Part shown: piece after piece, positions 1 through 64,000 of the stretch | Position numbering within the stretch: position 1 is the first letter of the stretch | How the letters are laid out: each line of letters opens with the position of its first letter | NCBI GenBank assembly: GCA_947167765.1 | Contig: CAMVJI010000001.1 | Location: 52,795-116,794, forward strand | From: an uncultured Butyrivibrio sp. | GTDB taxonomy: Bacteria > Bacillota > Clostridia > Lachnospirales > Lachnospiraceae | DNA length: 64,000 nucleotides | Direction of reading: 5' to 3' | The notes under the pieces: generated by a model | The model's input: the letters and a program-made list of their open reading frames with translations, nothing else | Told to the model about the DNA's origin: nothing | Databases searched by the model: none | Program-made: the position numbers and the translations under genes

Positions 1-804
1 ATGGAGTGTTGGGTTTCGCTTAAGCTCTATTTTGGAAATCCAATCTTACCCATCATTCTTCTTGCATCAGCGGTATATCTGATCATATTTGAGAAGGATG
101 TAAGGAAAAAGATAATACTTGGAGTGCTGCCAATTGTGATACTGGCAGGATTTCTTTTGCCCATAACTAAGATCGTGTATGTGGCAGCCTTTGACGATGG
201 AAGCGATACCTACTACCGGATCCTCTGGCTCATACCAATGTATCTGGTGATCGGATATGCAGCCTGTAAGCTCATCTTTAGCCTTGGCAGCAAGGTTAAA
301 CAGAGGGTTGCGCTGGTGGCTGTGCTGGTAGTTGTAGTACTATCTGGTTCGCTTGTATATTTCAATCAGTACATGTCTGTGGCTGAGAATATGTACCATA
401 TCCCTCAGTATGTTATTGATGTATGTGATGTCATCGCTCCCAAAGAGGGAGAGCAGAGAGTCAGAGCAGTATTTCCATCGGAGCTTGTTCACTTCGTACG
501 CCAGTATGACACTGATATTTTGATGCCCTATGGCAGGGAAATGCTGGCAACTCAGTGGGACTACTACAATGCAGTCTACGATGCCTATGAGAAACCTGAA
601 GTCATAAATGCCAAGGATCTTTTGGAGGCCACAAGGCAGACCAAGTGCCTGTACATAGTGCTTCGCACTGATAGGAAGGTTGACGTTAACCTGATCACCA
701 TGGGGCTTAAGCTTGTTGATACTGTTGGTGACTATCTGATCTACTTGGATCCTGAAGTTCAGGAATGGTACGATGAGCATGGCGTTTATATAACTACCTC
801 TTAA
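1..804 (+). CDS. Polytopic membrane protein, C-terminal part (gene probably begins upstream of the window)
   Basis: Open from base 1 with several hydrophobic segments; the ORF abuts the window edge and is followed directly by the MBOAT gene. Confidence 0.6.
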   Translation: MECWVSLKLYFGNPILPIILLASAVYLIIFEKDVRKKIILGVLPIVILAGFLLPITKIVYVAAFDDGSDTYYRILWLIPMYLVIGYAACKLIFSLGSKVKQRVALVAVLVVVVLSGSLVYFNQYMSVAENMYHIPQYVIDVCDVIAPKEGEQRVRAVFPSELVHFVRQYDTDILMPYGREMLATQWDYYNAVYDAYEKPEVINAKDLLEATRQTKCLYIVLRTDRKVDVNLITMGLKLVDTVGDYLIYLDPEVQEWYDEHGVYITTS

Positions 805-817
805 AAAGGATAAATAG

Positions 818-2251
818 ATGGTATTTAACTCGTTTGGATATGTATTGCTATTTTTGCCAGCGTTTTTGCTGGCGATGCAGCTTGCCAGAAGAATAGCGCA
901 GAAAAGACCAGAATTAAAGGAGGCGTGTAAGGTTGTAATCATCGCGTTCTCCTTAGTTTTTTATGGACTTTTTGGAGTGCGAAATGACCTGGTGCTGGCA
1001 ATAAGCATATTTGTTAATTTAGTAGGAATACTTGCTTTAAAAAGAATAGCAATTGATAACGGTGAGGGTAGGAAAGGCTTAGGACGTTTACTTTTTGTTT
1101 TAATGCTCATTGTTAACGTTGGGGCCTTGTTGTTCTTTAAATTTGCAGGGGTATTTTTCCCTATTGCTATTAGTTTTTACACCTTTAATCAGTTATCATT
1201 CATTATTGATCTTTATAGAGGCGATATTGAAAAGTTCAGCGTCATTGACTATCTTGCTTATATTCTGTTCTTTCCTAAAATCCTGCAGGGACCACTCATG
1301 GGATATGGGAATTTTATTGTGGAACTTGATAAGACAAAAGAAGATAGGTTTGACAGTGAAAATATTTTAAGAGCGCTGTTTCTCTTATCCATGGGATTGT
1401 TCAAGAAAGTGATCCTTGCAGATACTTTTGGAAGGGCAGTGGACTACGGATATGACAATCTGATTTCACTGGGAAGTCTTGAAGCTATATTGGTTGCAGT
1501 ATTTTACTCCTTCCAACTATACTTCGATTTTAGCGGATACTGCGACATGGCTGGCGCAGTCTGCATGATGATTGGATTTGAACTTCCAGATAACTTCAAT
1601 TCGCCATATAAGGCGGTGAATATAGTGGACTTCTGGAAGAGATGGCATATTTCTCTTACAAAGTTTTTTACCAGGTATGTGTATATCCCACTTGGCGGAA
1701 ACCGCAAGGGTGCTGCAAGGATGTACATCAACTTCATGATAGTGTTTCTGCTTAGCGGGCTGTGGCACGGAAGTGGATGGACCTTCATAGTGTGGGGCGC
1801 TATGCACGGAGTGCTGTATGTACTGACAAGGGCTGTGAAACTAAGAAAGATCCCAGCCTTCATATCCACTGTGCTGACTTTTATATACGTGACAGTAGCC
1901 TGGGTGTTCTTTAGAGCAAACACAATCTCAGATGCCATCACTCTTTTGGCTAGAGTATTTACTGGTGGCAGCAGGCGTATTTCAACAAATATCTCTGCAT
2001 GCTTCCAGTTAGACGAACTGTGGTATGCAATCAAGGTTACGCCCTTGATGAGATTTTCGTTTGTATGGGAAGTGTGCCTGTGGCTGTTTGTGATAGCTGG
2101 CGTAGTGATCATATTCTTTTCAAAGAATGCAATGGAGATTGCCAGGAACTGCAAGATAGGGATCAGGACTTCGCTTCTAACAGCAGTACTTCTAGTGTGG
2201 AGTATTGTGAGCTTTGCTGGAGTCAGTACGTTCCTGTACATGAATTTTTAA
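818..2251 (+). CDS. MBOAT-family O-acyltransferase (AlgI/DltB-like)
   Basis: Polytopic; motifs FFPKILQGPLMGYGNF, FDFSGYCDMAGAVCMMIGFELPDNFNSPY, DFWKRWHISLTKFFTRYVYIPLGGNRKG and GLWHGSGWTFIVWGAMHG are typical of MBOAT proteins. Confidence 0.95.
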   Translation: MVFNSFGYVLLFLPAFLLAMQLARRIAQKRPELKEACKVVIIAFSLVFYGLFGVRNDLVLAISIFVNLVGILALKRIAIDNGEGRKGLGRLLFVLMLIVNVGALLFFKFAGVFFPIAISFYTFNQLSFIIDLYRGDIEKFSVIDYLAYILFFPKILQGPLMGYGNFIVELDKTKEDRFDSENILRALFLLSMGLFKKVILADTFGRAVDYGYDNLISLGSLEAILVAVFYSFQLYFDFSGYCDMAGAVCMMIGFELPDNFNSPYKAVNIVDFWKRWHISLTKFFTRYVYIPLGGNRKGAARMYINFMIVFLLSGLWHGSGWTFIVWGAMHGVLYVLTRAVKLRKIPAFISTVLTFIYVTVAWVFFRANTISDAITLLARVFTGGSRRISTNISACFQLDELWYAIKVTPLMRFSFVWEVCLWLFVIAGVVIIFFSKNAMEIARNCKIGIRTSLLTAVLLVWSIVSFAGVSTFLYMNF

Positions 2252-2302
2252 CGGTTAGCCTGACGAAATATAGATGTATAAAAATTATTTAAGGAGAGTG
2301 TT

Positions 2303-3406
2303 ATGGATAAGATAATGCAGAGTCGATTGGATCGGGGATTTCTGAAGTATCAAAAAGAATATGAAGATAAGGCTCTAGAGGTCCTGCGCTCAGGATGGTA
2401 CATCCTGGGTAAAGAGGATGAAGCTTTTGAAAAGGAATTTGCCCAGTATGTTGGCACTGATTATGCTGTTGGCTTGGCTAGTGGACTTGATGCTCTGTGG
2501 CTTGCTTTCAGGGTGCTTGGAATAGGGAAAGGCGATGAGGTTATAGTACAGGCCAATACTTATATTGCAAGCGTCATGGGAATAACCATCAATGATGCAA
2601 CCCCAGTTTTTGTTGAACCAGACCAGTACTATCAGATCGATGCAGACAGGATCGAAGAGAAAATAACTGACAGAACAAAGGCAATTCTTGTAGTTCACCT
2701 TTATGGACATTCTGCCAATATGACAAAGATTGTAAATATCTGCAAGAAGCACAATCTTAAACTTGTAGAGGATTGTGCACAGTCACATGGTGCGTGTCAT
2801 GAAGGTAAGATGACAGGAAGTTTTGGGGATTTCGGATGTTTTTCTTTTTATCCTTCAAAGAATATGGGGGCATTTGGAGATGCAGGGGCTGTTACTACAA
2901 ATGATCCAGAGCTTGCACGTCTAATGAAAATATACCGGAATTATGGTAGTGAAAAGCGCTATTACAACATGGTTGTAGGGGCTAATTCTCGCCTGGACGA
3001 GTTACAGGCAGGACTTTTAAGAGTAAGACTTGCCCATATGGATGAGATAACAGCTGAGAGGGAAGCTCTTGCCAAAAGATATACCGAAGGAATCAATAAT
3101 CCTCTGGTGGTGAAACCAGGTGTAGCTCCTTATGCATCCTGTGTATGGCACCAGTATGTGCTCAGGGTACCTGATAAAAGAGATTCATTTAAGCAGTATC
3201 TTGAGGACAATGACATAGCAACTATAATTCATTATCCAATTCCGCCACATCTATCGGAGGCCTATGCTTATCTTGGTGTGAGTGAAGGAAGTCTTCCAGT
3301 AACAGAAAGATACGCAAAAGAAGTCATCTCGCTTCCTCTTTATTCAGGAATGACACAGGAAGAGCAGGACAGAGTTATAGACTGTATCAATTCGTTTAAG
3401 GGTTAA
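2303..3406 (+). CDS. DegT/DnrJ/EryC1-family sugar aminotransferase (FdtB/QdtB-like)
   Basis: [34 protein letters not shown] and [19 protein letters not shown] (PLP lysine motif). Confidence 0.92.
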
Positions 3407-3409
3407 ATA

Positions 3410-4480
3410 ATGAGTAAATATAAAAAACTATTGATTACTAGTATCGCGTTGGTAGTAGTAGCTCTTGTGGCATGTGCAGCCCTTGTTGTATATGTGGATC
3501 CTTTTTTTCACTATCATCCACCAATAAAAGGATTCCCATATGTGGTTGATAATCAGCTTAGCCAGAATCCAGGGATGGCCACGAATATGGATTACAACGG
3601 ATGTATCATAGGATCCTCCATGACAGTTAATTTCGATACAGATGACATCAAGGAGCTTCTTGGCTACGATACAGTTAAGCTAAGCTACAGTGGGGCTTAT
3701 CCCAAGGATGATTACAATATCCTTTCAATAGTGTTTGATGAAAGTACTTATGCAAGAAAAAATCAGCCAATGGGAGCTGTGTTTTTTGCCATGGATATTC
3801 CTACAATGACTGCAGATACTGAGGAAACCAAGTATCCTCTGCCAGAGTATCTCTATGACAGGAATCTTTTTAATGATGTGGAGTACGTCCTTAATAAGGA
3901 TGTGCTGTTTCAATATATCCTTCGTCCTGTGGTTCAGGGCAAGGGCTCAGACCTGTCCGAGATTTACGCAAGCTGGTGGACTCCGGATTACTACAACATA
4001 CAGTGGGTGATGCACACCTATGAGGAACCTGAAAAATCAGATAAGATTTACGGTGTAGAAGATGTTCTTCCGGCCACTGAGGCTAATCTTGAAAAGAACA
4101 TACTTCCTTTCGTTAAGGAACATCCTGAAACGCAGTTTTATTTCTTTTTCCCGCCCTACAGTATTTTATACTGGCACAATCTTCAACAGGAAGGTTTTTA
4201 TGAAGCAGCATTTTATCAGTACCAGTATGTTGCAGATGTCCTTTTACAGTATCCTAATGTGCATCTTTTCTACTTTCAGACCATGGATGAGGTGACAGAC
4301 CTTAATAACTACGCTGATTATTCACATTACAAGCCGGAGATAAACCGGTTTATGGTAGAATGTTTCAGGAATGGTGATTATGAGATAAAGTCTTCATCTG
4401 AGATGAGTGATGCTCTTAACAAGATGAAGGAAATAGTCAGATCTTTTGATTACGAAGCACTATTTTCAAAAGATTGGTAA
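3410..4480 (+). CDS. Membrane-anchored SGNH-like (DltD/AlgX-type) protein, probable partner of the MBOAT
   Basis: N-terminal TM; GCIIGSSMTVNF resembles SGNH block I; DYSHYKPEINRFM resembles the DxxH block. Confidence 0.65.
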   Translation: MSKYKKLLITSIALVVVALVACAALVVYVDPFFHYHPPIKGFPYVVDNQLSQNPGMATNMDYNGCIIGSSMTVNFDTDDIKELLGYDTVKLSYSGAYPKDDYNILSIVFDESTYARKNQPMGAVFFAMDIPTMTADTEETKYPLPEYLYDRNLFNDVEYVLNKDVLFQYILRPVVQGKGSDLSEIYASWWTPDYYNIQWVMHTYEEPEKSDKIYGVEDVLPATEANLEKNILPFVKEHPETQFYFFFPPYSILYWHNLQQEGFYEAAFYQYQYVADVLLQYPNVHLFYFQTMDEVTDLNNYADYSHYKPEINRFMVECFRNGDYEIKSSSEMSDALNKMKEIVRSFDYEALFSKDW

Positions 4481-4611
4481 ATTATGTGTGTGGAGGAACA
4501 ATGAGTTATTTCCCTTTATAATTGTAGTAATATATTTCAAGATAATGAAATATATCATAAATGGCTAAATTGTGACATTTATTTGTGTGATAGGAAGCAG
4601 GAAAGGATGTT

Positions 4612-5034
4612 ATGATAATCAGACAGGAAAAGTATAAAGTACTAGAGTTTAAAGAATATGGTGATGAGCGTGGCAATCTGGTAGTCGCTGAGGGATCAGG
4701 ATTTGATGTACCATTTGATATTAGAAGAGTTTTCTATATGTATGGATCAGACCCGAATATTAAGAGAGGCAATCACGCTAACAGATATACTCAGTTTGTT
4801 CTGATCAATGTAAGTGGAAGTAGTAAAGTTTTGGTTGACGACGGTCAGAAAAAAGAAGTGATTGTTCTTGATAAACCAAGAATGGGATTATATCTGGGAC
4901 CAATGATCTGGAAAGAAATGTATGATTTCAGCCCTGACTCCGTGTTGCTTGTACTTGCCAGTGAGCATTACATAGAAGGTGAATATATAAGGGATTACAA
5001 CGACTTCAAAAAAGAGGTTGAAGCTGATATTTAA
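4612..5034 (+). CDS. FdtA/QdtA-like cupin, dTDP-4-oxo-6-deoxy-glucose 3,4-ketoisomerase family
   Basis: Short cupin with RGNHANRYTQFVLINVSGSSKVLVDDG and MIWKEMYDFSPDSVLLVLASEHY. Confidence 0.85.
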   Translation: MIIRQEKYKVLEFKEYGDERGNLVVAEGSGFDVPFDIRRVFYMYGSDPNIKRGNHANRYTQFVLINVSGSSKVLVDDGQKKEVIVLDKPRMGLYLGPMIWKEMYDFSPDSVLLVLASEHYIEGEYIRDYNDFKKEVEADI

Positions 5035-5147
5035 ATAAAGATCACTACAGGAGCCCCTATACTGGGCTATGCGTCAATAATGAGTGTGGTTCTTTTTTGC
5101 GCAGGACACAGGCAAGAGAATATGGCAACTGATCAACGTTGGGGGAC

Positions 5148-6869
5148 ATGTCAATGCTAGTTACATTACTTAGCTGGCTCTATATCGCAGCAATATGTTT
5201 GATAATAGGAATAATAGTTAACGTAGCGCTTTCAAAGCTAATTCCCACACCTTCTTTTTCAGGGGAGCATCACTTTGGAATTACGGGGATCATAGTTACA
5301 GGGATTGTGACACTTACTGTGTATGCAGAGTTTTTTAGCATTGTATATAAGATTGGTGCATTGTGTCACGGGATAGTATTGTTAGCAGCTATACTTGGTG
5401 CTTTTTTCTTTAGAAAAGATATCAAGGCCGTTTTTGATCAAATGCATGGGAATGTTACTGTAAACAAGCTTATCATCTATGTGGGGATCATTCTTACAGC
5501 GGCATTCTTTACTTCCAATGGGAAATTTCATACAGATACTGGTATCTATCACGCCCAGGCTATCAGGATGTTGGAAGAGTACGGAGTCCTGAAAGGTCTT
5601 GGCAATTTACAGCTTCATTTTGCGTATAATAGTTCCTATCTTGCATTATGTGCTCTTTTTACCTTGAGCTTTATTCTGCCATTTCCGCTTCATACCATGA
5701 CAGGATTTTTTATGGTTGTATTCAGCATTTATGCTGCAGATGGCCTTTTTGATATAAAGAGTCACAAGCGTCATGGAGGCGATCTTGCAAGGATTGCTAT
5801 TCTTATTTATTCTTTCACTAATTTGACAGGTCTTCAGTCTCCGGCAACTGACTATGGAACCATGTTTATGACTCTTTATATTCTGTGTGCATGGATAACA
5901 TATACAGAAGAGAGAAAGTATACTGAAGATAGGGACAATGATATTGCATTTTATGGATATTTATCTGTTCTTGCTATATTTACTGTAAGCATGAAACTAT
6001 CTGCTGCATTGATCGTAGTCATTGCAGTTTTGCCTGCTGCAAAGCTTTTAAAGGAAAGGCGCTTTAAGGATTTCTGGTGCTTTATTGCGGTAGGTTTTTT
6101 CTCATTTCTGCCTTTTATGATTCGAAATGTGATCTTATCCGGTTATCTATTTTATCCAGTGGCATCAATAGATCTGTTCAATGTGGTGTGGAAGATACCA
6201 GCTGATTACATGAAGGTTGATGCTGATCAGATAAAAGTCTGGGGGAGATGTCTGTTTGATGTAAGGAGAGTGGATGAAGGAATAACTTCCTGGTTCCCAA
6301 TCTGGTGGGAAAACAAGCAGCACTACGAGGTTATGCTGATATATTCCCAGCTTGTAGGCGCTATCCTTACTGCCATTCTTCTTGCCTTCAGGATTAAAGA
6401 AAAGAAATTGGATATGGCAATGGTATTGTTTTATGCTGCGCTGTATTTAAACATTATCATGTGGCTGTTTACGGCGCCATTTATTCGATATGGCCTTGCG
6501 TTTTTACTGTTGTTACCTCTATGTGCAGTTGGAGATGTTCTGGATATTGTTGTTTCTAAAAGAGGTATTGTGCTAGGAGTCTTTGCTGCACTTGTACTCA
6601 TTAATTTTTGCAGCTGGGTAGACAACTATTTTATGGATGACATGGTTTTTCTTAAGCACAATCTTATGGCAGGGCATTATGTTGTACCTGTTCCGTTTGA
6701 TGAAGGTACGATGACTACAGTTGATATGGATGGCCTTACCGTTTACGTTGCTGGTATTGATGAGATTAACAGCTACTATGCAAATCCTGGAAGCTGCTAT
6801 GATTTCATGGTTGAACGCACGGAGCTGATAGGAGATAGTATTAAAGAGGGCTTTAAGCCAAGACAATAA
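5148..6869 (+). CDS. Polytopic membrane protein, probable GT-C-like glycosyltransferase
   Basis: Many TM segments; HTDTGIYHAQAIRMLEEYGVLKGLGNLQLHFAYNSS resembles GT-C loop regions; cluster context. Confidence 0.6.
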   Translation: MSMLVTLLSWLYIAAICLIIGIIVNVALSKLIPTPSFSGEHHFGITGIIVTGIVTLTVYAEFFSIVYKIGALCHGIVLLAAILGAFFFRKDIKAVFDQMHGNVTVNKLIIYVGIILTAAFFTSNGKFHTDTGIYHAQAIRMLEEYGVLKGLGNLQLHFAYNSSYLALCALFTLSFILPFPLHTMTGFFMVVFSIYAADGLFDIKSHKRHGGDLARIAILIYSFTNLTGLQSPATDYGTMFMTLYILCAWITYTEERKYTEDRDNDIAFYGYLSVLAIFTVSMKLSAALIVVIAVLPAAKLLKERRFKDFWCFIAVGFFSFLPFMIRNVILSGYLFYPVASIDLFNVVWKIPADYMKVDADQIKVWGRCLFDVRRVDEGITSWFPIWWENKQHYEVMLIYSQLVGAILTAILLAFRIKEKKLDMAMVLFYAALYLNIIMWLFTAPFIRYGLAFLLLLPLCAVGDVLDIVVSKRGIVLGVFAALVLINFCSWVDNYFMDDMVFLKHNLMAGHYVVPVPFDEGTMTTVDMDGLTVYVAGIDEINSYYANPGSCYDFMVERTELIGDSIKEGFKPRQ

Positions 6870-6887
6870 ATTAGGAGTGATCATACC

Positions 6888-8330
6888 TTGAGAAAGATAA
6901 CATCCTATTACAAAGAAATACTGATAATGACTGTGATATTTCTGATCGAGATATCAGCAATTGTCCGCGCCAATTTTTTCTACAATGATGATCTTGGAAG
7001 AAATATAGAGGGGTATACAGGTAATGCCTTTGACAGCAGATATATTGCTGACTGGACATCAATACTGGTTAATGGCAATTCCCATATCACAGATTCATCA
7101 CCCCTAACCCAGATCTTATCCTGCATATTTTTAGCTATTGCCGTGGTGGTTGTAGCCTATATCTTTTCAAAGGGACAGAACCTTAAAGTGATGCACTATG
7201 TGTGCGGAACCCTGATCCTGTCGCCGTATTTTCTTTCCAACATGTCCTACAAAGTGGATTCAGCATTTATGGGACTGTCAGTATGTGTATCAGTGGTTCC
7301 ATTTCTTTTCAGGGATAAAAAGATACTGTACTATGTATCATCAGTTATCTGCCTGTTAGTCATGTGCATGACATATCAGGCTTCATCTGGAATCTACCCA
7401 ATGATGGCGATAATGCTGGCGCTTCTTGAATGGAACAGCAAGGAAAAAGAGCTTAAGGAGTCCCTTTTATTTTTACTTAAGTCAGCGGTAACCTATCTTT
7501 TAACACTTGGATTTTTTGCGCTGGTTTTGATGAAACCAATTGAGGAGGGGTATATCAACACCTCCATATTCAGTGCAGGGGATCTTATCGGCGGTATTAT
7601 CAGCAATTACAAGACCTATTACTTTACTGTTGTGGCAGACTTTATGAAGAGCTGGAATATTCTGGTATTCCTGGTAATGGTGGTGTTATTTGTATCTATT
7701 ATCCTGGATTCCAAGAGAAACAAGGTGGCTGCTGCGGCTATGTTTGTAGCAATGATGGTGATCATGCTCCTTGTAGTTTTCGGAGTGTACCCAGCTTTTT
7801 CTCTTCCTCTTGTTTTGCCACGAAGCATGTATGGCATATCGTTCTTTATTATGATCTGCTGTTTTGCTATTGTCTCCTCTGAGGGGCTTGTGGCAAACAT
7901 GGGAAAGGTCATCATTTTTGCATTAGCATGGTGCTTTTTCACCTTTTCTTTTACCTACGGAAACGCACTGTCTCAGCAGATGAAGTATGTGGATTTCAGG
8001 ACTGAGGAAGTTATTAATGATCTTACTGATCTTGATTGCTTCATGGCTCCAGGGCAAAAGAATATGATCATTGAGGGCGATATTGGTCTTTGCCCTGCGC
8101 TTGATAATTATTCTTATGACTATGTGCTAATAAGAAAACTTGTGCCAGTTTATCTAAAGGCTGGGTCTGACGAGTGGAATTCTGCTTACTTTTACAGATA
8201 TTTTAATCTGCCAGATGTTAAGAGAGTTTATGAAGTGTCAGATATCAGCACCTTCTCTCTGGTGCAGGAAAGCGCTTATCACAGAATACTTGCTAATGAT
8301 CAAAACGAGATCATAGTGGAACTTAAGTAA
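6888..8330 (+). CDS. GtrII-like glucosyltransferase-domain membrane protein
   Basis: Polytopic; NFFYNDDLGRNIEGYTGNAFDSRYIADWTSILVNGN resembles the GtrII family; TTG start assumed. Confidence 0.7.
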   Translation: MRKITSYYKEILIMTVIFLIEISAIVRANFFYNDDLGRNIEGYTGNAFDSRYIADWTSILVNGNSHITDSSPLTQILSCIFLAIAVVVVAYIFSKGQNLKVMHYVCGTLILSPYFLSNMSYKVDSAFMGLSVCVSVVPFLFRDKKILYYVSSVICLLVMCMTYQASSGIYPMMAIMLALLEWNSKEKELKESLLFLLKSAVTYLLTLGFFALVLMKPIEEGYINTSIFSAGDLIGGIISNYKTYYFTVVADFMKSWNILVFLVMVVLFVSIILDSKRNKVAAAAMFVAMMVIMLLVVFGVYPAFSLPLVLPRSMYGISFFIMICCFAIVSSEGLVANMGKVIIFALAWCFFTFSFTYGNALSQQMKYVDFRTEEVINDLTDLDCFMAPGQKNMIIEGDIGLCPALDNYSYDYVLIRKLVPVYLKAGSDEWNSAYFYRYFNLPDVKRVYEVSDISTFSLVQESAYHRILANDQNEIIVELK

Positions 8331-8340
8331 GGAAATATAG

Positions 8341-9879
8341 ATGAAACCTGAATTTATGAAATATCTTAACAAAATAATATGCATCGCTCTTGTGGCTGTA
8401 CTTGCCATGATGGTGTGGGTGTTTGTAGATGCCAACATCAATCACTATACAGCTGGGATGCAGTCTGACATTGCGTCGGAAGCTCTTTTCTCAGCCCTTA
8501 TGTATGAGAGGGGAACCTACAGGCCTGATACCTGGTATATATCATCAGCTATCCACGTTATTACAGTGCCCAATCTGTCAGCGCTTATATATCCGCTTAC
8601 AGGGTTTAACCTCAATCTTTCCATGGGAATTGCCTGCAGTATCATGCTGTGCCTGATGCTGGTTCTCATGTATTTCTATCTTCGAAAGATGGATTTTAAA
8701 GTGGCTGAAAGCATTGCAACTATCCTGATCGTCTTTTCCCTGACCCGCGCCCAGAGCGAGATACAGGTAATGATAATGCTGTACGCCATGGACTACATCA
8801 GCCATTTTATTACGCTGTTTATCATATTGCTCATGTATAATAAGAGCCTAAAAAACGGCAGGTTAAAGATCTGGATGGTGGCTGTATCTGCCGCGCTTGC
8901 CATTGTCAACGGCATTCAGGGAATGCATGCGTGTCTGTTTTGCTACCTGCCACTTCTTGGAGCAGAGTTTATAAGGCAGTTTATCTCTTTTGTAAGGAAT
9001 AGGAAATTTGAGAGGCTGTCAGTAAGTATCTGGGTCTTTGGACTTACTGTCACAACTCTTGTGACGAATAAGTTATCTGGGGTGTACAATCCATCACCTT
9101 CAAGGAACATAAGACATGCGTTTGAGAAGTTTGTGGGTGAAGTGCTGCCTTCAGTAAAGAGTACGCTGTTCTCAGGAAGTCTTGCTGGGATAGCGGCATT
9201 GCTGCTTATCATGGCGGTTGTTAGCTATTGTTTAGTGATTGTTAAACTCATTAAAAACAAGGACCAGGATAATGACTATTATCTCTGGAGCACGCTGGTA
9301 TTTCCTATAGACTTCTTCATCTGCCTGATCATGACTACCTTTACAACATCGCAGGTTGCAGACAGGTACTATATCATGCTTATCTTTGCTGTGGCCATAG
9401 GAGCAGTGATGCTGTTTAGAGACTTCCCTGATTTGGGAAGAATTTTGTCATTTGTAGTTGTAGTGACATATTCATGCTTTGCGCTGTTTTCCTTTTATCA
9501 GACACTTATTGTAGGTGACCACTCACAGGAAACAAACGCCTACGTTGTATTTAAATGGATGCAGGATAATGGCTATGAGTACGGCTATTCCACCTTTGAA
9601 CATGCAAATTACATTACAGTTATGGGAAACAATTCGGTGAAGGTGCGCTGTGTCAACAACATGCGAGATATGGAAGGCAGCAAGTGGCTCTCTGACACTT
9701 TGTGGTATCCGCCATATAAGGATGCCTCAGGCGAGACCTGCTACCTTGTTTCCGATTACATGCAGGAGGATTTTGACGGCTTTCTTGCAGAGTACGGTCC
9801 TGAGGTGGTCCGTGTTGAGAAAGTTGGGTATTACACGGTTTATGTTTTGGACCATGATTACACGGTTTGGGAGAGATAG
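8341..9879 (+). CDS. Polytopic membrane protein, probable GT-C-like
   Basis: Multiple TM segments, cluster context. Confidence 0.5.
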   Translation: MKPEFMKYLNKIICIALVAVLAMMVWVFVDANINHYTAGMQSDIASEALFSALMYERGTYRPDTWYISSAIHVITVPNLSALIYPLTGFNLNLSMGIACSIMLCLMLVLMYFYLRKMDFKVAESIATILIVFSLTRAQSEIQVMIMLYAMDYISHFITLFIILLMYNKSLKNGRLKIWMVAVSAALAIVNGIQGMHACLFCYLPLLGAEFIRQFISFVRNRKFERLSVSIWVFGLTVTTLVTNKLSGVYNPSPSRNIRHAFEKFVGEVLPSVKSTLFSGSLAGIAALLLIMAVVSYCLVIVKLIKNKDQDNDYYLWSTLVFPIDFFICLIMTTFTTSQVADRYYIMLIFAVAIGAVMLFRDFPDLGRILSFVVVVTYSCFALFSFYQTLIVGDHSQETNAYVVFKWMQDNGYEYGYSTFEHANYITVMGNNSVKVRCVNNMRDMEGSKWLSDTLWYPPYKDASGETCYLVSDYMQEDFDGFLAEYGPEVVRVEKVGYYTVYVLDHDYTVWER

Positions 9880-9887
9880 TTTTTTTG

Positions 9888-12368
9888 ATGATAAAAAAGA
9901 AATGGATTAACTTGATAATTCTTGTTCTCGTAGCACTTTTAATCATTGGATTGTGCTTTTTTCCCAAGCGTCAAAAAAATACGCAGCTGTCACTTGTAAT
10001 AAGCGAAGTCTGTGTTCACAACGATAAGGCCGCCCATGACGAGTATGGAGATTATGGAGCTGATTATATTGAGATATACAATTGCTCCGATAAGCCTGTA
10101 AGTCTCTTTGGATGGGGACTTTCAGACAGCGGAGTAAACCTTGGAAAATATACATTCCCTGATGTTACAATAGAGCCATCTTCGGCTATCATTGTCTGGT
10201 GCAGCGAGGACAAATATCAGCCTGATATGTTCAGAGATGACTATGTTCCTACTGATGTTCATGGCCTTGGATTTAATCTTTCTGATGGTGAGACCTGTGT
10301 GCTGTCGGACCGTTATGGCAATGCTGTTTCTACGGTAAGAATATCTGACCATTTCCCTGAAAATAAGACGCTTTCAGTTTCAAATAGTGACCTTAGTTTC
10401 TATGTGGTTGATGATGCCACTCCTTACTTTGTTAAGGATGAGATTGTGGCAGAGGAGAAAAAGGAGCTGATTGATGCCCCTGTTTTCTCAGTTGATGGGG
10501 GATGGTTTGATAGCGATGTCACAGTTGAGCTTACCAGTAGTGTGGGAGATATCTATTACACTTTGGACGGCAGTGACCCTGACGAAAACTCCTTAAAGTA
10601 TGAGGGAGCAATAACTATCAGCAATCGCACGGAAGAAGACAACTACTATTCTGTAATTGATGGAATAGATACAGATTGTGTTTATTATCCAGACTATCCT
10701 GTGGACAAAGCAACCGTTCTAAGGGCTGTTGCTATTTCTCCTGATGGTGAAAGTAATATTGAATCCAGGACTTTTTTCGTTGGGCTTGACCCTGAAGAAT
10801 ATTGCGGCGTTTCCGTAATGTCAATTGTGGCTTCTCCAGATGACCTGTTTGATCAGTACAGCGGAATATATCGTGTTGGCAGCGTACATGAGTCATTCTA
10901 TAAAAAGATAGATGATGAGAAACTGCCAAGCAGCTTCGTGCCTGTGGCAAACTGCTCAAGAAAGGGCAAGGGCTGGGAGCGAGCTGCCAAGATAGAATTC
11001 TACACACCTGACCATGAAAGCGGCTTTTCTCAGACAGTGGGTATCAGGACCCATGGGGGATTTTCATCTCTTTTAAATCAAAAGAGCTTAAATCTTTATA
11101 CCAGAAATACATATGATGGAAATGACTTTTTTAACTGGGACTTCTACGGCGACGGTAATCAGTATGACAAGATTGTTCTAAGAAATGGCGGCGGCGGAGA
11201 AGAACTCTATCTGGCCAAGATGAGGGATGTGTTCAATCAGTCTCTGGCTGGTGACAGGGCAGTTGGGATCCAGAACTCAATTCCCTGCGTTGTGTTCCTT
11301 AATGGAGAGTACTGGGGGCTTTACAACCTTCAGGAAAAAGCCTGTGATAACTATGTCTGGAATCATTATGGTGTTTCTGAGGACAATGTAGTTGTTGTTA
11401 AAAAGCAGTATGGTTCTTTTGCTGCCTCTGATGAGGAAGATGCAGCCTACGCAGATGATTACATGGCAGTTTTGGATTATGTTAAGCAGCGTGATATGTC
11501 TGTAGATGAAAACTACAGATATGTTGAGTCCAAGATAGATATCCAGAGCATGATAGATTATTATGCCTTGAAGATATATGTTGGATGCAGCGATGCATTT
11601 TTCAACAACGAGGTAGTTTGGCGGGCAAAAGTCCCTGAAAGTGGACAGTTTGGCGATTGCAAGTGGAGATGGCTTGCTAACGACCTTGACGATTCCACAA
11701 GCCTTAGTGAAGGCATGAACACGCCAGATGTGGACTCTTTTGTCCTTGGCAATTGGTACAGTAAGACAGGTCCTTTGGTGGATGACGTGCTGCTATCAGG
11801 TCTTATGAACAATCAGGAATTCAAGCAGCGTTTTGTGACTTCGTTTTTGGATATGACCAATAACAATTTCAGTTATGAAAAAGTTGCCCCTAAGCTCTGG
11901 GAAACTGCAGAAGTTGTAAGAGTCCAGAACGTCAAGTCACAGGTAAGGTTCAGAGGGGATTACAACTTTGACTATTACCCTGGACGTGAGATGTACGAAG
12001 CGCCTTATGATGAGTTCGACTTTGGCTATGACATAGGTCTTATAGACGCTTTCTATAGTCAGAGGGCTGGATTTATGCTTGAGTATCTTAAGGAAGACCT
12101 GGGGCTATACGGTAGTCTGTACAACTTGAAAGTTGTTGGAGATGCCTCAACAGGTCTGCAGCTTAAGATCAATACTTCTGAGATAACGGATTTTTTAGGA
12201 GAATGGAACGGAAGCTACTATAGCGACTATCCGGTGGTGCTGGAGTGTTCGCCAGGCGATGAGGCTACCGGCATAGAATGGTATGTTAATGGGGAATTGG
12301 TATCTTCTGATAAATATTGCGAAATACCTGCCGGAGTAGAAGACGACGTGGTTGTGGAGGTAAGATAG
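9888..12368 (+). CDS. CotH-family protein with lamin-tail-like and chitobiase-C-like domains
   Basis: LVISEVCVHND...DYIEIYNCSDKPVSLFGWGLSD (LTD-like); DIYYTLDGSDPDENSLKYEGAITI (CHB_HEX_C_1-like); VGIRTHGGFSS...NGEYWGLYNLQEK and WLANDLDDS (CotH-like). Start chosen at MIKKKW. Confidence 0.85.
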   Translation: MIKKKWINLIILVLVALLIIGLCFFPKRQKNTQLSLVISEVCVHNDKAAHDEYGDYGADYIEIYNCSDKPVSLFGWGLSDSGVNLGKYTFPDVTIEPSSAIIVWCSEDKYQPDMFRDDYVPTDVHGLGFNLSDGETCVLSDRYGNAVSTVRISDHFPENKTLSVSNSDLSFYVVDDATPYFVKDEIVAEEKKELIDAPVFSVDGGWFDSDVTVELTSSVGDIYYTLDGSDPDENSLKYEGAITISNRTEEDNYYSVIDGIDTDCVYYPDYPVDKATVLRAVAISPDGESNIESRTFFVGLDPEEYCGVSVMSIVASPDDLFDQYSGIYRVGSVHESFYKKIDDEKLPSSFVPVANCSRKGKGWERAAKIEFYTPDHESGFSQTVGIRTHGGFSSLLNQKSLNLYTRNTYDGNDFFNWDFYGDGNQYDKIVLRNGGGGEELYLAKMRDVFNQSLAGDRAVGIQNSIPCVVFLNGEYWGLYNLQEKACDNYVWNHYGVSEDNVVVVKKQYGSFAASDEEDAAYADDYMAVLDYVKQRDMSVDENYRYVESKIDIQSMIDYYALKIYVGCSDAFFNNEVVWRAKVPESGQFGDCKWRWLANDLDDSTSLSEGMNTPDVDSFVLGNWYSKTGPLVDDVLLSGLMNNQEFKQRFVTSFLDMTNNNFSYEKVAPKLWETAEVVRVQNVKSQVRFRGDYNFDYYPGREMYEAPYDEFDFGYDIGLIDAFYSQRAGFMLEYLKEDLGLYGSLYNLKVVGDASTGLQLKINTSEITDFLGEWNGSYYSDYPVVLECSPGDEATGIEWYVNGELVSSDKYCEIPAGVEDDVVVEVR

Positions 12369-12384
12369 TTCCTGCAAAGTTGAC

Positions 12385-12414
12385 AAGAGTAACCAACTAG
12401 GTTACTCTTTTTAT
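12385..12414 (+). terminator. Intrinsic terminator-like hairpin, also a candidate operator
   Basis: AAGAGTAACC-AACTA-GGTTACTCTT followed by TTTA. Confidence 0.65.
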
Positions 12415-12455
12415 GTGGTAACCAATTTGGATACGATAGCGAGTGGAGTGTTATT

Positions 12456-13034
12456 ATGATTGCAGAAATAAAAGAGTTAAGAAATAAAACAGGAATGAGT
12501 CAGCGAGAATTTGCATCGCAGTACGGGATTCCGCTGAGCACATTAAGAAAATGGGAGCAGGGCGAAGCAAAGCCAGCTCCATATATTGTAAATCTTATTG
12601 CAGATAAGCTAAGAAGTGAAAGTAAAGAAAATGCTGTTAAAGATAGTGAAAATGCTGCTAAAGAGAGGATCAGAGAATTAATACAATTGCAGAGAGATTT
12701 GAGATCCAAGTTTTCAGAAAGAGATTACAATGTTTTTGTCTTTGGTAGTTATCCAACTATCAGATATAACGATGAAAGCGATGTTGATATAGCAGTTTAT
12801 TCTAAGGATTTGGAGTTGTATAAAAAAATGTCATTTACCATCGAGACCTTTTTTCAAAATAAAGGAATTCCTGTGGACTTATTTTACATTGATATTACTG
12901 TTCCAGCACCAATTTATTTGGCTCCGCTGCACGCACAGATCCAGTTTACGGATTATTTTCCTGCAGAATTAAAAGATTTTGAATATCAGTGTGAGAAGGA
13001 ACTTGAGAAAAATAAGAGGAGTATTCTTGTATGA
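12456..13034 (+). CDS. HTH-domain/minimal nucleotidyltransferase (MNT) fusion, predicted antitoxin of a HEPN/MNT pair
   Basis: N-terminal XRE-like HTH (NKTGMSQREFASQYGIPLSTLRKWEQGEAKP); VFGSYPTIRYNDESDVDIAVY matches the GSx10DxD motif. Confidence 0.85.
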   Translation: MIAEIKELRNKTGMSQREFASQYGIPLSTLRKWEQGEAKPAPYIVNLIADKLRSESKENAVKDSENAAKERIRELIQLQRDLRSKFSERDYNVFVFGSYPTIRYNDESDVDIAVYSKDLELYKKMSFTIETFFQNKGIPVDLFYIDITVPAPIYLAPLHAQIQFTDYFPAELKDFEYQCEKELEKNKRSILV

Positions 13035-13564
13035 AGTTAGATGAAAGCATATTAGACCAGTTTGACCTGAATCCTAACAATGATAGGGAACCTGTCAATG
13101 TGATGAAGGTTTCGGAATTGATGACTTTCCTTGAGGAAAGTGCGTCGAGGATAGTCGCAAAAAGTGAGCTGTTTTTTAGATCGGAGGATGTCGATCAACG
13201 GGCTGATTGTCTGGATATTGTTGCGATGAGGCTTAATGACTTTGTCCAGGCTTTTATTGATATAGTGATTTTTATCAGAAAGTCAGAAGGTAGTTACAAT
13301 GGTAAGTCTAATTCTTTGAGATATTGCATTACAAGTTACGATACGTTGATAATGCATCAGAGTAATCTGGAAAAACAGTTTCTTGGGGAGATATTACTGC
13401 GTAATGAGATAACCCATGATTATTTTAATCGCGAGATTCATCAGAAGAAACTGATAGCACTCATGCAAAACTGTGCTGGGGGCGCAGCTGAAGTATACGC
13501 TCAATTGGAGGCTTTATGCAAACAGCGTGATCTGACAGATAAATATGTAGATAAGAATTCATAA
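13031..13564 (+). CDS. HEPN-domain protein, predicted toxin
   Basis: Contains RNEITHDY, matching the HEPN RX4HXY motif; ATGA overlap with the upstream MNT gene. Confidence 0.75.
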   Translation: MKLDESILDQFDLNPNNDREPVNVMKVSELMTFLEESASRIVAKSELFFRSEDVDQRADCLDIVAMRLNDFVQAFIDIVIFIRKSEGSYNGKSNSLRYCITSYDTLIMHQSNLEKQFLGEILLRNEITHDYFNREIHQKKLIALMQNCAGGAAEVYAQLEALCKQRDLTDKYVDKNS

Positions 13565-13651
13565 AAATGATAGAATTCCATATAGATATTGCCCAAAAAG
13601 AAGTACATGGTACTAGATATAGATAGTGTTTTGAGGAGATGAGGAAAAAGT

Positions 13652-16600
13652 ATGAAAAAGAGTTTGAACCTGTTTAGCAGGAAAAGACCTAAGAGGCGTC
13701 AGAGGGAAGATGACTTCGTAGATTATGATGAGCGATATGAGGACTACGATGAGGATTATGATGAAGAAGATTATCCTGATGAAGAGTTCGAAGAAGAGTA
13801 TGGGGATGAAGTAGACGAACGCTACGAGGATGAAGAGTATCCTGAAGAGGATGATCGTTATGAGGAAGACGATTATCCAGAAGGTGATCGCTATGAGGAT
13901 GAGGAATATCCTGAGGAGGACGAATATCCGGAAGATGATCGTTATGAGGACGATGAATACTCCGATCAGGATTATGAGTCTGATGATAACTATGATACAG
14001 ATTACGAGCCTGTGCGTAACCAGGCAGATGATGGAAGATATCCAGAAGACGATCGTTATGAGGATGAGGAATACTCGGAAGATGATGATCGCTACGAGTC
14101 TGACGACGATTACGAAGATGATTACGATCGCGAATATGATGATGACGACTATGATCGTGACTACGAAGAAGACGAGGACTACGACCAGGATTATGAGGAA
14201 GAGTATGAAAGAGGCCGCGTGGCCCGTGGAGGACGCAGAGGTCGCGATAGAGATCGTGGAGAGTCTGTTGGAGCTAAGATCCTTACATTTTTAGGAAACA
14301 CTTCTGTAGCTGAGAGGGCAGCAGTAGTTGTAGCTGTTTTGCTTCTTGCTGGCGGAGTTGCCTTCATGACATTCTATTCCAAGGCTAAGAACTATGCGGC
14401 TGAAGTTGGCTCTTTTGCAGAAGTTGGAGCAGATCTTCAGGTAGACGGCGTAGTTGGCTCATCAGGACTTCTTGCAATTGCTGATGCTGAGATGGCAAGA
14501 GCAATGGCTGCAGGACTGGTTGAAGAGATCGAGGAAGAAGAGGAAGAAGAGGTTCCGGATACCGCTTCTAATGTCACCATCAAGATGACGCTCACTTCCA
14601 TCAAGAGCGACATGAAGATCAAGTTCATCAACTCTGAGACCAAGAAACTTGTTGCCAACGTGCCTTTTGTGGTTTCTGTAGTGACACCAGATGGAACCAA
14701 GGTCAGCTACGATGACCACGACAGAGACGGCATCATTTATAAAAAGGATTTAACAGCAGGTAAGTATAAGATCACTCCTGAAGCTCTTTCTTCAGAGTAC
14801 GACAGCTACAAGCTTGATACATCCACCCAGACCCTTACAGTAAAAGATACTGTTGAAATGAAGGCTGTTGATGTTTCCAACGAGATCAAGAAGGAATCTC
14901 AGGTCAATGCTGCCAAGGAAGATACTGCAGTAGAGACTCAGGTAGAGTCAGTGCTTAACGATACTGTTGAGTGGGTTGATTCAAATCAGAACAGTGTGGG
15001 TAGTGATGGAAGCACCTACGAAAAGATAGATAAGAGTAAGCTTGACGGAATCCTGGTTGGAGCAGCTTTAAAGAGTGGCAGTGTCAGAATGATGGCTGCT
15101 GCAAGGGGAAGGACTGGCTCAGAAAATGACGAACTCAAGCAGGAAGAGGGCGATGGGCAGCAGACGCAGCCAGAGCAGCCTGAAACCAAGAAGATTGAGC
15201 TGTCTGAGAGTTCAGTTACCGTAGAAGAGGGATCATCTGCTACAGTAACTGCAAACATTGAAGGATTATCAGTATCAAGTAGTGACAACAACTGCGCTTC
15301 AGTCAGTGCAAGTGGAACTACAATAACAATAAACGGTGTTTCAGCGGGAACAGCAACTGTTACAGTAACTTCAAGCGATGACAGCAAGACAATCAGTGTA
15401 ACAGTTAAGGCAAAGCCTAAGGATAAGGTAAACATTAAGTTTGATCCATCTTCTGTTTCCATGAAGGTTGATGAAACCAAGGAAGTTCGTATAACTGAAG
15501 GACCATCTGATCCTCAGTGCAGCTCAAGTAACACAAGCGTTGCCACTGTATCAGTAAGTGGAGAGACAATCACTGTTACTGCAATAGGTAAAGGCGATGC
15601 GAAGATTTCTGTACAGGGTAACGATGAATACCTTGATACTGAATTTTCTGTAAGTGTTGCTGATGCTGATCCTAAGGCAATGACACTTAGCACAAATAAA
15701 CTCACTATCAAGAAGAATGAGAAGGGCGCTATCGACGTTACTGGACCTTCTTCAATCGACAGCTGCACACCAGCAAGCAGTAACAACATTGCCAAGGTGA
15801 CAATCAGCGGAACCAGAATCACAATTGAGCCTCAAAATGTTGGCACAGAGAGGTTTACTGTAAAAGCTAAAGGCTTTACCGATGTTTTTTTTGACATAGA
15901 AGTTACATCAGCTGACAAGAAGAACATGAACGCGAGTCCTTCTGATGGAACTATCAAGATCAAGAAAGATGCTAATACAACCATCACATTCTCAGAACCT
16001 ACAGATCTTTCCTGCGAAGTTGATAAAGACGGCAAAGATGTTGTTAAGGTTGAAAAAGATGGTGCCAAGTTCAAGATCACAGGCCTTAAAGCCGGAACAG
16101 CAAAGCTTACCTTTAAGGATAGCAAGGACGAGTACAATCCATACACTGTAACAATTACAGTTGAGGGACTTGGAGATCTCAAGCTCAAGGTTAGCAAAAT
16201 AACTCTTGTTCCAGGTAAGACATACAAGATCGAGACCACAGATTCTAATGTCAAGCCAACCTTTGAGTCATCAAAGACCAGCGTTGCAACTGTTGAAAGT
16301 GATGGAAAGGTAAAGGCCGTTGCAGAGGGTGAAGCTACCATTACTGCCAAGTATTCTGATCAGACTGCAACTGTAACTGTTAAGGTCATTTCAGGAGAGA
16401 CTGAATTAAAAGACAAAGATGACAACGTGCTTTACGTCATCAAGTCTGACGGTACATATAGAAAAGCTACCTATGCTGACCTGTTTGATTCTTCCATCAA
16501 GGACTTCTACATCAAGAAAGCCGAATCTGGTCTTCGCCAGGGATGGTGGACCATTGATGGAAAGACTTACTACTACAACAAGAACGGCGATAAGGTAACT

Positions 16601-17257
16601 GGCGAACAGGTTATCAAGGGTGCAAGATACACCTTTGGTTCTGACGGAGCTCTTTCTTCATCTTCAGGAACTATGGGTATCGACGTCAGCAAATGGAATG
16701 GTAACATAAACTGGGCACAGGTTAAGAACGCTGGTGTGAACTACGCCATCATCAGATGTGGATACAGAGGCTCATCTGCAGGTGCCCTTATCGAGGACCC
16801 TAAGTTCAAGGCTAACATCCAGGGGGCTCAGGCAGCAGGTATCAGAGTTGGTGTATATTTCTTTTCACAGGCAGTTAACGAGGTTGAAGCGGTAGAAGAG
16901 GCTTCAATGTGTATCAACCTGTGCAAGGGCTACAACTTAAGCTTCCCTGTTTACATCGACGTTGAGGCAAGTAACGGTCGTGGTGACCAGATAAGCGCAA
17001 GCCAGCGTACAGCTAACGTCAAGGCATTCTGCGGAACTATCCAGAGTGCAGGCTACAGAGCTGGGGTGTACTCCAATAAGACCTGGTTTACCAAGTACAT
17101 GAATGCTTCTTCACTTACAAGCTACAAGATCTGGCTGGCTCAGTATGCAGCCAATGTTACATACACTGCGACAAGGTACGATATGTGGCAGTACACTTCA
17201 AAGGGATCTATTTCAGGTATTTCTGGTAATGTTGATATGAACATCAACTACAACTAA
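13652..17257 (+). CDS. Membrane-anchored GH25 lysozyme-like autolysin with acidic D/E/Y/R-rich N-terminus and Ig-like (BIG2) repeats
   Basis: About 190 aa low-complexity DDRYEDEEYPEED-type region, basic RGG-like patch, TM, repeated SSNTSVATVSxxGxxITVTAxxxGxAxIxV units, then GIDVSKWNGNINWAQVKNAGVNYAIIRCGYRG...WQYTSKGSISGISGNVDMNINY. Confidence 0.92.
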   Translation: MKKSLNLFSRKRPKRRQREDDFVDYDERYEDYDEDYDEEDYPDEEFEEEYGDEVDERYEDEEYPEEDDRYEEDDYPEGDRYEDEEYPEEDEYPEDDRYEDDEYSDQDYESDDNYDTDYEPVRNQADDGRYPEDDRYEDEEYSEDDDRYESDDDYEDDYDREYDDDDYDRDYEEDEDYDQDYEEEYERGRVARGGRRGRDRDRGESVGAKILTFLGNTSVAERAAVVVAVLLLAGGVAFMTFYSKAKNYAAEVGSFAEVGADLQVDGVVGSSGLLAIADAEMARAMAAGLVEEIEEEEEEEVPDTASNVTIKMTLTSIKSDMKIKFINSETKKLVANVPFVVSVVTPDGTKVSYDDHDRDGIIYKKDLTAGKYKITPEALSSEYDSYKLDTSTQTLTVKDTVEMKAVDVSNEIKKESQVNAAKEDTAVETQVESVLNDTVEWVDSNQNSVGSDGSTYEKIDKSKLDGILVGAALKSGSVRMMAAARGRTGSENDELKQEEGDGQQTQPEQPETKKIELSESSVTVEEGSSATVTANIEGLSVSSSDNNCASVSASGTTITINGVSAGTATVTVTSSDDSKTISVTVKAKPKDKVNIKFDPSSVSMKVDETKEVRITEGPSDPQCSSSNTSVATVSVSGETITVTAIGKGDAKISVQGNDEYLDTEFSVSVADADPKAMTLSTNKLTIKKNEKGAIDVTGPSSIDSCTPASSNNIAKVTISGTRITIEPQNVGTERFTVKAKGFTDVFFDIEVTSADKKNMNASPSDGTIKIKKDANTTITFSEPTDLSCEVDKDGKDVVKVEKDGAKFKITGLKAGTAKLTFKDSKDEYNPYTVTITVEGLGDLKLKVSKITLVPGKTYKIETTDSNVKPTFESSKTSVATVESDGKVKAVAEGEATITAKYSDQTATVTVKVISGETELKDKDDNVLYVIKSDGTYRKATYADLFDSSIKDFYIKKAESGLRQGWWTIDGKTYYYNKNGDKVTGEQVIKGARYTFGSDGALSSSSGTMGIDVSKWNGNINWAQVKNAGVNYAIIRCGYRGSSAGALIEDPKFKANIQGAQAAGIRVGVYFFSQAVNEVEAVEEASMCINLCKGYNLSFPVYIDVEASNGRGDQISASQRTANVKAFCGTIQSAGYRAGVYSNKTWFTKYMNASSLTSYKIWLAQYAANVTYTATRYDMWQYTSKGSISGISGNVDMNINYN

Positions 17258-17267
17258 TGGAGGTCAG

Positions 17268-18803
17268 ATGGCAGCTAAGTCTATGCGCAAAGGAACAGGA
17301 GCTTTCGAGCTTCTGTCCTTTGTTTTGTTAATGGTATTTTTTGTAGGAATTGCACTTATTGACGGACCAAAGTGGTGCGTTGACACCCCAAGCTATGTGG
17401 ATATGGATTTCTCGAGAGAGCCTGTATATCCACTGTTTTTGCTGGGGCTAAGGACTTTGTTTGAAAGGCTTAATATCACTTCCATGGCCTATGAGCTTCC
17501 CGCTTATCTGACTATGGCAGTGGTACTCCAGAGTATTCTGTGGGTTGTAGCTATTCACAGGCTTGGTATCTACATCTATGATGTATGCAGCAGGGCAATG
17601 TCTCATGGTAAGGCGAGACTCATGATGTTCGTAGCTGAGTTTCTGCAGGTGGCGGTAGCATTTCTGAACCGCTTTGCGGCAAAAAGAGGCGCTATGTACT
17701 CAGAATCTCTGATGACTGAGTCCCTGGCTATGCCTCTCTTTGTGCTGTTTACGATACTTCTCCTTAGGAGTTTTGAAGACTATAAGATTTCAAACTGCAT
17801 CAAGCTCTTTTTGATGGCAGTGCTTATTAGTAGCGTTAGGAAACAGATGCTGATAGTGGTGCTGATGTGGGGATTTTCCTCTTTTGTACTTCACCTTCTG
17901 GTAAAGAGCTATCGTTCTTTAAAGAAGTTTAGTTATACTGTGATATTCGTGGTGCTAGCGATTGTTGCTGTAGCTCTTTTTGACAGAGGGTACAATCAGG
18001 CTGTAAGAGGCGTCTTTGCTACGCATACAGGAAACAGCAAAGGCGGACTTTGCACAGTGCTTTATACAGCAGAGCCTGAGGATGTAGTTCTTTTCGATGG
18101 AAAAAATAAGTATCCTGAGATTGGATCTCTTTTCACCAGGATAATGGATGAGTGCCAGAAAAAGCAGCTGACTATTGACTATGCAGAAGGCTATGAGAGA
18201 GGCGCAGGGCAAAAGATTGCCACCAGCAATTGGACTAATGTGACCAGCCACTACGCTGATAGTTATGATGTCATTGGCTTTGACATTGTACAGCCCATGT
18301 GCGATGAGTATGTGGCAGAAAATTATCCTGAACTTGATGATGTAGAGGCCAAGCTTATGGAAGATGCTGTTGAAAAAGAGTTGTTCCAGACGCTTTTAAG
18401 TGGGACTGTCAAAAAGGTGTTTAAAGGTGAAGGTGCGGATGCACTGTATGTCTTAAAAGCCAACGTTCTCAAGGCTTTTGTTATCTCAAATGCCAACATC
18501 AGTCCGGCTGTTCTTATCAAGATTTCTCTGATCATATATGGAATATATATTGTCCTTTTTGTTGCATGTGTAGTAAGGACCATACAGCAAACAAAAAAGG
18601 TTTCCGTCAGTCAGACACCGGAAACCCTTGAAATTAAAAGAAAAATGCTCATCATGGCACTTGTGGTCATGGCAGGTCTTGCCATAAACTGCGTGGTTAC
18701 TGGCTCTATGATATTCCCGCAGCCACGCTATATGTGCTACAGTATGGGGCTGTTTTATTTGTCGATGTATTGTAACTTAGTCGGTATATATAACAGTCAC
18801 TGA
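17268..18803 (+). CDS. Polytopic membrane protein of the polysaccharide cluster
   Basis: Multiple TM segments; starts 10 bp after the GH25 gene. Confidence 0.5.
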   Translation: MAAKSMRKGTGAFELLSFVLLMVFFVGIALIDGPKWCVDTPSYVDMDFSREPVYPLFLLGLRTLFERLNITSMAYELPAYLTMAVVLQSILWVVAIHRLGIYIYDVCSRAMSHGKARLMMFVAEFLQVAVAFLNRFAAKRGAMYSESLMTESLAMPLFVLFTILLLRSFEDYKISNCIKLFLMAVLISSVRKQMLIVVLMWGFSSFVLHLLVKSYRSLKKFSYTVIFVVLAIVAVALFDRGYNQAVRGVFATHTGNSKGGLCTVLYTAEPEDVVLFDGKNKYPEIGSLFTRIMDECQKKQLTIDYAEGYERGAGQKIATSNWTNVTSHYADSYDVIGFDIVQPMCDEYVAENYPELDDVEAKLMEDAVEKELFQTLLSGTVKKVFKGEGADALYVLKANVLKAFVISNANISPAVLIKISLIIYGIYIVLFVACVVRTIQQTKKVSVSQTPETLEIKRKMLIMALVVMAGLAINCVVTGSMIFPQPRYMCYSMGLFYLSMYCNLVGIYNSH

Positions 18804-20234
18804 ATTCAGGTTAAATAATCCTGCAGCTGATCTGTTTACGAACCAGCCACTATCTGTGTCTAGTCCCATTCCGTACATGGAGTTTGCAATTCTAAATGGG
18901 GCAATATATATGATTGTATCTGTACCTTCTTCAGCATTTTCGAGGCTGGAAATGACATACTCCCTTGTATTATAGTTTTCTACCATAGCACCGCTTCTGA
19001 AATCATCAATTACCATATACGCAATACCGCCTTTGAGCTCATTTTTTGTAGTTGGGTAGGTGATCAGAAGGAAAAACAGTGATAAAGCAACCAGAACGAC
19101 AGAGGCATATTCTGCCGTTTTTTCTTTTCTTTCACTTATCCATTGTGCGAGGATTAAAACACTGAAAATGAACATGAGCTTTATGACAACTTCACAGGCA
19201 GAAAAGGTACGTTGATCCATGCCAGAAATGTCGGTCAGGCGATTCGCAAAGGATACTGGGAATAATGTAAAATACTGAACAAGCCAAGATCCTGCCATAG
19301 TAATGGCAAGCTGCAAGTTAGAAATGCCATTTGGTAGAATTTTTATCTTGAGTAAAACAGTTATAGCAAAACACAGTATTAGTGAAAACCAGAATATTCT
19401 GCTGGAAAATAGTAGCTTAAAATCAGAGATGTAGCACAGGAAGTTGTTTGAAAGGCCTGTAAATATATTGAGTGGAGCACCATCAAGTCTGTTAAAGTTA
19501 CCAGGTGCAGCGGCATTTATTATAGCTCCAACAAATGCGCCTGCGAAGGGAAGCACAATTGTTTTTCTTTTCATTATCTTTGGGTAGCTGAGAACCAGAA
19601 TTGCCAGGAGCCAAGCGCAGTTTGCAGCAGTGACATTGAGTGCGCAACCGCTAGCAATAAATCCCGTTATCATACCAATAACAGCAAACCTGGTTTTGCC
19701 TGTTTTTATGTTATGCAGACTAAGTGTTGCAGTGATCAAGGAAAAAATAAATGGTAGCAGGAAATTTAAGACTCCGGTGTACCAAAAGAAGATCTCGATA
19801 CTTCTGTAAGTGTTATACATTTCTGTGAGGGTTAAAACAGAAGCAAGGGTTATACCCAAGGTGCCTGCCCAGTCTTTTATAATCTGTTTAATAAGAAGGA
19901 TAAGTGAAAGGAAGAATGCTGCAAGTGATATCACCATAAAGAAGTGCAGACCTGGAAGACCACCTCTTGTATACATGTGAAGAGCACTCATTAAGAAATT
20001 GAACACATAAGTTCCTTGGTTGGTGTTATAATACTCAATCATTCTGTGAGCTGCACCAACATATATGTTGCCATAATCTCTGATCAGATCTTCTACTGCT
20101 CCCTCGAAACTGAAATCATCTTCGCAAAGATATGTGTATGCGCCGGCAGAAATCATTGGTACTATCAAAATTGCCAGAGCTATCGCAAATATAATGATCA
20201 GAAGTTTCTTGTTCTTGGTCAAAAAGTCACTCAT
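18777..20234 (-). CDS. Polytopic membrane protein (DUF6056-like)
   Basis: Long minus-strand ORF, many TM segments, CEDDFSF and IEIFFWYTG motifs; convergent with the previous gene. Confidence 0.6.
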   Translation of the reverse strand: MSDFLTKNKKLLIIIFAIALAILIVPMISAGAYTYLCEDDFSFEGAVEDLIRDYGNIYVGAAHRMIEYYNTNQGTYVFNFLMSALHMYTRGGLPGLHFFMVISLAAFFLSLILLIKQIIKDWAGTLGITLASVLTLTEMYNTYRSIEIFFWYTGVLNFLLPFIFSLITATLSLHNIKTGKTRFAVIGMITGFIASGCALNVTAANCAWLLAILVLSYPKIMKRKTIVLPFAGAFVGAIINAAAPGNFNRLDGAPLNIFTGLSNNFLCYISDFKLLFSSRIFWFSLILCFAITVLLKIKILPNGISNLQLAITMAGSWLVQYFTLFPVSFANRLTDISGMDQRTFSACEVVIKLMFIFSVLILAQWISERKEKTAEYASVVLVALSLFFLLITYPTTKNELKGGIAYMVIDDFRSGAMVENYNTREYVISSLENAEEGTDTIIYIAPFRIANSMYGMGLDTDSGWFVNRSAAGLFNLNSVTVIYTD

Positions 20235-20321
20235 CTTTTATAGAAAAACTCCTTTTCTAAAATCTCTTTTCACAACATTCTAGCATATATACACAGTAAA
20301 GTGGGAAAAATTAGCTGTATG

Positions 20322-20330
20322 TGTTATACT
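20322..20330 (+). promoter_or_regulatory. Extended -10 promoter candidate (TGTTATACT) for rmlB
   Basis: TGn-TATACT about 37 nt upstream of the rmlB start, in the intergenic region between divergent genes; weak -35. Confidence 0.5.
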
Positions 20331-20366
20331 TTATAGGATAATGTTTACTTTTAGGAGAGGACAATT

Positions 20367-21452
20367 ATGAGAACTTATTTAGTTACAGGCGGAGCAGGAT
20401 TTATCGGCTCAAACTACATTCACTATATGTTTAAAAAATATGGCGACGAGATCCGCATCATCAACGTGGACGCGCTGACCTACGCAGGAAATCTTGAGAA
20501 TCTGAAGGATTTGGAAGGAAATCCTAACTACACATTTGTTAAGGCCAACATCTGTGACAGGGATGCTATCAGCAAGATCTTTGAAGAAAACGACATCGAC
20601 AGAGTCGTTCATTTTGCTGCAGAGAGCCACGTTGACAGATCCATCGTAAACCCTGAGATCTTTGTTGAGACCAACGTTCTTGGAACAGCTACAATGCTCA
20701 ACGCTGCCAAGAAGGCCTGGGAGAATCCTGATGGCACTTTCAAGGAGGGCAAGAAGTTCCTTCACGTATCAACTGATGAGGTTTATGGCTCTCTGGATGA
20801 GGATCCTAACGCATACTTCTATGAGACAACTCCATACGATCCTCACAGCCCATACTCTGCAAGTAAGGCTAGTAGCGACATGCTGGTTAAGGCTTACATG
20901 GACACTTACAAGTTCCCTGCAAACATAACCAATTGTTCCAATAACTATGGACCTTACCAGTTCCCAGAGAAGCTAATTCCACTTATCATCAACAATGCAC
21001 TGGCTGGCAAGAATCTTCCTGTTTACGGAGACGGCAAAAATGTCCGCGACTGGCTCTATGTTGAGGATCACGCCAAGGCAATCGATATGGTTCAGGAGAA
21101 GGGTCGCCTCTTTGAAACTTACAACGTTGGCGGTCACAATGAGAAGCAGAACATTGAGATCGTTAAGACCATCATCGACGTACTCAGAGATGAGCTAGAT
21201 GATTCAGATCCAAGAAAAGAGCATCTGACCTATGATCTCATTACTTATGTAACAGACAGAAAGGGTCATGATCGCAGATATGCCATTGCTCCAGACAAGA
21301 TCAAAAAAGAGATCGGCTGGGAGCCTGAGACCATGTTCAAGGAAGGCATCAGAAAGACCATCAAGTGGTATTTCGAAAACCATGACTGGATGGAGCACGT
21401 AACAAGCGGAGATTATGAGAAGTACTACGACAAGATGTACTCAAATCGCTGA
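20367..21452 (+). CDS. rmlB: dTDP-glucose 4,6-dehydratase
   Basis: TGGAGFIGSNYIHYM, HFAAESHVDRSI, STDEVYGSL, YSASKASSD. Confidence 0.97.
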   Translation: MRTYLVTGGAGFIGSNYIHYMFKKYGDEIRIINVDALTYAGNLENLKDLEGNPNYTFVKANICDRDAISKIFEENDIDRVVHFAAESHVDRSIVNPEIFVETNVLGTATMLNAAKKAWENPDGTFKEGKKFLHVSTDEVYGSLDEDPNAYFYETTPYDPHSPYSASKASSDMLVKAYMDTYKFPANITNCSNNYGPYQFPEKLIPLIINNALAGKNLPVYGDGKNVRDWLYVEDHAKAIDMVQEKGRLFETYNVGGHNEKQNIEIVKTIIDVLRDELDDSDPRKEHLTYDLITYVTDRKGHDRRYAIAPDKIKKEIGWEPETMFKEGIRKTIKWYFENHDWMEHVTSGDYEKYYDKMYSNR

Positions 21453-21494
21453 TTGCATTTCGGTCTGCGCCATGCAGATGAAAGGAGTTTATAC

Positions 21495-22364
21495 ATGAAG
21501 GGAATTATCCTTGCAGGTGGATCTGGAACACGTCTTTACCCTCTTACCAGGGCTATGTCCAAGCAGATGATGCCTGTATATGACAAGCCAATGATCTATT
21601 ATCCTCTTTCAACCCTGATGCTTGCAGGTATCAGAGAGGTACTTATAATCTCAACTCCAAGAGATCTTCCTATGTTCGAGGAACTCTTTGGAACGGGAGA
21701 ACAGCTTGGCATGAACTTTAGCTATGCGGTTCAGGAGCAGCCAAGAGGACTTGCTGATGCCTTTATCATCGGCGATAAGTTTATTGGATCTGACAGCGTA
21801 GCCCTTGTGCTTGGAGACAATATCTTTTACGGACAGAGTTTTTCTAAGCTCCTTAGAACTGTTGCAGCAAGGGAGACTGGCGCAACAATCTTTGGTTACT
21901 ACGTAAGAGACCCAAGAGCTTACGGCGTTGTTGAGTTTGATGAAAATGGCAAGGCCATCAGCATTGAGGAAAAACCTGAGCATCCAAAGAGCAACTATGC
22001 AGTGCCAGGTCTTTACTTCTACGACAACAAGGTTGTGGATATTGCCAAGAACGTCAAGCCTTCAGCAAGAGGTGAGATTGAGATAACCAGTATCAACAAC
22101 GAGTACTTAAATCGCGGCGAACTTCAGGTTGAGACCATGGGTAGAGGTTTTGCATGGCTGGATACTGGCAATCATGATGCCCTTTTAGATGCAGCTGATT
22201 TCGTCTGTGCATTCCAGAAGAGACAGGGACTTTACATTTCCTGCATTGAGGAGATCGCCTATAAGAGAGGTTTCATTGACAAGGAGCAGCTTCTTAAGCT
22301 GGCTGAGCCTCTTATGAAGACAGATTATGGCAAATACCTTGTAGAGGTAGCAAACGGGCTGTGA
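21495..22364 (+). CDS. rmlA: Glucose-1-phosphate thymidylyltransferase
   Basis: [46 protein letters not shown]; start after AAAGGAG. Confidence 0.97.
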
Positions 22365-22406
22365 ACACCTGGTGAGTTTTTTCGAACCTGGTGAGAACGT
22401 GTTCCG

Positions 22407-22463
22407 GCGAGCGAAGCGAGAGCGGAACTTCCTTGCGAGCGAAGTAAGATCGGAACTTCCTTG
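22407..22463 (+). repeat. Two tandem copies of a 28-bp GC-rich unit, CGAGCGAAGYRAGAKCGGAACTTCCTTG
   Basis: GCGAGCGAAGCGAGAGCGGAACTTCCTTG followed by GCGAGCGAAGTAAGATCGGAACTTCCTTG. Confidence 0.85.
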
Positions 22464-22485
22464 ATATGCTGGAGGGGGAGGGACA

Positions 22486-23049
22486 TTGGACAAAAGAGTA
22501 TTTCGAATGGCCATACTGACCATAATAAGTGCATTTATCCTGGTACTTCTGATAGTCTATGCCACCAATGCAAAGAAGGTCAACGAGCTTTTTGGATGGG
22601 GGCAATCAAAAGAAACTGAAGTTGAAGTTACCGAAGATGCTACTCAGGGGGATATCTTTACTGGGGATCAGATCGGTGATGACCTGGGAGCATTTATGCT
22701 GGATGAAGATTTTTTTGATGAGACTGAAAAAGTGCCATCTGTGGTTGTGAGAAAGAAGACATCAGCTGGTAACGCCAGTTCAAGCGGCGATACCGCAGAT
22801 AGTGATGTTCTTGTTGGCGATGATGGAATAGCTGGACCTGATGGACAGGAAGATACAGACAGCGCTACGGGAATGGCTGTGGTAGGACAGGTTACAAACC
22901 CTAATTCTCAGTATCCATCAATGTATCAGAACGACGCAACAGGAGCATCAGGGTATCTTACAAGTGTGCCACAGGCACCGCCGGGTGGATTTGGACAGTT
23001 TATTCCTTCAGATCAGACTGTGACGGGAACACCTGTGGGTAATCCTTGA
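22486..23049 (+). CDS. Single-TM protein with low-complexity Ser/Asp/Gly-rich extracellular region
   Basis: N-terminal TM followed by about 150 aa of disordered-looking sequence; TTG start after GGAGGGGGAGGG. Confidence 0.6.
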   Translation: MDKRVFRMAILTIISAFILVLLIVYATNAKKVNELFGWGQSKETEVEVTEDATQGDIFTGDQIGDDLGAFMLDEDFFDETEKVPSVVVRKKTSAGNASSSGDTADSDVLVGDDGIAGPDGQEDTDSATGMAVVGQVTNPNSQYPSMYQNDATGASGYLTSVPQAPPGGFGQFIPSDQTVTGTPVGNP

Positions 23050-23070
23050 ATAATATGGTGGTTAGGAACT

Positions 23071-24912
23071 TTGACGAAAAGAAAGGCAGTATTAAAAACA
23101 ATACTATTTGTTGTTGCTGTTTCCGTAGTGGCAATCATGGTGGGAACATCTCTTTGCAACGATAAAGAAAATGAAGCAGAAAAGTTCACAAATATAGATT
23201 TATCCGAGACGATAGGTTTTTGTGTTGATGGTTTTCCAAAGAGCAGTGCCAGCGGACTGAGAAATTACTATGACGAGGGAGGAATTTGCTATTACGAGGC
23301 ATATCTTCCATGGAATAAAGAGACAGAGCTTGAGCTGATTTGCGATGAAGATGTGATTGTGACCATTGATGAAGTGGTATATCGCAATGGGGATACTCTA
23401 TTACCGCAGGCATCTGACTATATGGATGTGAATATCAGCGCTCCCGGTGTTGAAGATCAAAACGGAAAAATACGTTTTATCAGTACTTATGGCTTACCAT
23501 CTATTCATATGGTAACAGAAAACGAGTCCAAGGACTTTCTTGTTGACGTTAAAGGAAATACAGCAGAAGGTTACTGTACAGTACTAAAAAAGGACGGCGA
23601 TACAGATTATTTTGGACATTGTGACATTCGGGTACACGGCAATACGTCGTGGTTTAACGACAAAAAATCTTACCAGTTTAATCTGGATTATTCTGATAAC
23701 ATCCTTGGAATGTCGGCACAAAGAAAGTGGATTCTGGTTTCGGAATTTGGTGATTTATCTTTTCTAAGCGATGCGATAATGTATCAGTTGGCTAAAAACA
23801 CGGGAGATCCTTATGCTCCCCAAGCGTCATTTGTAAATGCATACTTAAATGGTCAGTATGAGGGATTATATTTATTACTTCAAAAGATCAGCATAGAAGG
23901 AGGCACGATCAGTGACCTAAATGACCTTGAAACCTTCAACAATAAATCTCAGGGCAGGGAGACTGAATATAATATTTCTGGTGGATATCTGGTAGAGTTA
24001 CTTGGTGAATTGGGAATGCTGGAAGTTGACGAAAGCCTCCGGCTTGAGTCTTTACATAGATGGATGAGGATCAGGTCGCCTAACAACATCACTAAGGCCC
24101 AACATGATTATCTGTCAGAACTGGTTGATGAGGCAGAAGAGGCGCTTTATCTTCCTGACGGTGAAACTACAGAGAGTGGGCTTATATGGTCAGATTATTT
24201 TGATAAGGAAACATGGATAAGACAGTTTCTTTTGCAGGAAGTATCTGCAAATAAGGATATCGATCTTTGTAGTCAGTATTTTTACATTAAAGAAGATGAA
24301 AGACTTCTTTATGGAGGCCCTGGATGGGATTTTGACAGATCGCTTCAGCACTTCCTGGATAATGAGAGACTTAATTATGTGACGAGAGCGTTGTATAATT
24401 ACTCTGTCTATGACACTGCGAAGAATGAAAACGGCTTCCTTTGGCTTAGGCAGTTGGATACTCATGAAGACTTTCATCGAGAAATGAAGAAATACTATTT
24501 TGATGTGGTAGAGCCCGAGATGAAGCACATTCTGGAGCAGACAGTTCCTGATTGGCAAACTCAGATTGATGAGTCAGTCAGTTCTGATTGCATCAGGTGG
24601 GGACGAAGCTATGAAGTTTACAAAGAGAGTCAGGAAAAGATAATAACAGGTTTTTATGAAAGACTTGACAACCTTCATGACTATTTTGTAAACGAGGACG
24701 AGTATGCTATTGTGACATTCAATCTGCCAGATATGAGGTTATCATTGGCGATTCCGGTAAAAAAAGGGAGTACGATCGGTGAAGATAACCTTCCGATTTT
24801 TAAAGATAGTGCTGATTGGTACTTTGGTGAACAGCCATTTACGTTGAACACAGTGATTACTGAGGATATGAAATTGACGCTTCATCTAGAAAATGAAGAA
24901 GATACAAATTAA
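23071..24912 (+). CDS. CotH-family protein kinase-like protein, secreted/membrane
   Basis: DIRVHGNTSWFNDKKSYQFNL, YLNGQYEGLYLLLQKI, GGPGWDFDRSL; N-terminal TM; TTG start. Confidence 0.88.
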   Translation: MTKRKAVLKTILFVVAVSVVAIMVGTSLCNDKENEAEKFTNIDLSETIGFCVDGFPKSSASGLRNYYDEGGICYYEAYLPWNKETELELICDEDVIVTIDEVVYRNGDTLLPQASDYMDVNISAPGVEDQNGKIRFISTYGLPSIHMVTENESKDFLVDVKGNTAEGYCTVLKKDGDTDYFGHCDIRVHGNTSWFNDKKSYQFNLDYSDNILGMSAQRKWILVSEFGDLSFLSDAIMYQLAKNTGDPYAPQASFVNAYLNGQYEGLYLLLQKISIEGGTISDLNDLETFNNKSQGRETEYNISGGYLVELLGELGMLEVDESLRLESLHRWMRIRSPNNITKAQHDYLSELVDEAEEALYLPDGETTESGLIWSDYFDKETWIRQFLLQEVSANKDIDLCSQYFYIKEDERLLYGGPGWDFDRSLQHFLDNERLNYVTRALYNYSVYDTAKNENGFLWLRQLDTHEDFHREMKKYYFDVVEPEMKHILEQTVPDWQTQIDESVSSDCIRWGRSYEVYKESQEKIITGFYERLDNLHDYFVNEDEYAIVTFNLPDMRLSLAIPVKKGSTIGEDNLPIFKDSADWYFGEQPFTLNTVITEDMKLTLHLENEEDTN

Positions 24913-24932
24913 GAAAGAGGTTATATGTAGCA

Positions 24933-25478
24933 ATGGGTAAGATTACAGTAGAAACATGTGAAATTGAAGGTCTTAAGATCATCACACCTCAGGTGTTTGG
25001 AGATGCCAGAGGATACTTTATGGAGACCTACAGCCAGAGAGATTTTGCTGAGGCTGGAATTGACGTTCCTTTTGTACAGGACAACCAGTCAGCCAGCACT
25101 CAGGGTGTTTTAAGAGGTCTTCATTATCAGATCAACCACCCACAGGACAAGCTGGTTCGCTGTATAAGAGGTGAAGTGTTTGACGTGGCTGTGGACCTTA
25201 GACGTGATTCCAAGACCTTTGGGAAGTGGCACGGGGTTATCCTTTCAGAGGAGAACAAGAAGCAGTTCTTTGTTCCAAAGGGATTTGCACATGGATTCTA
25301 TGTAATTTCCGAGTATGCTGAGTTTGCATATAAATGCTCTGATTTTTATACACCTGGTGATGAGGGCGGCCTTATCTGGAACGATCCTGATATCGGCGTT
25401 GAGTGGCCACTTGTAGAGGGTGTAGCACTTAACCTTTCAGACAGGGATACTAAGTGGGGAGGAATCAAGGAGTTTTGA
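24933..25478 (+). CDS. rmlC: dTDP-4-dehydrorhamnose 3,5-epimerase
   Basis: FGDARGYFMETYSQRDF, FVQDNQSASTQGVLRGLHYQ, VPKGFAHGFYVISEYAEFAYKCSDFY. Confidence 0.97.
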   Translation: MGKITVETCEIEGLKIITPQVFGDARGYFMETYSQRDFAEAGIDVPFVQDNQSASTQGVLRGLHYQINHPQDKLVRCIRGEVFDVAVDLRRDSKTFGKWHGVILSEENKKQFFVPKGFAHGFYVISEYAEFAYKCSDFYTPGDEGGLIWNDPDIGVEWPLVEGVALNLSDRDTKWGGIKEF

Positions 25479-26476
25479 AGGGAACACTAGGGAAAAACTC
25501 CAAGGCAGTATTCCTTGGAGCTTTTTACGTGCTGGCTCTGGCGCTGGCACTTCTACTTATCTTTCATAATAATCCCTTAGAGGATCCGGACACTGCGTTA
25601 CTTAAGAAGATATGCGGCTGCTTACTTATTGGTATCAGCTGCATTTTGGTGTTTTTTTGGTACGACAGACTGACAGTCCTTCCTATAGAGCTTTTTCACT
25701 CAAGAAAGCTTATAAAAAGGCTTGCAGTAAACGATTTTAAAAAGAGATATGCTGGATCATATATGGGAATAGTGTGGGCACTGGCTCAGCCGGTGGTCAC
25801 TGTTTGCATGTACTATATTGTCTTTGACAGGGTATTCCAGTCCAGGGCTCAGGCGGTATCAGGAGGTGTGGAGGTGCCTTATGTGCTGTTCCTCACTGCT
25901 GGTCTTGTTCCCTGGTTCTATTTTTCTGAGGCGCTGACCAACGGAACTACTTCGCTTCTTGAGTACAACTATCTGGTTAAAAAAGTTCTTTTCAAGATAA
26001 GCATACTGCCTATTATCAAGATCATTGCAGCTATGTTCATCCATGTGTTCTTCACTGGGGTGCTGCTGGTGATCGCCTGCATATATGGCTATTATCCCAA
26101 TATTTACTGGCTTCAGCTCATATACTATATTGGCTGCGAGTTTATCCTTGTGCTGTCACTTAGCTACGCAACCTGCGCAATAGTGGTATTCTTCAGGGAT
26201 CTTCTGCAGATTATATCAATTGGCCTTCAGATGTTCCAGTGGGCAACTCCTATTTTGTGGAATCTTGATATTGTTCCAGACAAGTACAAGTGGATATTCA
26301 AGCTAAATCCAATGACCTATATTGTTGAAGGTTTCAGGAACTCAATTTACGGTGAGTCCTGGTTCTTTGAGCACTTCTATTCTTCAACATATTTCTGGAT
26401 CTTTGTGGTGGCTGCATTCTGTATCGGAACACTGATATTTAAGAGAAGTAAGACTCATTTCGCAGATGTGCTGTAA
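25454..26476 (+). CDS. wzm: ABC-2 type polysaccharide export permease (Wzm-like); exact start uncertain
   Basis: AVNDFKKRYAGSYMGIVWALAQPVVTVCMYYIVF and LNPMTYIVEGFRNSIYG; followed by the ATPase. Confidence 0.9.
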   Translation: MGRNQGVLKGTLGKNSKAVFLGAFYVLALALALLLIFHNNPLEDPDTALLKKICGCLLIGISCILVFFWYDRLTVLPIELFHSRKLIKRLAVNDFKKRYAGSYMGIVWALAQPVVTVCMYYIVFDRVFQSRAQAVSGGVEVPYVLFLTAGLVPWFYFSEALTNGTTSLLEYNYLVKKVLFKISILPIIKIIAAMFIHVFFTGVLLVIACIYGYYPNIYWLQLIYYIGCEFILVLSLSYATCAIVVFFRDLLQIISIGLQMFQWATPILWNLDIVPDKYKWIFKLNPMTYIVEGFRNSIYGESWFFEHFYSSTYFWIFVVAAFCIGTLIFKRSKTHFADVL

Positions 26477-26510
26477 AGAGCGTGTGCGGTGATTGATAGA
26501 TTGGAAATTT

Positions 26511-27914
26511 ATGGATAAAGACACAGCGATTGAAGTAAAAAACCTGACGAAGGTTTATAGACTCTACGACAAGCCCATGGACAGGCTCAAGGACTCCCTG
26601 GGACTTATGCGGAAAAAGAAGTACAAGGAGCACCTTGCTCTCAACAACGTAACTCTTTCCGTGAAAAAAGGTGAGACGGTTGGTATCATCGGAACCAATG
26701 GCTCAGGTAAGTCCACGATCCTTAAGATAATTACTGGAGTTCTGTCACCAACTGAGGGCGAAGTTAACGTAGATGGCCACATTTCAGCTCTTTTGGAGCT
26801 GGGAGCTGGCTTTAACATGGAGTACAACGGAATTGACAACATCTACTTAAACGGTATGATGATCGGCTTTTCCGAAGAAGAGATAACAAAGAGACTGGAT
26901 GCAATCCTTGAGTTTGCCGATATTGGCGATTACGTATATCAGCCTGTTAAGACCTACTCAAGTGGTATGTTTGTGCGCCTTGCATTTGCGGTAGCCATTA
27001 ACATAGACCCTGAGATCCTTATCGTTGATGAGGCTCTTTCCGTTGGAGACGTGTTCTTCCAGGCCAAGTGCTATCACAAGTTTGAGGAGTTCAAGAAGCA
27101 GGGCAAGACAATCCTCTTTGTATCCCACGACCTGTCCAGTATCAGCAAGTACTGCGACAGAGCGGTTCTCCTTAACCAAGGCGTTCTCCTTGGTGAGGGA
27201 ACTCCCAAGAAGATGATCGACATCTACAAGCAGGTCCTTGTAGGCCAGTATCCGCTTCCTAAGGGAGAAGGCGAAAACCTGCTGGACGATGAGGAAATAC
27301 GTAAGGCTGCAGCAGATGCATCCAGAGATGCAGATTCCAAGATCAGAAATGGCAAGAAGAGCGAGAAAGCGGGAAGTTCAAAGACATCAGGCAATAATGG
27401 TGATCAGTCAAAGACTTCAGCTGATGGCTCTGGATCCGCTGGCGGCGCAGCCACCGCAAACCCAGACCTTCTTGAATACGGCGACGGTGCAGCCACCATC
27501 ACCGAGTACTACGTAACCGATGAGAAAGGCACCCGCACCAACTCCATCATCAAAGGTTCAGAATTTACCGTACACATGCGCGTCAAGTTCCTAAAAGACG
27601 TCGCTGCACCAATCTTCGCCTTTACCTTCAAGAACATCATGGGCATCGAGATCACCGGCACCAACTCCATGGTGGAGAAAGCCTTCCTTGATCCAGTAAA
27701 GGCTGGCGATGAGAAGGACATAACCTTCACCCAGAAGATGACACTACAGGGTGGCGAGTACCTATTAAGTTTCGGCGTAACCGGCTTCGAGCAGAATGAC
27801 TTTACCGTTTATCATAGGCTGTATGATGCCTTGAATGTAACAGTTGTATCTGACAAGAATACAGTCGGCTATTACGATATGAACACAAAATGTACAGTTA
27901 CTGATGTTAAGTAA
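26511..27914 (+). CDS. wzt: Polysaccharide ABC transporter ATPase with C-terminal Wzt-like carbohydrate-binding domain
   Basis: GTNGSGKSTILKIITGVLSPTEG, YSSGMFVRLAFAVAINIDPEILIVDEALSVGD, low-complexity linker, then a beta-rich domain (AAPIFAFTFKNIMGIEITGTNS). Confidence 0.93.
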   Translation: MDKDTAIEVKNLTKVYRLYDKPMDRLKDSLGLMRKKKYKEHLALNNVTLSVKKGETVGIIGTNGSGKSTILKIITGVLSPTEGEVNVDGHISALLELGAGFNMEYNGIDNIYLNGMMIGFSEEEITKRLDAILEFADIGDYVYQPVKTYSSGMFVRLAFAVAINIDPEILIVDEALSVGDVFFQAKCYHKFEEFKKQGKTILFVSHDLSSISKYCDRAVLLNQGVLLGEGTPKKMIDIYKQVLVGQYPLPKGEGENLLDDEEIRKAAADASRDADSKIRNGKKSEKAGSSKTSGNNGDQSKTSADGSGSAGGAATANPDLLEYGDGAATITEYYVTDEKGTRTNSIIKGSEFTVHMRVKFLKDVAAPIFAFTFKNIMGIEITGTNSMVEKAFLDPVKAGDEKDITFTQKMTLQGGEYLLSFGVTGFEQNDFTVYHRLYDALNVTVVSDKNTVGYYDMNTKCTVTDVK

Positions 27915-28019
27915 AATCACGATATGTAAATAAAGAAACTGATAGTTTCAGCAAATGTTTCTTTGTCAATAATTGATACTAGACACTACATCATTCATAC
28001 CTCAATTCATCCATTAACC

Positions 28020-28175
28020 GTGGCCCCAGGCAAAAACTTTATTTTTTGCGAGTTTTAAGCCACGGAGACGAGACCTATCAATCTCAAGTGCCATTGCACG
28101 CAGAGATTGATGCTCAGGGCTCATCGGAGTGCTCGGCTTAAAGGAGCAAAAAAGAAAGTTTTTGCCTGGGGCCAC
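28020..28175 (+). ncRNA. Element A: candidate structured RNA, long hairpin with conserved core
   Basis: Perfect 21-bp outer arms GTGGCCCCAGGCAAAAACTTT/AAAGTTTTTGCCTGGGGCCAC; core shared with element B at 44870-45058 and base-pair covariation in inner helices. Confidence 0.75.
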
Positions 28176-28219
28176 AGCTCTCGGAACAATGATGGAACAA
28201 TGAGGCAGAGGATAGCTAT

Positions 28220-30385
28220 ATGCAGGAAGAGGTCAAAATTGGGGGCGTGGCCCTTAACTTCAAACATTATTCGGGGGTTGATCTTTATAGCGATGGCGCC
28301 ATAGAGAACGACCTTCTTGAGATAGTGAAAAATACAAAGAAGGAAGACTACCAGAAGGTGATCGAGGAGAGGAACAGCTGGCCTATCCTGTACCACCTGT
28401 CTGAGAAGCGCTCAAATATCGTGGAGTGGATCCCCATGGATCCAAATGCCAAGGTTCTGGAAGTTGGCTCCGGGTGCGGCGCCATAACTGGCATGCTCTC
28501 TAAAAAGGCCAGAGAAGTCGTTGCCTGCGACCTGTCACGCCGCCGCTCTGAGATCAACGCCACAAGAAATGCTGAATGTCAAAACGTAACTATCCACGTG
28601 GGTAACTTCAGGGACATTGAACCTGACCTTCCCAAGGACTTTGACTATATCTTCCTTATTGGCGTATTTGAGTATGGTCAGGGCTACATTGGAACTGACA
28701 CTCCTTACGAGAGATTCCTTCGCATGCTTAACCGTCACCTTAAAAAGGGCGGACGAATTGTCATTGCCATTGAGAACCGCCTTGGCCTTAAGTATTTTGC
28801 TGGCTGCTCTGAGGACCATCTGGGCAGCTACTTTACAGGAATTGAAGGTTACTCTGCTGATTCTGTTGCAAGGACCTTTAGTAGGAACGGCCTTATCAAC
28901 ATCTTCAAGAAATGTGGCATGAATGAGTACCATTTCTATTACCCATATCCTGACTATAAGCTCATGACGCTGCTTCATTCAGATTCATATCTTCCCGTCC
29001 ATGGGGAACTTCAGGACAATGTCAGGAATTTTGACCGTGACAGGATGGTTCTTTTCAATGAGAAAAAAGCTTACGAAGAGCTTATAAAAGAGAATATGTA
29101 CCAGGAGTTTGCTAACTCCTTTGAAGTTATCTTAGGACCTGGCTTTGACACCATCTACAGCAAGTATTCTAACGACAGAGTAGATGAGTTCAAGATAAGG
29201 ACCGACATAGCAATCGACCGTGCAGGCCGCAAGATCATCAAGAAGTTCCCTCTTTCCGAGGCGGCAAAAGAGCATGTCCTTGGCATCAGGGATGCATACC
29301 TTGGCCTTGTGGAGAAGTACAGGGGCGGAGATCTTGAGATCAACGACTGTCAGATAAACGAAACAGAAGGCTGCGCCATTTTTTCTTTTGTAAATGGAGT
29401 ACCGCTGTCATCGCTGCTGGATCAATGCATTGACAGGGATGACCGTGAGGCCTTCGACGCACTTATCAACGAGTACATCAAGAGAATAGGCTACAAGCCC
29501 GACTATCCGGTTTCGGACTACGACCTTATCTTTTCCAATATCATGGTCAACGGCCCTATCTGGACCATCATTGACTACGAGTGGACCTACGGAAAGTGCA
29601 TTCCGGTAAAGGACCAGCTGTGGCGCGCCCTTTACTGCTACAGGCTTGAGGACAGAAAGCGCGAGCACTTTGATGTTAAGTCTGTCTATGCAAAGGTTGG
29701 CCTTACAGAAAAAGAGATGAAGGACCTCCTTGAAGAGGAGTACGCCTTCCAGAAATATGTTACAGGAAATCGCAAGTCCATGGTCGAGATCTGGCGCGGC
29801 ATTGGCCGTAAGATCCTTGTGCCAAAAGAGCTTTTGGGCAGCGCAGATGCAGCAAGGCCAGATGATTGCGTTCAGGTTTATCTGGATGAGGGTGAAGGAT
29901 ATTCAGAGGATGACTCTTTCTTCCCGGAGGAACAGTACGATGAGAAGAACGAGATAAGACTTGATCTTAGGATTTCAGGGGACTGCAGAACTGTCAGGGT
30001 GGACCCGGCCTTTGCACCATGTATTGTTACGATTCTTGATGCGACCTGGAACGACAAGCCTGTGTCAGACAGCACCTGCAATATCAGTATCCATCCAGTT
30101 AATGGCCAGTGGATATCTGACGATTCATTTGTATTTAACAGTGATGATCCTAACATCGAGTTTGGCCTTGAAAGTGAGGCGGACAGGATGGACAGAAATC
30201 ACTTAAAGCTGACTCTTTTAACCACTATTGTTCCTGCAAATGCAGCGCAGGCGGTAGCAGAGTCAATCCACGCCGATGAGCCCCAGGGGGAAAAAGTTAA
30301 GAAGGGCAGCATCATCGGTAAGATCAAAGGTAAGATCAGACAAAAGCGCGAGGAGCGCTTCTACAAAGACGAGGAGTGGGATTAA
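28220..30385 (+). CDS. Class I SAM methyltransferase fused to an APH/kinase-like domain; WbdD-like chain terminator candidate
   Basis: VLEVGSGCGAITGMLSKKAREVVACDLS (SAM motif I); kinase-like YPVSDYDLIFSNIMVNGPIWTIIDYEW; basic C-terminus; just downstream of wzm/wzt. Confidence 0.7.
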   Translation: MQEEVKIGGVALNFKHYSGVDLYSDGAIENDLLEIVKNTKKEDYQKVIEERNSWPILYHLSEKRSNIVEWIPMDPNAKVLEVGSGCGAITGMLSKKAREVVACDLSRRRSEINATRNAECQNVTIHVGNFRDIEPDLPKDFDYIFLIGVFEYGQGYIGTDTPYERFLRMLNRHLKKGGRIVIAIENRLGLKYFAGCSEDHLGSYFTGIEGYSADSVARTFSRNGLINIFKKCGMNEYHFYYPYPDYKLMTLLHSDSYLPVHGELQDNVRNFDRDRMVLFNEKKAYEELIKENMYQEFANSFEVILGPGFDTIYSKYSNDRVDEFKIRTDIAIDRAGRKIIKKFPLSEAAKEHVLGIRDAYLGLVEKYRGGDLEINDCQINETEGCAIFSFVNGVPLSSLLDQCIDRDDREAFDALINEYIKRIGYKPDYPVSDYDLIFSNIMVNGPIWTIIDYEWTYGKCIPVKDQLWRALYCYRLEDRKREHFDVKSVYAKVGLTEKEMKDLLEEEYAFQKYVTGNRKSMVEIWRGIGRKILVPKELLGSADAARPDDCVQVYLDEGEGYSEDDSFFPEEQYDEKNEIRLDLRISGDCRTVRVDPAFAPCIVTILDATWNDKPVSDSTCNISIHPVNGQWISDDSFVFNSDDPNIEFGLESEADRMDRNHLKLTLLTTIVPANAAQAVAESIHADEPQGEKVKKGSIIGKIKGKIRQKREERFYKDEEWD

Positions 30386-30391
30386 GGGGAT

Positions 30392-32509
30392 ATGTTAAAA
30401 GACCTTGCTAAGGGTACGCTTATCAGAAAGCGGACAAACAAATACAATAAGCTCTTGGCATCCAAGGCTTCTGCCTACGACAAGTGGCAGAGGGCAAGGG
30501 AGAAAGAGCCTGTTCAGGCGGCAGAGGCTCCTGTTCAGTACGAGACTGCTGAAAATGGTGAGCTTGTGCCTAAAAAACTACCTGAGCCAAATGTTAAGGT
30601 TGTGCCCTATGGCAAGGTTTGGGAAGTACAGGACAACAAGAAGGACGAAACAACAGTCTATCTCTTTGTGAGCCCCAAAGGCAAGCTTGTGAAGAAGGCT
30701 TCTGAGGTTGTTAAGCAGTACTTCATCGCTCACCCTGAGATAAGTGTGGTTTATGGCGATGAGGACGAGCTTGGGAAGGGCGGAAAGTATATCCATCCTT
30801 ACTTTAAGCCTGACTGGTCCCCTGATTCATACTTAAATGCCTTCTATATCGGCAGCTTTTTTGCCTGCAGGGCTGTAGCCATGCACGAGGCAGCTGCAGA
30901 GTACGACAACGCGGTAAGGATGCTGGGCGGAACTGCCCACAAGAAGGGCTCTGTTGAGCAGACAGGGCTTGAGGCATCTCTTTTGTCTGCAGACGTACTG
31001 TTCTGCATGCTGGCAATTCATGAGCATGCCTTCGGAAAAAGAACCGGTCTCGAGTTCCCAATTGGTCACATAAGGGAAGTTCTGTTCCACAGAAACCCAG
31101 AGCAGGATGTGTTCTACGGTAGGAGCTTCCACACATCCAGGCATATGCTGTTATCTCCAGCAACAGTCAGCATCATCATTCCATCAAAGGATCACCCAGA
31201 GGTGCTACAGCAGTGCCTTAATTCAATAATTGAAACCACAGGCGATGACAACATCAAGTATGACATCGTCATTGTTGATAATGGAAGCAGCGCCGCAAAC
31301 CGTGTTAAGTACGGCGTTTATGCAAGCCGTGCTGAAAGAAAGAATGGCCTGACCAAGATTAACTATATCTACAAGACCCAGGAGTTCAATTTCTCTGCCA
31401 TGTGCAATCAGGGAGCCAAGAACTCGACTGGCGAGTATCTTCTTTTCCTAAACGACGACATCGAGTGTGCCAAGGAAGGCTGGATGCGGGAGATGCTGTC
31501 ACAGGCTCAGCTTAAGCACGTGGGCGTTGTTGGGACCAAGCTCCTTTATCCGGAGACAGATCTTATCCAGCACGCGGGAATTGCCAATGTACGCCGTGGC
31601 CCTGTCCACAAGCTTCAGAAGATGCACGACAACAAGAGCCACTATTTTGGCTACAACCGCGGTATCCACAACATGATCGGAGCTACAGCTGCCTGTCTTA
31701 TGGTGAGCCGCAAGAAGTTTAATGATGTTGGAGGATTCCCTGAGGAGCTCAAGGTTGCCTTTAATGACGTGGATTTCTGTTACAGCATGCATGAAAAGGG
31801 CTATTACAATGTGTGCTGCAATCACATATATCTGACACATCACGAGTCCCTTACAAGGGGCCTTGATAACCTGGATCCCAAGAAGATGGAGAGGCTTGCA
31901 GTTGAAGGGGATACTCTTATGACAAGGCATGCTCACCTCTACAACGTGGATCCATTCTACTCACCTCACCTTACTGAGGATGAGACTATTTCTGCAATTA
32001 TTCCTAAGGAAGACTACACCGCTCCTGAGGATATACCATTTGCCACAGCAAGCATCCATGAGCGTGGTATCCATGGGGCAAGGGAAGATCAGTGCCTGAG
32101 GATCGGCTGTGAGTACAACGGAACTATGGACAACTGGCTATACGGCGTTACGGCTAAGAGCAATGAGGAAGGATACTTCCTTAAGGGATATAGCTTTGTC
32201 ATTGGTTCAGATAATGCTTACTTTGAAAAGAGATTGCTGCTGCGCCTTGTGCAGAGGTATGAGGATGGCGCTGGTCCTGTAGGCCCCAAGGTGTATAGCT
32301 TTGCGCCTTACGTGTGGTATCGCCCTGACATCAGGGTGAGGTTGGCGGATCAGGTGAACGTGGACCTTACCGGTTATAAGCTCAGGATCAAGAAGGGGCT
32401 GTTGCCACCTGGATACTACCAGATCGGAATGCTGGCCATAGACAAGACCAGCAGGCTAAAGCTCATTAACTGGGTTCCAAATATTTTGAAGATCAAGGCA
32501 ACAAACTGA
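30392..32509 (+). CDS. GT2-family glycosyltransferase (rhamnosyltransferase-like)
   Basis: VSIIIPSKDHPEVLQQCLNSIIETT, FLNDDIECAKEGWMREML, GGFPEELKVAFNDVDFCYSMHEKGY. Confidence 0.92.
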   Translation: MLKDLAKGTLIRKRTNKYNKLLASKASAYDKWQRAREKEPVQAAEAPVQYETAENGELVPKKLPEPNVKVVPYGKVWEVQDNKKDETTVYLFVSPKGKLVKKASEVVKQYFIAHPEISVVYGDEDELGKGGKYIHPYFKPDWSPDSYLNAFYIGSFFACRAVAMHEAAAEYDNAVRMLGGTAHKKGSVEQTGLEASLLSADVLFCMLAIHEHAFGKRTGLEFPIGHIREVLFHRNPEQDVFYGRSFHTSRHMLLSPATVSIIIPSKDHPEVLQQCLNSIIETTGDDNIKYDIVIVDNGSSAANRVKYGVYASRAERKNGLTKINYIYKTQEFNFSAMCNQGAKNSTGEYLLFLNDDIECAKEGWMREMLSQAQLKHVGVVGTKLLYPETDLIQHAGIANVRRGPVHKLQKMHDNKSHYFGYNRGIHNMIGATAACLMVSRKKFNDVGGFPEELKVAFNDVDFCYSMHEKGYYNVCCNHIYLTHHESLTRGLDNLDPKKMERLAVEGDTLMTRHAHLYNVDPFYSPHLTEDETISAIIPKEDYTAPEDIPFATASIHERGIHGAREDQCLRIGCEYNGTMDNWLYGVTAKSNEEGYFLKGYSFVIGSDNAYFEKRLLLRLVQRYEDGAGPVGPKVYSFAPYVWYRPDIRVRLADQVNVDLTGYKLRIKKGLLPPGYYQIGMLAIDKTSRLKLINWVPNILKIKATN

Positions 32510-34578
32510 TGGAGAGAAACATGTCAGAAGAACTGGATTATAAGGCCGCTTACGAGCGGGAAAAATTAAAGACAGCGGACCTTGCTGGAAGAATTGCAGA
32601 GCTGGAGGACAAGAACCAGGAGCTGGAATTCAAGCTTAACAGGATCAAGAATAATCCTATCTGGAAGGCGTCTACGCCGGCCAGAAACGCTATGCACTGG
32701 GTGATCAGGCAAAGGGACAGGATCAGAAACCAGGGGTCACTTCGTGGCGTCATTGCCAAGATCAAGTACAAGCAGATCGAGAAAAAGGCTATGACTCACT
32801 ATGGTACAGAGAGTTTTCCTTCTGAGGAAACAAGAAAAGAGCAGGAAGCGGCTGTATTTGAAAAGATGCCACTGATTTCCATTTTGGTACCACTGTATAA
32901 CACACCAGAAAAGTTCCTTAGAGACATGATCGAATCAGTGCTTGATCAGACCTACAAGAACTGGCAGTTGTGCCTTGCGGATGGCTCAGATAATGAGCAT
33001 GTGGAACTGGTACAGAGTATTGTAGATGAGTACATGGCAGATCCGAGAGCTAAGACTGATGCAGGTTGCAAGATCAAATACCAGAAGCTCTTTAAAAACG
33101 AAGGTATCGCAGGTAATACCAACCACTGCCTGGAGCTGGCTGATGGCGAGTACATAGGTCTTTTCGACCATGACGATATCCTTCATCCGGAAGTTCTCTA
33201 CTGGTATGTCAAGGCAATCAACGAGCAGGATGCAGACTACATCTATTGCGACGAGACAACCTTTAAAAATGATGACATCAATAAGATGATCACCATGCAC
33301 TTTAAGCCAGACTATGCAATTGATAACTTAAGGGCTAACAATTACATTTGCCACTTCAGCGTATTTAAGAGGTCTCTCCTTGATGGAACTGAGCTCTTCA
33401 GGCCTAAGTTTGATGGAAGCCAGGACCACGACATGATCCTGCGTCTTACTGACAGGGCGCAGCATATCGTACATGTGCCAAAGCTTCTTTACTACTGGAG
33501 AAGTCATGCGGCATCAGTTGCTTCAGATATTTCAGCCAAGCCTTATGCCATTGAGGCAGCAAAAGGCGCTGTGGCAGACCACCTGCGCAGACATGGCTAT
33601 GATCACTTTAAGATAACAAGTACAAGGGCTTTTGAGACAATATTCAAGATCACCTATGAAGTTAAGGGAACACCAAAGGTTTCAATTGTAATCCCTAACT
33701 GCGAGCATGCAGAGGACCTTAAGAGGTGTATCGATTCCATATATGAGAAGTCTGTTTACGACAATTACGAGATCATCGTTGTTGAGAATAACTCCAAGGG
33801 AAGCGAGATCAGAGGCTACTACGAGGAGCTTAAAAACGGCGGCCTGAAGGACATTGTAAAGGTTGTGGATTATACATCCTGGAAGGCAGAGCAGGGAGCA
33901 GACAGCGCAAGATCTGAGGGCTTTAACTACTCAGCAGTTGTAAACTACGGTGTTAAGAACTCTTCCGGTGACTATGTTATCCTTCTAAACAACGACACTC
34001 AGGTCATCACAGTTAACTGGATTGAAGAACTTCTTATGTACGCTCAGCGCGAAGATGTTGGCGCAGTAGGTGCCAAGCTCTATTTCCCTGACCGCAAGAT
34101 CCAGCACGCAGGTGTTGTCCTTGGACTTGGGGCCCACAGGACAGCAGGCCACTCACACTATGGCCAGGCTGGCATGAACCTTGGATATATGGGAAGACTT
34201 TGCTATGCCCAGGATGTAAGCGCAGTTACCGGCGCCTGCCTCATGGTGAGCAGGGCAAAATATGACGAGGTTGGCGGCTTTGATGAAGGTTTTGCAGTTA
34301 GTCTTAACGATGTGGACTTCTGCCTGCGACTTAGAGAAAAGGGCTACCTCAATGTCTTTACACCATTTGCTGAGCTGTATCACTACGAGTCTCTCTCCAG
34401 AGGGCTTGACCTTGAGGGTAAGAACGCAGCCCGCTACGACAAGGAGTCAGAGCACTTCAGGACCAAGTGGAAGCAGGTCCTTGAAAAGGGCGATCCATAC
34501 TACAATCCAAACTTCTCACTGGATAGGAGCGACTACAGCCTGAACGTGGAAGGATATTCAAGCCTCAGGGTTCAGTAA
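32509..34578 (+). CDS. Two-domain GT2-family glycosyltransferase with N-terminal coiled coil
   Basis: ISILVPLYNTPEKFLRDMIESVLDQTYKNWQL...DHDD and VSIVIPNCEHAEDLKRCIDSI...LLNNDTQVI...NDVDFCLRLREKGY. Confidence 0.93.
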   Translation: MERNMSEELDYKAAYEREKLKTADLAGRIAELEDKNQELEFKLNRIKNNPIWKASTPARNAMHWVIRQRDRIRNQGSLRGVIAKIKYKQIEKKAMTHYGTESFPSEETRKEQEAAVFEKMPLISILVPLYNTPEKFLRDMIESVLDQTYKNWQLCLADGSDNEHVELVQSIVDEYMADPRAKTDAGCKIKYQKLFKNEGIAGNTNHCLELADGEYIGLFDHDDILHPEVLYWYVKAINEQDADYIYCDETTFKNDDINKMITMHFKPDYAIDNLRANNYICHFSVFKRSLLDGTELFRPKFDGSQDHDMILRLTDRAQHIVHVPKLLYYWRSHAASVASDISAKPYAIEAAKGAVADHLRRHGYDHFKITSTRAFETIFKITYEVKGTPKVSIVIPNCEHAEDLKRCIDSIYEKSVYDNYEIIVVENNSKGSEIRGYYEELKNGGLKDIVKVVDYTSWKAEQGADSARSEGFNYSAVVNYGVKNSSGDYVILLNNDTQVITVNWIEELLMYAQREDVGAVGAKLYFPDRKIQHAGVVLGLGAHRTAGHSHYGQAGMNLGYMGRLCYAQDVSAVTGACLMVSRAKYDEVGGFDEGFAVSLNDVDFCLRLREKGYLNVFTPFAELYHYESLSRGLDLEGKNAARYDKESEHFRTKWKQVLEKGDPYYNPNFSLDRSDYSLNVEGYSSLRVQ

Positions 34579-34626
34579 GAGAAAGATTAAAAAACGCAGA
34601 AATTCATTAACAAGGCGGCATATTTA

Positions 34627-35724
34627 ATGGCTAACGGCAAAGAAACTCAAAAGGTGAATAGTCAGAATGAAACCTGGATCGACATTGCAAAAGCAGTCTG
34701 CATTGTGGGTGTAGTTCTTTTGCATGTGGCTGGATATGCTTATGACAACGATTTTCTTTATGAGAGCTGCAGGTTTGTGGTAGCTCTTTTCATCCTGATC
34801 GGCGGATACAATGCCATCGCATCATACGACAGGCGTGGGAAGTTTCTTTTGCCTAAAAAGTTAAAGAGCATTCTGGTGCCATACGTGGTAGCGACGGTCA
34901 TCTGCTGTGTGTGGGAACAGCGTTTTTTTGACCTTAAGACCATATTGGATGCGCTGATTCATTTCAATGCGGTAAGCCCCATGTACTACGTTGCGGCCTA
35001 TGTTCAGCTGCTTATTGTAACACCGGTTCTCATTGGTGTTATACACTGGTGCGAATGTGGCAAGTCGCTAATGAAAGCCATAAAATATCTCCTTACTTGG
35101 GGCGCTGTTATTCTTATTAGCTATCTGTCCACCCATTATACAAATATCCTTGATATTATCATCGGCGGTGGGAATCTGTTTGCAGGCACTTGGCTGATAT
35201 TCTGGTTCGCGGGAATGTGTCTGTGGAGATGGAAGGTAATTGATTGGTGCAAACATCATAGCTATGCAGTTGCTGCTGTTACAACAGTGGTACTAGTTGT
35301 TTGGCACTACATCTTTGTAGGAAAAGGACTATGTCTGCAGATGTCTCCAATGCTAAATGGAAATGAAATTGACCTTACCTGGGCTCATTTTTTTGAAGTT
35401 ATGGTTCTGCCCATCTGGTTTGCCAGTGTCATGGCATGCATTGAGTCTTGGGACAATTTCATCATTAAGGAATGCCTGAGTTTTGTTGGGTTTATTGGCA
35501 GACGGTCACTTTATATTTTTCTATATCATATCCTTTTTCGCAATTTATACGCGCAGTATGTTGGCTTTAATTCATACGCAGGAAAGCTGATAGGCCTATT
35601 GTTTGTTATTTCAGGCCCCATTGTTTTTGGAAGTTTGTTATTGCTTTTACGAAGAATGCTCAATAGCATCTTGGGCAGCGCAGCGTTTGATCTTGGCAAT
35701 CATTTAATCAGAAAAAAGAGGTAA
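34627..35724 (+). CDS. Acyltransferase-3 family membrane protein
   Basis: ETWIDIAKAVCIVGVVLLHVAGYA and about 10 TM segments. Confidence 0.8.
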   Translation: MANGKETQKVNSQNETWIDIAKAVCIVGVVLLHVAGYAYDNDFLYESCRFVVALFILIGGYNAIASYDRRGKFLLPKKLKSILVPYVVATVICCVWEQRFFDLKTILDALIHFNAVSPMYYVAAYVQLLIVTPVLIGVIHWCECGKSLMKAIKYLLTWGAVILISYLSTHYTNILDIIIGGGNLFAGTWLIFWFAGMCLWRWKVIDWCKHHSYAVAAVTTVVLVVWHYIFVGKGLCLQMSPMLNGNEIDLTWAHFFEVMVLPIWFASVMACIESWDNFIIKECLSFVGFIGRRSLYIFLYHILFRNLYAQYVGFNSYAGKLIGLLFVISGPIVFGSLLLLLRRMLNSILGSAAFDLGNHLIRKKR

Positions 35725-35725
35725 T

Positions 35726-37378
35726 ATGGCAGATAGCATTAAGATAATACCGCTTGGCGGATTTGATAAGATCGGAATGAATATGACTCTCATAGAGTCT
35801 GAAGACAGCATTATAGCTGTAGACTGTGGTATATCTTTTCCTCCAGACAACATGCCTGGCATCGAAGGTATTGTGCCTGATGTTAGTTACCTTAAGAAAA
35901 ACAAAGATAAATTCAAAGGAATAGTTCTGACTCATGGACATGAGGATCATATCGGCGCCATACCTTATGTCATCAGTGAGATAAAAGCACCTATATATGG
36001 CACGCCGCTTACTATCGCTCTTGTGGAAAACAGGCTGTCTGAATTTGGCATCACAGATGTAAAAACTAAAGCCATCAAGATGGGAAGCACCATTGTAGTT
36101 GGTTCTTTTAAAGTTGAGTTTATATTGACCAATCACAGCATTCCGGATTGCGCAATGCTGGCTATATACACGCCTCGAGGAATCCTTGTCCACACTGGAG
36201 ATTTTAAGCTTGATATGTCTCCAGTTGTAGGAGAAACAGGTAATATATCCAGGCTATCTGCTCTTGGAACTAAAGGTGTACTGGCAGTAATGTCTGATAG
36301 CACTAATGCCAATGAGAATGGCTTTTCCAAATCCGAATATAATGTCAACGAACAGCTTGGAAGGTTGTTTGGCGTTTACAGAAAATCAAGGCTTATCATT
36401 GTTACCTTTGCAACCAATATGTTTCGCGTTCAGCAGATCATTGATCTTGCCTACAGGTATGGGCGAAAGGTTGTTATTGAAGGTGATCTGTTGCTTGAAG
36501 TACTTGATATTTCCAGAAAGCTTGGATATGTCAGTATTCCCGATGGAGTCGTTATAAGTGCTGACGATATCCAGCATCTTAGGGACGAGGAAGTGGTTTT
36601 TTTAACATCTGGAAATCATGGCGCTTCTGTTCAGTGCATATCGGAGATTGCAGCAGGACGACATTCTATCATCAAAATAAAAAAAGATGATGTTGTTCTC
36701 TTTAGTTCGGTAGCTATCCATGGTAGCGAGATTGAGTTTAACAGAACTCTCAACAATCTTGAGGAACTTGGTGCCAAGGTTATATTTCAGGAACTACATG
36801 CCACAGGTCATGCCTGTTCTGAGGAACTTAAGATCCTTTATACGATCCTGAGGCCGAAATACCTGATTCCGGCTCATGGAGAATACAGGTATAGGCGTGA
36901 GGCAAAACGTCTGGCTATGGAAGTGGGAGTGCCAGAGGAGGGCATTTTTCTTATAAGCAATGGCGACATTCTGGAGTTGTCAGATGATATGGCCGTAGTT
37001 ACAGGAAGTATTCCGATAGAGGAGATCCTGGTTGACGGCAGGGAAAAGAGAAGGATCGATGCATCCGTCATTGGTGACAGGCGACAGCTGTCGGAATCAG
37101 GAGTTGTTGTAGTAGAGGTGTGCATCGACAAAAAGAGTGGGCGCCTTGCTTCAAAAGTTGGCATTAAGAGCTGCGGCTTTATTGGGGAAAAGAACTTTGA
37201 AACCATTTCAACTGACCTCAGGGAAGCAGTACTCTCAGAAATATCAAGGCTTCTAGGACAGGGAGTCAGGGATCAGCGCATCCAGAATAGTATTACTGAC
37301 GTTGTATCAGATTTTATCCTTGATAAGACCGGGAAAAAACCTGTGGTAATTGTTTTTGTTACAGAAGTTGTGTTATAA
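35726..37378 (+). CDS. Ribonuclease J-family metallo-beta-lactamase protein
   Basis: PLGGFDKIGMNMTLIE, THGHEDHIGAIPY, TGDFKLD, SDSTNANENGFSKSE, HATGHACSEELKILYTILRPKYLIPAHGEYRY. Confidence 0.92.
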   Translation: MADSIKIIPLGGFDKIGMNMTLIESEDSIIAVDCGISFPPDNMPGIEGIVPDVSYLKKNKDKFKGIVLTHGHEDHIGAIPYVISEIKAPIYGTPLTIALVENRLSEFGITDVKTKAIKMGSTIVVGSFKVEFILTNHSIPDCAMLAIYTPRGILVHTGDFKLDMSPVVGETGNISRLSALGTKGVLAVMSDSTNANENGFSKSEYNVNEQLGRLFGVYRKSRLIIVTFATNMFRVQQIIDLAYRYGRKVVIEGDLLLEVLDISRKLGYVSIPDGVVISADDIQHLRDEEVVFLTSGNHGASVQCISEIAAGRHSIIKIKKDDVVLFSSVAIHGSEIEFNRTLNNLEELGAKVIFQELHATGHACSEELKILYTILRPKYLIPAHGEYRYRREAKRLAMEVGVPEEGIFLISNGDILELSDDMAVVTGSIPIEEILVDGREKRRIDASVIGDRRQLSESGVVVVEVCIDKKSGRLASKVGIKSCGFIGEKNFETISTDLREAVLSEISRLLGQGVRDQRIQNSITDVVSDFILDKTGKKPVVIVFVTEVVL

Positions 37379-37379
37379 T
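37350..37379 (+). promoter_or_regulatory. Promoter candidate inside the 3' end of the RNase J-like gene
   Basis: TTGTTT, 18 bp, TATAAT with TGn extension (TGTTATAAT). Confidence 0.5.
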
Positions 37380-37505
37380 CACATTTGCAAATAGAGTTTG
37401 TTGCAATATACTGCCTAAGGGCTGTGCTTTTATGATAGGGATCACGTCGTTCTCATAATCTGACGAACGAGTTTTCCGGATCGTGAAAAGATAAGTGTAT
37501 ATGTA

Positions 37506-37560
37506 GCAGAATATGAAAAAGTGGCATTTGTATGCCTTTTTTTCATATTCTGCTTTTTTA
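37506..37560 (+). terminator. Strong intrinsic terminator in the leader of the UbiA-like gene
   Basis: GCAGAATATGAAAAA...TTTTTCATATTCTGC followed by TTTTTTA, with internal GGCAT-TTGT-ATGCC. Confidence 0.88.
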
Positions 37561-37577
37561 TTTGGAAAAGAGGGAAA

Positions 37578-38510
37578 ATGGTTAAATACATAAAAATAGC
37601 AAGAATTGATCACTGGATCAAACAGCTTTTTATCCTGCCGGGTGTTGTTCTGGCAGTGCTACTCACTCATACCGGAATAGGAGATATCAGTGCATTTCGC
37701 TTTTTTACAGGTTTTTTGGGAGTTTGTTTTATAGCAAGCGCTAATTACGTCATCAATGAATGGCTGGATGCGCCATATGATAAGTATCATCCCACCAAGA
37801 AGAACAGACCTGTGGTTACAGAAAACATGTCATTTAAACTTGTTATGGTGGAATACGCTGTTTTTGCAATTATTGGTCTTGTATTGTCATATCTGGTGAA
37901 CCGCCTGTTTCTTTATACATCAATAGTTCTTTTGGTTATGGGAGCACTATATAACGTAAAACCATTCAGGACCAAGGACCTCCCATATATCGATGTTATT
38001 TCAGAGTCTGTGAATAATATGCTAAGGCTCATGATGGGGTGGTTTATCGTTACTGATGAATCCATACCCCCGTCAAGTGTGCTGCTTGGATATTGGATGG
38101 CTGGAGCATTTCTTATGGCTACCAAGAGATTTGCAGAGTTCAGGATGATAGGTGATAAGGACCAGGCGGGCCTGTATCGAAGGTCATTCAGGTACTACAC
38201 GGAAAAGACTCTTTTGGCCTCATCGTTATTTTATGCGCTGATCTCAACATTCTGTATCGGAGTGTTTATGATCAAGTACAGGATTGAATATATTTTGCTT
38301 ACACCAGTTCTTTTCATATTATTTGCTTACTATCTGTCCATGTCCCTTGACAAGGATTCTGCAGTGCAAAAGCCTGAAAAACTTTATCGTGAAAAGAAGC
38401 TGATGCTATTGGTTGCAGCATTTTGTATCATAGCTATTATATGTACATTTGTTGATATGGACTTTTTGCATGAACTGACTTCAAATGCAATCCTTCATAT
38501 TGAGGTTTGA
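37578..38510 (+). CDS. UbiA-family prenyltransferase, decaprenyl-phosphate phosphoribosyltransferase-like
   Basis: MVKYIKIARIDHWIKQLFILPGVVLA, ANYVINEWLDAPYDKYHPTKKNRPV; start moved from 37521 because that region is the terminator. Confidence 0.88.
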   Translation: MVKYIKIARIDHWIKQLFILPGVVLAVLLTHTGIGDISAFRFFTGFLGVCFIASANYVINEWLDAPYDKYHPTKKNRPVVTENMSFKLVMVEYAVFAIIGLVLSYLVNRLFLYTSIVLLVMGALYNVKPFRTKDLPYIDVISESVNNMLRLMMGWFIVTDESIPPSSVLLGYWMAGAFLMATKRFAEFRMIGDKDQAGLYRRSFRYYTEKTLLASSLFYALISTFCIGVFMIKYRIEYILLTPVLFILFAYYLSMSLDKDSAVQKPEKLYREKKLMLLVAAFCIIAIICTFVDMDFLHELTSNAILHIEV

Positions 38511-38511
38511 A

Positions 38512-39999
38512 ATGAAAAAAAACAGCTTGATCCTATGGTGCATTTTTTGTGCGTCTTTGATACTACTTTTTACTACAAGGTCATCGCCGTTATTTGCCTG
38601 TAACAACTGGGACGATGCCAACAGCTATTTTACTATGGGCAAAGGCCTGATGAATGGGCTTGTGATATATAGGGATCTTTACGATCAGAAGGGACCGTTC
38701 CTGTACCTTCTTTATGGGATGGCATATCTTATATCAAACAGGTCATTCGTGGGGGTATTTCTCTTTGAAATTCTGTCGGCTTCTGGCTTTTTATACTTTG
38801 CTGGAAAGCTGATCGAAAGAAAAACCAGCAGGAGGTGGGCTTATATCCTGATTCCTGTACTGGGTGCGTCAGTGTATTCCTCCTGGAGTTTTTACTGGGG
38901 AGGAGCGGCCGAGGAATTCTGCCTGCCACTATTGGCAATTGCTATGTATTACCTTGATGAGCTCTTAGGTGAAGGCGCCTTTGATTCAGATGAAAAGTGC
39001 AGAAAAATCTTTTTAGTATCAGGTATATGTGCAGGTGTTGCTGCTCAGGTCAAGTATACCTTGTTGGGATTTTTTTTCGCTTGGTTTGTGATAGCCGTTA
39101 TATGGCTGTGGAATAAAAGAGGAATTGGGTTTTCTGCGAAGATGGCAGTTAGGTTTATTATATTTGCCCTGGCTCCATCTGTGCCATGGATGATATATTT
39201 CCTCGCTACTGGCAGCCTGGATGACTGGTTTAGATGCTACATCTACAACAATATCTTTTTCTACAGTCAGGCTTCCAGTGAAAGCTACAGCCTTGTAACA
39301 AAGCTTTATGAGATCAGTAAAACCCTGTACTGGCTTATTCGTGACAGCTTTTCTTATTTTGTATGGATCATCGTAGGATTTGTATTTGCGTTTGTAATGG
39401 AGAAGGGGATTGTGAAAAAGATCTTTTTGCCATTCATGTTTGCTTGTACTTATTTTGTGATCTTCATAGGAGGAAACAAGCTTCCATACTATTCTATTCC
39501 GCTGATGGTCTTTGCAATCTGTGGAGTGGCATATTTTGGGAAGGCCATTGAGTATGTGGCTAAAAAGCATGATCTGAGTATTCCGGTAGTAGCAAGCGCT
39601 GCAGCAACAATTGTTGTTTTCACAGTAAGCACCGTGTTTGCAGCCCAGAATACCATGAATGCAGAGTACAGAAAATATTCCAAAGATGATGTGTGGCTTT
39701 TTGAGGCAGCAAAAGAGATCCCGGAGAATTCAACGCTTCTTGAACTGAATGCAATAGATGCCGGATTGTACACAGTGACAGGGATAGTACCTACCTGTGA
39801 ATATTTTCAGACCAACGGAATAGGCTTGGAAGTGATGTTTAATGAACAGAAAAGGTATCTGAAAGAGGGAATAACTGATTACGTGCTTGCTGCAGATTAT
39901 GAGCCTGAATTTATAAATCTCTGTTATCAGCTGGTTAATGTTTATGAGTATAACGAACCTGATCATGAAGAAACGTATTATTTATATAAACGGAAATGA
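38512..39999 (+). CDS. Polytopic membrane glycosyltransferase (GT39/PMT-like)
   Basis: NWDDANSYFTMGKGLMNGLVIYRDLYDQKGPFLYLLYG, multiple TM segments. Confidence 0.75.
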   Translation: MKKNSLILWCIFCASLILLFTTRSSPLFACNNWDDANSYFTMGKGLMNGLVIYRDLYDQKGPFLYLLYGMAYLISNRSFVGVFLFEILSASGFLYFAGKLIERKTSRRWAYILIPVLGASVYSSWSFYWGGAAEEFCLPLLAIAMYYLDELLGEGAFDSDEKCRKIFLVSGICAGVAAQVKYTLLGFFFAWFVIAVIWLWNKRGIGFSAKMAVRFIIFALAPSVPWMIYFLATGSLDDWFRCYIYNNIFFYSQASSESYSLVTKLYEISKTLYWLIRDSFSYFVWIIVGFVFAFVMEKGIVKKIFLPFMFACTYFVIFIGGNKLPYYSIPLMVFAICGVAYFGKAIEYVAKKHDLSIPVVASAAATIVVFTVSTVFAAQNTMNAEYRKYSKDDVWLFEAAKEIPENSTLLELNAIDAGLYTVTGIVPTCEYFQTNGIGLEVMFNEQKRYLKEGITDYVLAADYEPEFINLCYQLVNVYEYNEPDHEETYYLYKRK

Positions 40000-40044
40000 C
40001 ATCTATATTTCTTTTGCCTGATGTGCCACTTGCAGCTTAATTAT

Positions 40045-40086
40045 GGTATACTGTAAACGTCCGAGAAACCGTTTTCGGGCGTTTAC
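40045..40086 (+). promoter_or_regulatory. Extended -10 promoter with adjoining inverted repeat upstream of the phosphoglucomutase gene
   Basis: TGGTATACT then GTAAACGTCCGA...TCGGGCGTTTAC overlapping the expected start site. Confidence 0.5.
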
Positions 40087-40109
40087 TGCGTTTAATAGGA
40101 GGAAAGAGC

Positions 40110-41849
40110 ATGAGTGAAGCAACAAAGCAGTTTGAGTATTGGTTAAACGACGACTATTTTGATCAGGAGACGAAGAACGAGCTTCTTGCCATCAGGAACA
40201 ATGAGGCAGAGGTTGAGGATCGTTTCTATAGAGAGCTTGAGTTCGGTACTGGCGGACTTCGCGGCGTTATCGGTGCAGGTACCAACAGGATGAACAAGTA
40301 CACTGTTCGTAAGGCTACACAGGGCCTTGCCAACTACATTAAGAAAAATGGCGGACCAAACGCAGCCAAGATGGGCGTTGCCATTTCCTATGACTGCAGA
40401 AAGTTTTCACCGGAGTTTGCAGATGAGACAGCTCTTTGCCTTGCAGCAAATGGCATCAAGGCTTATGTTTCAGACATCCTTCGCCCTACACCAGAGCTTT
40501 CTTTTGCCCTCAGGGAATTTGGATGTATCGCAGGCGTTATGGTAACTGCTTCTCACAACCCTCCAGAATATAACGGCTACAAGGTTTACTGGCAGGACGG
40601 TGCCCAGGTAACACCACCTCACGACACCGGCATCATCAGCGAAGTTGTGGCAATAACTGATTATCACGAAGTTAAGACCATGTCAAAAGAGGACGCCATC
40701 GCTCAGGGGCTCTATGTGAGCTTCGGTCAGGAGATCGACGACAAGTATATGGTTGAGCTTAAAAAGCAGATCATCCACAAGGATGTTATCGATGAGATGG
40801 CTGAGAAGTTCACCATCGTTTATACACCTTTCCACGGAACAGGTAATCTCCCTGTTAGGCGTGTACTTAAGGAGCTTGGCTTCAAGAACGTGTTCGTTGT
40901 TCCTGAGCAGGAAGAGCCAGATCCAGAGTTCACAACTCTTGATTATCCTAACCCTGAGGATCCTAAGGCCTTTGAGCTTGCTCTCAAGCTGGCAAAAGAA
41001 AAGGATGCAGACATCGTACTTGCAACCGACCCTGATGCAGACAGACTTGGAATCTATGCAAAAGACCTTAAGACAGGCGAATATGTACCATTTACAGGTA
41101 ACATGTCCGGAATGCTGATCGGTGAATATATCTTAAGAGAGCGCAAGGCTACAGGCACAATGCCAGAGAGACCTGCTTTCGTTACAACTATCGTTACAAC
41201 AAATATGGCTAAGGCTATTGCTGATGCTTATAACCTTCACTATATCGAGGTTCTGACTGGATTTAAGTACATCGGAGAACAGATCAAGCTCTTCGAGGAG
41301 AATGGTCAGTCCTATAACTATGTATTTGGTCTTGAGGAGTCCTACGGATGTCTTGCAGGAACTCATGCAAGAGACAAGGATGCTGTTGTTGCAGTTATGA
41401 TGCTCTGCGAGCTTGCTGCTTTCTACAAGAAGCAGGGCAAGAGCGTTTGGGATGCAATGATCGACATCTACGAGAAGTACGGCTACTACAAGGAAGGTCA
41501 GTACTCCATCACCATGAAGGGCAAAGAGGGAGCTGAGCAGATCGCAGCTCTTATGGACAGACTTCGCAGCAACCCTCCTAAGGAAGTTGGCGCATGGAAG
41601 GTAGAGGAGTTCAGGGATTACAAGACAGGTAAGACCGTGAACATGGCTACAGGCGCTGAGGGAACAACAGGACTTCCTGTATCAAACGTTCTTTACTTCG
41701 CACTTGATAATGATGCTTGGTGCTGCGCAAGACCTTCAGGAACAGAGCCCAAGATCAAGTTCTACATGGGCGTTAAGGGAAAAGATCTTGCTGACGCAGC
41801 AAAATTACAGGATGAGCTTACAGCTGCGGTTAAGGCGATTGTAGGCTAA
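40110..41849 (+). CDS. pgm: Phospho-sugar mutase (phosphoglucomutase)
   Basis: TGGLRGVIGAGTNRMN, VMVTASHNPPEYNGYKVYW, ATDPDADRLGIY, RPSGTEPKIKFY. Confidence 0.96.
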   Translation: MSEATKQFEYWLNDDYFDQETKNELLAIRNNEAEVEDRFYRELEFGTGGLRGVIGAGTNRMNKYTVRKATQGLANYIKKNGGPNAAKMGVAISYDCRKFSPEFADETALCLAANGIKAYVSDILRPTPELSFALREFGCIAGVMVTASHNPPEYNGYKVYWQDGAQVTPPHDTGIISEVVAITDYHEVKTMSKEDAIAQGLYVSFGQEIDDKYMVELKKQIIHKDVIDEMAEKFTIVYTPFHGTGNLPVRRVLKELGFKNVFVVPEQEEPDPEFTTLDYPNPEDPKAFELALKLAKEKDADIVLATDPDADRLGIYAKDLKTGEYVPFTGNMSGMLIGEYILRERKATGTMPERPAFVTTIVTTNMAKAIADAYNLHYIEVLTGFKYIGEQIKLFEENGQSYNYVFGLEESYGCLAGTHARDKDAVVAVMMLCELAAFYKKQGKSVWDAMIDIYEKYGYYKEGQYSITMKGKEGAEQIAALMDRLRSNPPKEVGAWKVEEFRDYKTGKTVNMATGAEGTTGLPVSNVLYFALDNDAWCCARPSGTEPKIKFYMGVKGKDLADAAKLQDELTAAVKAIVG

Positions 41850-41910
41850 GAAAACCTGGCTCCGGTCAGCGGAGCGAGAGCAGAACATCCTTGTATAAGG
41901 CGGAAATTTT

Positions 41911-43512
41911 ATGAGCATAATGAATGCGGTTTCTAAAACAATTGCATACGCAAGGCGCAATGGTTATAGGGCCGCATTTTTTGCTGCCCTTGAGAGGGTG
42001 CAGATTTCTAGAAGGGATAAGTATACCTTCGTGCCACTTTCAGAGGCGGTTTTAAAGGAACAGAGACAGGAGTACAAGCTCCTTACAGAATCGGGGTGCC
42101 TGCTGCATTTCAGCATAGTGGTGCCTCTTTTTAATACCCCGGAAAAGTATCTGCGGGAGATGATAGAGTCGGTTATTGACCAGACCTATGGCAACTGGGA
42201 GCTGGTGCTATGCGATGCTTCGCCGGCGGATGGTGGTGCTGGTGATAAGGGTGCTGTTGGCGGTGTTGAGTCAGTCGGGGAGTCTGGTGGAGGCACAGGG
42301 GCTGCAGGAGTGTCTGCTGTGGGAAGGATCGTTTCTGAGTATACCAAGGCGGATCCCAGGATCAAGTATGTAAGACTTGAGAAAAATGGCGGTATTTCTG
42401 AAAACACCAACCCTGGTATTGAGAAGGCTACGGGGGATTACATAGGTCTTTTGGACCATGACGACGTGCTGACCCCGGATGCACTGTATGAAATGAGCCG
42501 CGTTATACGAAAGAGCATGCAGAGTAACAAGCTTGTGAAGTTTAAGGATTGCCCTCTAAGGCTCATCTATTCCGATGAAGATAAGTTTGATGATGTGAAG
42601 GGCAGGTACTATGAGTGCCACCAAAAACCTTCCTTCAACATGGACTATCTCTTTTCCAATAACTATATCTGTCACTTTACCGTGATGAGGGCAGATGTGA
42701 TAAAAAGGCTGAGGCTTCGCAGCGAATATGACGGTGCCCAGGACTATGACTTGTTTCTTCGGGCCTGCGCTGAGGCTTGTCTTACTATGCCCCTTGCTGG
42801 CAGCCAGATCGCCCACATCGACAAGGTGCTGTACCACTGGAGGTGCCATCAGGGCTCAACTGCAGCTAATCCCGCAAGTAAATCCTACGCCTACGAGGCT
42901 GGCCGCAGGGCCCTTCAGGACCTGGCTGACAGATATCATATTGCTGCTAAGGCAGTGCATTTGCAGCATGTTGGATTTTACAGGCTGGAGTATGAGGGAT
43001 TTGCAGCTGCAGGTGAAGATGACGGTGCAAACACTTCAGGAGAGAAAACTTCAGCGGATGCTGGAATAGAGGCACTTTTTAAATCTCGCCCTGACCTTGG
43101 CTGTGTTGGCGGTAAGATCCTCGATAAGAGAAATCGTATCTGTGGCGGAATGTATAAAAAGGACGGAAGTCTTGTATATGCTGGCCTTCCAGAGGGCTTC
43201 AGCGGCGGCCTCCAGCACAGAGCAGTACTGCAGCAGGATGCATATGCAGTGGATATCAGGTGCATCGCAGTGAGAAGCGACCTTGTGCAAATTTTTGAAG
43301 AAGTAACGGGCCTTAAGTACGCTGGTGGGAAAGGAGAGACTGGCACAGTAGCATCAAGCGCGAAACATGGTGGATCAGATGCTGTCAGCGATGAAGTCAT
43401 GAAGTTATCCCAGGAGGAAGTGGTCCGTCTGTCACTTAAGTTCGCAGCGGAAGTGCATAAGCGCGGCCTTCGCGTAATGTGGGATCCACAGATGGTGTCA
43501 CATAATATCTAA
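41911..43512 (+). CDS. GT2-family glycosyltransferase with low-complexity insertions
   Basis: FSIVVPLFNTPEKYLREMIESVIDQTYGNWELVLCDAS...GDYIGLLDHDDVLTPDALYEM. Confidence 0.88.
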   Translation: MSIMNAVSKTIAYARRNGYRAAFFAALERVQISRRDKYTFVPLSEAVLKEQRQEYKLLTESGCLLHFSIVVPLFNTPEKYLREMIESVIDQTYGNWELVLCDASPADGGAGDKGAVGGVESVGESGGGTGAAGVSAVGRIVSEYTKADPRIKYVRLEKNGGISENTNPGIEKATGDYIGLLDHDDVLTPDALYEMSRVIRKSMQSNKLVKFKDCPLRLIYSDEDKFDDVKGRYYECHQKPSFNMDYLFSNNYICHFTVMRADVIKRLRLRSEYDGAQDYDLFLRACAEACLTMPLAGSQIAHIDKVLYHWRCHQGSTAANPASKSYAYEAGRRALQDLADRYHIAAKAVHLQHVGFYRLEYEGFAAAGEDDGANTSGEKTSADAGIEALFKSRPDLGCVGGKILDKRNRICGGMYKKDGSLVYAGLPEGFSGGLQHRAVLQQDAYAVDIRCIAVRSDLVQIFEEVTGLKYAGGKGETGTVASSAKHGGSDAVSDEVMKLSQEEVVRLSLKFAAEVHKRGLRVMWDPQMVSHNI

Positions 43513-43788
43513 AATTGCATTTCTCTTTAAGCCATTTCCTATAATTTGAAGATATTTAGGATCTTTTATATGCCTTTAGCCAGACTTGCATATTTAATAA
43601 AGGCTTTGAGACATATAAACATGGCAATAATGACCAGATTTATATGTCTTTCTACAAAAAAAGGTCATAGAGAAATATGAGCTAGTGGGAAAAAGGCATA
43701 TAAAACAGTTAGTGAATGGTAGAATTATATGAAACATGATGTTTTCTATGAGTAATAAAAATCTGATAGAGGTATAGAGGGCGTTAAT

Positions 43789-44811
43789 ATGCCAAGAGTT
43801 ACAGTTGTAATACCCAACTACAACGGGAAAAAGTATATAGATGACTGCTTAAGGTCGCTTAAAAAGCAGACCTTCAGTGATTTTGATGTGATCGTGGTGG
43901 ATAATGCCTCCACGGACGGCAGTATGGAATTTGTGAGAGACAAGTGGTGTGCAGAAAACCCAGTTGCGACAGGAGATGTGGTTGGCAGCAAGAATGCAGC
44001 GCATTTCAAGGTTGAGCTCATCACCCTGCCTGAGAACACAGGCTTTGCCAATGCAGTGAACGTGGGTATTGAGGCAACCACCAGCGAGTATGTATTTCTT
44101 TTAAACAACGACGCCTTTTGCGATGAGGCAGCGATCGAGAGGCTTGTTCATGTAATGGACAAGAAAAAGAAACTGTTCTCAGCTCAGGCCAAGATGCTTC
44201 AAACCAAGGAGCCTCATAACATTGACGACTGCGGAGATCTGTACTGCGCTCTGGGATGGGCATTTACCCCAGGCAAGGATGCGAACAATAGGAAGTTTAA
44301 CCGCCGCGAATCCATAACCAGTGCCTGCGCAGGTGCTGCTATTTATAGAAGAGAGTATTTTGATGAGGTAGGTCTTTTTGACAAGGAGCACTTCTGCTAC
44401 CTTGAGGATGTGGACCTTGGCTACAGGGCCCGCCTTAAGGGCTATGCCAACGTGATGGAGCCAACGGCTATTGTTTATCACGCAGGCAGCGCCACCAGCG
44501 GTTCACGCTACAACGCATTCAAGGTCGAGCTCACCGCAGCTAACAACTTATTTCTAATATATAAGAACATGCCAGGCCTGCAGATCTTCATAAATCTGCC
44601 ACTGATCATCATCGGCATATTGATCAAGCATGCTTTTTATACTAAACATGGCCTTGGAAGAGCTCACTTAAAGGGCCTTCGCGCCGGCTTTAAGAAGATA
44701 GCACAGTTCCCGGACCACCGTGTAAAGTTCAGGGGTCGCGAAATCTTTTCCGCCCTTCGTTTGCAGATAGAGCTTTGGGTAAACTGCGCAAGACGAGCCT
44801 TTTCTGTATAA
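43789..44811 (+). CDS. GT2-family glycosyltransferase (rhamnosyltransferase-like)
   Basis: VTVVIPNYNGKKYIDDCLRSLKKQTFSDFDVIVVDNASTDGS, YLEDVDLGYRARLKGY. Confidence 0.94.
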   Translation: MPRVTVVIPNYNGKKYIDDCLRSLKKQTFSDFDVIVVDNASTDGSMEFVRDKWCAENPVATGDVVGSKNAAHFKVELITLPENTGFANAVNVGIEATTSEYVFLLNNDAFCDEAAIERLVHVMDKKKKLFSAQAKMLQTKEPHNIDDCGDLYCALGWAFTPGKDANNRKFNRRESITSACAGAAIYRREYFDEVGLFDKEHFCYLEDVDLGYRARLKGYANVMEPTAIVYHAGSATSGSRYNAFKVELTAANNLFLIYKNMPGLQIFINLPLIIIGILIKHAFYTKHGLGRAHLKGLRAGFKKIAQFPDHRVKFRGREIFSALRLQIELWVNCARRAFSV

Positions 44812-44869
44812 AACACTATATTTGCCCATAAAGAAAATATAGTATACAATATTTATGGTATTGGGACTA

Positions 44870-45058
44870 CCTGTCCGGTCCGACGGCTGGCGCAGCAAAT
44901 ATGCGCAAGCTTTTGTGGCTTTTAAACCACGAAGTCGAGACCAATGGATCAGGAGTGCCAATGCACGAGTGATCCATGCTCTGGGCTCGATGGAGTGCTT
45001 GGTTTAACAGCTACAAAAATTGCGCATATTTGCTGCGCCAGCCGTCGGACCGGACAGG
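44870..45058 (+). ncRNA. Element B: candidate structured RNA, second copy
   Basis: Perfect 39-bp arms CCTGTCCGGTCCGACGGCTGGCGCAGCAAATATGCGCAA and its reverse complement; core shared with element A. Confidence 0.78.
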
Positions 45059-45082
45059 CTTTCAACATATAAGGGTAACATT

Positions 45083-46489
45083 GTGATAAAGGATAATCAG
45101 GTACATTTGAATAGGGCACACGTCATAGTGGACGGGCTACTTGTAGCTGGTTCTTATGCGTTGTCTTATTATCTTAAATTTGAATCCATATTTGCTGATA
45201 AAGTGCCAGTTGGACGTCTTTCTATGGAGGTCTATTTTTCGGCACTTTATTTTTTGGTGCCTGCATATCTTTTTCTGTACTACATGGTCCAGCTCTACAC
45301 CTCAAGAAGAGCATTGCGCCTGTGGAATGAATTTGTAGACATAGTCCAGGCCAATGTCATGGGTGTAATTGGGTTCCTGGTTGTTTTGTATTTGATACAC
45401 CAGTCCAACTTTTCCCGAAAGATGATATTCATCTTTTTCATAACGAATATTACCCTGACCACCATTGCCCACTGGCTGCTTCGCAAGTTCCTGCGCTTTA
45501 TCAGGAAAAAGGGCTACAACATCAAGCATATTTTGCTGGTGGGATATTCAAGGGCTGCAGAGGCTTATATTTCAAGGATTCTTGAAAACCCTCAGTGGGG
45601 ATATGAGATTGCAGGCGTATTGGACGACTTTGTTCCGATTGATACCAAGTATCACGGCATCAAGGTTATTGGCAAGATCGACGAGCTCAATAACTACCTT
45701 GAAAATAATAACTACGACGAGATTACCATCACTCTTCCGCTGGATGATTACGACAGGTTGGAGGTGCTGGTTGCAGAGTGCGAAAAGTCCGGCGTCCACA
45801 CCAAGTTCATTCCGGACTACTCATCTCTTTTCCCAAGTAATCCATACACAGAGGACGTTCAGGGTATTCCCGTCATTAACATCAGATACGTGCCCCTTAC
45901 CAATTCAATGAACAAGCTGGCTAAGAGGATCGTGGATATAGTGGGATCTCTTTTCGCCATCATCCTGTTCTCGCCTATCATGCTGATTGCGGCCATTGCC
46001 ATCAAGGCCACCAGCGAGGGACCTATCATCTACAAACAGGAGCGCATCGGCCTGAACGGCGTTCCTTTCAATATGTACAAGTTCAGGACCATGAAGATCC
46101 AGAGCGAGGCTGAGGAAAAGAAAGGCTGGACCACCAAGGGGGATCCAAGAGTTACAAAGATTGGCGGCTTTCTTCGTAAGACCAGCATCGATGAGATGCC
46201 TCAGTTCTTCAATATTTTCATTGGCCAGATGAGCCTTGTGGGACCACGTCCTGAGAGGCCTCAGTTTGTTGAGAAGTTTAAAGAGCAGATTCCAAGGTAT
46301 ATGGTCAAGCACCAGGTTCGTCCTGGGCTTACCGGATGGGCGCAGATCAATGGATATCGTGGGGATACATCCATCAGAAAGCGCATAGATTATGATATTT
46401 ACTACATTGAGAACTGGAGCATGGTCTTTGACTTTAAGATAATGCTTGGAACTATCAGGCATGGCTTCATTAATAAGAATGCATATTGA
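45083..46489 (+). CDS. Undecaprenyl-phosphate sugar phosphotransferase (WcaJ/CpsE-like)
   Basis: RIVDIVGSLFAIILFSPIMLIAAIAIK, YKQERIGLNGVPFNMYKFRTM, LVGPRPERPQFVEKF, RPGLTGWAQINGYRG; GTG start preferred over the TTG inside the hairpin. Confidence 0.93.
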   Translation: MIKDNQVHLNRAHVIVDGLLVAGSYALSYYLKFESIFADKVPVGRLSMEVYFSALYFLVPAYLFLYYMVQLYTSRRALRLWNEFVDIVQANVMGVIGFLVVLYLIHQSNFSRKMIFIFFITNITLTTIAHWLLRKFLRFIRKKGYNIKHILLVGYSRAAEAYISRILENPQWGYEIAGVLDDFVPIDTKYHGIKVIGKIDELNNYLENNNYDEITITLPLDDYDRLEVLVAECEKSGVHTKFIPDYSSLFPSNPYTEDVQGIPVINIRYVPLTNSMNKLAKRIVDIVGSLFAIILFSPIMLIAAIAIKATSEGPIIYKQERIGLNGVPFNMYKFRTMKIQSEAEEKKGWTTKGDPRVTKIGGFLRKTSIDEMPQFFNIFIGQMSLVGPRPERPQFVEKFKEQIPRYMVKHQVRPGLTGWAQINGYRGDTSIRKRIDYDIYYIENWSMVFDFKIMLGTIRHGFINKNAY

Positions 46490-46584
46490 ATAATGCACAA
46501 ATTTGTGGCAATATATATTGGTGCAATTTTTACATTTGTGTAAATTTAAGTTAAGTTTGTTGGGAGTAAGAGGAGAAATTTACC

Positions 46585-47982
46585 ATGTCAAATAGAGACG
46601 ACGAGTATTACGAGAGGGATGAAAGACGTTCACCCCGCAGACGTGACGACAGATACGACGATAGATACGATGACAGATATGAGGACGACTACGACTACGA
46701 CGACAGAGAGTCAAGGCGTCCTGCAAGAAGAGATGGCGCAAGAAGTGCTTCTGGTGCATCTCACAGCGCATCCAGAAATGGTGCCAGCCACAGCTCTTCC
46801 AGAAATGGAGCAGGTCACAGCTCATCAAGGAGCAGCCAGGGCTCAAGAAGCTCACAGGGACGCAGCTCTTCAAGAAGTTCTCAGGGTCGTTCATCACGCG
46901 GTGGCAATGGCCACGGAGGAAATGGCGGCAAGAAAAAGAGCAGCACCAAGGCTATAGTTTTACTGGTTGCTGAGGTACTTGTAGCCTGCATTCTTGTTTA
47001 TGTAGCTTACACTCTTTTCTTTAAGGTAGACGTAACCAAGGTTGGTAAGGTTAACCTCAACGAGGAGGAGATTACCAAGTCCATCAGCGAGACAGTTGCC
47101 AACAACCAGGAGATGTCAGGCTATACCAACATTGCTCTTTTCGGTGTTGACGCCCGTGACGAGCAGCTCACCAAGAACACAAGATCAGATACGATTATGA
47201 TCGCATCTATCAACAACGCTACTGGTGATATCAAGCTCTGCTCAGTATATCGTGACACATACCTTAACCTTTCTAATGACACTTACACCAAGTGTAACGC
47301 AGCATATGCTCAGGGTGGTCCTCTTCAGGCTATCTCAATGCTGAACATGAACCTTGATATGGATATCCAGGACTTCGTTACAATTGGTTTCAGAGGACTT
47401 ACAGACGTAGTTGATGCTCTTGGCGGCGTTACAATAGACGTTACAGATGCTGAGATCTCTCACCTTAACAACTACCAGGCTACAATGGCTCAGGAACTCA
47501 AGCTCAACTATACTCCTGTAAACAGCGCTGGTGTGCAGACACTGAACGGCCTTCAGGCTACTGCTTACTGCCGTATCAGATACACAGCTGGTGATGACTT
47601 CAAGCGTGCTGAGAGACAGAGAACAGTTCTTATGGCCTGCATGGAGAAGGCACAGGGCATGAGCTATTCACAGCTTGAGACAGTTGCCAACAAGGCATTC
47701 GGAGAGACTTACACATCCTTCGACCTTGACGAGATCCTTGCTCTTCTTAAGAATATCACTAACTACAAGATTGTAGACAACAACGGCTTCCCATACGAGG
47801 AGATGCGTGCAACAGGCACTATGGGTAAGGCAGGTAGCTGCGTACTTCCTAAGGATCTTCAGAGCAATGTTAAGTGGCTCCATCAGTTCCTGTTTGATGA
47901 CTCTGCTTACGAGGTTTCACCTGACGTTCAGAAGTATTCTGAGAAGATCGCTGCAGATGTTAGCAAGTACATTGGAGGCTGA
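46585..47982 (+). CDS. LytR-CpsA-Psr (LCP) family protein with D/R/Y-rich cytoplasmic tail
   Basis: ALFGVDARDEQLTKNTRSDTIMIASINN, CSVYRDTYLN, GLTDVVDALGGVTIDV, YCRIRYTAGDDFKRAERQRTVL. Confidence 0.94.
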   Translation: MSNRDDEYYERDERRSPRRRDDRYDDRYDDRYEDDYDYDDRESRRPARRDGARSASGASHSASRNGASHSSSRNGAGHSSSRSSQGSRSSQGRSSSRSSQGRSSRGGNGHGGNGGKKKSSTKAIVLLVAEVLVACILVYVAYTLFFKVDVTKVGKVNLNEEEITKSISETVANNQEMSGYTNIALFGVDARDEQLTKNTRSDTIMIASINNATGDIKLCSVYRDTYLNLSNDTYTKCNAAYAQGGPLQAISMLNMNLDMDIQDFVTIGFRGLTDVVDALGGVTIDVTDAEISHLNNYQATMAQELKLNYTPVNSAGVQTLNGLQATAYCRIRYTAGDDFKRAERQRTVLMACMEKAQGMSYSQLETVANKAFGETYTSFDLDEILALLKNITNYKIVDNNGFPYEEMRATGTMGKAGSCVLPKDLQSNVKWLHQFLFDDSAYEVSPDVQKYSEKIAADVSKYIGG

Positions 47983-48027
47983 TCATAGATCTTTGTCCAT
48001 GGTCACCATAATATAAAGGTTTTCTAT

Positions 48028-48061
48028 CAGGGCTGGGCTTTGTTGAGCCTGGCCCTGTTTT
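48028..48061 (+). terminator. Intrinsic terminator after the LCP gene
   Basis: CAGGGCTGGGCT-TTGTTG-AGCCTGGCCCTG then TTTT. Confidence 0.75.
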
Positions 48062-48075
48062 ACAAAGGTAACAAA

Positions 48076-49017
48076 ATGAGTACAGTAGATGTCATTATTC
48101 CGACCTACAAACCGGATATATCTCTTTTCCGCCTGATCGATGATCTGGAGAGGCAGGCACTTCGTCCATCCAGCATTATCATCATGAATACCGAGGAGCG
48201 CTTCTACCAGGAGCTCCTTGATAAGTCTTCGGAGAATCCACAGGACAAATACGACAACATAATAGTAAGGCACGTGGAGAAAAGAGATTTCGACCACGGA
48301 AACACCAGAAACCAGGGCGTAAGCTTATCTAAAGCGGACTTCTTTTTGATGATGACCCAGGATGCTTTTCCAAGGGACAAGATGCTGATTAGTAGCCTTT
48401 CTAAGGCCCTTGAAGATCCGCAGGTTGCTGCAGCCTACGGCCGTCAGTATCCAAAGACAGACTGTAACCTGGCTGAGAGGTACGCAAGAAAATTCAACTA
48501 TCCTAATGAGCCCATGAGGAAGACGCAAGGCGACGTAGAGAGGCTGGGGATCAAGACCTACTTCTGCTCCAATGTGTGTGCCATGTACAGGCGCGATGTT
48601 TTTGACAGGCTTGGAGGCTTTACCAAAAAGACCATCTTTAACGAGGATATGGTGTACGCAGGGAGCGCCTGCCAGAAGGGATACGCCATCTGCTATGTTC
48701 CGGAGGCTGGTGTTATCCACTCTCACAACTACACCTACATGCAGCAGTTCCACAGAAACTTTGATCTTGGAGTTTCACAGACTGAGCACCCTGAGATTTT
48801 TGGCTCCCTTAAGTCTGAGACTGAAGGCAAGAAGATGGTAAAAGAGACCATAGAGCATTTCAGACGCATAGGAAAGGGGTATCTCATCCCAGATTATGTG
48901 ATCATGTGCGGTTTCAGGTTTCTTGGTTACAAGCTTGGAAGGAACTATAGAAAACTTCCTAAGTGGCTGGTTAAGGCCTTTGCTTCCAATAAGGAGTATT
49001 TTACAAAATGGAAATAG
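48076..49017 (+). CDS. GT2-family glycosyltransferase
   Basis: STVDVIIPTYKPDISLFRLIDDLERQ, DFDHGNTRNQGVSLSKADFFLMMTQDA. Confidence 0.92.
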   Translation: MSTVDVIIPTYKPDISLFRLIDDLERQALRPSSIIIMNTEERFYQELLDKSSENPQDKYDNIIVRHVEKRDFDHGNTRNQGVSLSKADFFLMMTQDAFPRDKMLISSLSKALEDPQVAAAYGRQYPKTDCNLAERYARKFNYPNEPMRKTQGDVERLGIKTYFCSNVCAMYRRDVFDRLGGFTKKTIFNEDMVYAGSACQKGYAICYVPEAGVIHSHNYTYMQQFHRNFDLGVSQTEHPEIFGSLKSETEGKKMVKETIEHFRRIGKGYLIPDYVIMCGFRFLGYKLGRNYRKLPKWLVKAFASNKEYFTKWK

Positions 49018-49661
49018 ATTTAGCGGGATTTGATATTAAGATATCCGACGATATTAACACCTGGGAGGAAGTTAACCTCCTTTACAACTCTGCTCTTAAG
49101 CAGATCCAGACCAAGATAGAGATCCTTAACGAGGAGTTTCAGGAGGTTCACAGATATAATCCCATAGAGCACGTTAAGGCAAGGGTCAAGGCTCCTGAGA
49201 GCATCGTAAAAAAGCTCAAGAGAAACGGCTATGAGTCCACCATCGAGAACATGGTGCGCTACGTCAACGACATAGCTGGTATTCGTATCATATGCTCTTT
49301 TACATCGGATATTTACAGGATCGCTGAGATGATCAGCAACCAGAAGGACATTCAGGTCCTGACAGTTAAGGATTACATCATGAATCCCAAGGCAAGCGGC
49401 TATCGCAGCTATCACATGATAGTGTCTCTGCCTGTGTATCTGTCTGACCGTATCGTTAATGTCAAGGTGGAAATTCAGATAAGGACTGTTGCCATGGATT
49501 TCTGGGCTTCTCTTGAGCACAAGATCCAGTACAAATTTGAGGGTAAGGCTCCGCAGCATATCAATGCAGAGCTCCACGAGTGTGCCACCATGGTTTCAAA
49601 CCTTGATGAGAAGATGCTGCAGCTCAATGATGAGATTTTGGCGGTGGAAGCTGAAAAATGA
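49008..49661 (+). CDS. Small alarmone synthetase / GTP pyrophosphokinase (RelQ-like)
   Basis: EHVKARVKAPESIVKKLKRNGYE, DIAGIRIICSFTSDIYRIAEMI, GYRSYHMIVSLPVYL, VEIQIRTVAMDFWASLEHKIQYK. Confidence 0.93.
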   Translation: MEIDLAGFDIKISDDINTWEEVNLLYNSALKQIQTKIEILNEEFQEVHRYNPIEHVKARVKAPESIVKKLKRNGYESTIENMVRYVNDIAGIRIICSFTSDIYRIAEMISNQKDIQVLTVKDYIMNPKASGYRSYHMIVSLPVYLSDRIVNVKVEIQIRTVAMDFWASLEHKIQYKFEGKAPQHINAELHECATMVSNLDEKMLQLNDEILAVEAEK

Positions 49662-49714
49662 GGCTACAGCGCGAAGCACTCCGCTGCTGAGCGCGTGAGA
49701 AAATGATTCAGATG

Positions 49715-49812
49715 TTTGCCGGACCTTGCCGAAGGCACTTTATTGTCCGGCAAATCATTAATGAGCGAAGCTCATTAATGAGGAGTGGCCAGACACGTTT
49801 CCGTGCCCGGCC
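49715..49812. repeat. Three consecutive hairpins
   Basis: TTTGCCGGAC...GTCCGGCAAA; TCATTAATGAGC-GAA-GCTCATTAATGA; GGCCAGACACG-TTTC-CGTGCCCGGCC. Confidence 0.8.
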
Positions 49813-50053
49813 TATTATGAAAAAATCTATCTTTCTAATTAGCTAGCCATATTGCCTGCGGCTATGGTATTAATATACAAGGCAATTATGAACAAATTAT
49901 GAACGACCAGTGAACAAATGGTGAAAGTGTCCAATAAAAACCTTTGAAGCAATATAAACTTGTCTAATTTGCATAATAAATGATAAGCTAGACTAGATGT
50001 AAAATATGGCGAAGAGCTCTTTTGCCCATCGCCAATGTTGGGGAGGAATTACC

Positions 50054-50551
50054 ATGGAAAACTTTATGGACAAATTAGCTGAGAAAATTGGCACCCGCGA
50101 TATTATTAAGGCCAATGCTCAGGCAGAAGCCATGGAAGCTGAGAGGACCAGGCAGGAAGCTGAGCAGTACAAAATCCAGCTTGAGGAATTAAAGGCCGGG
50201 GAAACAGAACATAAGAAAGCCATCGACGATATGGGCAAGACTCTTGAGGAGTTAACTAAGAGGATGGATGACTCCGATACAAAGGTCCATGACGTTGGCG
50301 TTCAGGTATACAGAAACGTTCAGGCCATTGTTGAAAAGGGCCAGGACAAGGAATTTGAGGAGCTTGAGAGCCTCAAAAAGAAACTGGATAAAAACGAAGA
50401 GGAATTCAAGGAGCTTTCAAACAAGCTTGAGTCAATTTTGGTTGGCGTCGACACTGGAAGCAGCGGCGTTAAGCCTCTTCTTGTTATTACTATGCTCATT
50501 GCAGCAGCTGATCTTGTGATCAATATTCTTAGGATTTTAGGTATTATTTGA
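50054..50551 (+). CDS. Coiled-coil protein with C-terminal TM helix
   Basis: Heptad-like charged region and LLVITMLIAAADLVINILRILGII; start after GGGGAGG. Confidence 0.65.
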   Translation: MENFMDKLAEKIGTRDIIKANAQAEAMEAERTRQEAEQYKIQLEELKAGETEHKKAIDDMGKTLEELTKRMDDSDTKVHDVGVQVYRNVQAIVEKGQDKEFEELESLKKKLDKNEEEFKELSNKLESILVGVDTGSSGVKPLLVITMLIAAADLVINILRILGII

Positions 50552-50553
50552 TA

Positions 50554-52149
50554 ATGAATTTAGCTCGTACAGTTTTTAGAAGAAAGATCAAGATATGGTT
50601 TCTTCACTCTGCACTTATCGTCATCACAGCCTGGATACTGTTTATGCCAAGCTTTGTGAAGTACGAAAAGGGTGGGGACAATATCTTTTCCGTTAAACTT
50701 AATAACCAGGTGGTTGGAACAGCCGGAACTAAAGAGGAAGCATATAAGGCCTTAAGGGAAGCAAGGCGTTCAATTTCAAGGGGCAATGACGAACTGGTCT
50801 TGTCCCGCGCTGACCTCTCTGTTGAGGGAAACAATGTTCTCTTTGGAGAGATTGACTCCGTATCCCGCATGGCCAGCAACATGGCAGCGGTTTTAAAGAA
50901 CAGCGAAAAGAGTACTCTAAACCGCGCATATTCCATCAAGATCAACGAGTTTTCCATCAATCTTGGAAGTACTGCTGATGTTATGGAGCTTTTATCTACA
51001 GCTCTTTATAACTATGACACTCAGCGCCTTTATAACGTTGATCTGGTCCTTGATACTGAGAGAGAGGTTAACGTGCTGACTCCTCAGGTCCAGAGCAAGG
51101 AAGAGGTGAAAAAAGAGGAAGAAAAGGCCGAGAGTAGCACCAGCATGCCACAGGCAGGTTTTGTTGCTGAGCTTACTCAGATCGTCAACGACGCCAAGCC
51201 AATTGCTTACGACAGGGACTTTTCTGATTATGTGCTTGGCCTTCAGACCATGGACTTTGCAGATAAGGTGGAGATTGTTGAGTGCTATCTTCCGGACAGC
51301 GAGATCTCAGATCTTTCTACCGCCATCGATGATGTGACCAAGGATAAAGAGACTAACCAGATCTACGAGGTACAGTCAGGAGATACATTGGGACTTATCG
51401 CCCAGAAGTTTGACCTTACTGTTGATGACCTGGTTGCCATGAACGAGTCACTTGAAAACGAGAACACCACCATAAGAGTTCAGGATAACCTGATCGTTAC
51501 TGTTCCTGAGCCTGAGCTTTCTGTGGTTTATCAGGTACAGGAGTACTACGAAGAGGACTACGAGGCAGAGGTACAGTACGTGCCCAACGATTCCTGGTAC
51601 ACCACCCAGAGTAAGGTCATCCAGGAGCCATCAGCAGGACACCGCAAGGTTGTAGCTCTTGTCACTTATACAGATAACAGCGAGGACAGCAGGGAGATCG
51701 TCAAGGAAGAGATCACCTACATGGCTGTTCCCAAGATCGTTGAGAGAGGAACCATTGTTCCACCTACATATATCAAGCCTATTTCCGGCGGAAGACTTAC
51801 TTCCGGATTTGGAAAAAGAAGTCGTCCCACCAGAGGCGCCAGCACCTACCATAAGGGTGTTGACTGGTCTACACCAGTTGGAACCTCAGTTGTGGCATCT
51901 TCTTCCGGAACTGTAACAAGAGCCGGATGGGGAAGCGGATACGGATACTGTGTATACATAAGGCACCCAGACGGCAGGGAGACCAGGTATGGACATCTGT
52001 CCAAGGTACTTGTCCGCGTTGGACAGTCTGTATCCCAGGGACAGAGGATTGCTCTTTCAGGAAATACTGGTGTGTCCACAGGACCTCACCTTCATTTTGA
52101 AATCCTTATAAACGGATCTCAGGTAAATCCGCTTAATTACTTGAACTAA
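50554..52149 (+). CDS. M23-family peptidase with LysM and G5-like domains
   Basis: YEVQSGDTLGLIAQKFDLTVDDLVAMN (LysM); G5-like stretch; YHKGVDWSTPVGTSVVASSSGTVTRAG...GPHLHFEI. Confidence 0.95.
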   Translation: MNLARTVFRRKIKIWFLHSALIVITAWILFMPSFVKYEKGGDNIFSVKLNNQVVGTAGTKEEAYKALREARRSISRGNDELVLSRADLSVEGNNVLFGEIDSVSRMASNMAAVLKNSEKSTLNRAYSIKINEFSINLGSTADVMELLSTALYNYDTQRLYNVDLVLDTEREVNVLTPQVQSKEEVKKEEEKAESSTSMPQAGFVAELTQIVNDAKPIAYDRDFSDYVLGLQTMDFADKVEIVECYLPDSEISDLSTAIDDVTKDKETNQIYEVQSGDTLGLIAQKFDLTVDDLVAMNESLENENTTIRVQDNLIVTVPEPELSVVYQVQEYYEEDYEAEVQYVPNDSWYTTQSKVIQEPSAGHRKVVALVTYTDNSEDSREIVKEEITYMAVPKIVERGTIVPPTYIKPISGGRLTSGFGKRSRPTRGASTYHKGVDWSTPVGTSVVASSSGTVTRAGWGSGYGYCVYIRHPDGRETRYGHLSKVLVRVGQSVSQGQRIALSGNTGVSTGPHLHFEILINGSQVNPLNYLN

Positions 52150-52233
52150 CAAGGGTTTTGGGTATCGGTTTTACAAATATCTTTTCTTGTGGTATAACAT
52201 ATACTTGTTCAAGAATGCAAAAGAGAGATTTAT

Positions 52234-53523
52234 ATGGAAAAATATATAATTAAAGGCGGAAATCCGCTTGTAGGCGAGGTTGAGATTGGCGGCGCCAAAA
52301 ATGCCGCCCTTGCAATTTTAGCCGCAGCCACAATGACGGATGAGACTGTCGTTATCGACAACATGCCAGACGCTTCAGATACCAATGCAATGCTTCAGGC
52401 TATCGAGAGCATCGGCGCTCACGTTGAGAGAACCAGCAGACATTCTGTTAAGATCAACGCCTCACAGATCCGCAGTTATACAATTGAAAATGATTATATC
52501 AAGAAAATCAGAGCAGGCTACTACCTGCTTGGAGCACTTCTTGGCAAGTATAAGAGCGCAGGTGTTGCCCTTCCTGGAGGATGCCACATCGGCCTTCGTC
52601 CTATCGACCAGCATATCAAGGGCTTTACTGCACTTGGCGCTAAGGTTTCTATTCAGGGCATCATCTATGCAGAGGCTGAGCACCTTGTAGGAAGCCATAT
52701 CTACCTGGACGTTGTCAGCGTAGGAGCTACCATCAATATCATGATGGCTGCTGCAATGGCAGAGGGTAAGACTATCATCGAGAACGCAGCAAAAGAGCCC
52801 CACGTAGTTGATATTGCCAACTTCCTTAACAGTATGGGAGCCAACATCAAAGGCGCAGGTACTGATGTTATCCGTATCAGAGGTGTTGAGAAGCTCCATG
52901 GAACAGAGTACACCATCATCCCTGACCAGATCGAGGCTGGCACATTTATGCTGGCTGCAGCTGCAACCATGGGTGATGTTACAGTTAAAAATGTTATTCC
53001 CAAGCACCTTGAGTCCATAAGTGCCAAGCTTGTGGAGATGGGATGTCAGATTCATGAGTCTGATGATGAAGTCAGAGTTGTGGCAACCAAGAGACTTCAG
53101 AATACCCACGTCAAGACACTGCCATATCCTGGATATCCAACAGATATGCAGCCACAGATCACAGTGGCCCTTGGTCTTGCCAGTGGTATCAGTATTGTAA
53201 CAGAGAGTATTTTTGAGAGCAGATTTAAATATGTGGATGAGCTCACCAGAATGGGAGCCAACATCAAGGTAGAAGGCAGCACCGCCATCATCGAAGGCGT
53301 TGAGCGCTACACAGGAGCCACAGTTTCAGCCCCTGACCTCAGAGCAGGCGCAGCCCTTGTAATTGCAGCTCTCACCGCAGAAGGCTATTCTACCGTAGAA
53401 GATATCAAGTACATCCTCCGTGGATATGAGGACTTCGACGTTAAGCTCCGTGAGCTTGGCGCCCAGATCGAAATGGTGGATGACGACAAAGACATACAGA
53501 AATTCAAATTAAAACACGCCTGA
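52234..53523 (+). CDS. murA: UDP-N-acetylglucosamine 1-carboxyvinyltransferase
   Basis: GGNPLVGEVEIGGAKNAALAILAA, GGCHIGLRPIDQHIKGFTALGA, PYPGYPTDMQPQ. Confidence 0.96.
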   Translation: MEKYIIKGGNPLVGEVEIGGAKNAALAILAAATMTDETVVIDNMPDASDTNAMLQAIESIGAHVERTSRHSVKINASQIRSYTIENDYIKKIRAGYYLLGALLGKYKSAGVALPGGCHIGLRPIDQHIKGFTALGAKVSIQGIIYAEAEHLVGSHIYLDVVSVGATINIMMAAAMAEGKTIIENAAKEPHVVDIANFLNSMGANIKGAGTDVIRIRGVEKLHGTEYTIIPDQIEAGTFMLAAAATMGDVTVKNVIPKHLESISAKLVEMGCQIHESDDEVRVVATKRLQNTHVKTLPYPGYPTDMQPQITVALGLASGISIVTESIFESRFKYVDELTRMGANIKVEGSTAIIEGVERYTGATVSAPDLRAGAALVIAALTAEGYSTVEDIKYILRGYEDFDVKLRELGAQIEMVDDDKDIQKFKLKHA

Positions 53524-53546
53524 GCGATGCTCAAGCGTGTTTTTTC
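53513..53546 (+). terminator. murA terminator overlapping the stop codon
   Basis: ACACGCCTGAGC-GAT-GCTCAAGCGTGT then TTTTT. Confidence 0.85.
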
Positions 53547-53677
53547 ATGACACAGTGACGGTTCTGCTGACAAGACACGGGGACGCAAGACACGGGGACG
53601 GTTCTCTTGACTCATTGTATGCAATAAGTCAAGAGAACCGTCCCCGTGTCTTGTCAGCAGAACCGTCGCTGTGTCAT
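53547..53677. repeat. Long REP/BIME-like palindrome of GACACGGGGACGGTTCT type
   Basis: Left arm ATGACACAGTGACGGTTCTGCTGACAAGACACGGGGACG(CAAGACACGGGGACG)GTTCTCTTGACT, right arm near-perfect reverse complement. Confidence 0.9.
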
Positions 53678-54763
53678 TTAAATGATCTCCTGGATGTAGA
53701 CTCCAGGGCACTTGCTAAGATCTATGTAGTCGTTGTCCACCTTGATGGTGGGCTTGCTCAGGGCGTTACTGTTTATGAAGATGATCTCGCCGATTTCGCC
53801 GGTGTTAAGGCGGACTGTGTTGCGAAGATATGTGTTTACGATGTTGTGAAGGAAAGCCAGAATCATCTCAGGGTCGTAGCGCTGGAAACCCTCGTCCTCA
53901 AACATAGATATTGCAATGAATGGACATAAGGGACCGCGGTAGTATCTGGCACTTGTCATGGCGTCGTATACATCTGCGATGGCTACGGCCTTGGCAAATT
54001 TATCGATCTGAGGACCTCTGAGTTTGAGAGGATATCCTGTTCCGTCGCATCTTTCGTGGTGCATGAGAGCGGCATTTTTTACGTGGGAGCTTATATTTAG
54101 TTCCCTCATGGCATCATAGCCCTTCTGGGGATGAGTTTTTATAACTGCGTATTCTTCATCGTTAAGAGGGCCTGGCTTGGTTATGATGGAACCTGGGATC
54201 AGGAGTTTACCTATGTCGTGGAAAAGACCTGCCTGAGTGGCAAGCTCTATCTCAGAAGGATCCCACCTGAGCCACTGGGCAAGGATATTGGTAATGAGAG
54301 CCACGTTAATACAGTGAGTGTAGGTGGCATCATCATAAAGCCTTAGGTTATGGAGCATGTCAAAAATATTGGAAGCAGTTCTTCCCTGACCGAGAAGCGA
54401 ATAGATAGGGGTCATCATTTCATCGATATCAAGCTCCTTGTTACCGTGAATGAGGTCCTGGATGGTGTGCTCATATCTGCTGGCACAGGCTTCGAAGTCT
54501 GCCTTGAACTCCTTGAAATCCTCTGACTGCTTAAGACGCTCAGAATAAGTAAGCCCTGTGTCGACAGGACTACTGCTTGCTGCGCTCTCCACAGGTGTAT
54601 CCTCGATGAGAACATCGATGACTGAGTAAAAAGCGAGTCTTGCGATATCTTTTTCGTTAAGAACACAGCCCTTGTCTAAAAGGCGCAGGTTGGAATCTGC
54701 GGAAAAGACATCGTTAGCCAGTTTCATGCCTGGCAGAAGTTTTTTAGTAAGCACCCTCTTCAT
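53678..54763 (-). CDS. HD-GYP domain phosphodiesterase
   Basis: HDIGKLLIPGSIITKPGPLNDEEY, HHERCDGTGYPLKLRG, IADVYDAMTSARYY. Confidence 0.93.
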   Translation of the reverse strand: MKRVLTKKLLPGMKLANDVFSADSNLRLLDKGCVLNEKDIARLAFYSVIDVLIEDTPVESAASSSPVDTGLTYSERLKQSEDFKEFKADFEACASRYEHTIQDLIHGNKELDIDEMMTPIYSLLGQGRTASNIFDMLHNLRLYDDATYTHCINVALITNILAQWLRWDPSEIELATQAGLFHDIGKLLIPGSIITKPGPLNDEEYAVIKTHPQKGYDAMRELNISSHVKNAALMHHERCDGTGYPLKLRGPQIDKFAKAVAIADVYDAMTSARYYRGPLCPFIAISMFEDEGFQRYDPEMILAFLHNIVNTYLRNTVRLNTGEIGEIIFINSNALSKPTIKVDNDYIDLSKCPGVYIQEII

Positions 54764-54831
54764 GTAAGCAACCCCTCATAGTTACTGATATTTCAATTAT
54801 AAATATGCATAAAATAGATGTCAAACTATAC

Positions 54832-54857
54832 TTGACACAGAGCCCGTCTGGTTATAA
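54832..54857 (+). promoter_or_regulatory. Promoter candidate for the FMN riboswitch transcript
   Basis: TTGACA with TATAAC/TAACAT 15-17 bp downstream. Confidence 0.6.
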
Positions 54858-54875
54858 CATGATTGCATAAAATAA

Positions 54876-54991
54876 ATTCTTCGGGGCAGGGTTAGATTCC
54901 CAACCGGCGGTAGAGTCCGCGACCCGCTTTATTCAAGGCGGCTGATCTGGTGAGATTCCAGAACCGACAGTATAGTCTGGATGAGAGAAGG
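54876..54991 (+). ncRNA. FMN riboswitch (RFN element)
   Basis: TTCTTCGGGGCAGGGT...ATTCCCAACCGGCGGTAGAGTCCGCGA...GGTGAGATTCCAGAACCGACAGTATAGTCTGGATGAGAGAAGG. Confidence 0.97.
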
Positions 54992-55092
54992 AGTGCAGAG
55001 CAGCAGGTGAGTTTTTTTCGAGCCGCTGCGAGCCTGTCATTTTCACTTAACGAGGTTCTTTCGAGTTTAGTGAAGAATGACTACATTGTGAG

Positions 55093-55120
55093 CCCCAAGT
55101 CTTTGACTTGAGGTTTTTTT
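55093..55120 (+). terminator. Riboswitch-associated terminator
   Basis: CCCCAAGTC-TTT-GACTTGAGG then TTTTTTT. Confidence 0.8.
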
Positions 55121-55178
55121 ATGCATTTTTTGCGCAAACTACTTATCACATTTTTCCCCCGATGGGAAAGAAGGAGAC

Positions 55179-55958
55179 ATGAACAATCTACAAAAGACAC
55201 TAGAAACAATCGCAAGCAGTACCTACCACTTTGTGGCCCTTATCCTGCTCATAGTCATTGCATTTGTCATTGGCTATGTGGCTGAGGCAATCGCCAGAAA
55301 GAAAGAGATCAGGGAAACCGGAACATCTGAGCCTATGTTCAGCACAAGGAAGATTGCCATCATCGGCGTATTCTCAGCAATCGCATTTGTACTTATGCTG
55401 TTTGAGTTCCCGCTTCCATTTGCACCATCTTTTTACAAGTTTGATTTCAGCGATATGCCAGCCCTTATCGGTGGTTTCGCTGCAGGCCCAATGGTGGGCG
55501 TTATGATCGAGTTCATCAAGGTGACTCTTAACATCCTTATCCAGGGACCTACTCCAGGATTTGTTGGCGAAATTGCTAACTTCGTTGTTGGCGCAGCCTT
55601 CATCATTCCTGCAACAGTCATCTACAGATTTAAAAAGAGCAGAAAGTCAGCTCTTATCAGCTGCCTTGTAGGAACAGCCTGCATCATGATCGTTGGATCA
55701 ACCTTAAATGCATTCTTCCTGCTTCCTGCATATGCAATAGCATACGGTGTAGACATTGATTTCTTCGTTGCAGCTGGAGCAGAGATCAATCCAGCTATCA
55801 GCAATATATTCACCTTCTGCGCACTTGCAGTTGCACCATTTAACCTCCTTAAGGGAGTGGCAGACAGCGCACTTACATTCCTTGTTTACAAGCAGCTCAG
55901 CCCAATCCTCAAGGGCGGCGTAAGCAGCGTCCGCAAGGCAGCAGTATCAGAGCAGTAA
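55179..55958 (+). CDS. ribU: Riboflavin ECF transporter S component
   Basis: KIAIIGVFSAIAFVLMLFEFPLPFAPSFYKFDFSDMPALIGGFAAGPMVGVMIEFIKVTLN; downstream of the FMN riboswitch. Confidence 0.93.
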   Translation: MNNLQKTLETIASSTYHFVALILLIVIAFVIGYVAEAIARKKEIRETGTSEPMFSTRKIAIIGVFSAIAFVLMLFEFPLPFAPSFYKFDFSDMPALIGGFAAGPMVGVMIEFIKVTLNILIQGPTPGFVGEIANFVVGAAFIIPATVIYRFKKSRKSALISCLVGTACIMIVGSTLNAFFLLPAYAIAYGVDIDFFVAAGAEINPAISNIFTFCALAVAPFNLLKGVADSALTFLVYKQLSPILKGGVSSVRKAAVSEQ

Positions 55959-56001
55959 GATTCTTATGAAGTTTGCCTGATTGGGTGAAAAACTTAATAT
56001 G

Positions 56002-56078
56002 AAAAAAGAGGTACCATAAAACTCGCAAAAAACCGATAATTCACATTGGTAATAGCGTAAATTATGGTACCTCTTTTT
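56002..56078 (+). terminator. Long hairpin terminator after ribU
   Basis: AAAAAGAGGTACCATAA / TTATGGTACCTCTTTTT, 17 bp perfect, with internal ACCGAT/ATTGGT. Confidence 0.7.
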
Positions 56079-56243
56079 GTTACAGGGCCAAATTCCCCCA
56101 ATATTTGTCCAAATCACTTTAATTCTCTGGTACCTGTTTTATGAAACCAAGAGATTTCACCCATACCTTCAACAAATCTTTTAGAGAAGACGCAGTTGTG
56201 GTAAGATGATTGTGGCGTTATATGCGCAGAACAAGGAGTTTCT

Positions 56244-56681
56244 ATGGAAATCGTAACAAAGCATGAGACAAACTCTAGAGAAGAGACCTTCGAGATTGGG
56301 CGCCGCATCGGCGAAAGCGCAGCTCCCGGATCAGTATTTACCCTGATAGGAGATCTGGGCGTTGGCAAAACGGTGCTAACGCAAGGCGTGGCAGCGGGAC
56401 TTGGTATCACTGGCCCAGTCAGCAGCCCCACATTTACAATACTTCAGGTCTACGATGAAGGCCGCATCCCCTTCTACCACTTTGATGTCTACAGAATTGG
56501 AGACATCAGTGAGATGGACGAGATCGGTTATGAGGACTACTTTTTTGGAAATGGTATCTGCATAATCGAGTGGGCCAACCTCATAGAAGAGCTGCTTCCA
56601 GAGCACTATACAGAGATCGTCATAGAAAAGAACCTTGAAAAAGGCTTTGATTACAGGCTCATCACCATGACAAAGCACTGA
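56244..56681 (+). CDS. tsaE: tRNA t6A biosynthesis ATPase TsaE
   Basis: LIGDLGVGKTVLTQGVAAGLGITGPVSSPTFTILQVYDEGRIPFYHFDVYRI. Confidence 0.95.
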   Translation: MEIVTKHETNSREETFEIGRRIGESAAPGSVFTLIGDLGVGKTVLTQGVAAGLGITGPVSSPTFTILQVYDEGRIPFYHFDVYRIGDISEMDEIGYEDYFFGNGICIIEWANLIEELLPEHYTEIVIEKNLEKGFDYRLITMTKH

Positions 56682-56737
56682 TGACATGGCGCCTTGACCA
56701 GGCGCCTTACAGAATATATGCAATTTAAGGACAAACC

Positions 56738-57991
56738 ATGAAGATTCTTGCACTAGACACTTCGGGCCTTGTGGGAAGCGTTGCAGTTCTTGACGCTGGA
56801 ACCCTGACAGCCCAGTTTTCAATTCAATATAAGACTACTCACTCCGAAATCCTTATGCCCATGCTAAAGGACATCGCAGACAAGATCCACCTTGATATGA
56901 AGAGCGTGGATGCCATAGCAGTGGCGGCTGGTCCCGGCTCTTTTACGGGGCTTAGAATTGGCAGCGCAACGGCTAAGGGCCTGGCTCTAGCCATAGACTG
57001 CCCTATAATCCCTGTGCCCACAGTGGACGGCCTTGCATACAACCTTTACGGCAACGAGAAGATCATCTGCCCAATGATGGATGCGAGGCGCAGCCAGGTT
57101 TACACCGGCATTTACACCTTTGTGCCTGCGGCCACTGAGGAAAAGAACTATGAACAGGCCTTTGTTATGCGCACTATCCATGAGCAGTTTGCCACATCTG
57201 TTGAAGACATCGCAGAGCGCCTCAACGAGATCGGAAGACCTGTGATCCTCTTAGGAGACGGTATTCCTGTTTATCACGACAAGCTTGAGAGCCTTCTTAC
57301 TGTGCCATTTACCGTGGCACCGGCTCACCTTGGACGTCAGAGCGCTGCGTCAGTTGCTGCCCTGGCAGAAGTCCTTGCCCGTGATGGCAAGCAGGTTCCT
57401 TCAGATGATTTTGCTCCGGATTACCTGCGTCTCTCCCAGGCAGAGCGTGAGGCCAAGGAAAAAGAAAATGCTCCTGGCGGCGAAACAGCGCCAAGTAGCA
57501 AGGAAGCTAAGGCTCAGAAGGCTATGTCCCGCAGCACTCCAGGCAGGATCCGTGTCCGCCAGATGACCGCTGAGGATATTGACGGAGCTTTTAGCCTTGA
57601 GCAGGTGAACCTTGGAAAAGAGGCCTGGACCAGGAAGCAGCTTCTTGATGCCATGACAAGGGATGATACAGTTTATCTTGTGGCTGAGATGGCTGGAAGG
57701 ATTGTGGGACTTTGTGGACTTCAAAACATATCCGGTGACGGAGAGATCACCAATGTGTCTGTGTCTGGGGATGTAAGACGCCAGGGCTGCGGCTACAAGA
57801 TGCTGAGGCAGCTTATTGAGCGTGGCTACGGAATTGGCGTTAAGGATTACACTTTGGAAGTCAGAGCTTCAAACGCTCCTGCCATAGCCCTTTATGAGAA
57901 GCTTGGCTTTAAGAGCGAGGGCACAAGGCCTGGATTTTACGATGATCCAAAGGACGATGCCATAATTTACTGGAAAAGGAAAGATTCATGA
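56738..57991 (+). CDS. TsaB-RimI fusion (t6A protein TsaB plus GNAT acetyltransferase)
   Basis: MKILALDTSGLVGSVAVLD...AVAAGPGSFTGLRIGSATAKGLA then IRVRQMTAEDIDGAFSLEQ...DVRRQGCGYKMLRQLIERG...LEVRASNAPAIALYEKLGFKSEGTRPGFY. Confidence 0.94.
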   Translation: MKILALDTSGLVGSVAVLDAGTLTAQFSIQYKTTHSEILMPMLKDIADKIHLDMKSVDAIAVAAGPGSFTGLRIGSATAKGLALAIDCPIIPVPTVDGLAYNLYGNEKIICPMMDARRSQVYTGIYTFVPAATEEKNYEQAFVMRTIHEQFATSVEDIAERLNEIGRPVILLGDGIPVYHDKLESLLTVPFTVAPAHLGRQSAASVAALAEVLARDGKQVPSDDFAPDYLRLSQAEREAKEKENAPGGETAPSSKEAKAQKAMSRSTPGRIRVRQMTAEDIDGAFSLEQVNLGKEAWTRKQLLDAMTRDDTVYLVAEMAGRIVGLCGLQNISGDGEITNVSVSGDVRRQGCGYKMLRQLIERGYGIGVKDYTLEVRASNAPAIALYEKLGFKSEGTRPGFYDDPKDDAIIYWKRKDS

Positions 57992-58908
57992 TAGATGTAT
58001 GTTTGCTGGGAACCGGCGGAATGATGCCCCTTCCCAATAGATTTCTCACTTCACTTTACGTGAGATACAACGGCAAGTGCATCCTCATCGACTGCGGTGA
58101 GGCAACACAGATTGCCATGAAAAAGAAAGGTTTAAGCGCCAAGCCCATCGACGTTATCTGCTTTACCCACTACCACGCAGATCATATCTCGGGACTTCCC
58201 GGAATGTTGCTTACCATGGGAAATGCAGAGCGCACGGAGCCGCTTCTCATGGTGGGTCCCAAGGGCCTTGAGAGGGTTGTAAACTCCCTTCGTGTTATCG
58301 CTCCGGAGCTGCCTTTTGAGATTTTGTATAAAGAACTTACGGACGACGAGATGTCTTTTGACATAGAGGGCATGCCCTTCTTCACGGTAACAGCCTTCAA
58401 GGTCAACCACAACATAACCTGTTACGGATATACCATGAGCCTTAAACGCCAGGGTAAGTTTGATGTGGAGGCTGCGACGGCAGCAGGGATAGACAGGCGT
58501 TTCTGGAACAACCTGCAAAAGGGCGAGACTGTAACTGCTGAAGATGGCAGGATCCTGACACCTGACATGGTCCTTGGGGCAGAGAGAAAGGGCATCAAGC
58601 TCACCTACTGCACCGACACAAGGCCTACAGACAGCATTGTAAGGAATGCGGCAGATTCAGACTTATTCATCTGCGAAGGCATGTACGGCGAAAAGGACAA
58701 GCAGCAGAAAGCCAGAGAGAACAAGCACATGACCTTCTACGAGGCCGCTCGCCTTGCAAGGGATGCAGGGGTAAAAGAGATGTGGCTTACCCACTACAGT
58801 CCATCCCTGGTCAATCCCAAGGAGTTTATGCCAGAGACCAAGAGCATTTTTGCAAACACCATAGCTGCCAAAGACGGCAGAAATATAGAACTAAGATTTG
58901 AAGACTAA
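57988..58908 (+). CDS. rnz: RNase Z-like metallo-beta-lactamase
   Basis: LLGTGGMMPLPNRFLTSLYVRYNGKCILIDCGEATQIAM, FTHYHADHISGLPGML. Confidence 0.9.
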   Translation: MIDVCLLGTGGMMPLPNRFLTSLYVRYNGKCILIDCGEATQIAMKKKGLSAKPIDVICFTHYHADHISGLPGMLLTMGNAERTEPLLMVGPKGLERVVNSLRVIAPELPFEILYKELTDDEMSFDIEGMPFFTVTAFKVNHNITCYGYTMSLKRQGKFDVEAATAAGIDRRFWNNLQKGETVTAEDGRILTPDMVLGAERKGIKLTYCTDTRPTDSIVRNAADSDLFICEGMYGEKDKQQKARENKHMTFYEAARLARDAGVKEMWLTHYSPSLVNPKEFMPETKSIFANTIAAKDGRNIELRFED

Positions 58909-58962
58909 TCAGTTTTTCTTATAAATGAATCTTCGCCAAAGGCGGAGAAGAAAAGAGGGGAT

Positions 58963-59538
58963 ATGAAAAACGGGGCAGTTATAAAAGCAATAGTGATGAC
59001 GGTCCTTGCGGCCATTGTAGTACTGGGACTTTACATGGTATTTACCCGCAGCAAGAAGGTGGGACCTGAGGAATCCTACGACATGTCAGTGGTTGACGAG
59101 ATCACTACAACTGATCTTGAAAAGAACTATCCGGCTAGCGCAAGAAAGGTCGTTGAGCTCTACGCCAAGACCATGCAGGCTCTTTATAAGGAGCAGTATT
59201 CAGACAAGCAGGAAGATACCATGATAGCAGTGGTTCAGGGGCTTATGGATGAGGAGCTCCTTGCTGGAAACAGCTCTTTTGCCCAATCCATAAAAAATGA
59301 GGTGAAGGAAAGAAGAGAAGGGGATTACTCGATCTCTGCCTACGTGGTCCAGTCCAAGGAACCAAAAGAGGTATCGGTAAACGGCCGAAAGATGTGCAAC
59401 GTGGACTGCCTCATTAACTTAAGGTACGCTTCAAATGGCACAACCGCCAACTATTATCAGTTCATAATGAGAAGAGAGAAAGAAACCGGCAACTGGAAGA
59501 TTCTGGGCTGGGTAATAAAGGACGAAAACGATGATTGA
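58963..59538 (+). CDS. Single-TM conserved hypothetical protein
   Basis: N-terminal TM; conserved-looking globular domain; overlaps the next gene. Confidence 0.65.
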   Translation: MKNGAVIKAIVMTVLAAIVVLGLYMVFTRSKKVGPEESYDMSVVDEITTTDLEKNYPASARKVVELYAKTMQALYKEQYSDKQEDTMIAVVQGLMDEELLAGNSSFAQSIKNEVKERREGDYSISAYVVQSKEPKEVSVNGRKMCNVDCLINLRYASNGTTANYYQFIMRREKETGNWKILGWVIKDENDD

Positions 59539-60427
59539 ATATCATGCAGATGACTACGGGCTTTTTCCGGCCCAGAGCAAACATATTGCAGACTGCTACT
59601 ACAACGGAGCACTGAATGGCATCAGCATAATGCCTAACAGTCCATATTTAAAAGAGTGCATGGAGGCCATTGCAGACATCAGGAAGAACCTGGCTGTGAC
59701 AGTGCACCTGAATTTTGTTGAAGGAAAGCCCATAACTGGTGATAAGGCCAGGCGCCTTACAGATAAGGATGGGAATTTTAATATAGGCTTTGGCAAGCTC
59801 CTTCTGATCGGCTTTGTTCCGGTGCTTAGAAGGGTTTATTACAAGGCCATAAGGCGCGAGGTTGAGGCTCAGCTTCTTGCCTGCGAGCCTTACATGAATG
59901 ACAGAAAATATAGGATCGATGGCCATGTGCACTACCACATGCTTCCACTTGTTTTCGATGCTGTGATGGATATTGTTAAGAAAAATAATCTTCAGGTTTC
60001 CTATATCCGCTTTCCGAGGGAAGAACTTGATGTGTACAGGAGAGCTTCAGGAAAGCTTAAGGGCCTTAAGCCCATCAATTTTGTGAAGGTTTGCGTGCTG
60101 AATACGCTTGCCTCCCGCAACGAGCGCAAGTACAAAGAGGCGCTTGTGTCGCTGAATGTAGAGCGCAAGCTCTTTATGGGCGTTATGCTCTCAGGCCATA
60201 TGTTTTATGACAATGTAAAAGAGTGTCTTCCCTATGCTGCAGATATCATGGCAGACAGGGGACTTTCAGACATGGAGATATTATTCCACCCGGGAGATGT
60301 GTCTGATAACGAGGAGATACTTCAGGTTACCAGTAAGGACGACTACAATTTCCTTGTGGAAAATAAGGTGAACCGTGAAAAAGAGGCTGAGGCCTTAAGG
60401 AAGTTTGGCGGCGGACTTAGAAGGTGA
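59531..60427 (+). CDS. ChbG/HpnK (YdjC-like) family deacetylase
   Basis: IEYHADDYGLFPAQSKHIADCYYNGALNGISIMPNSPY, VTVHLNFVEGKPI, IDGHVHYHMLPLVF. Confidence 0.92.
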   Translation: MIEYHADDYGLFPAQSKHIADCYYNGALNGISIMPNSPYLKECMEAIADIRKNLAVTVHLNFVEGKPITGDKARRLTDKDGNFNIGFGKLLLIGFVPVLRRVYYKAIRREVEAQLLACEPYMNDRKYRIDGHVHYHMLPLVFDAVMDIVKKNNLQVSYIRFPREELDVYRRASGKLKGLKPINFVKVCVLNTLASRNERKYKEALVSLNVERKLFMGVMLSGHMFYDNVKECLPYAADIMADRGLSDMEILFHPGDVSDNEEILQVTSKDDYNFLVENKVNREKEAEALRKFGGGLRR

Positions 60428-60503
60428 AAAAACATTTAGTAATGATTATTCTGATGACTTGCGATCTGAGTCATTGAAAATGTGAAATAAGGAAATTTGA
60501 TTC

Positions 60504-61685
60504 ATGCAGATAGATAAAAATGTAGAAAATGATGGCGTGATCTTCATGTCAATAAAAGGCGATGATAAGAGTGATAGCACTGAAACTGGCGCTTCTAAGG
60601 CAGCAGTTTCTGACAGTGCTTCGGCTTCTGCTGGCGGCAGCGGTGATGTTACGATCCTTGCCATTGAGAGCTCCTGTGATGAGACGGCAGCAGCTGTTGT
60701 GAGAAACGGCCGCGAAGTTCTCTCTAACATCATCTCATCCCAGATCGCGCTTCACACCATATACGGCGGTGTTGTTCCTGAGATTGCTTCAAGAAAACAC
60801 GTCGAAAAGATAAACGGATGCATCAGGGCAGCTCTTTCAGAAGCAGGAGTTACCCTTGAGGATATTGATGTTGTGGCAGTGACCTACGGCCCTGGGCTTG
60901 TGGGTGCTCTTTTAGTGGGAGTGTCTGCGGCCAAGGCTATTTCTTTTGCCCAGAACAAGCCCCTTATCGGCGTTCATCACATTGAAGGCCACATCAGTGC
61001 CAACTTTATTGAGAACAAGGATCTTGAGCCGCCGTTTGTGTGCCTTGTGGTATCTGGCGGTCACTCACATCTTGTGGTTGTTAAGGACTACGGAGAGTAT
61101 GAGATTATCGGTCAGACCAGGGACGACGCAGCAGGTGAGGCTTTTGATAAGGTGGCAAGGGCCATTGGCCTTGGATATCCGGGAGGCCCCAAGATCGATG
61201 CTGCGGCAAAAGAGGGTAATCCCGATGCTTTCACTTTCCCTCAGGCCAAGATTTCTGATGCGGAGTACGACTTTTCTTTTTCCGGACTTAAGTCCGCAGT
61301 TCTTAATATCATCAACCAGGCAAAAATGCAGGGCGAAGAGCTTAACCAGGCTGACGTTGCAGCTTCCTTCCAGAAGGCTGTGGTTGAGGTTTTGGTTGGC
61401 CACGCAATAAAGGCCTGCAGGGAGTACGGCTACGATAAACTGGCTATCGCAGGAGGCGTTGCGTCCAACACCGCCCTTAGGACTCTCATGGAAAAAGAGT
61501 GCGCAGCAAACGGAATTAAGTTCTACAGGCCATCGCCCGTTCTTTGCACTGACAATGCAGCAATGATCGGCGCTGCAGCTTACTATGAATACAAAAAAGG
61601 CGTGCGCTTTGACCTTGATATGAACGCTGTGCCAAATCTCCCTCTTGGAGACCGTGAGCGCAGGTTCCACGCAGGGAAGGCGTAA
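60504..61685 (+). CDS. tsaD: tRNA t6A transferase component TsaD
   Basis: [60 protein letters not shown]. Confidence 0.97.
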
Positions 61686-61711
61686 GTTAAGGCATTTATG
61701 GAGGCATATAA

Positions 61712-62419
61712 ATGAAAACAGTTGCGGTAGTTTTAGCTGCAGGTTCAGGCAGCAGGATGAATTCGGATGTTAAGAAGCAGTACATGGAGATTGGCGGAAA
61801 GCCTCTTATTTACTACTCATTAAAGGCATTTGAGGAGAGTATCATCGACGACATAGTACTGGTTGTCTCCAGGGGCGATGTTGACTTTGTGAAAAAAGAG
61901 ATCGTTGAAAAGTACGGATTTGACAAGGTTACAGCTGTTGTTGAGGGCGGACTTGCAAGGTATCACAGTGTGCGTCTTGGACTCCAGGCCGCAGATCCAA
62001 TGTGCGACTACGCCTTTATCCACGACGGAGCAAGGCCTTTTGTAAATCGTGACATCATCATGAGAGCTCTTTCCGCTGTCAAGGAATACAAGGCCTGCGT
62101 AGTTGGCATGCCCAGTAAGGACACCATCAAGATTGCAGACGAAAAGGGCTTTGCGGCTCAGACGCCAGACCGCAATCTCATGTGGACTATCCAGACTCCC
62201 CAGTGCTTTTCTTATAAGATGATCCTTGAGTTGTACCAGCGTCTTGACAGGGAAGAGGGTGATCTTATGGCTAAGGGCGTCAACATCACTGACGACGCCA
62301 TGGTTGTTGAATACTACACAGACACCAAGGTCAAGCTCATCGAAGGCTCCTACGACAATATCAAGATCACAACACCTGAAGATATTGCGGTGGCAGAGGC
62401 TATACTTAACCGTAAGTGA
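61712..62419 (+). CDS. ispD: 2-C-methyl-D-erythritol 4-phosphate cytidylyltransferase
   Basis: VAVVLAAGSGSRMNSDVKKQYMEIGGKPLIYYSLKAFE, FIHDGARPFV, WTIQTPQCF. Confidence 0.95.
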   Translation: MKTVAVVLAAGSGSRMNSDVKKQYMEIGGKPLIYYSLKAFEESIIDDIVLVVSRGDVDFVKKEIVEKYGFDKVTAVVEGGLARYHSVRLGLQAADPMCDYAFIHDGARPFVNRDIIMRALSAVKEYKACVVGMPSKDTIKIADEKGFAAQTPDRNLMWTIQTPQCFSYKMILELYQRLDREEGDLMAKGVNITDDAMVVEYYTDTKVKLIEGSYDNIKITTPEDIAVAEAILNRK

Positions 62420-62470
62420 AGCGGTTGTGAAAAATTAAAGCGAGGATGGGGCTCTTTTCCCCAAAAAGAT

Positions 62471-63532
62471 ATGAATGATAAGATCAAGGTCCTGATGATA
62501 GGCCCTGACAGAGGGGTTCACGGCGGCATTTCCGCGTTGGTGAACAGCTACTATGCGGTGGGGCTGCAGGACAGAGTTGAACTTAAGTATATAAGCACCA
62601 TGAAAGAGGGAAGCAAGCTTAAAAAGCTGATGATAGCTGGGCTTGCTTTCGTGGACTTTATGCGCTCCCTTGGATGGTGCGACATCGTTCATGTGAACTG
62701 CTCTTCGGACTCAAGCTTCATGCGCAAGTCTTTCTTTATAAGGTATGCCAAGCGCCATGGGAAGAAGGTTCTTTTGCACCAGCATGGCGGAGATTTCGTA
62801 AACTACTATAACAATGAGCTTAATGAAAAGAAAAAGCGCTATGTCAGGGATATTCTCGATATGGCGGATGAGATGCTGGTGCTTACTGACAAGTGGAGAG
62901 AGTTTTTTGGAACCCTTACTGACAAGGGCAAGATCCACGTGCTGCCTAACGGCGTGGTGACAGCTGGTATCGATCCTGGGCAGGCAGGCGCTGGTGATGT
63001 GAATAAGATTCTTTTCCTTGGAAGGATCTGCAAGGACAAGGGGGTAAAAGAGCTTATTACAGCCGCTAAAGAGCTCCACAAGGACAATGATAAGGTGATG
63101 CTTTATATGGGCGGAATCTTTGAGGAGCCGGATTTTATTAAAGATGTTGAGGAAAACAGCACCTTTATAAAGCATATTGGATGGGTGTCTGGATCTGAGA
63201 AAGACAGGTACCTTGATGAGTGTGGGATCATGGCGCTTCCCTCTTATTTTGAGGGGTTTGGCCTTTCTGTTGTTGAGGGAATGCTGCATGGATGCTGCGT
63301 TGTGGCAAGTGATGTAGGTGGTATTCCTGATATTGTGGAGAATGAGACCGATGGACTTTTGGTGGCGCCAAAGGATGCTGTGGCTCTGAAAAATGCCATT
63401 GAAAGAGTAATGAAAGATAAAAATCTAGCCGATAAATTATCTGATAACGGCAAAAAGAAGGCTTTAGAAAAGTATTCTATAGAAAATATAGTAACCCAGC
63501 TTTTAAGCCATTATCGCGAGATCCTTGGGTGA
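62471..63532 (+). CDS. GT4-family glycosyltransferase
   Basis: GPDRGVHGGISALVNSYY, ILFLGRICKDKGVKELI, LPSYFEGFGLSVVEGMLHGCCVVASDVGGIPDIV. Confidence 0.92.
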   Translation: MNDKIKVLMIGPDRGVHGGISALVNSYYAVGLQDRVELKYISTMKEGSKLKKLMIAGLAFVDFMRSLGWCDIVHVNCSSDSSFMRKSFFIRYAKRHGKKVLLHQHGGDFVNYYNNELNEKKKRYVRDILDMADEMLVLTDKWREFFGTLTDKGKIHVLPNGVVTAGIDPGQAGAGDVNKILFLGRICKDKGVKELITAAKELHKDNDKVMLYMGGIFEEPDFIKDVEENSTFIKHIGWVSGSEKDRYLDECGIMALPSYFEGFGLSVVEGMLHGCCVVASDVGGIPDIVENETDGLLVAPKDAVALKNAIERVMKDKNLADKLSDNGKKKALEKYSIENIVTQLLSHYREILG

Positions 63533-63589
63533 AATTTTGGAAATTACATGCACGGTAAAATAATTAATTAAAAAAGTTAAAAAACGTGC

Positions 63590-63618
63590 TTGACATGAGG
63601 CTCGCGCTTTGTTAATAT
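63590..63618 (+). promoter_or_regulatory. Sigma-A type promoter for tRNA genes
   Basis: TTGACA, 17 bp, TAATAT. Confidence 0.85.
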
Positions 63619-63682
63619 AAATCTTGCGCTGCGCGAGATGCAGTTGCACGTAAAACTTATTTACATAGCGATAAGTTAACTC

Positions 63683-63768
63683 GGAGCGATATCGAAGCGG
63701 TCATAACGAGGCGGTCTTGAAAACCGTTTGGCGGCAACGCCACAAGGGTTCGAATCCCTTTCGCTCCG
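63683..63768 (+). tRNA. tRNA-Ser(UGA)
   Basis: GGAGCGA...TCGCTCC acceptor, GCGGTCTTGAAAACCG anticodon arm, long variable arm, GGGTTCGAATCCC T arm. Confidence 0.95.
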
Positions 63769-63823
63769 CTTAATTATGAACACGCTGTTATAACAACATA
63801 CTTATTTAGTAGTCAACTATTTT

Positions 63824-63912
63824 GCAGAAGTACTCAAGTGGTTGAAGAGACACCCCTGGAAAGGGTGCAGGTCGTTAATAGCGGCGCGAGGGTTCAAATC
63901 CCTCCTTCTGCG
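63824..63912 (+). tRNA. tRNA-Ser(GGA)
   Basis: GCAGAAG...CTTCTGC acceptor, CACCCCTGGAAAGGGTG anticodon arm, long variable arm, GAGGGTTCAAATCCCTC T arm. Confidence 0.95.
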
Positions 63913-64000
63913 TTGCCTTACGCAATCAGTAAGGATCATAATTACAGTACCTTGACAAATAAACAGTAATGCAACCCTGAAAAATTCCAAAAAGCAATGA

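Follow-up and report, generated by a model that had tools for sequence, protein, structure and literature searches.

A dispersed palindromic repeat family of Lachnospiraceae with a conserved core and nearly sequence-free, complementary arms

ERIC/IRU, Correia/NEMIS and related MITE-like repeats have been reviewed (PMC2229807). They are intergenic, multi-copy and non-coding, measure 100–200 bp, contain no transposase, occur in untranslated regions (UTRs), and have transcripts predicted as long stem-loops (PMC2229807). The palindromic family described here shares these traits. It differs in that the terminal inverted repeats of those families follow a consensus, whereas here the conserved part is the core and arm sequence is nearly free. 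It also differs in its Lachnospiraceae range; neither TA ends nor, in the diverged flanks compared, a target duplication was seen. As in MITE-like repeats, the elements are of suitable size, non-coding and dispersed, and they are present or absent at one and the same site among relatives. Conserved terminal inverted repeats are lacking; the arms vary, and an ACA/GTC foot is found in 14 of 116 copies.

The bcr1–bcr18 repeats of the Bacillus cereus group (PMC3446304) are likewise interspersed Firmicute repeats, some MITE-like and others with a conserved RNA structure in UTRs. Sequence-free, co-changing arms are absent from their description in PMC3446304, the comparison being one of descriptions. 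Rickettsia palindromic elements and the CGTC and GTAG REPs are also palindromic, often form inverted dimers, lie mostly beside or downstream of genes with few inside them, and in some cases bear a CGTC-like terminal tag (PMC3733652). However, REPs are 20–40 bp long, and GTAG REPs go with RAYT transposases (PMC3733652), which do not track the present family. The elements described here are much longer than a GTAG/CGTC-tagged REP or REPIN palindrome and lack an association with Y1 transposases, although they do form inverted dimers in one preferred arrangement. Only a minority of copies bear a tag, of the form ...C/GTC (the slash marks the arm end), which sits at the core strand's 3' foot.

The MRSC-65-2 motif, judged to be selfish and possibly active as DNA, resembles the family in its covarying long stem, its many copies per genome and its inconsistent gene orientation (PMC11109978). 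By its description, MRSC-65-2 occurs in diverse phyla and has a UYCCGG repeat (PMC11109978), whereas matches to the present family were confined to Lachnospiraceae and its conserved core is larger. Compared with cis-regulatory leaders, the elements have a covarying structure but no fixed orientation upstream of one gene function. Judged by these comparisons, the family appears to work like the ERIC, RPE, NEMIS and bcr repeats, yet to fit no named family.

Elements A and B in the window

The window, the whole 64,000-nucleotide stretch analysed, contains two copies, designated elements A and B. Their features and those of the gene next to element B are as follows.

28020..28040, + strand: element A 5' arm, 21 nt, perfect
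28044..28151, + strand: element A core; cmsearch 117.2 bits
28155..28175, + strand: element A 3' arm, 21 nt, perfect
44822..44850, + strand: sigma-70-type promoter of the WcaJ-like gene, TTGCCC-17-TACAAT, read directly; kept in genomes G022, G075 and G002
44870..44908, + strand: element B 5' arm, 39 nt, exact reverse complement of the 3' arm
44911..45018, + strand: element B conserved core with inner arms, model R1 positions 1–109; cmsearch 109.5 bits; family-wide covariation
45020..45058, + strand: element B 3' arm, 39 nt, exact reverse complement of the 5' arm
45083..46489, + strand: WcaJ-like undecaprenyl-phosphate sugar transferase gene, GTG start; Pfam Bac_transf 4.7e-72, CoA_binding_3

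The arms of element B match at 39 of 39 positions, as the earlier note on this DNA had read them, and a repeat finder reports an inverted repeat of 44 nt at 95%. The strand folds at −140 kcal/mol with a z-score of −18.9 against dinucleotide shuffles, which places the hairpin far beyond chance. The promoter is present as claimed, with TTGCCC at 44822–44827, TACAAT at 44845–44850 and a 17-nt spacer. The GTG start lies at 45083, 24 nt past the end of element B, and is kept in relatives. The earlier note had correctly placed element B directly 3' of a real promoter and 5' of the WcaJ-like start codon. This position puts the element in the expected 5' UTR of the WcaJ-like mRNA, and it is probably transcribed there, between promoter and ribosome-binding site. 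The promoter itself is part of the host gene and lies outside element B.

A core shared by elements A and B had also been proposed. One covariance model, built from an alignment that holds both, scores the two cores strongly, at 117 and 110 bits, and the two are copies of one element. The arms of A and B look unrelated, as claimed, but this does not extend to the family, in which many arms appear to be of common descent, with an outer AAAGTCCGGCTCGG-like and a middle GGCAAAATGCACAATA-like pattern.

Three other features were seen in the window. An unrelated nested palindrome (53542–53682) with repeated GACACGGGGACGGTTCT units, which looks REP-type, lies downstream of a murA-like gene. An FMN riboswitch (54873–54996, 116 bits) precedes a transporter-like gene at 55179, and a 28-nt GCGAGCGAAGCGAGAGCGGAACTTCCTT unit is present in two tandem copies at 22407–22462.

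Distribution, insertion sites and neighbouring genes

Element B belongs to a dispersed repeat family of gut and rumen Lachnospiraceae and is not a gene-specific leader. Family members are about 160–230 nt long, with a core of about 85–110 nt. A BLAST search of 61 genomes with the B core returned copies confined to the same genus, and a pattern scan of named genomes returned 46 stretches, nearly all Butyrivibrio-labelled. Covariance model R1, made from 21 cores, detected the family in 45 of 79 Butyrivibrio genomes, with 1–30 copies each among the matches listed; G081 has 30 copies and G086 has 22. With the broader model R2, 21 of 334 sampled Lachnospiraceae genera, the source genus included, proved to carry the element, in a patchy distribution, and no match came from outside Lachnospiraceae in a phylum sample of 399 genomes. 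The R2 searches used stricter filters, by which weak matches are lost, and the genomes are unequal in completeness, which makes absences uncertain. Short variants of about 70–75 nt, in which the core has no terminal hairpin, were also observed (L118, L235, L221:31-100, L222 and L230).

The family has apparently not been described before. Rfam 15 contained no family for A or B at gathering or permissive thresholds, the sole match to element B being a chance-like long-stem miRNA below the cut-off, and none for loci from other genera. Phages, plasmids and viral contigs gave no match, the viral scan consisting of one exact degenerate pattern. No paper on such a repeat in Butyrivibrio or Lachnospiraceae was found in a literature search whose coverage left out most subscription journals.

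Sites occupied in some genomes are empty or partly filled in others. In G022, G075 and G002, the promoter at the B site runs straight into the gene through a nearly identical short sequence. Element B is present in two species, G000 and G006, in the same orientation, and is best read as an insertion in their lineage. An origin of the arms from the insertion site was rejected, the empty B site containing no arm-like sequence. Site A is full in G000 and G022, retains the 3' half in G075 and is empty in G006. At another site, G004 and G031 have the full element, G003 a core-less version, G082 a fragment and G067 none. At a third, G000 has only an outer hairpin of 20-odd bp, and G022 and G006 have the whole element. 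In one pair of copies (L155 in G022 and L160 in G006), the element and its 3' flank are about 99% identical and the 5' flank about 80%, a pattern that suggests recombination between lineages.

The end signature, ACA directly before the 5' arm and GTC directly after the 3' arm, is exact in the 14 copies mentioned above, against a mean of 0.38 for other non-complementary triplet pairs; the excess is large, but the test is partly circular, as the motif was spotted by viewing the ends first. Most copies, A and B among them, lack the exact signature. No target-site duplication was seen, but flanks at the sites compared are too diverged to show one clearly, and the insertion ends are placed only approximately.

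Simple ORF calls placed the genes flanking 121 elements in ++ (35), −− (44), convergent (25) and divergent (6) arrangements. The 3' foot tends to lie near a gene edge, in either direction, and the 5' side is looser. In 12 of 12 close inverted pairs, the elements point outward. Neither a promoter upstream nor a terminator downstream of the elements was enriched over shuffles or controls. A search of 116 neighbours for a common or parent-element gene found none; they are ordinary genes of no common class. One pair of copies about 0.7 kb apart (L130, G083:C68) lies beside or inside a probable radical-SAM methylthiotransferase gene and may represent an in-gene insertion.

A Y1/RAYT transposase was considered as mobiliser and rejected: the element-rich genomes G081 and G086 have no Y1_Tnp match, and G061, G062 and G012 have several Y1_Tnp genes and no element. 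Tracking of Y1 across genomes and inspection of neighbouring genes identified no mobilising enzyme.

These observations bear on the proposal that element B is a cis-acting leader RNA regulating the WcaJ-like gene, for example through a core-bound protein or ligand or through RNase III cleavage of the long stem. Its place between a conserved promoter and a start codon, its strongly conserved core structure and its persistence in two species, G000 and G006, all agree with such a role. Most copies, however, are not leaders, the nearest 3' gene running towards the element in 69 of 121 cases; flanking genes occur in every orientation and share no function, and in relatives that lack the element the promoter and gene are the same. 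A function tied to the WcaJ-like gene, as the earlier note had supposed, is not borne out, and regulation of that gene by element B is unlikely.

Conserved core and co-changing arms

Pairing is maintained in evolution, in arms and core alike. Among 67 distinct cores, two-sided changes occur at 27 of 31 pairs and 98.4% of cells are paired, and none of 500 shuffles scored as high; fitting the core alignment to the structure works in favour of this result, and the related sequences are not independent, which makes p-values too small. Cross-genus cores show two-sided changes at 24 of 27 pairs. Conservation extends to the internal loops of the core: GAGAC/GGCTC, which contains an A-G mismatch, GGA/GGA, and, at the foot, GCGA/GAGC. 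G-U is much more frequent than A-C on the core strand, at 40:5, or 15:4 when two helix-end pairs are left out. The bias has the same direction, in small numbers, in copies antisense to both neighbours. Since the excess of G-U holds whatever the gene orientation, it points to constraint on one fixed strand, whether in RNA or in single-stranded DNA form.

Between orthologous sites, core change was 0–9% in closer pairs, against 10–52% at third codon positions of flanking genes, and arm change ranged from 3% to 44%. For one site, two comparisons over greater distances yielded core changes of 20% and 36%. In a comparison that takes in only copies still detectable, the rate of core change is usually several-fold below that of third codon positions, and the arms change far faster than the core.

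Arm complementarity might come from selection for RNA pairing via compensatory mutations, with no copying mechanism. Pairing is indeed kept across very divergent arms, and in the first arm set G-T slightly exceeded A-C on the + strand (75:51). Over 116–117 long-armed copies, however, G-T mismatches (132) are about as frequent as A-C mismatches (115; p 0.31), unlike in the core, and single changes in the arms of ortholog pairs comprise 8 G-U and 11 A-C; neither set has a G-U preference. In the same pairs, 52 two-sided changes were observed against 8 expected if the sides changed independently, and 20 of 42 two-sided changes that keep Watson-Crick pairing, or about half, are transversions. Moreover, an RNA should hardly be affected by a single mismatch in a stem of 39 bp, yet the stem is perfect. 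Pairing selection without copying is accordingly given a low probability.

Changes of whole blocks were also found. The G000 and G022 copies at site A differ by a block that changed in both arms and includes a matched 2-nt indel. At site B, the segment that forms the GCGA...GAGC loop in G006 is paired in G000, which amounts to several changes in two short blocks. Such matched two-sided and block changes are predicted by arm-to-arm copying and not by compensation through G-U intermediates. Template switching has been reported to create and maintain hairpins (PMC8794818), and the arm pattern agrees better with template switching at the hairpin, on the level of DNA, than with selection on RNA. 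Because arm pairing bears this mark of copying, a compensatory-mutation test of the arms is weaker than it appears. In several copies (L128, L137, L139, L045 and L129), mostly of G066, the 5' flank and the start of the 5' arm are tandemly duplicated directly upstream.

The paralogs of G436 provide a counterpoint. Their cores are up to 94% identical over the exact core length and their arms do not align, which could also mean that the core alone moves and that every insertion acquires fresh arms, either from an existing palindrome or from an inverted copy of the flank. Against this, the arms of many Butyrivibrio copies look mutually related, no arm-like sequence precedes insertion at the B site, and arms at fixed sites diverge fast enough to saturate while the core barely changes. 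Movement of the core alone is unlikely. An invertible DNA switch, suggested by perfect inverted repeats adjoining a surface-polysaccharide gene, is very improbable, as the promoter lies outside the repeats, the G006 ortholog has the same orientation, and like elements lie beside unrelated housekeeping genes.

A probable mobile element with a core under selection

The preferred reading, to which we assign a probability of about 0.7, is a mobile palindromic family of Lachnospiraceae with a selected core and arms matched by template copying. Each copy consists of a structured core, conserved in sequence and structure on one strand, between nearly sequence-free but mutually complementary arms. In this reading, copies move to new sites as discrete units and then decay by deletion, as the empty, partial and filled sites show. 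When single-stranded, the hairpin may allow replication to template one arm from the other, and both would then change together, in keeping with the substitution pattern. At fixed sites, the slow change of the core points to purifying selection. The core is probably kept because a protein binds its + strand form, be it RNA or single-stranded DNA.

A bolder and more tentative possibility is that the core represents a novel structured module, of RNA or single-stranded DNA, to which a dedicated protein partner belongs. The mobile element that carries it would then be of a new type: sequence would matter in the core alone, and replication would keep rewriting the arms onto each other, giving a perfect stem without sequence conservation.

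Studies of RNA and genome evolution still ask how long perfect stems survive sequence change, and template switching has been proposed as an answer. The family offers many natural replicates within one bacterial family, each combining fast paired arms and a slow core in one molecule, together with full, partial and empty sites, and is a natural test case for arm-to-arm palindrome copying in bacteria. Since the repeat is structured and dispersed in Lachnospiraceae, such hairpins should not be taken as gene-specific riboregulators. The family adds an apparently undescribed structured repeat to this major group of gut and rumen bacteria.
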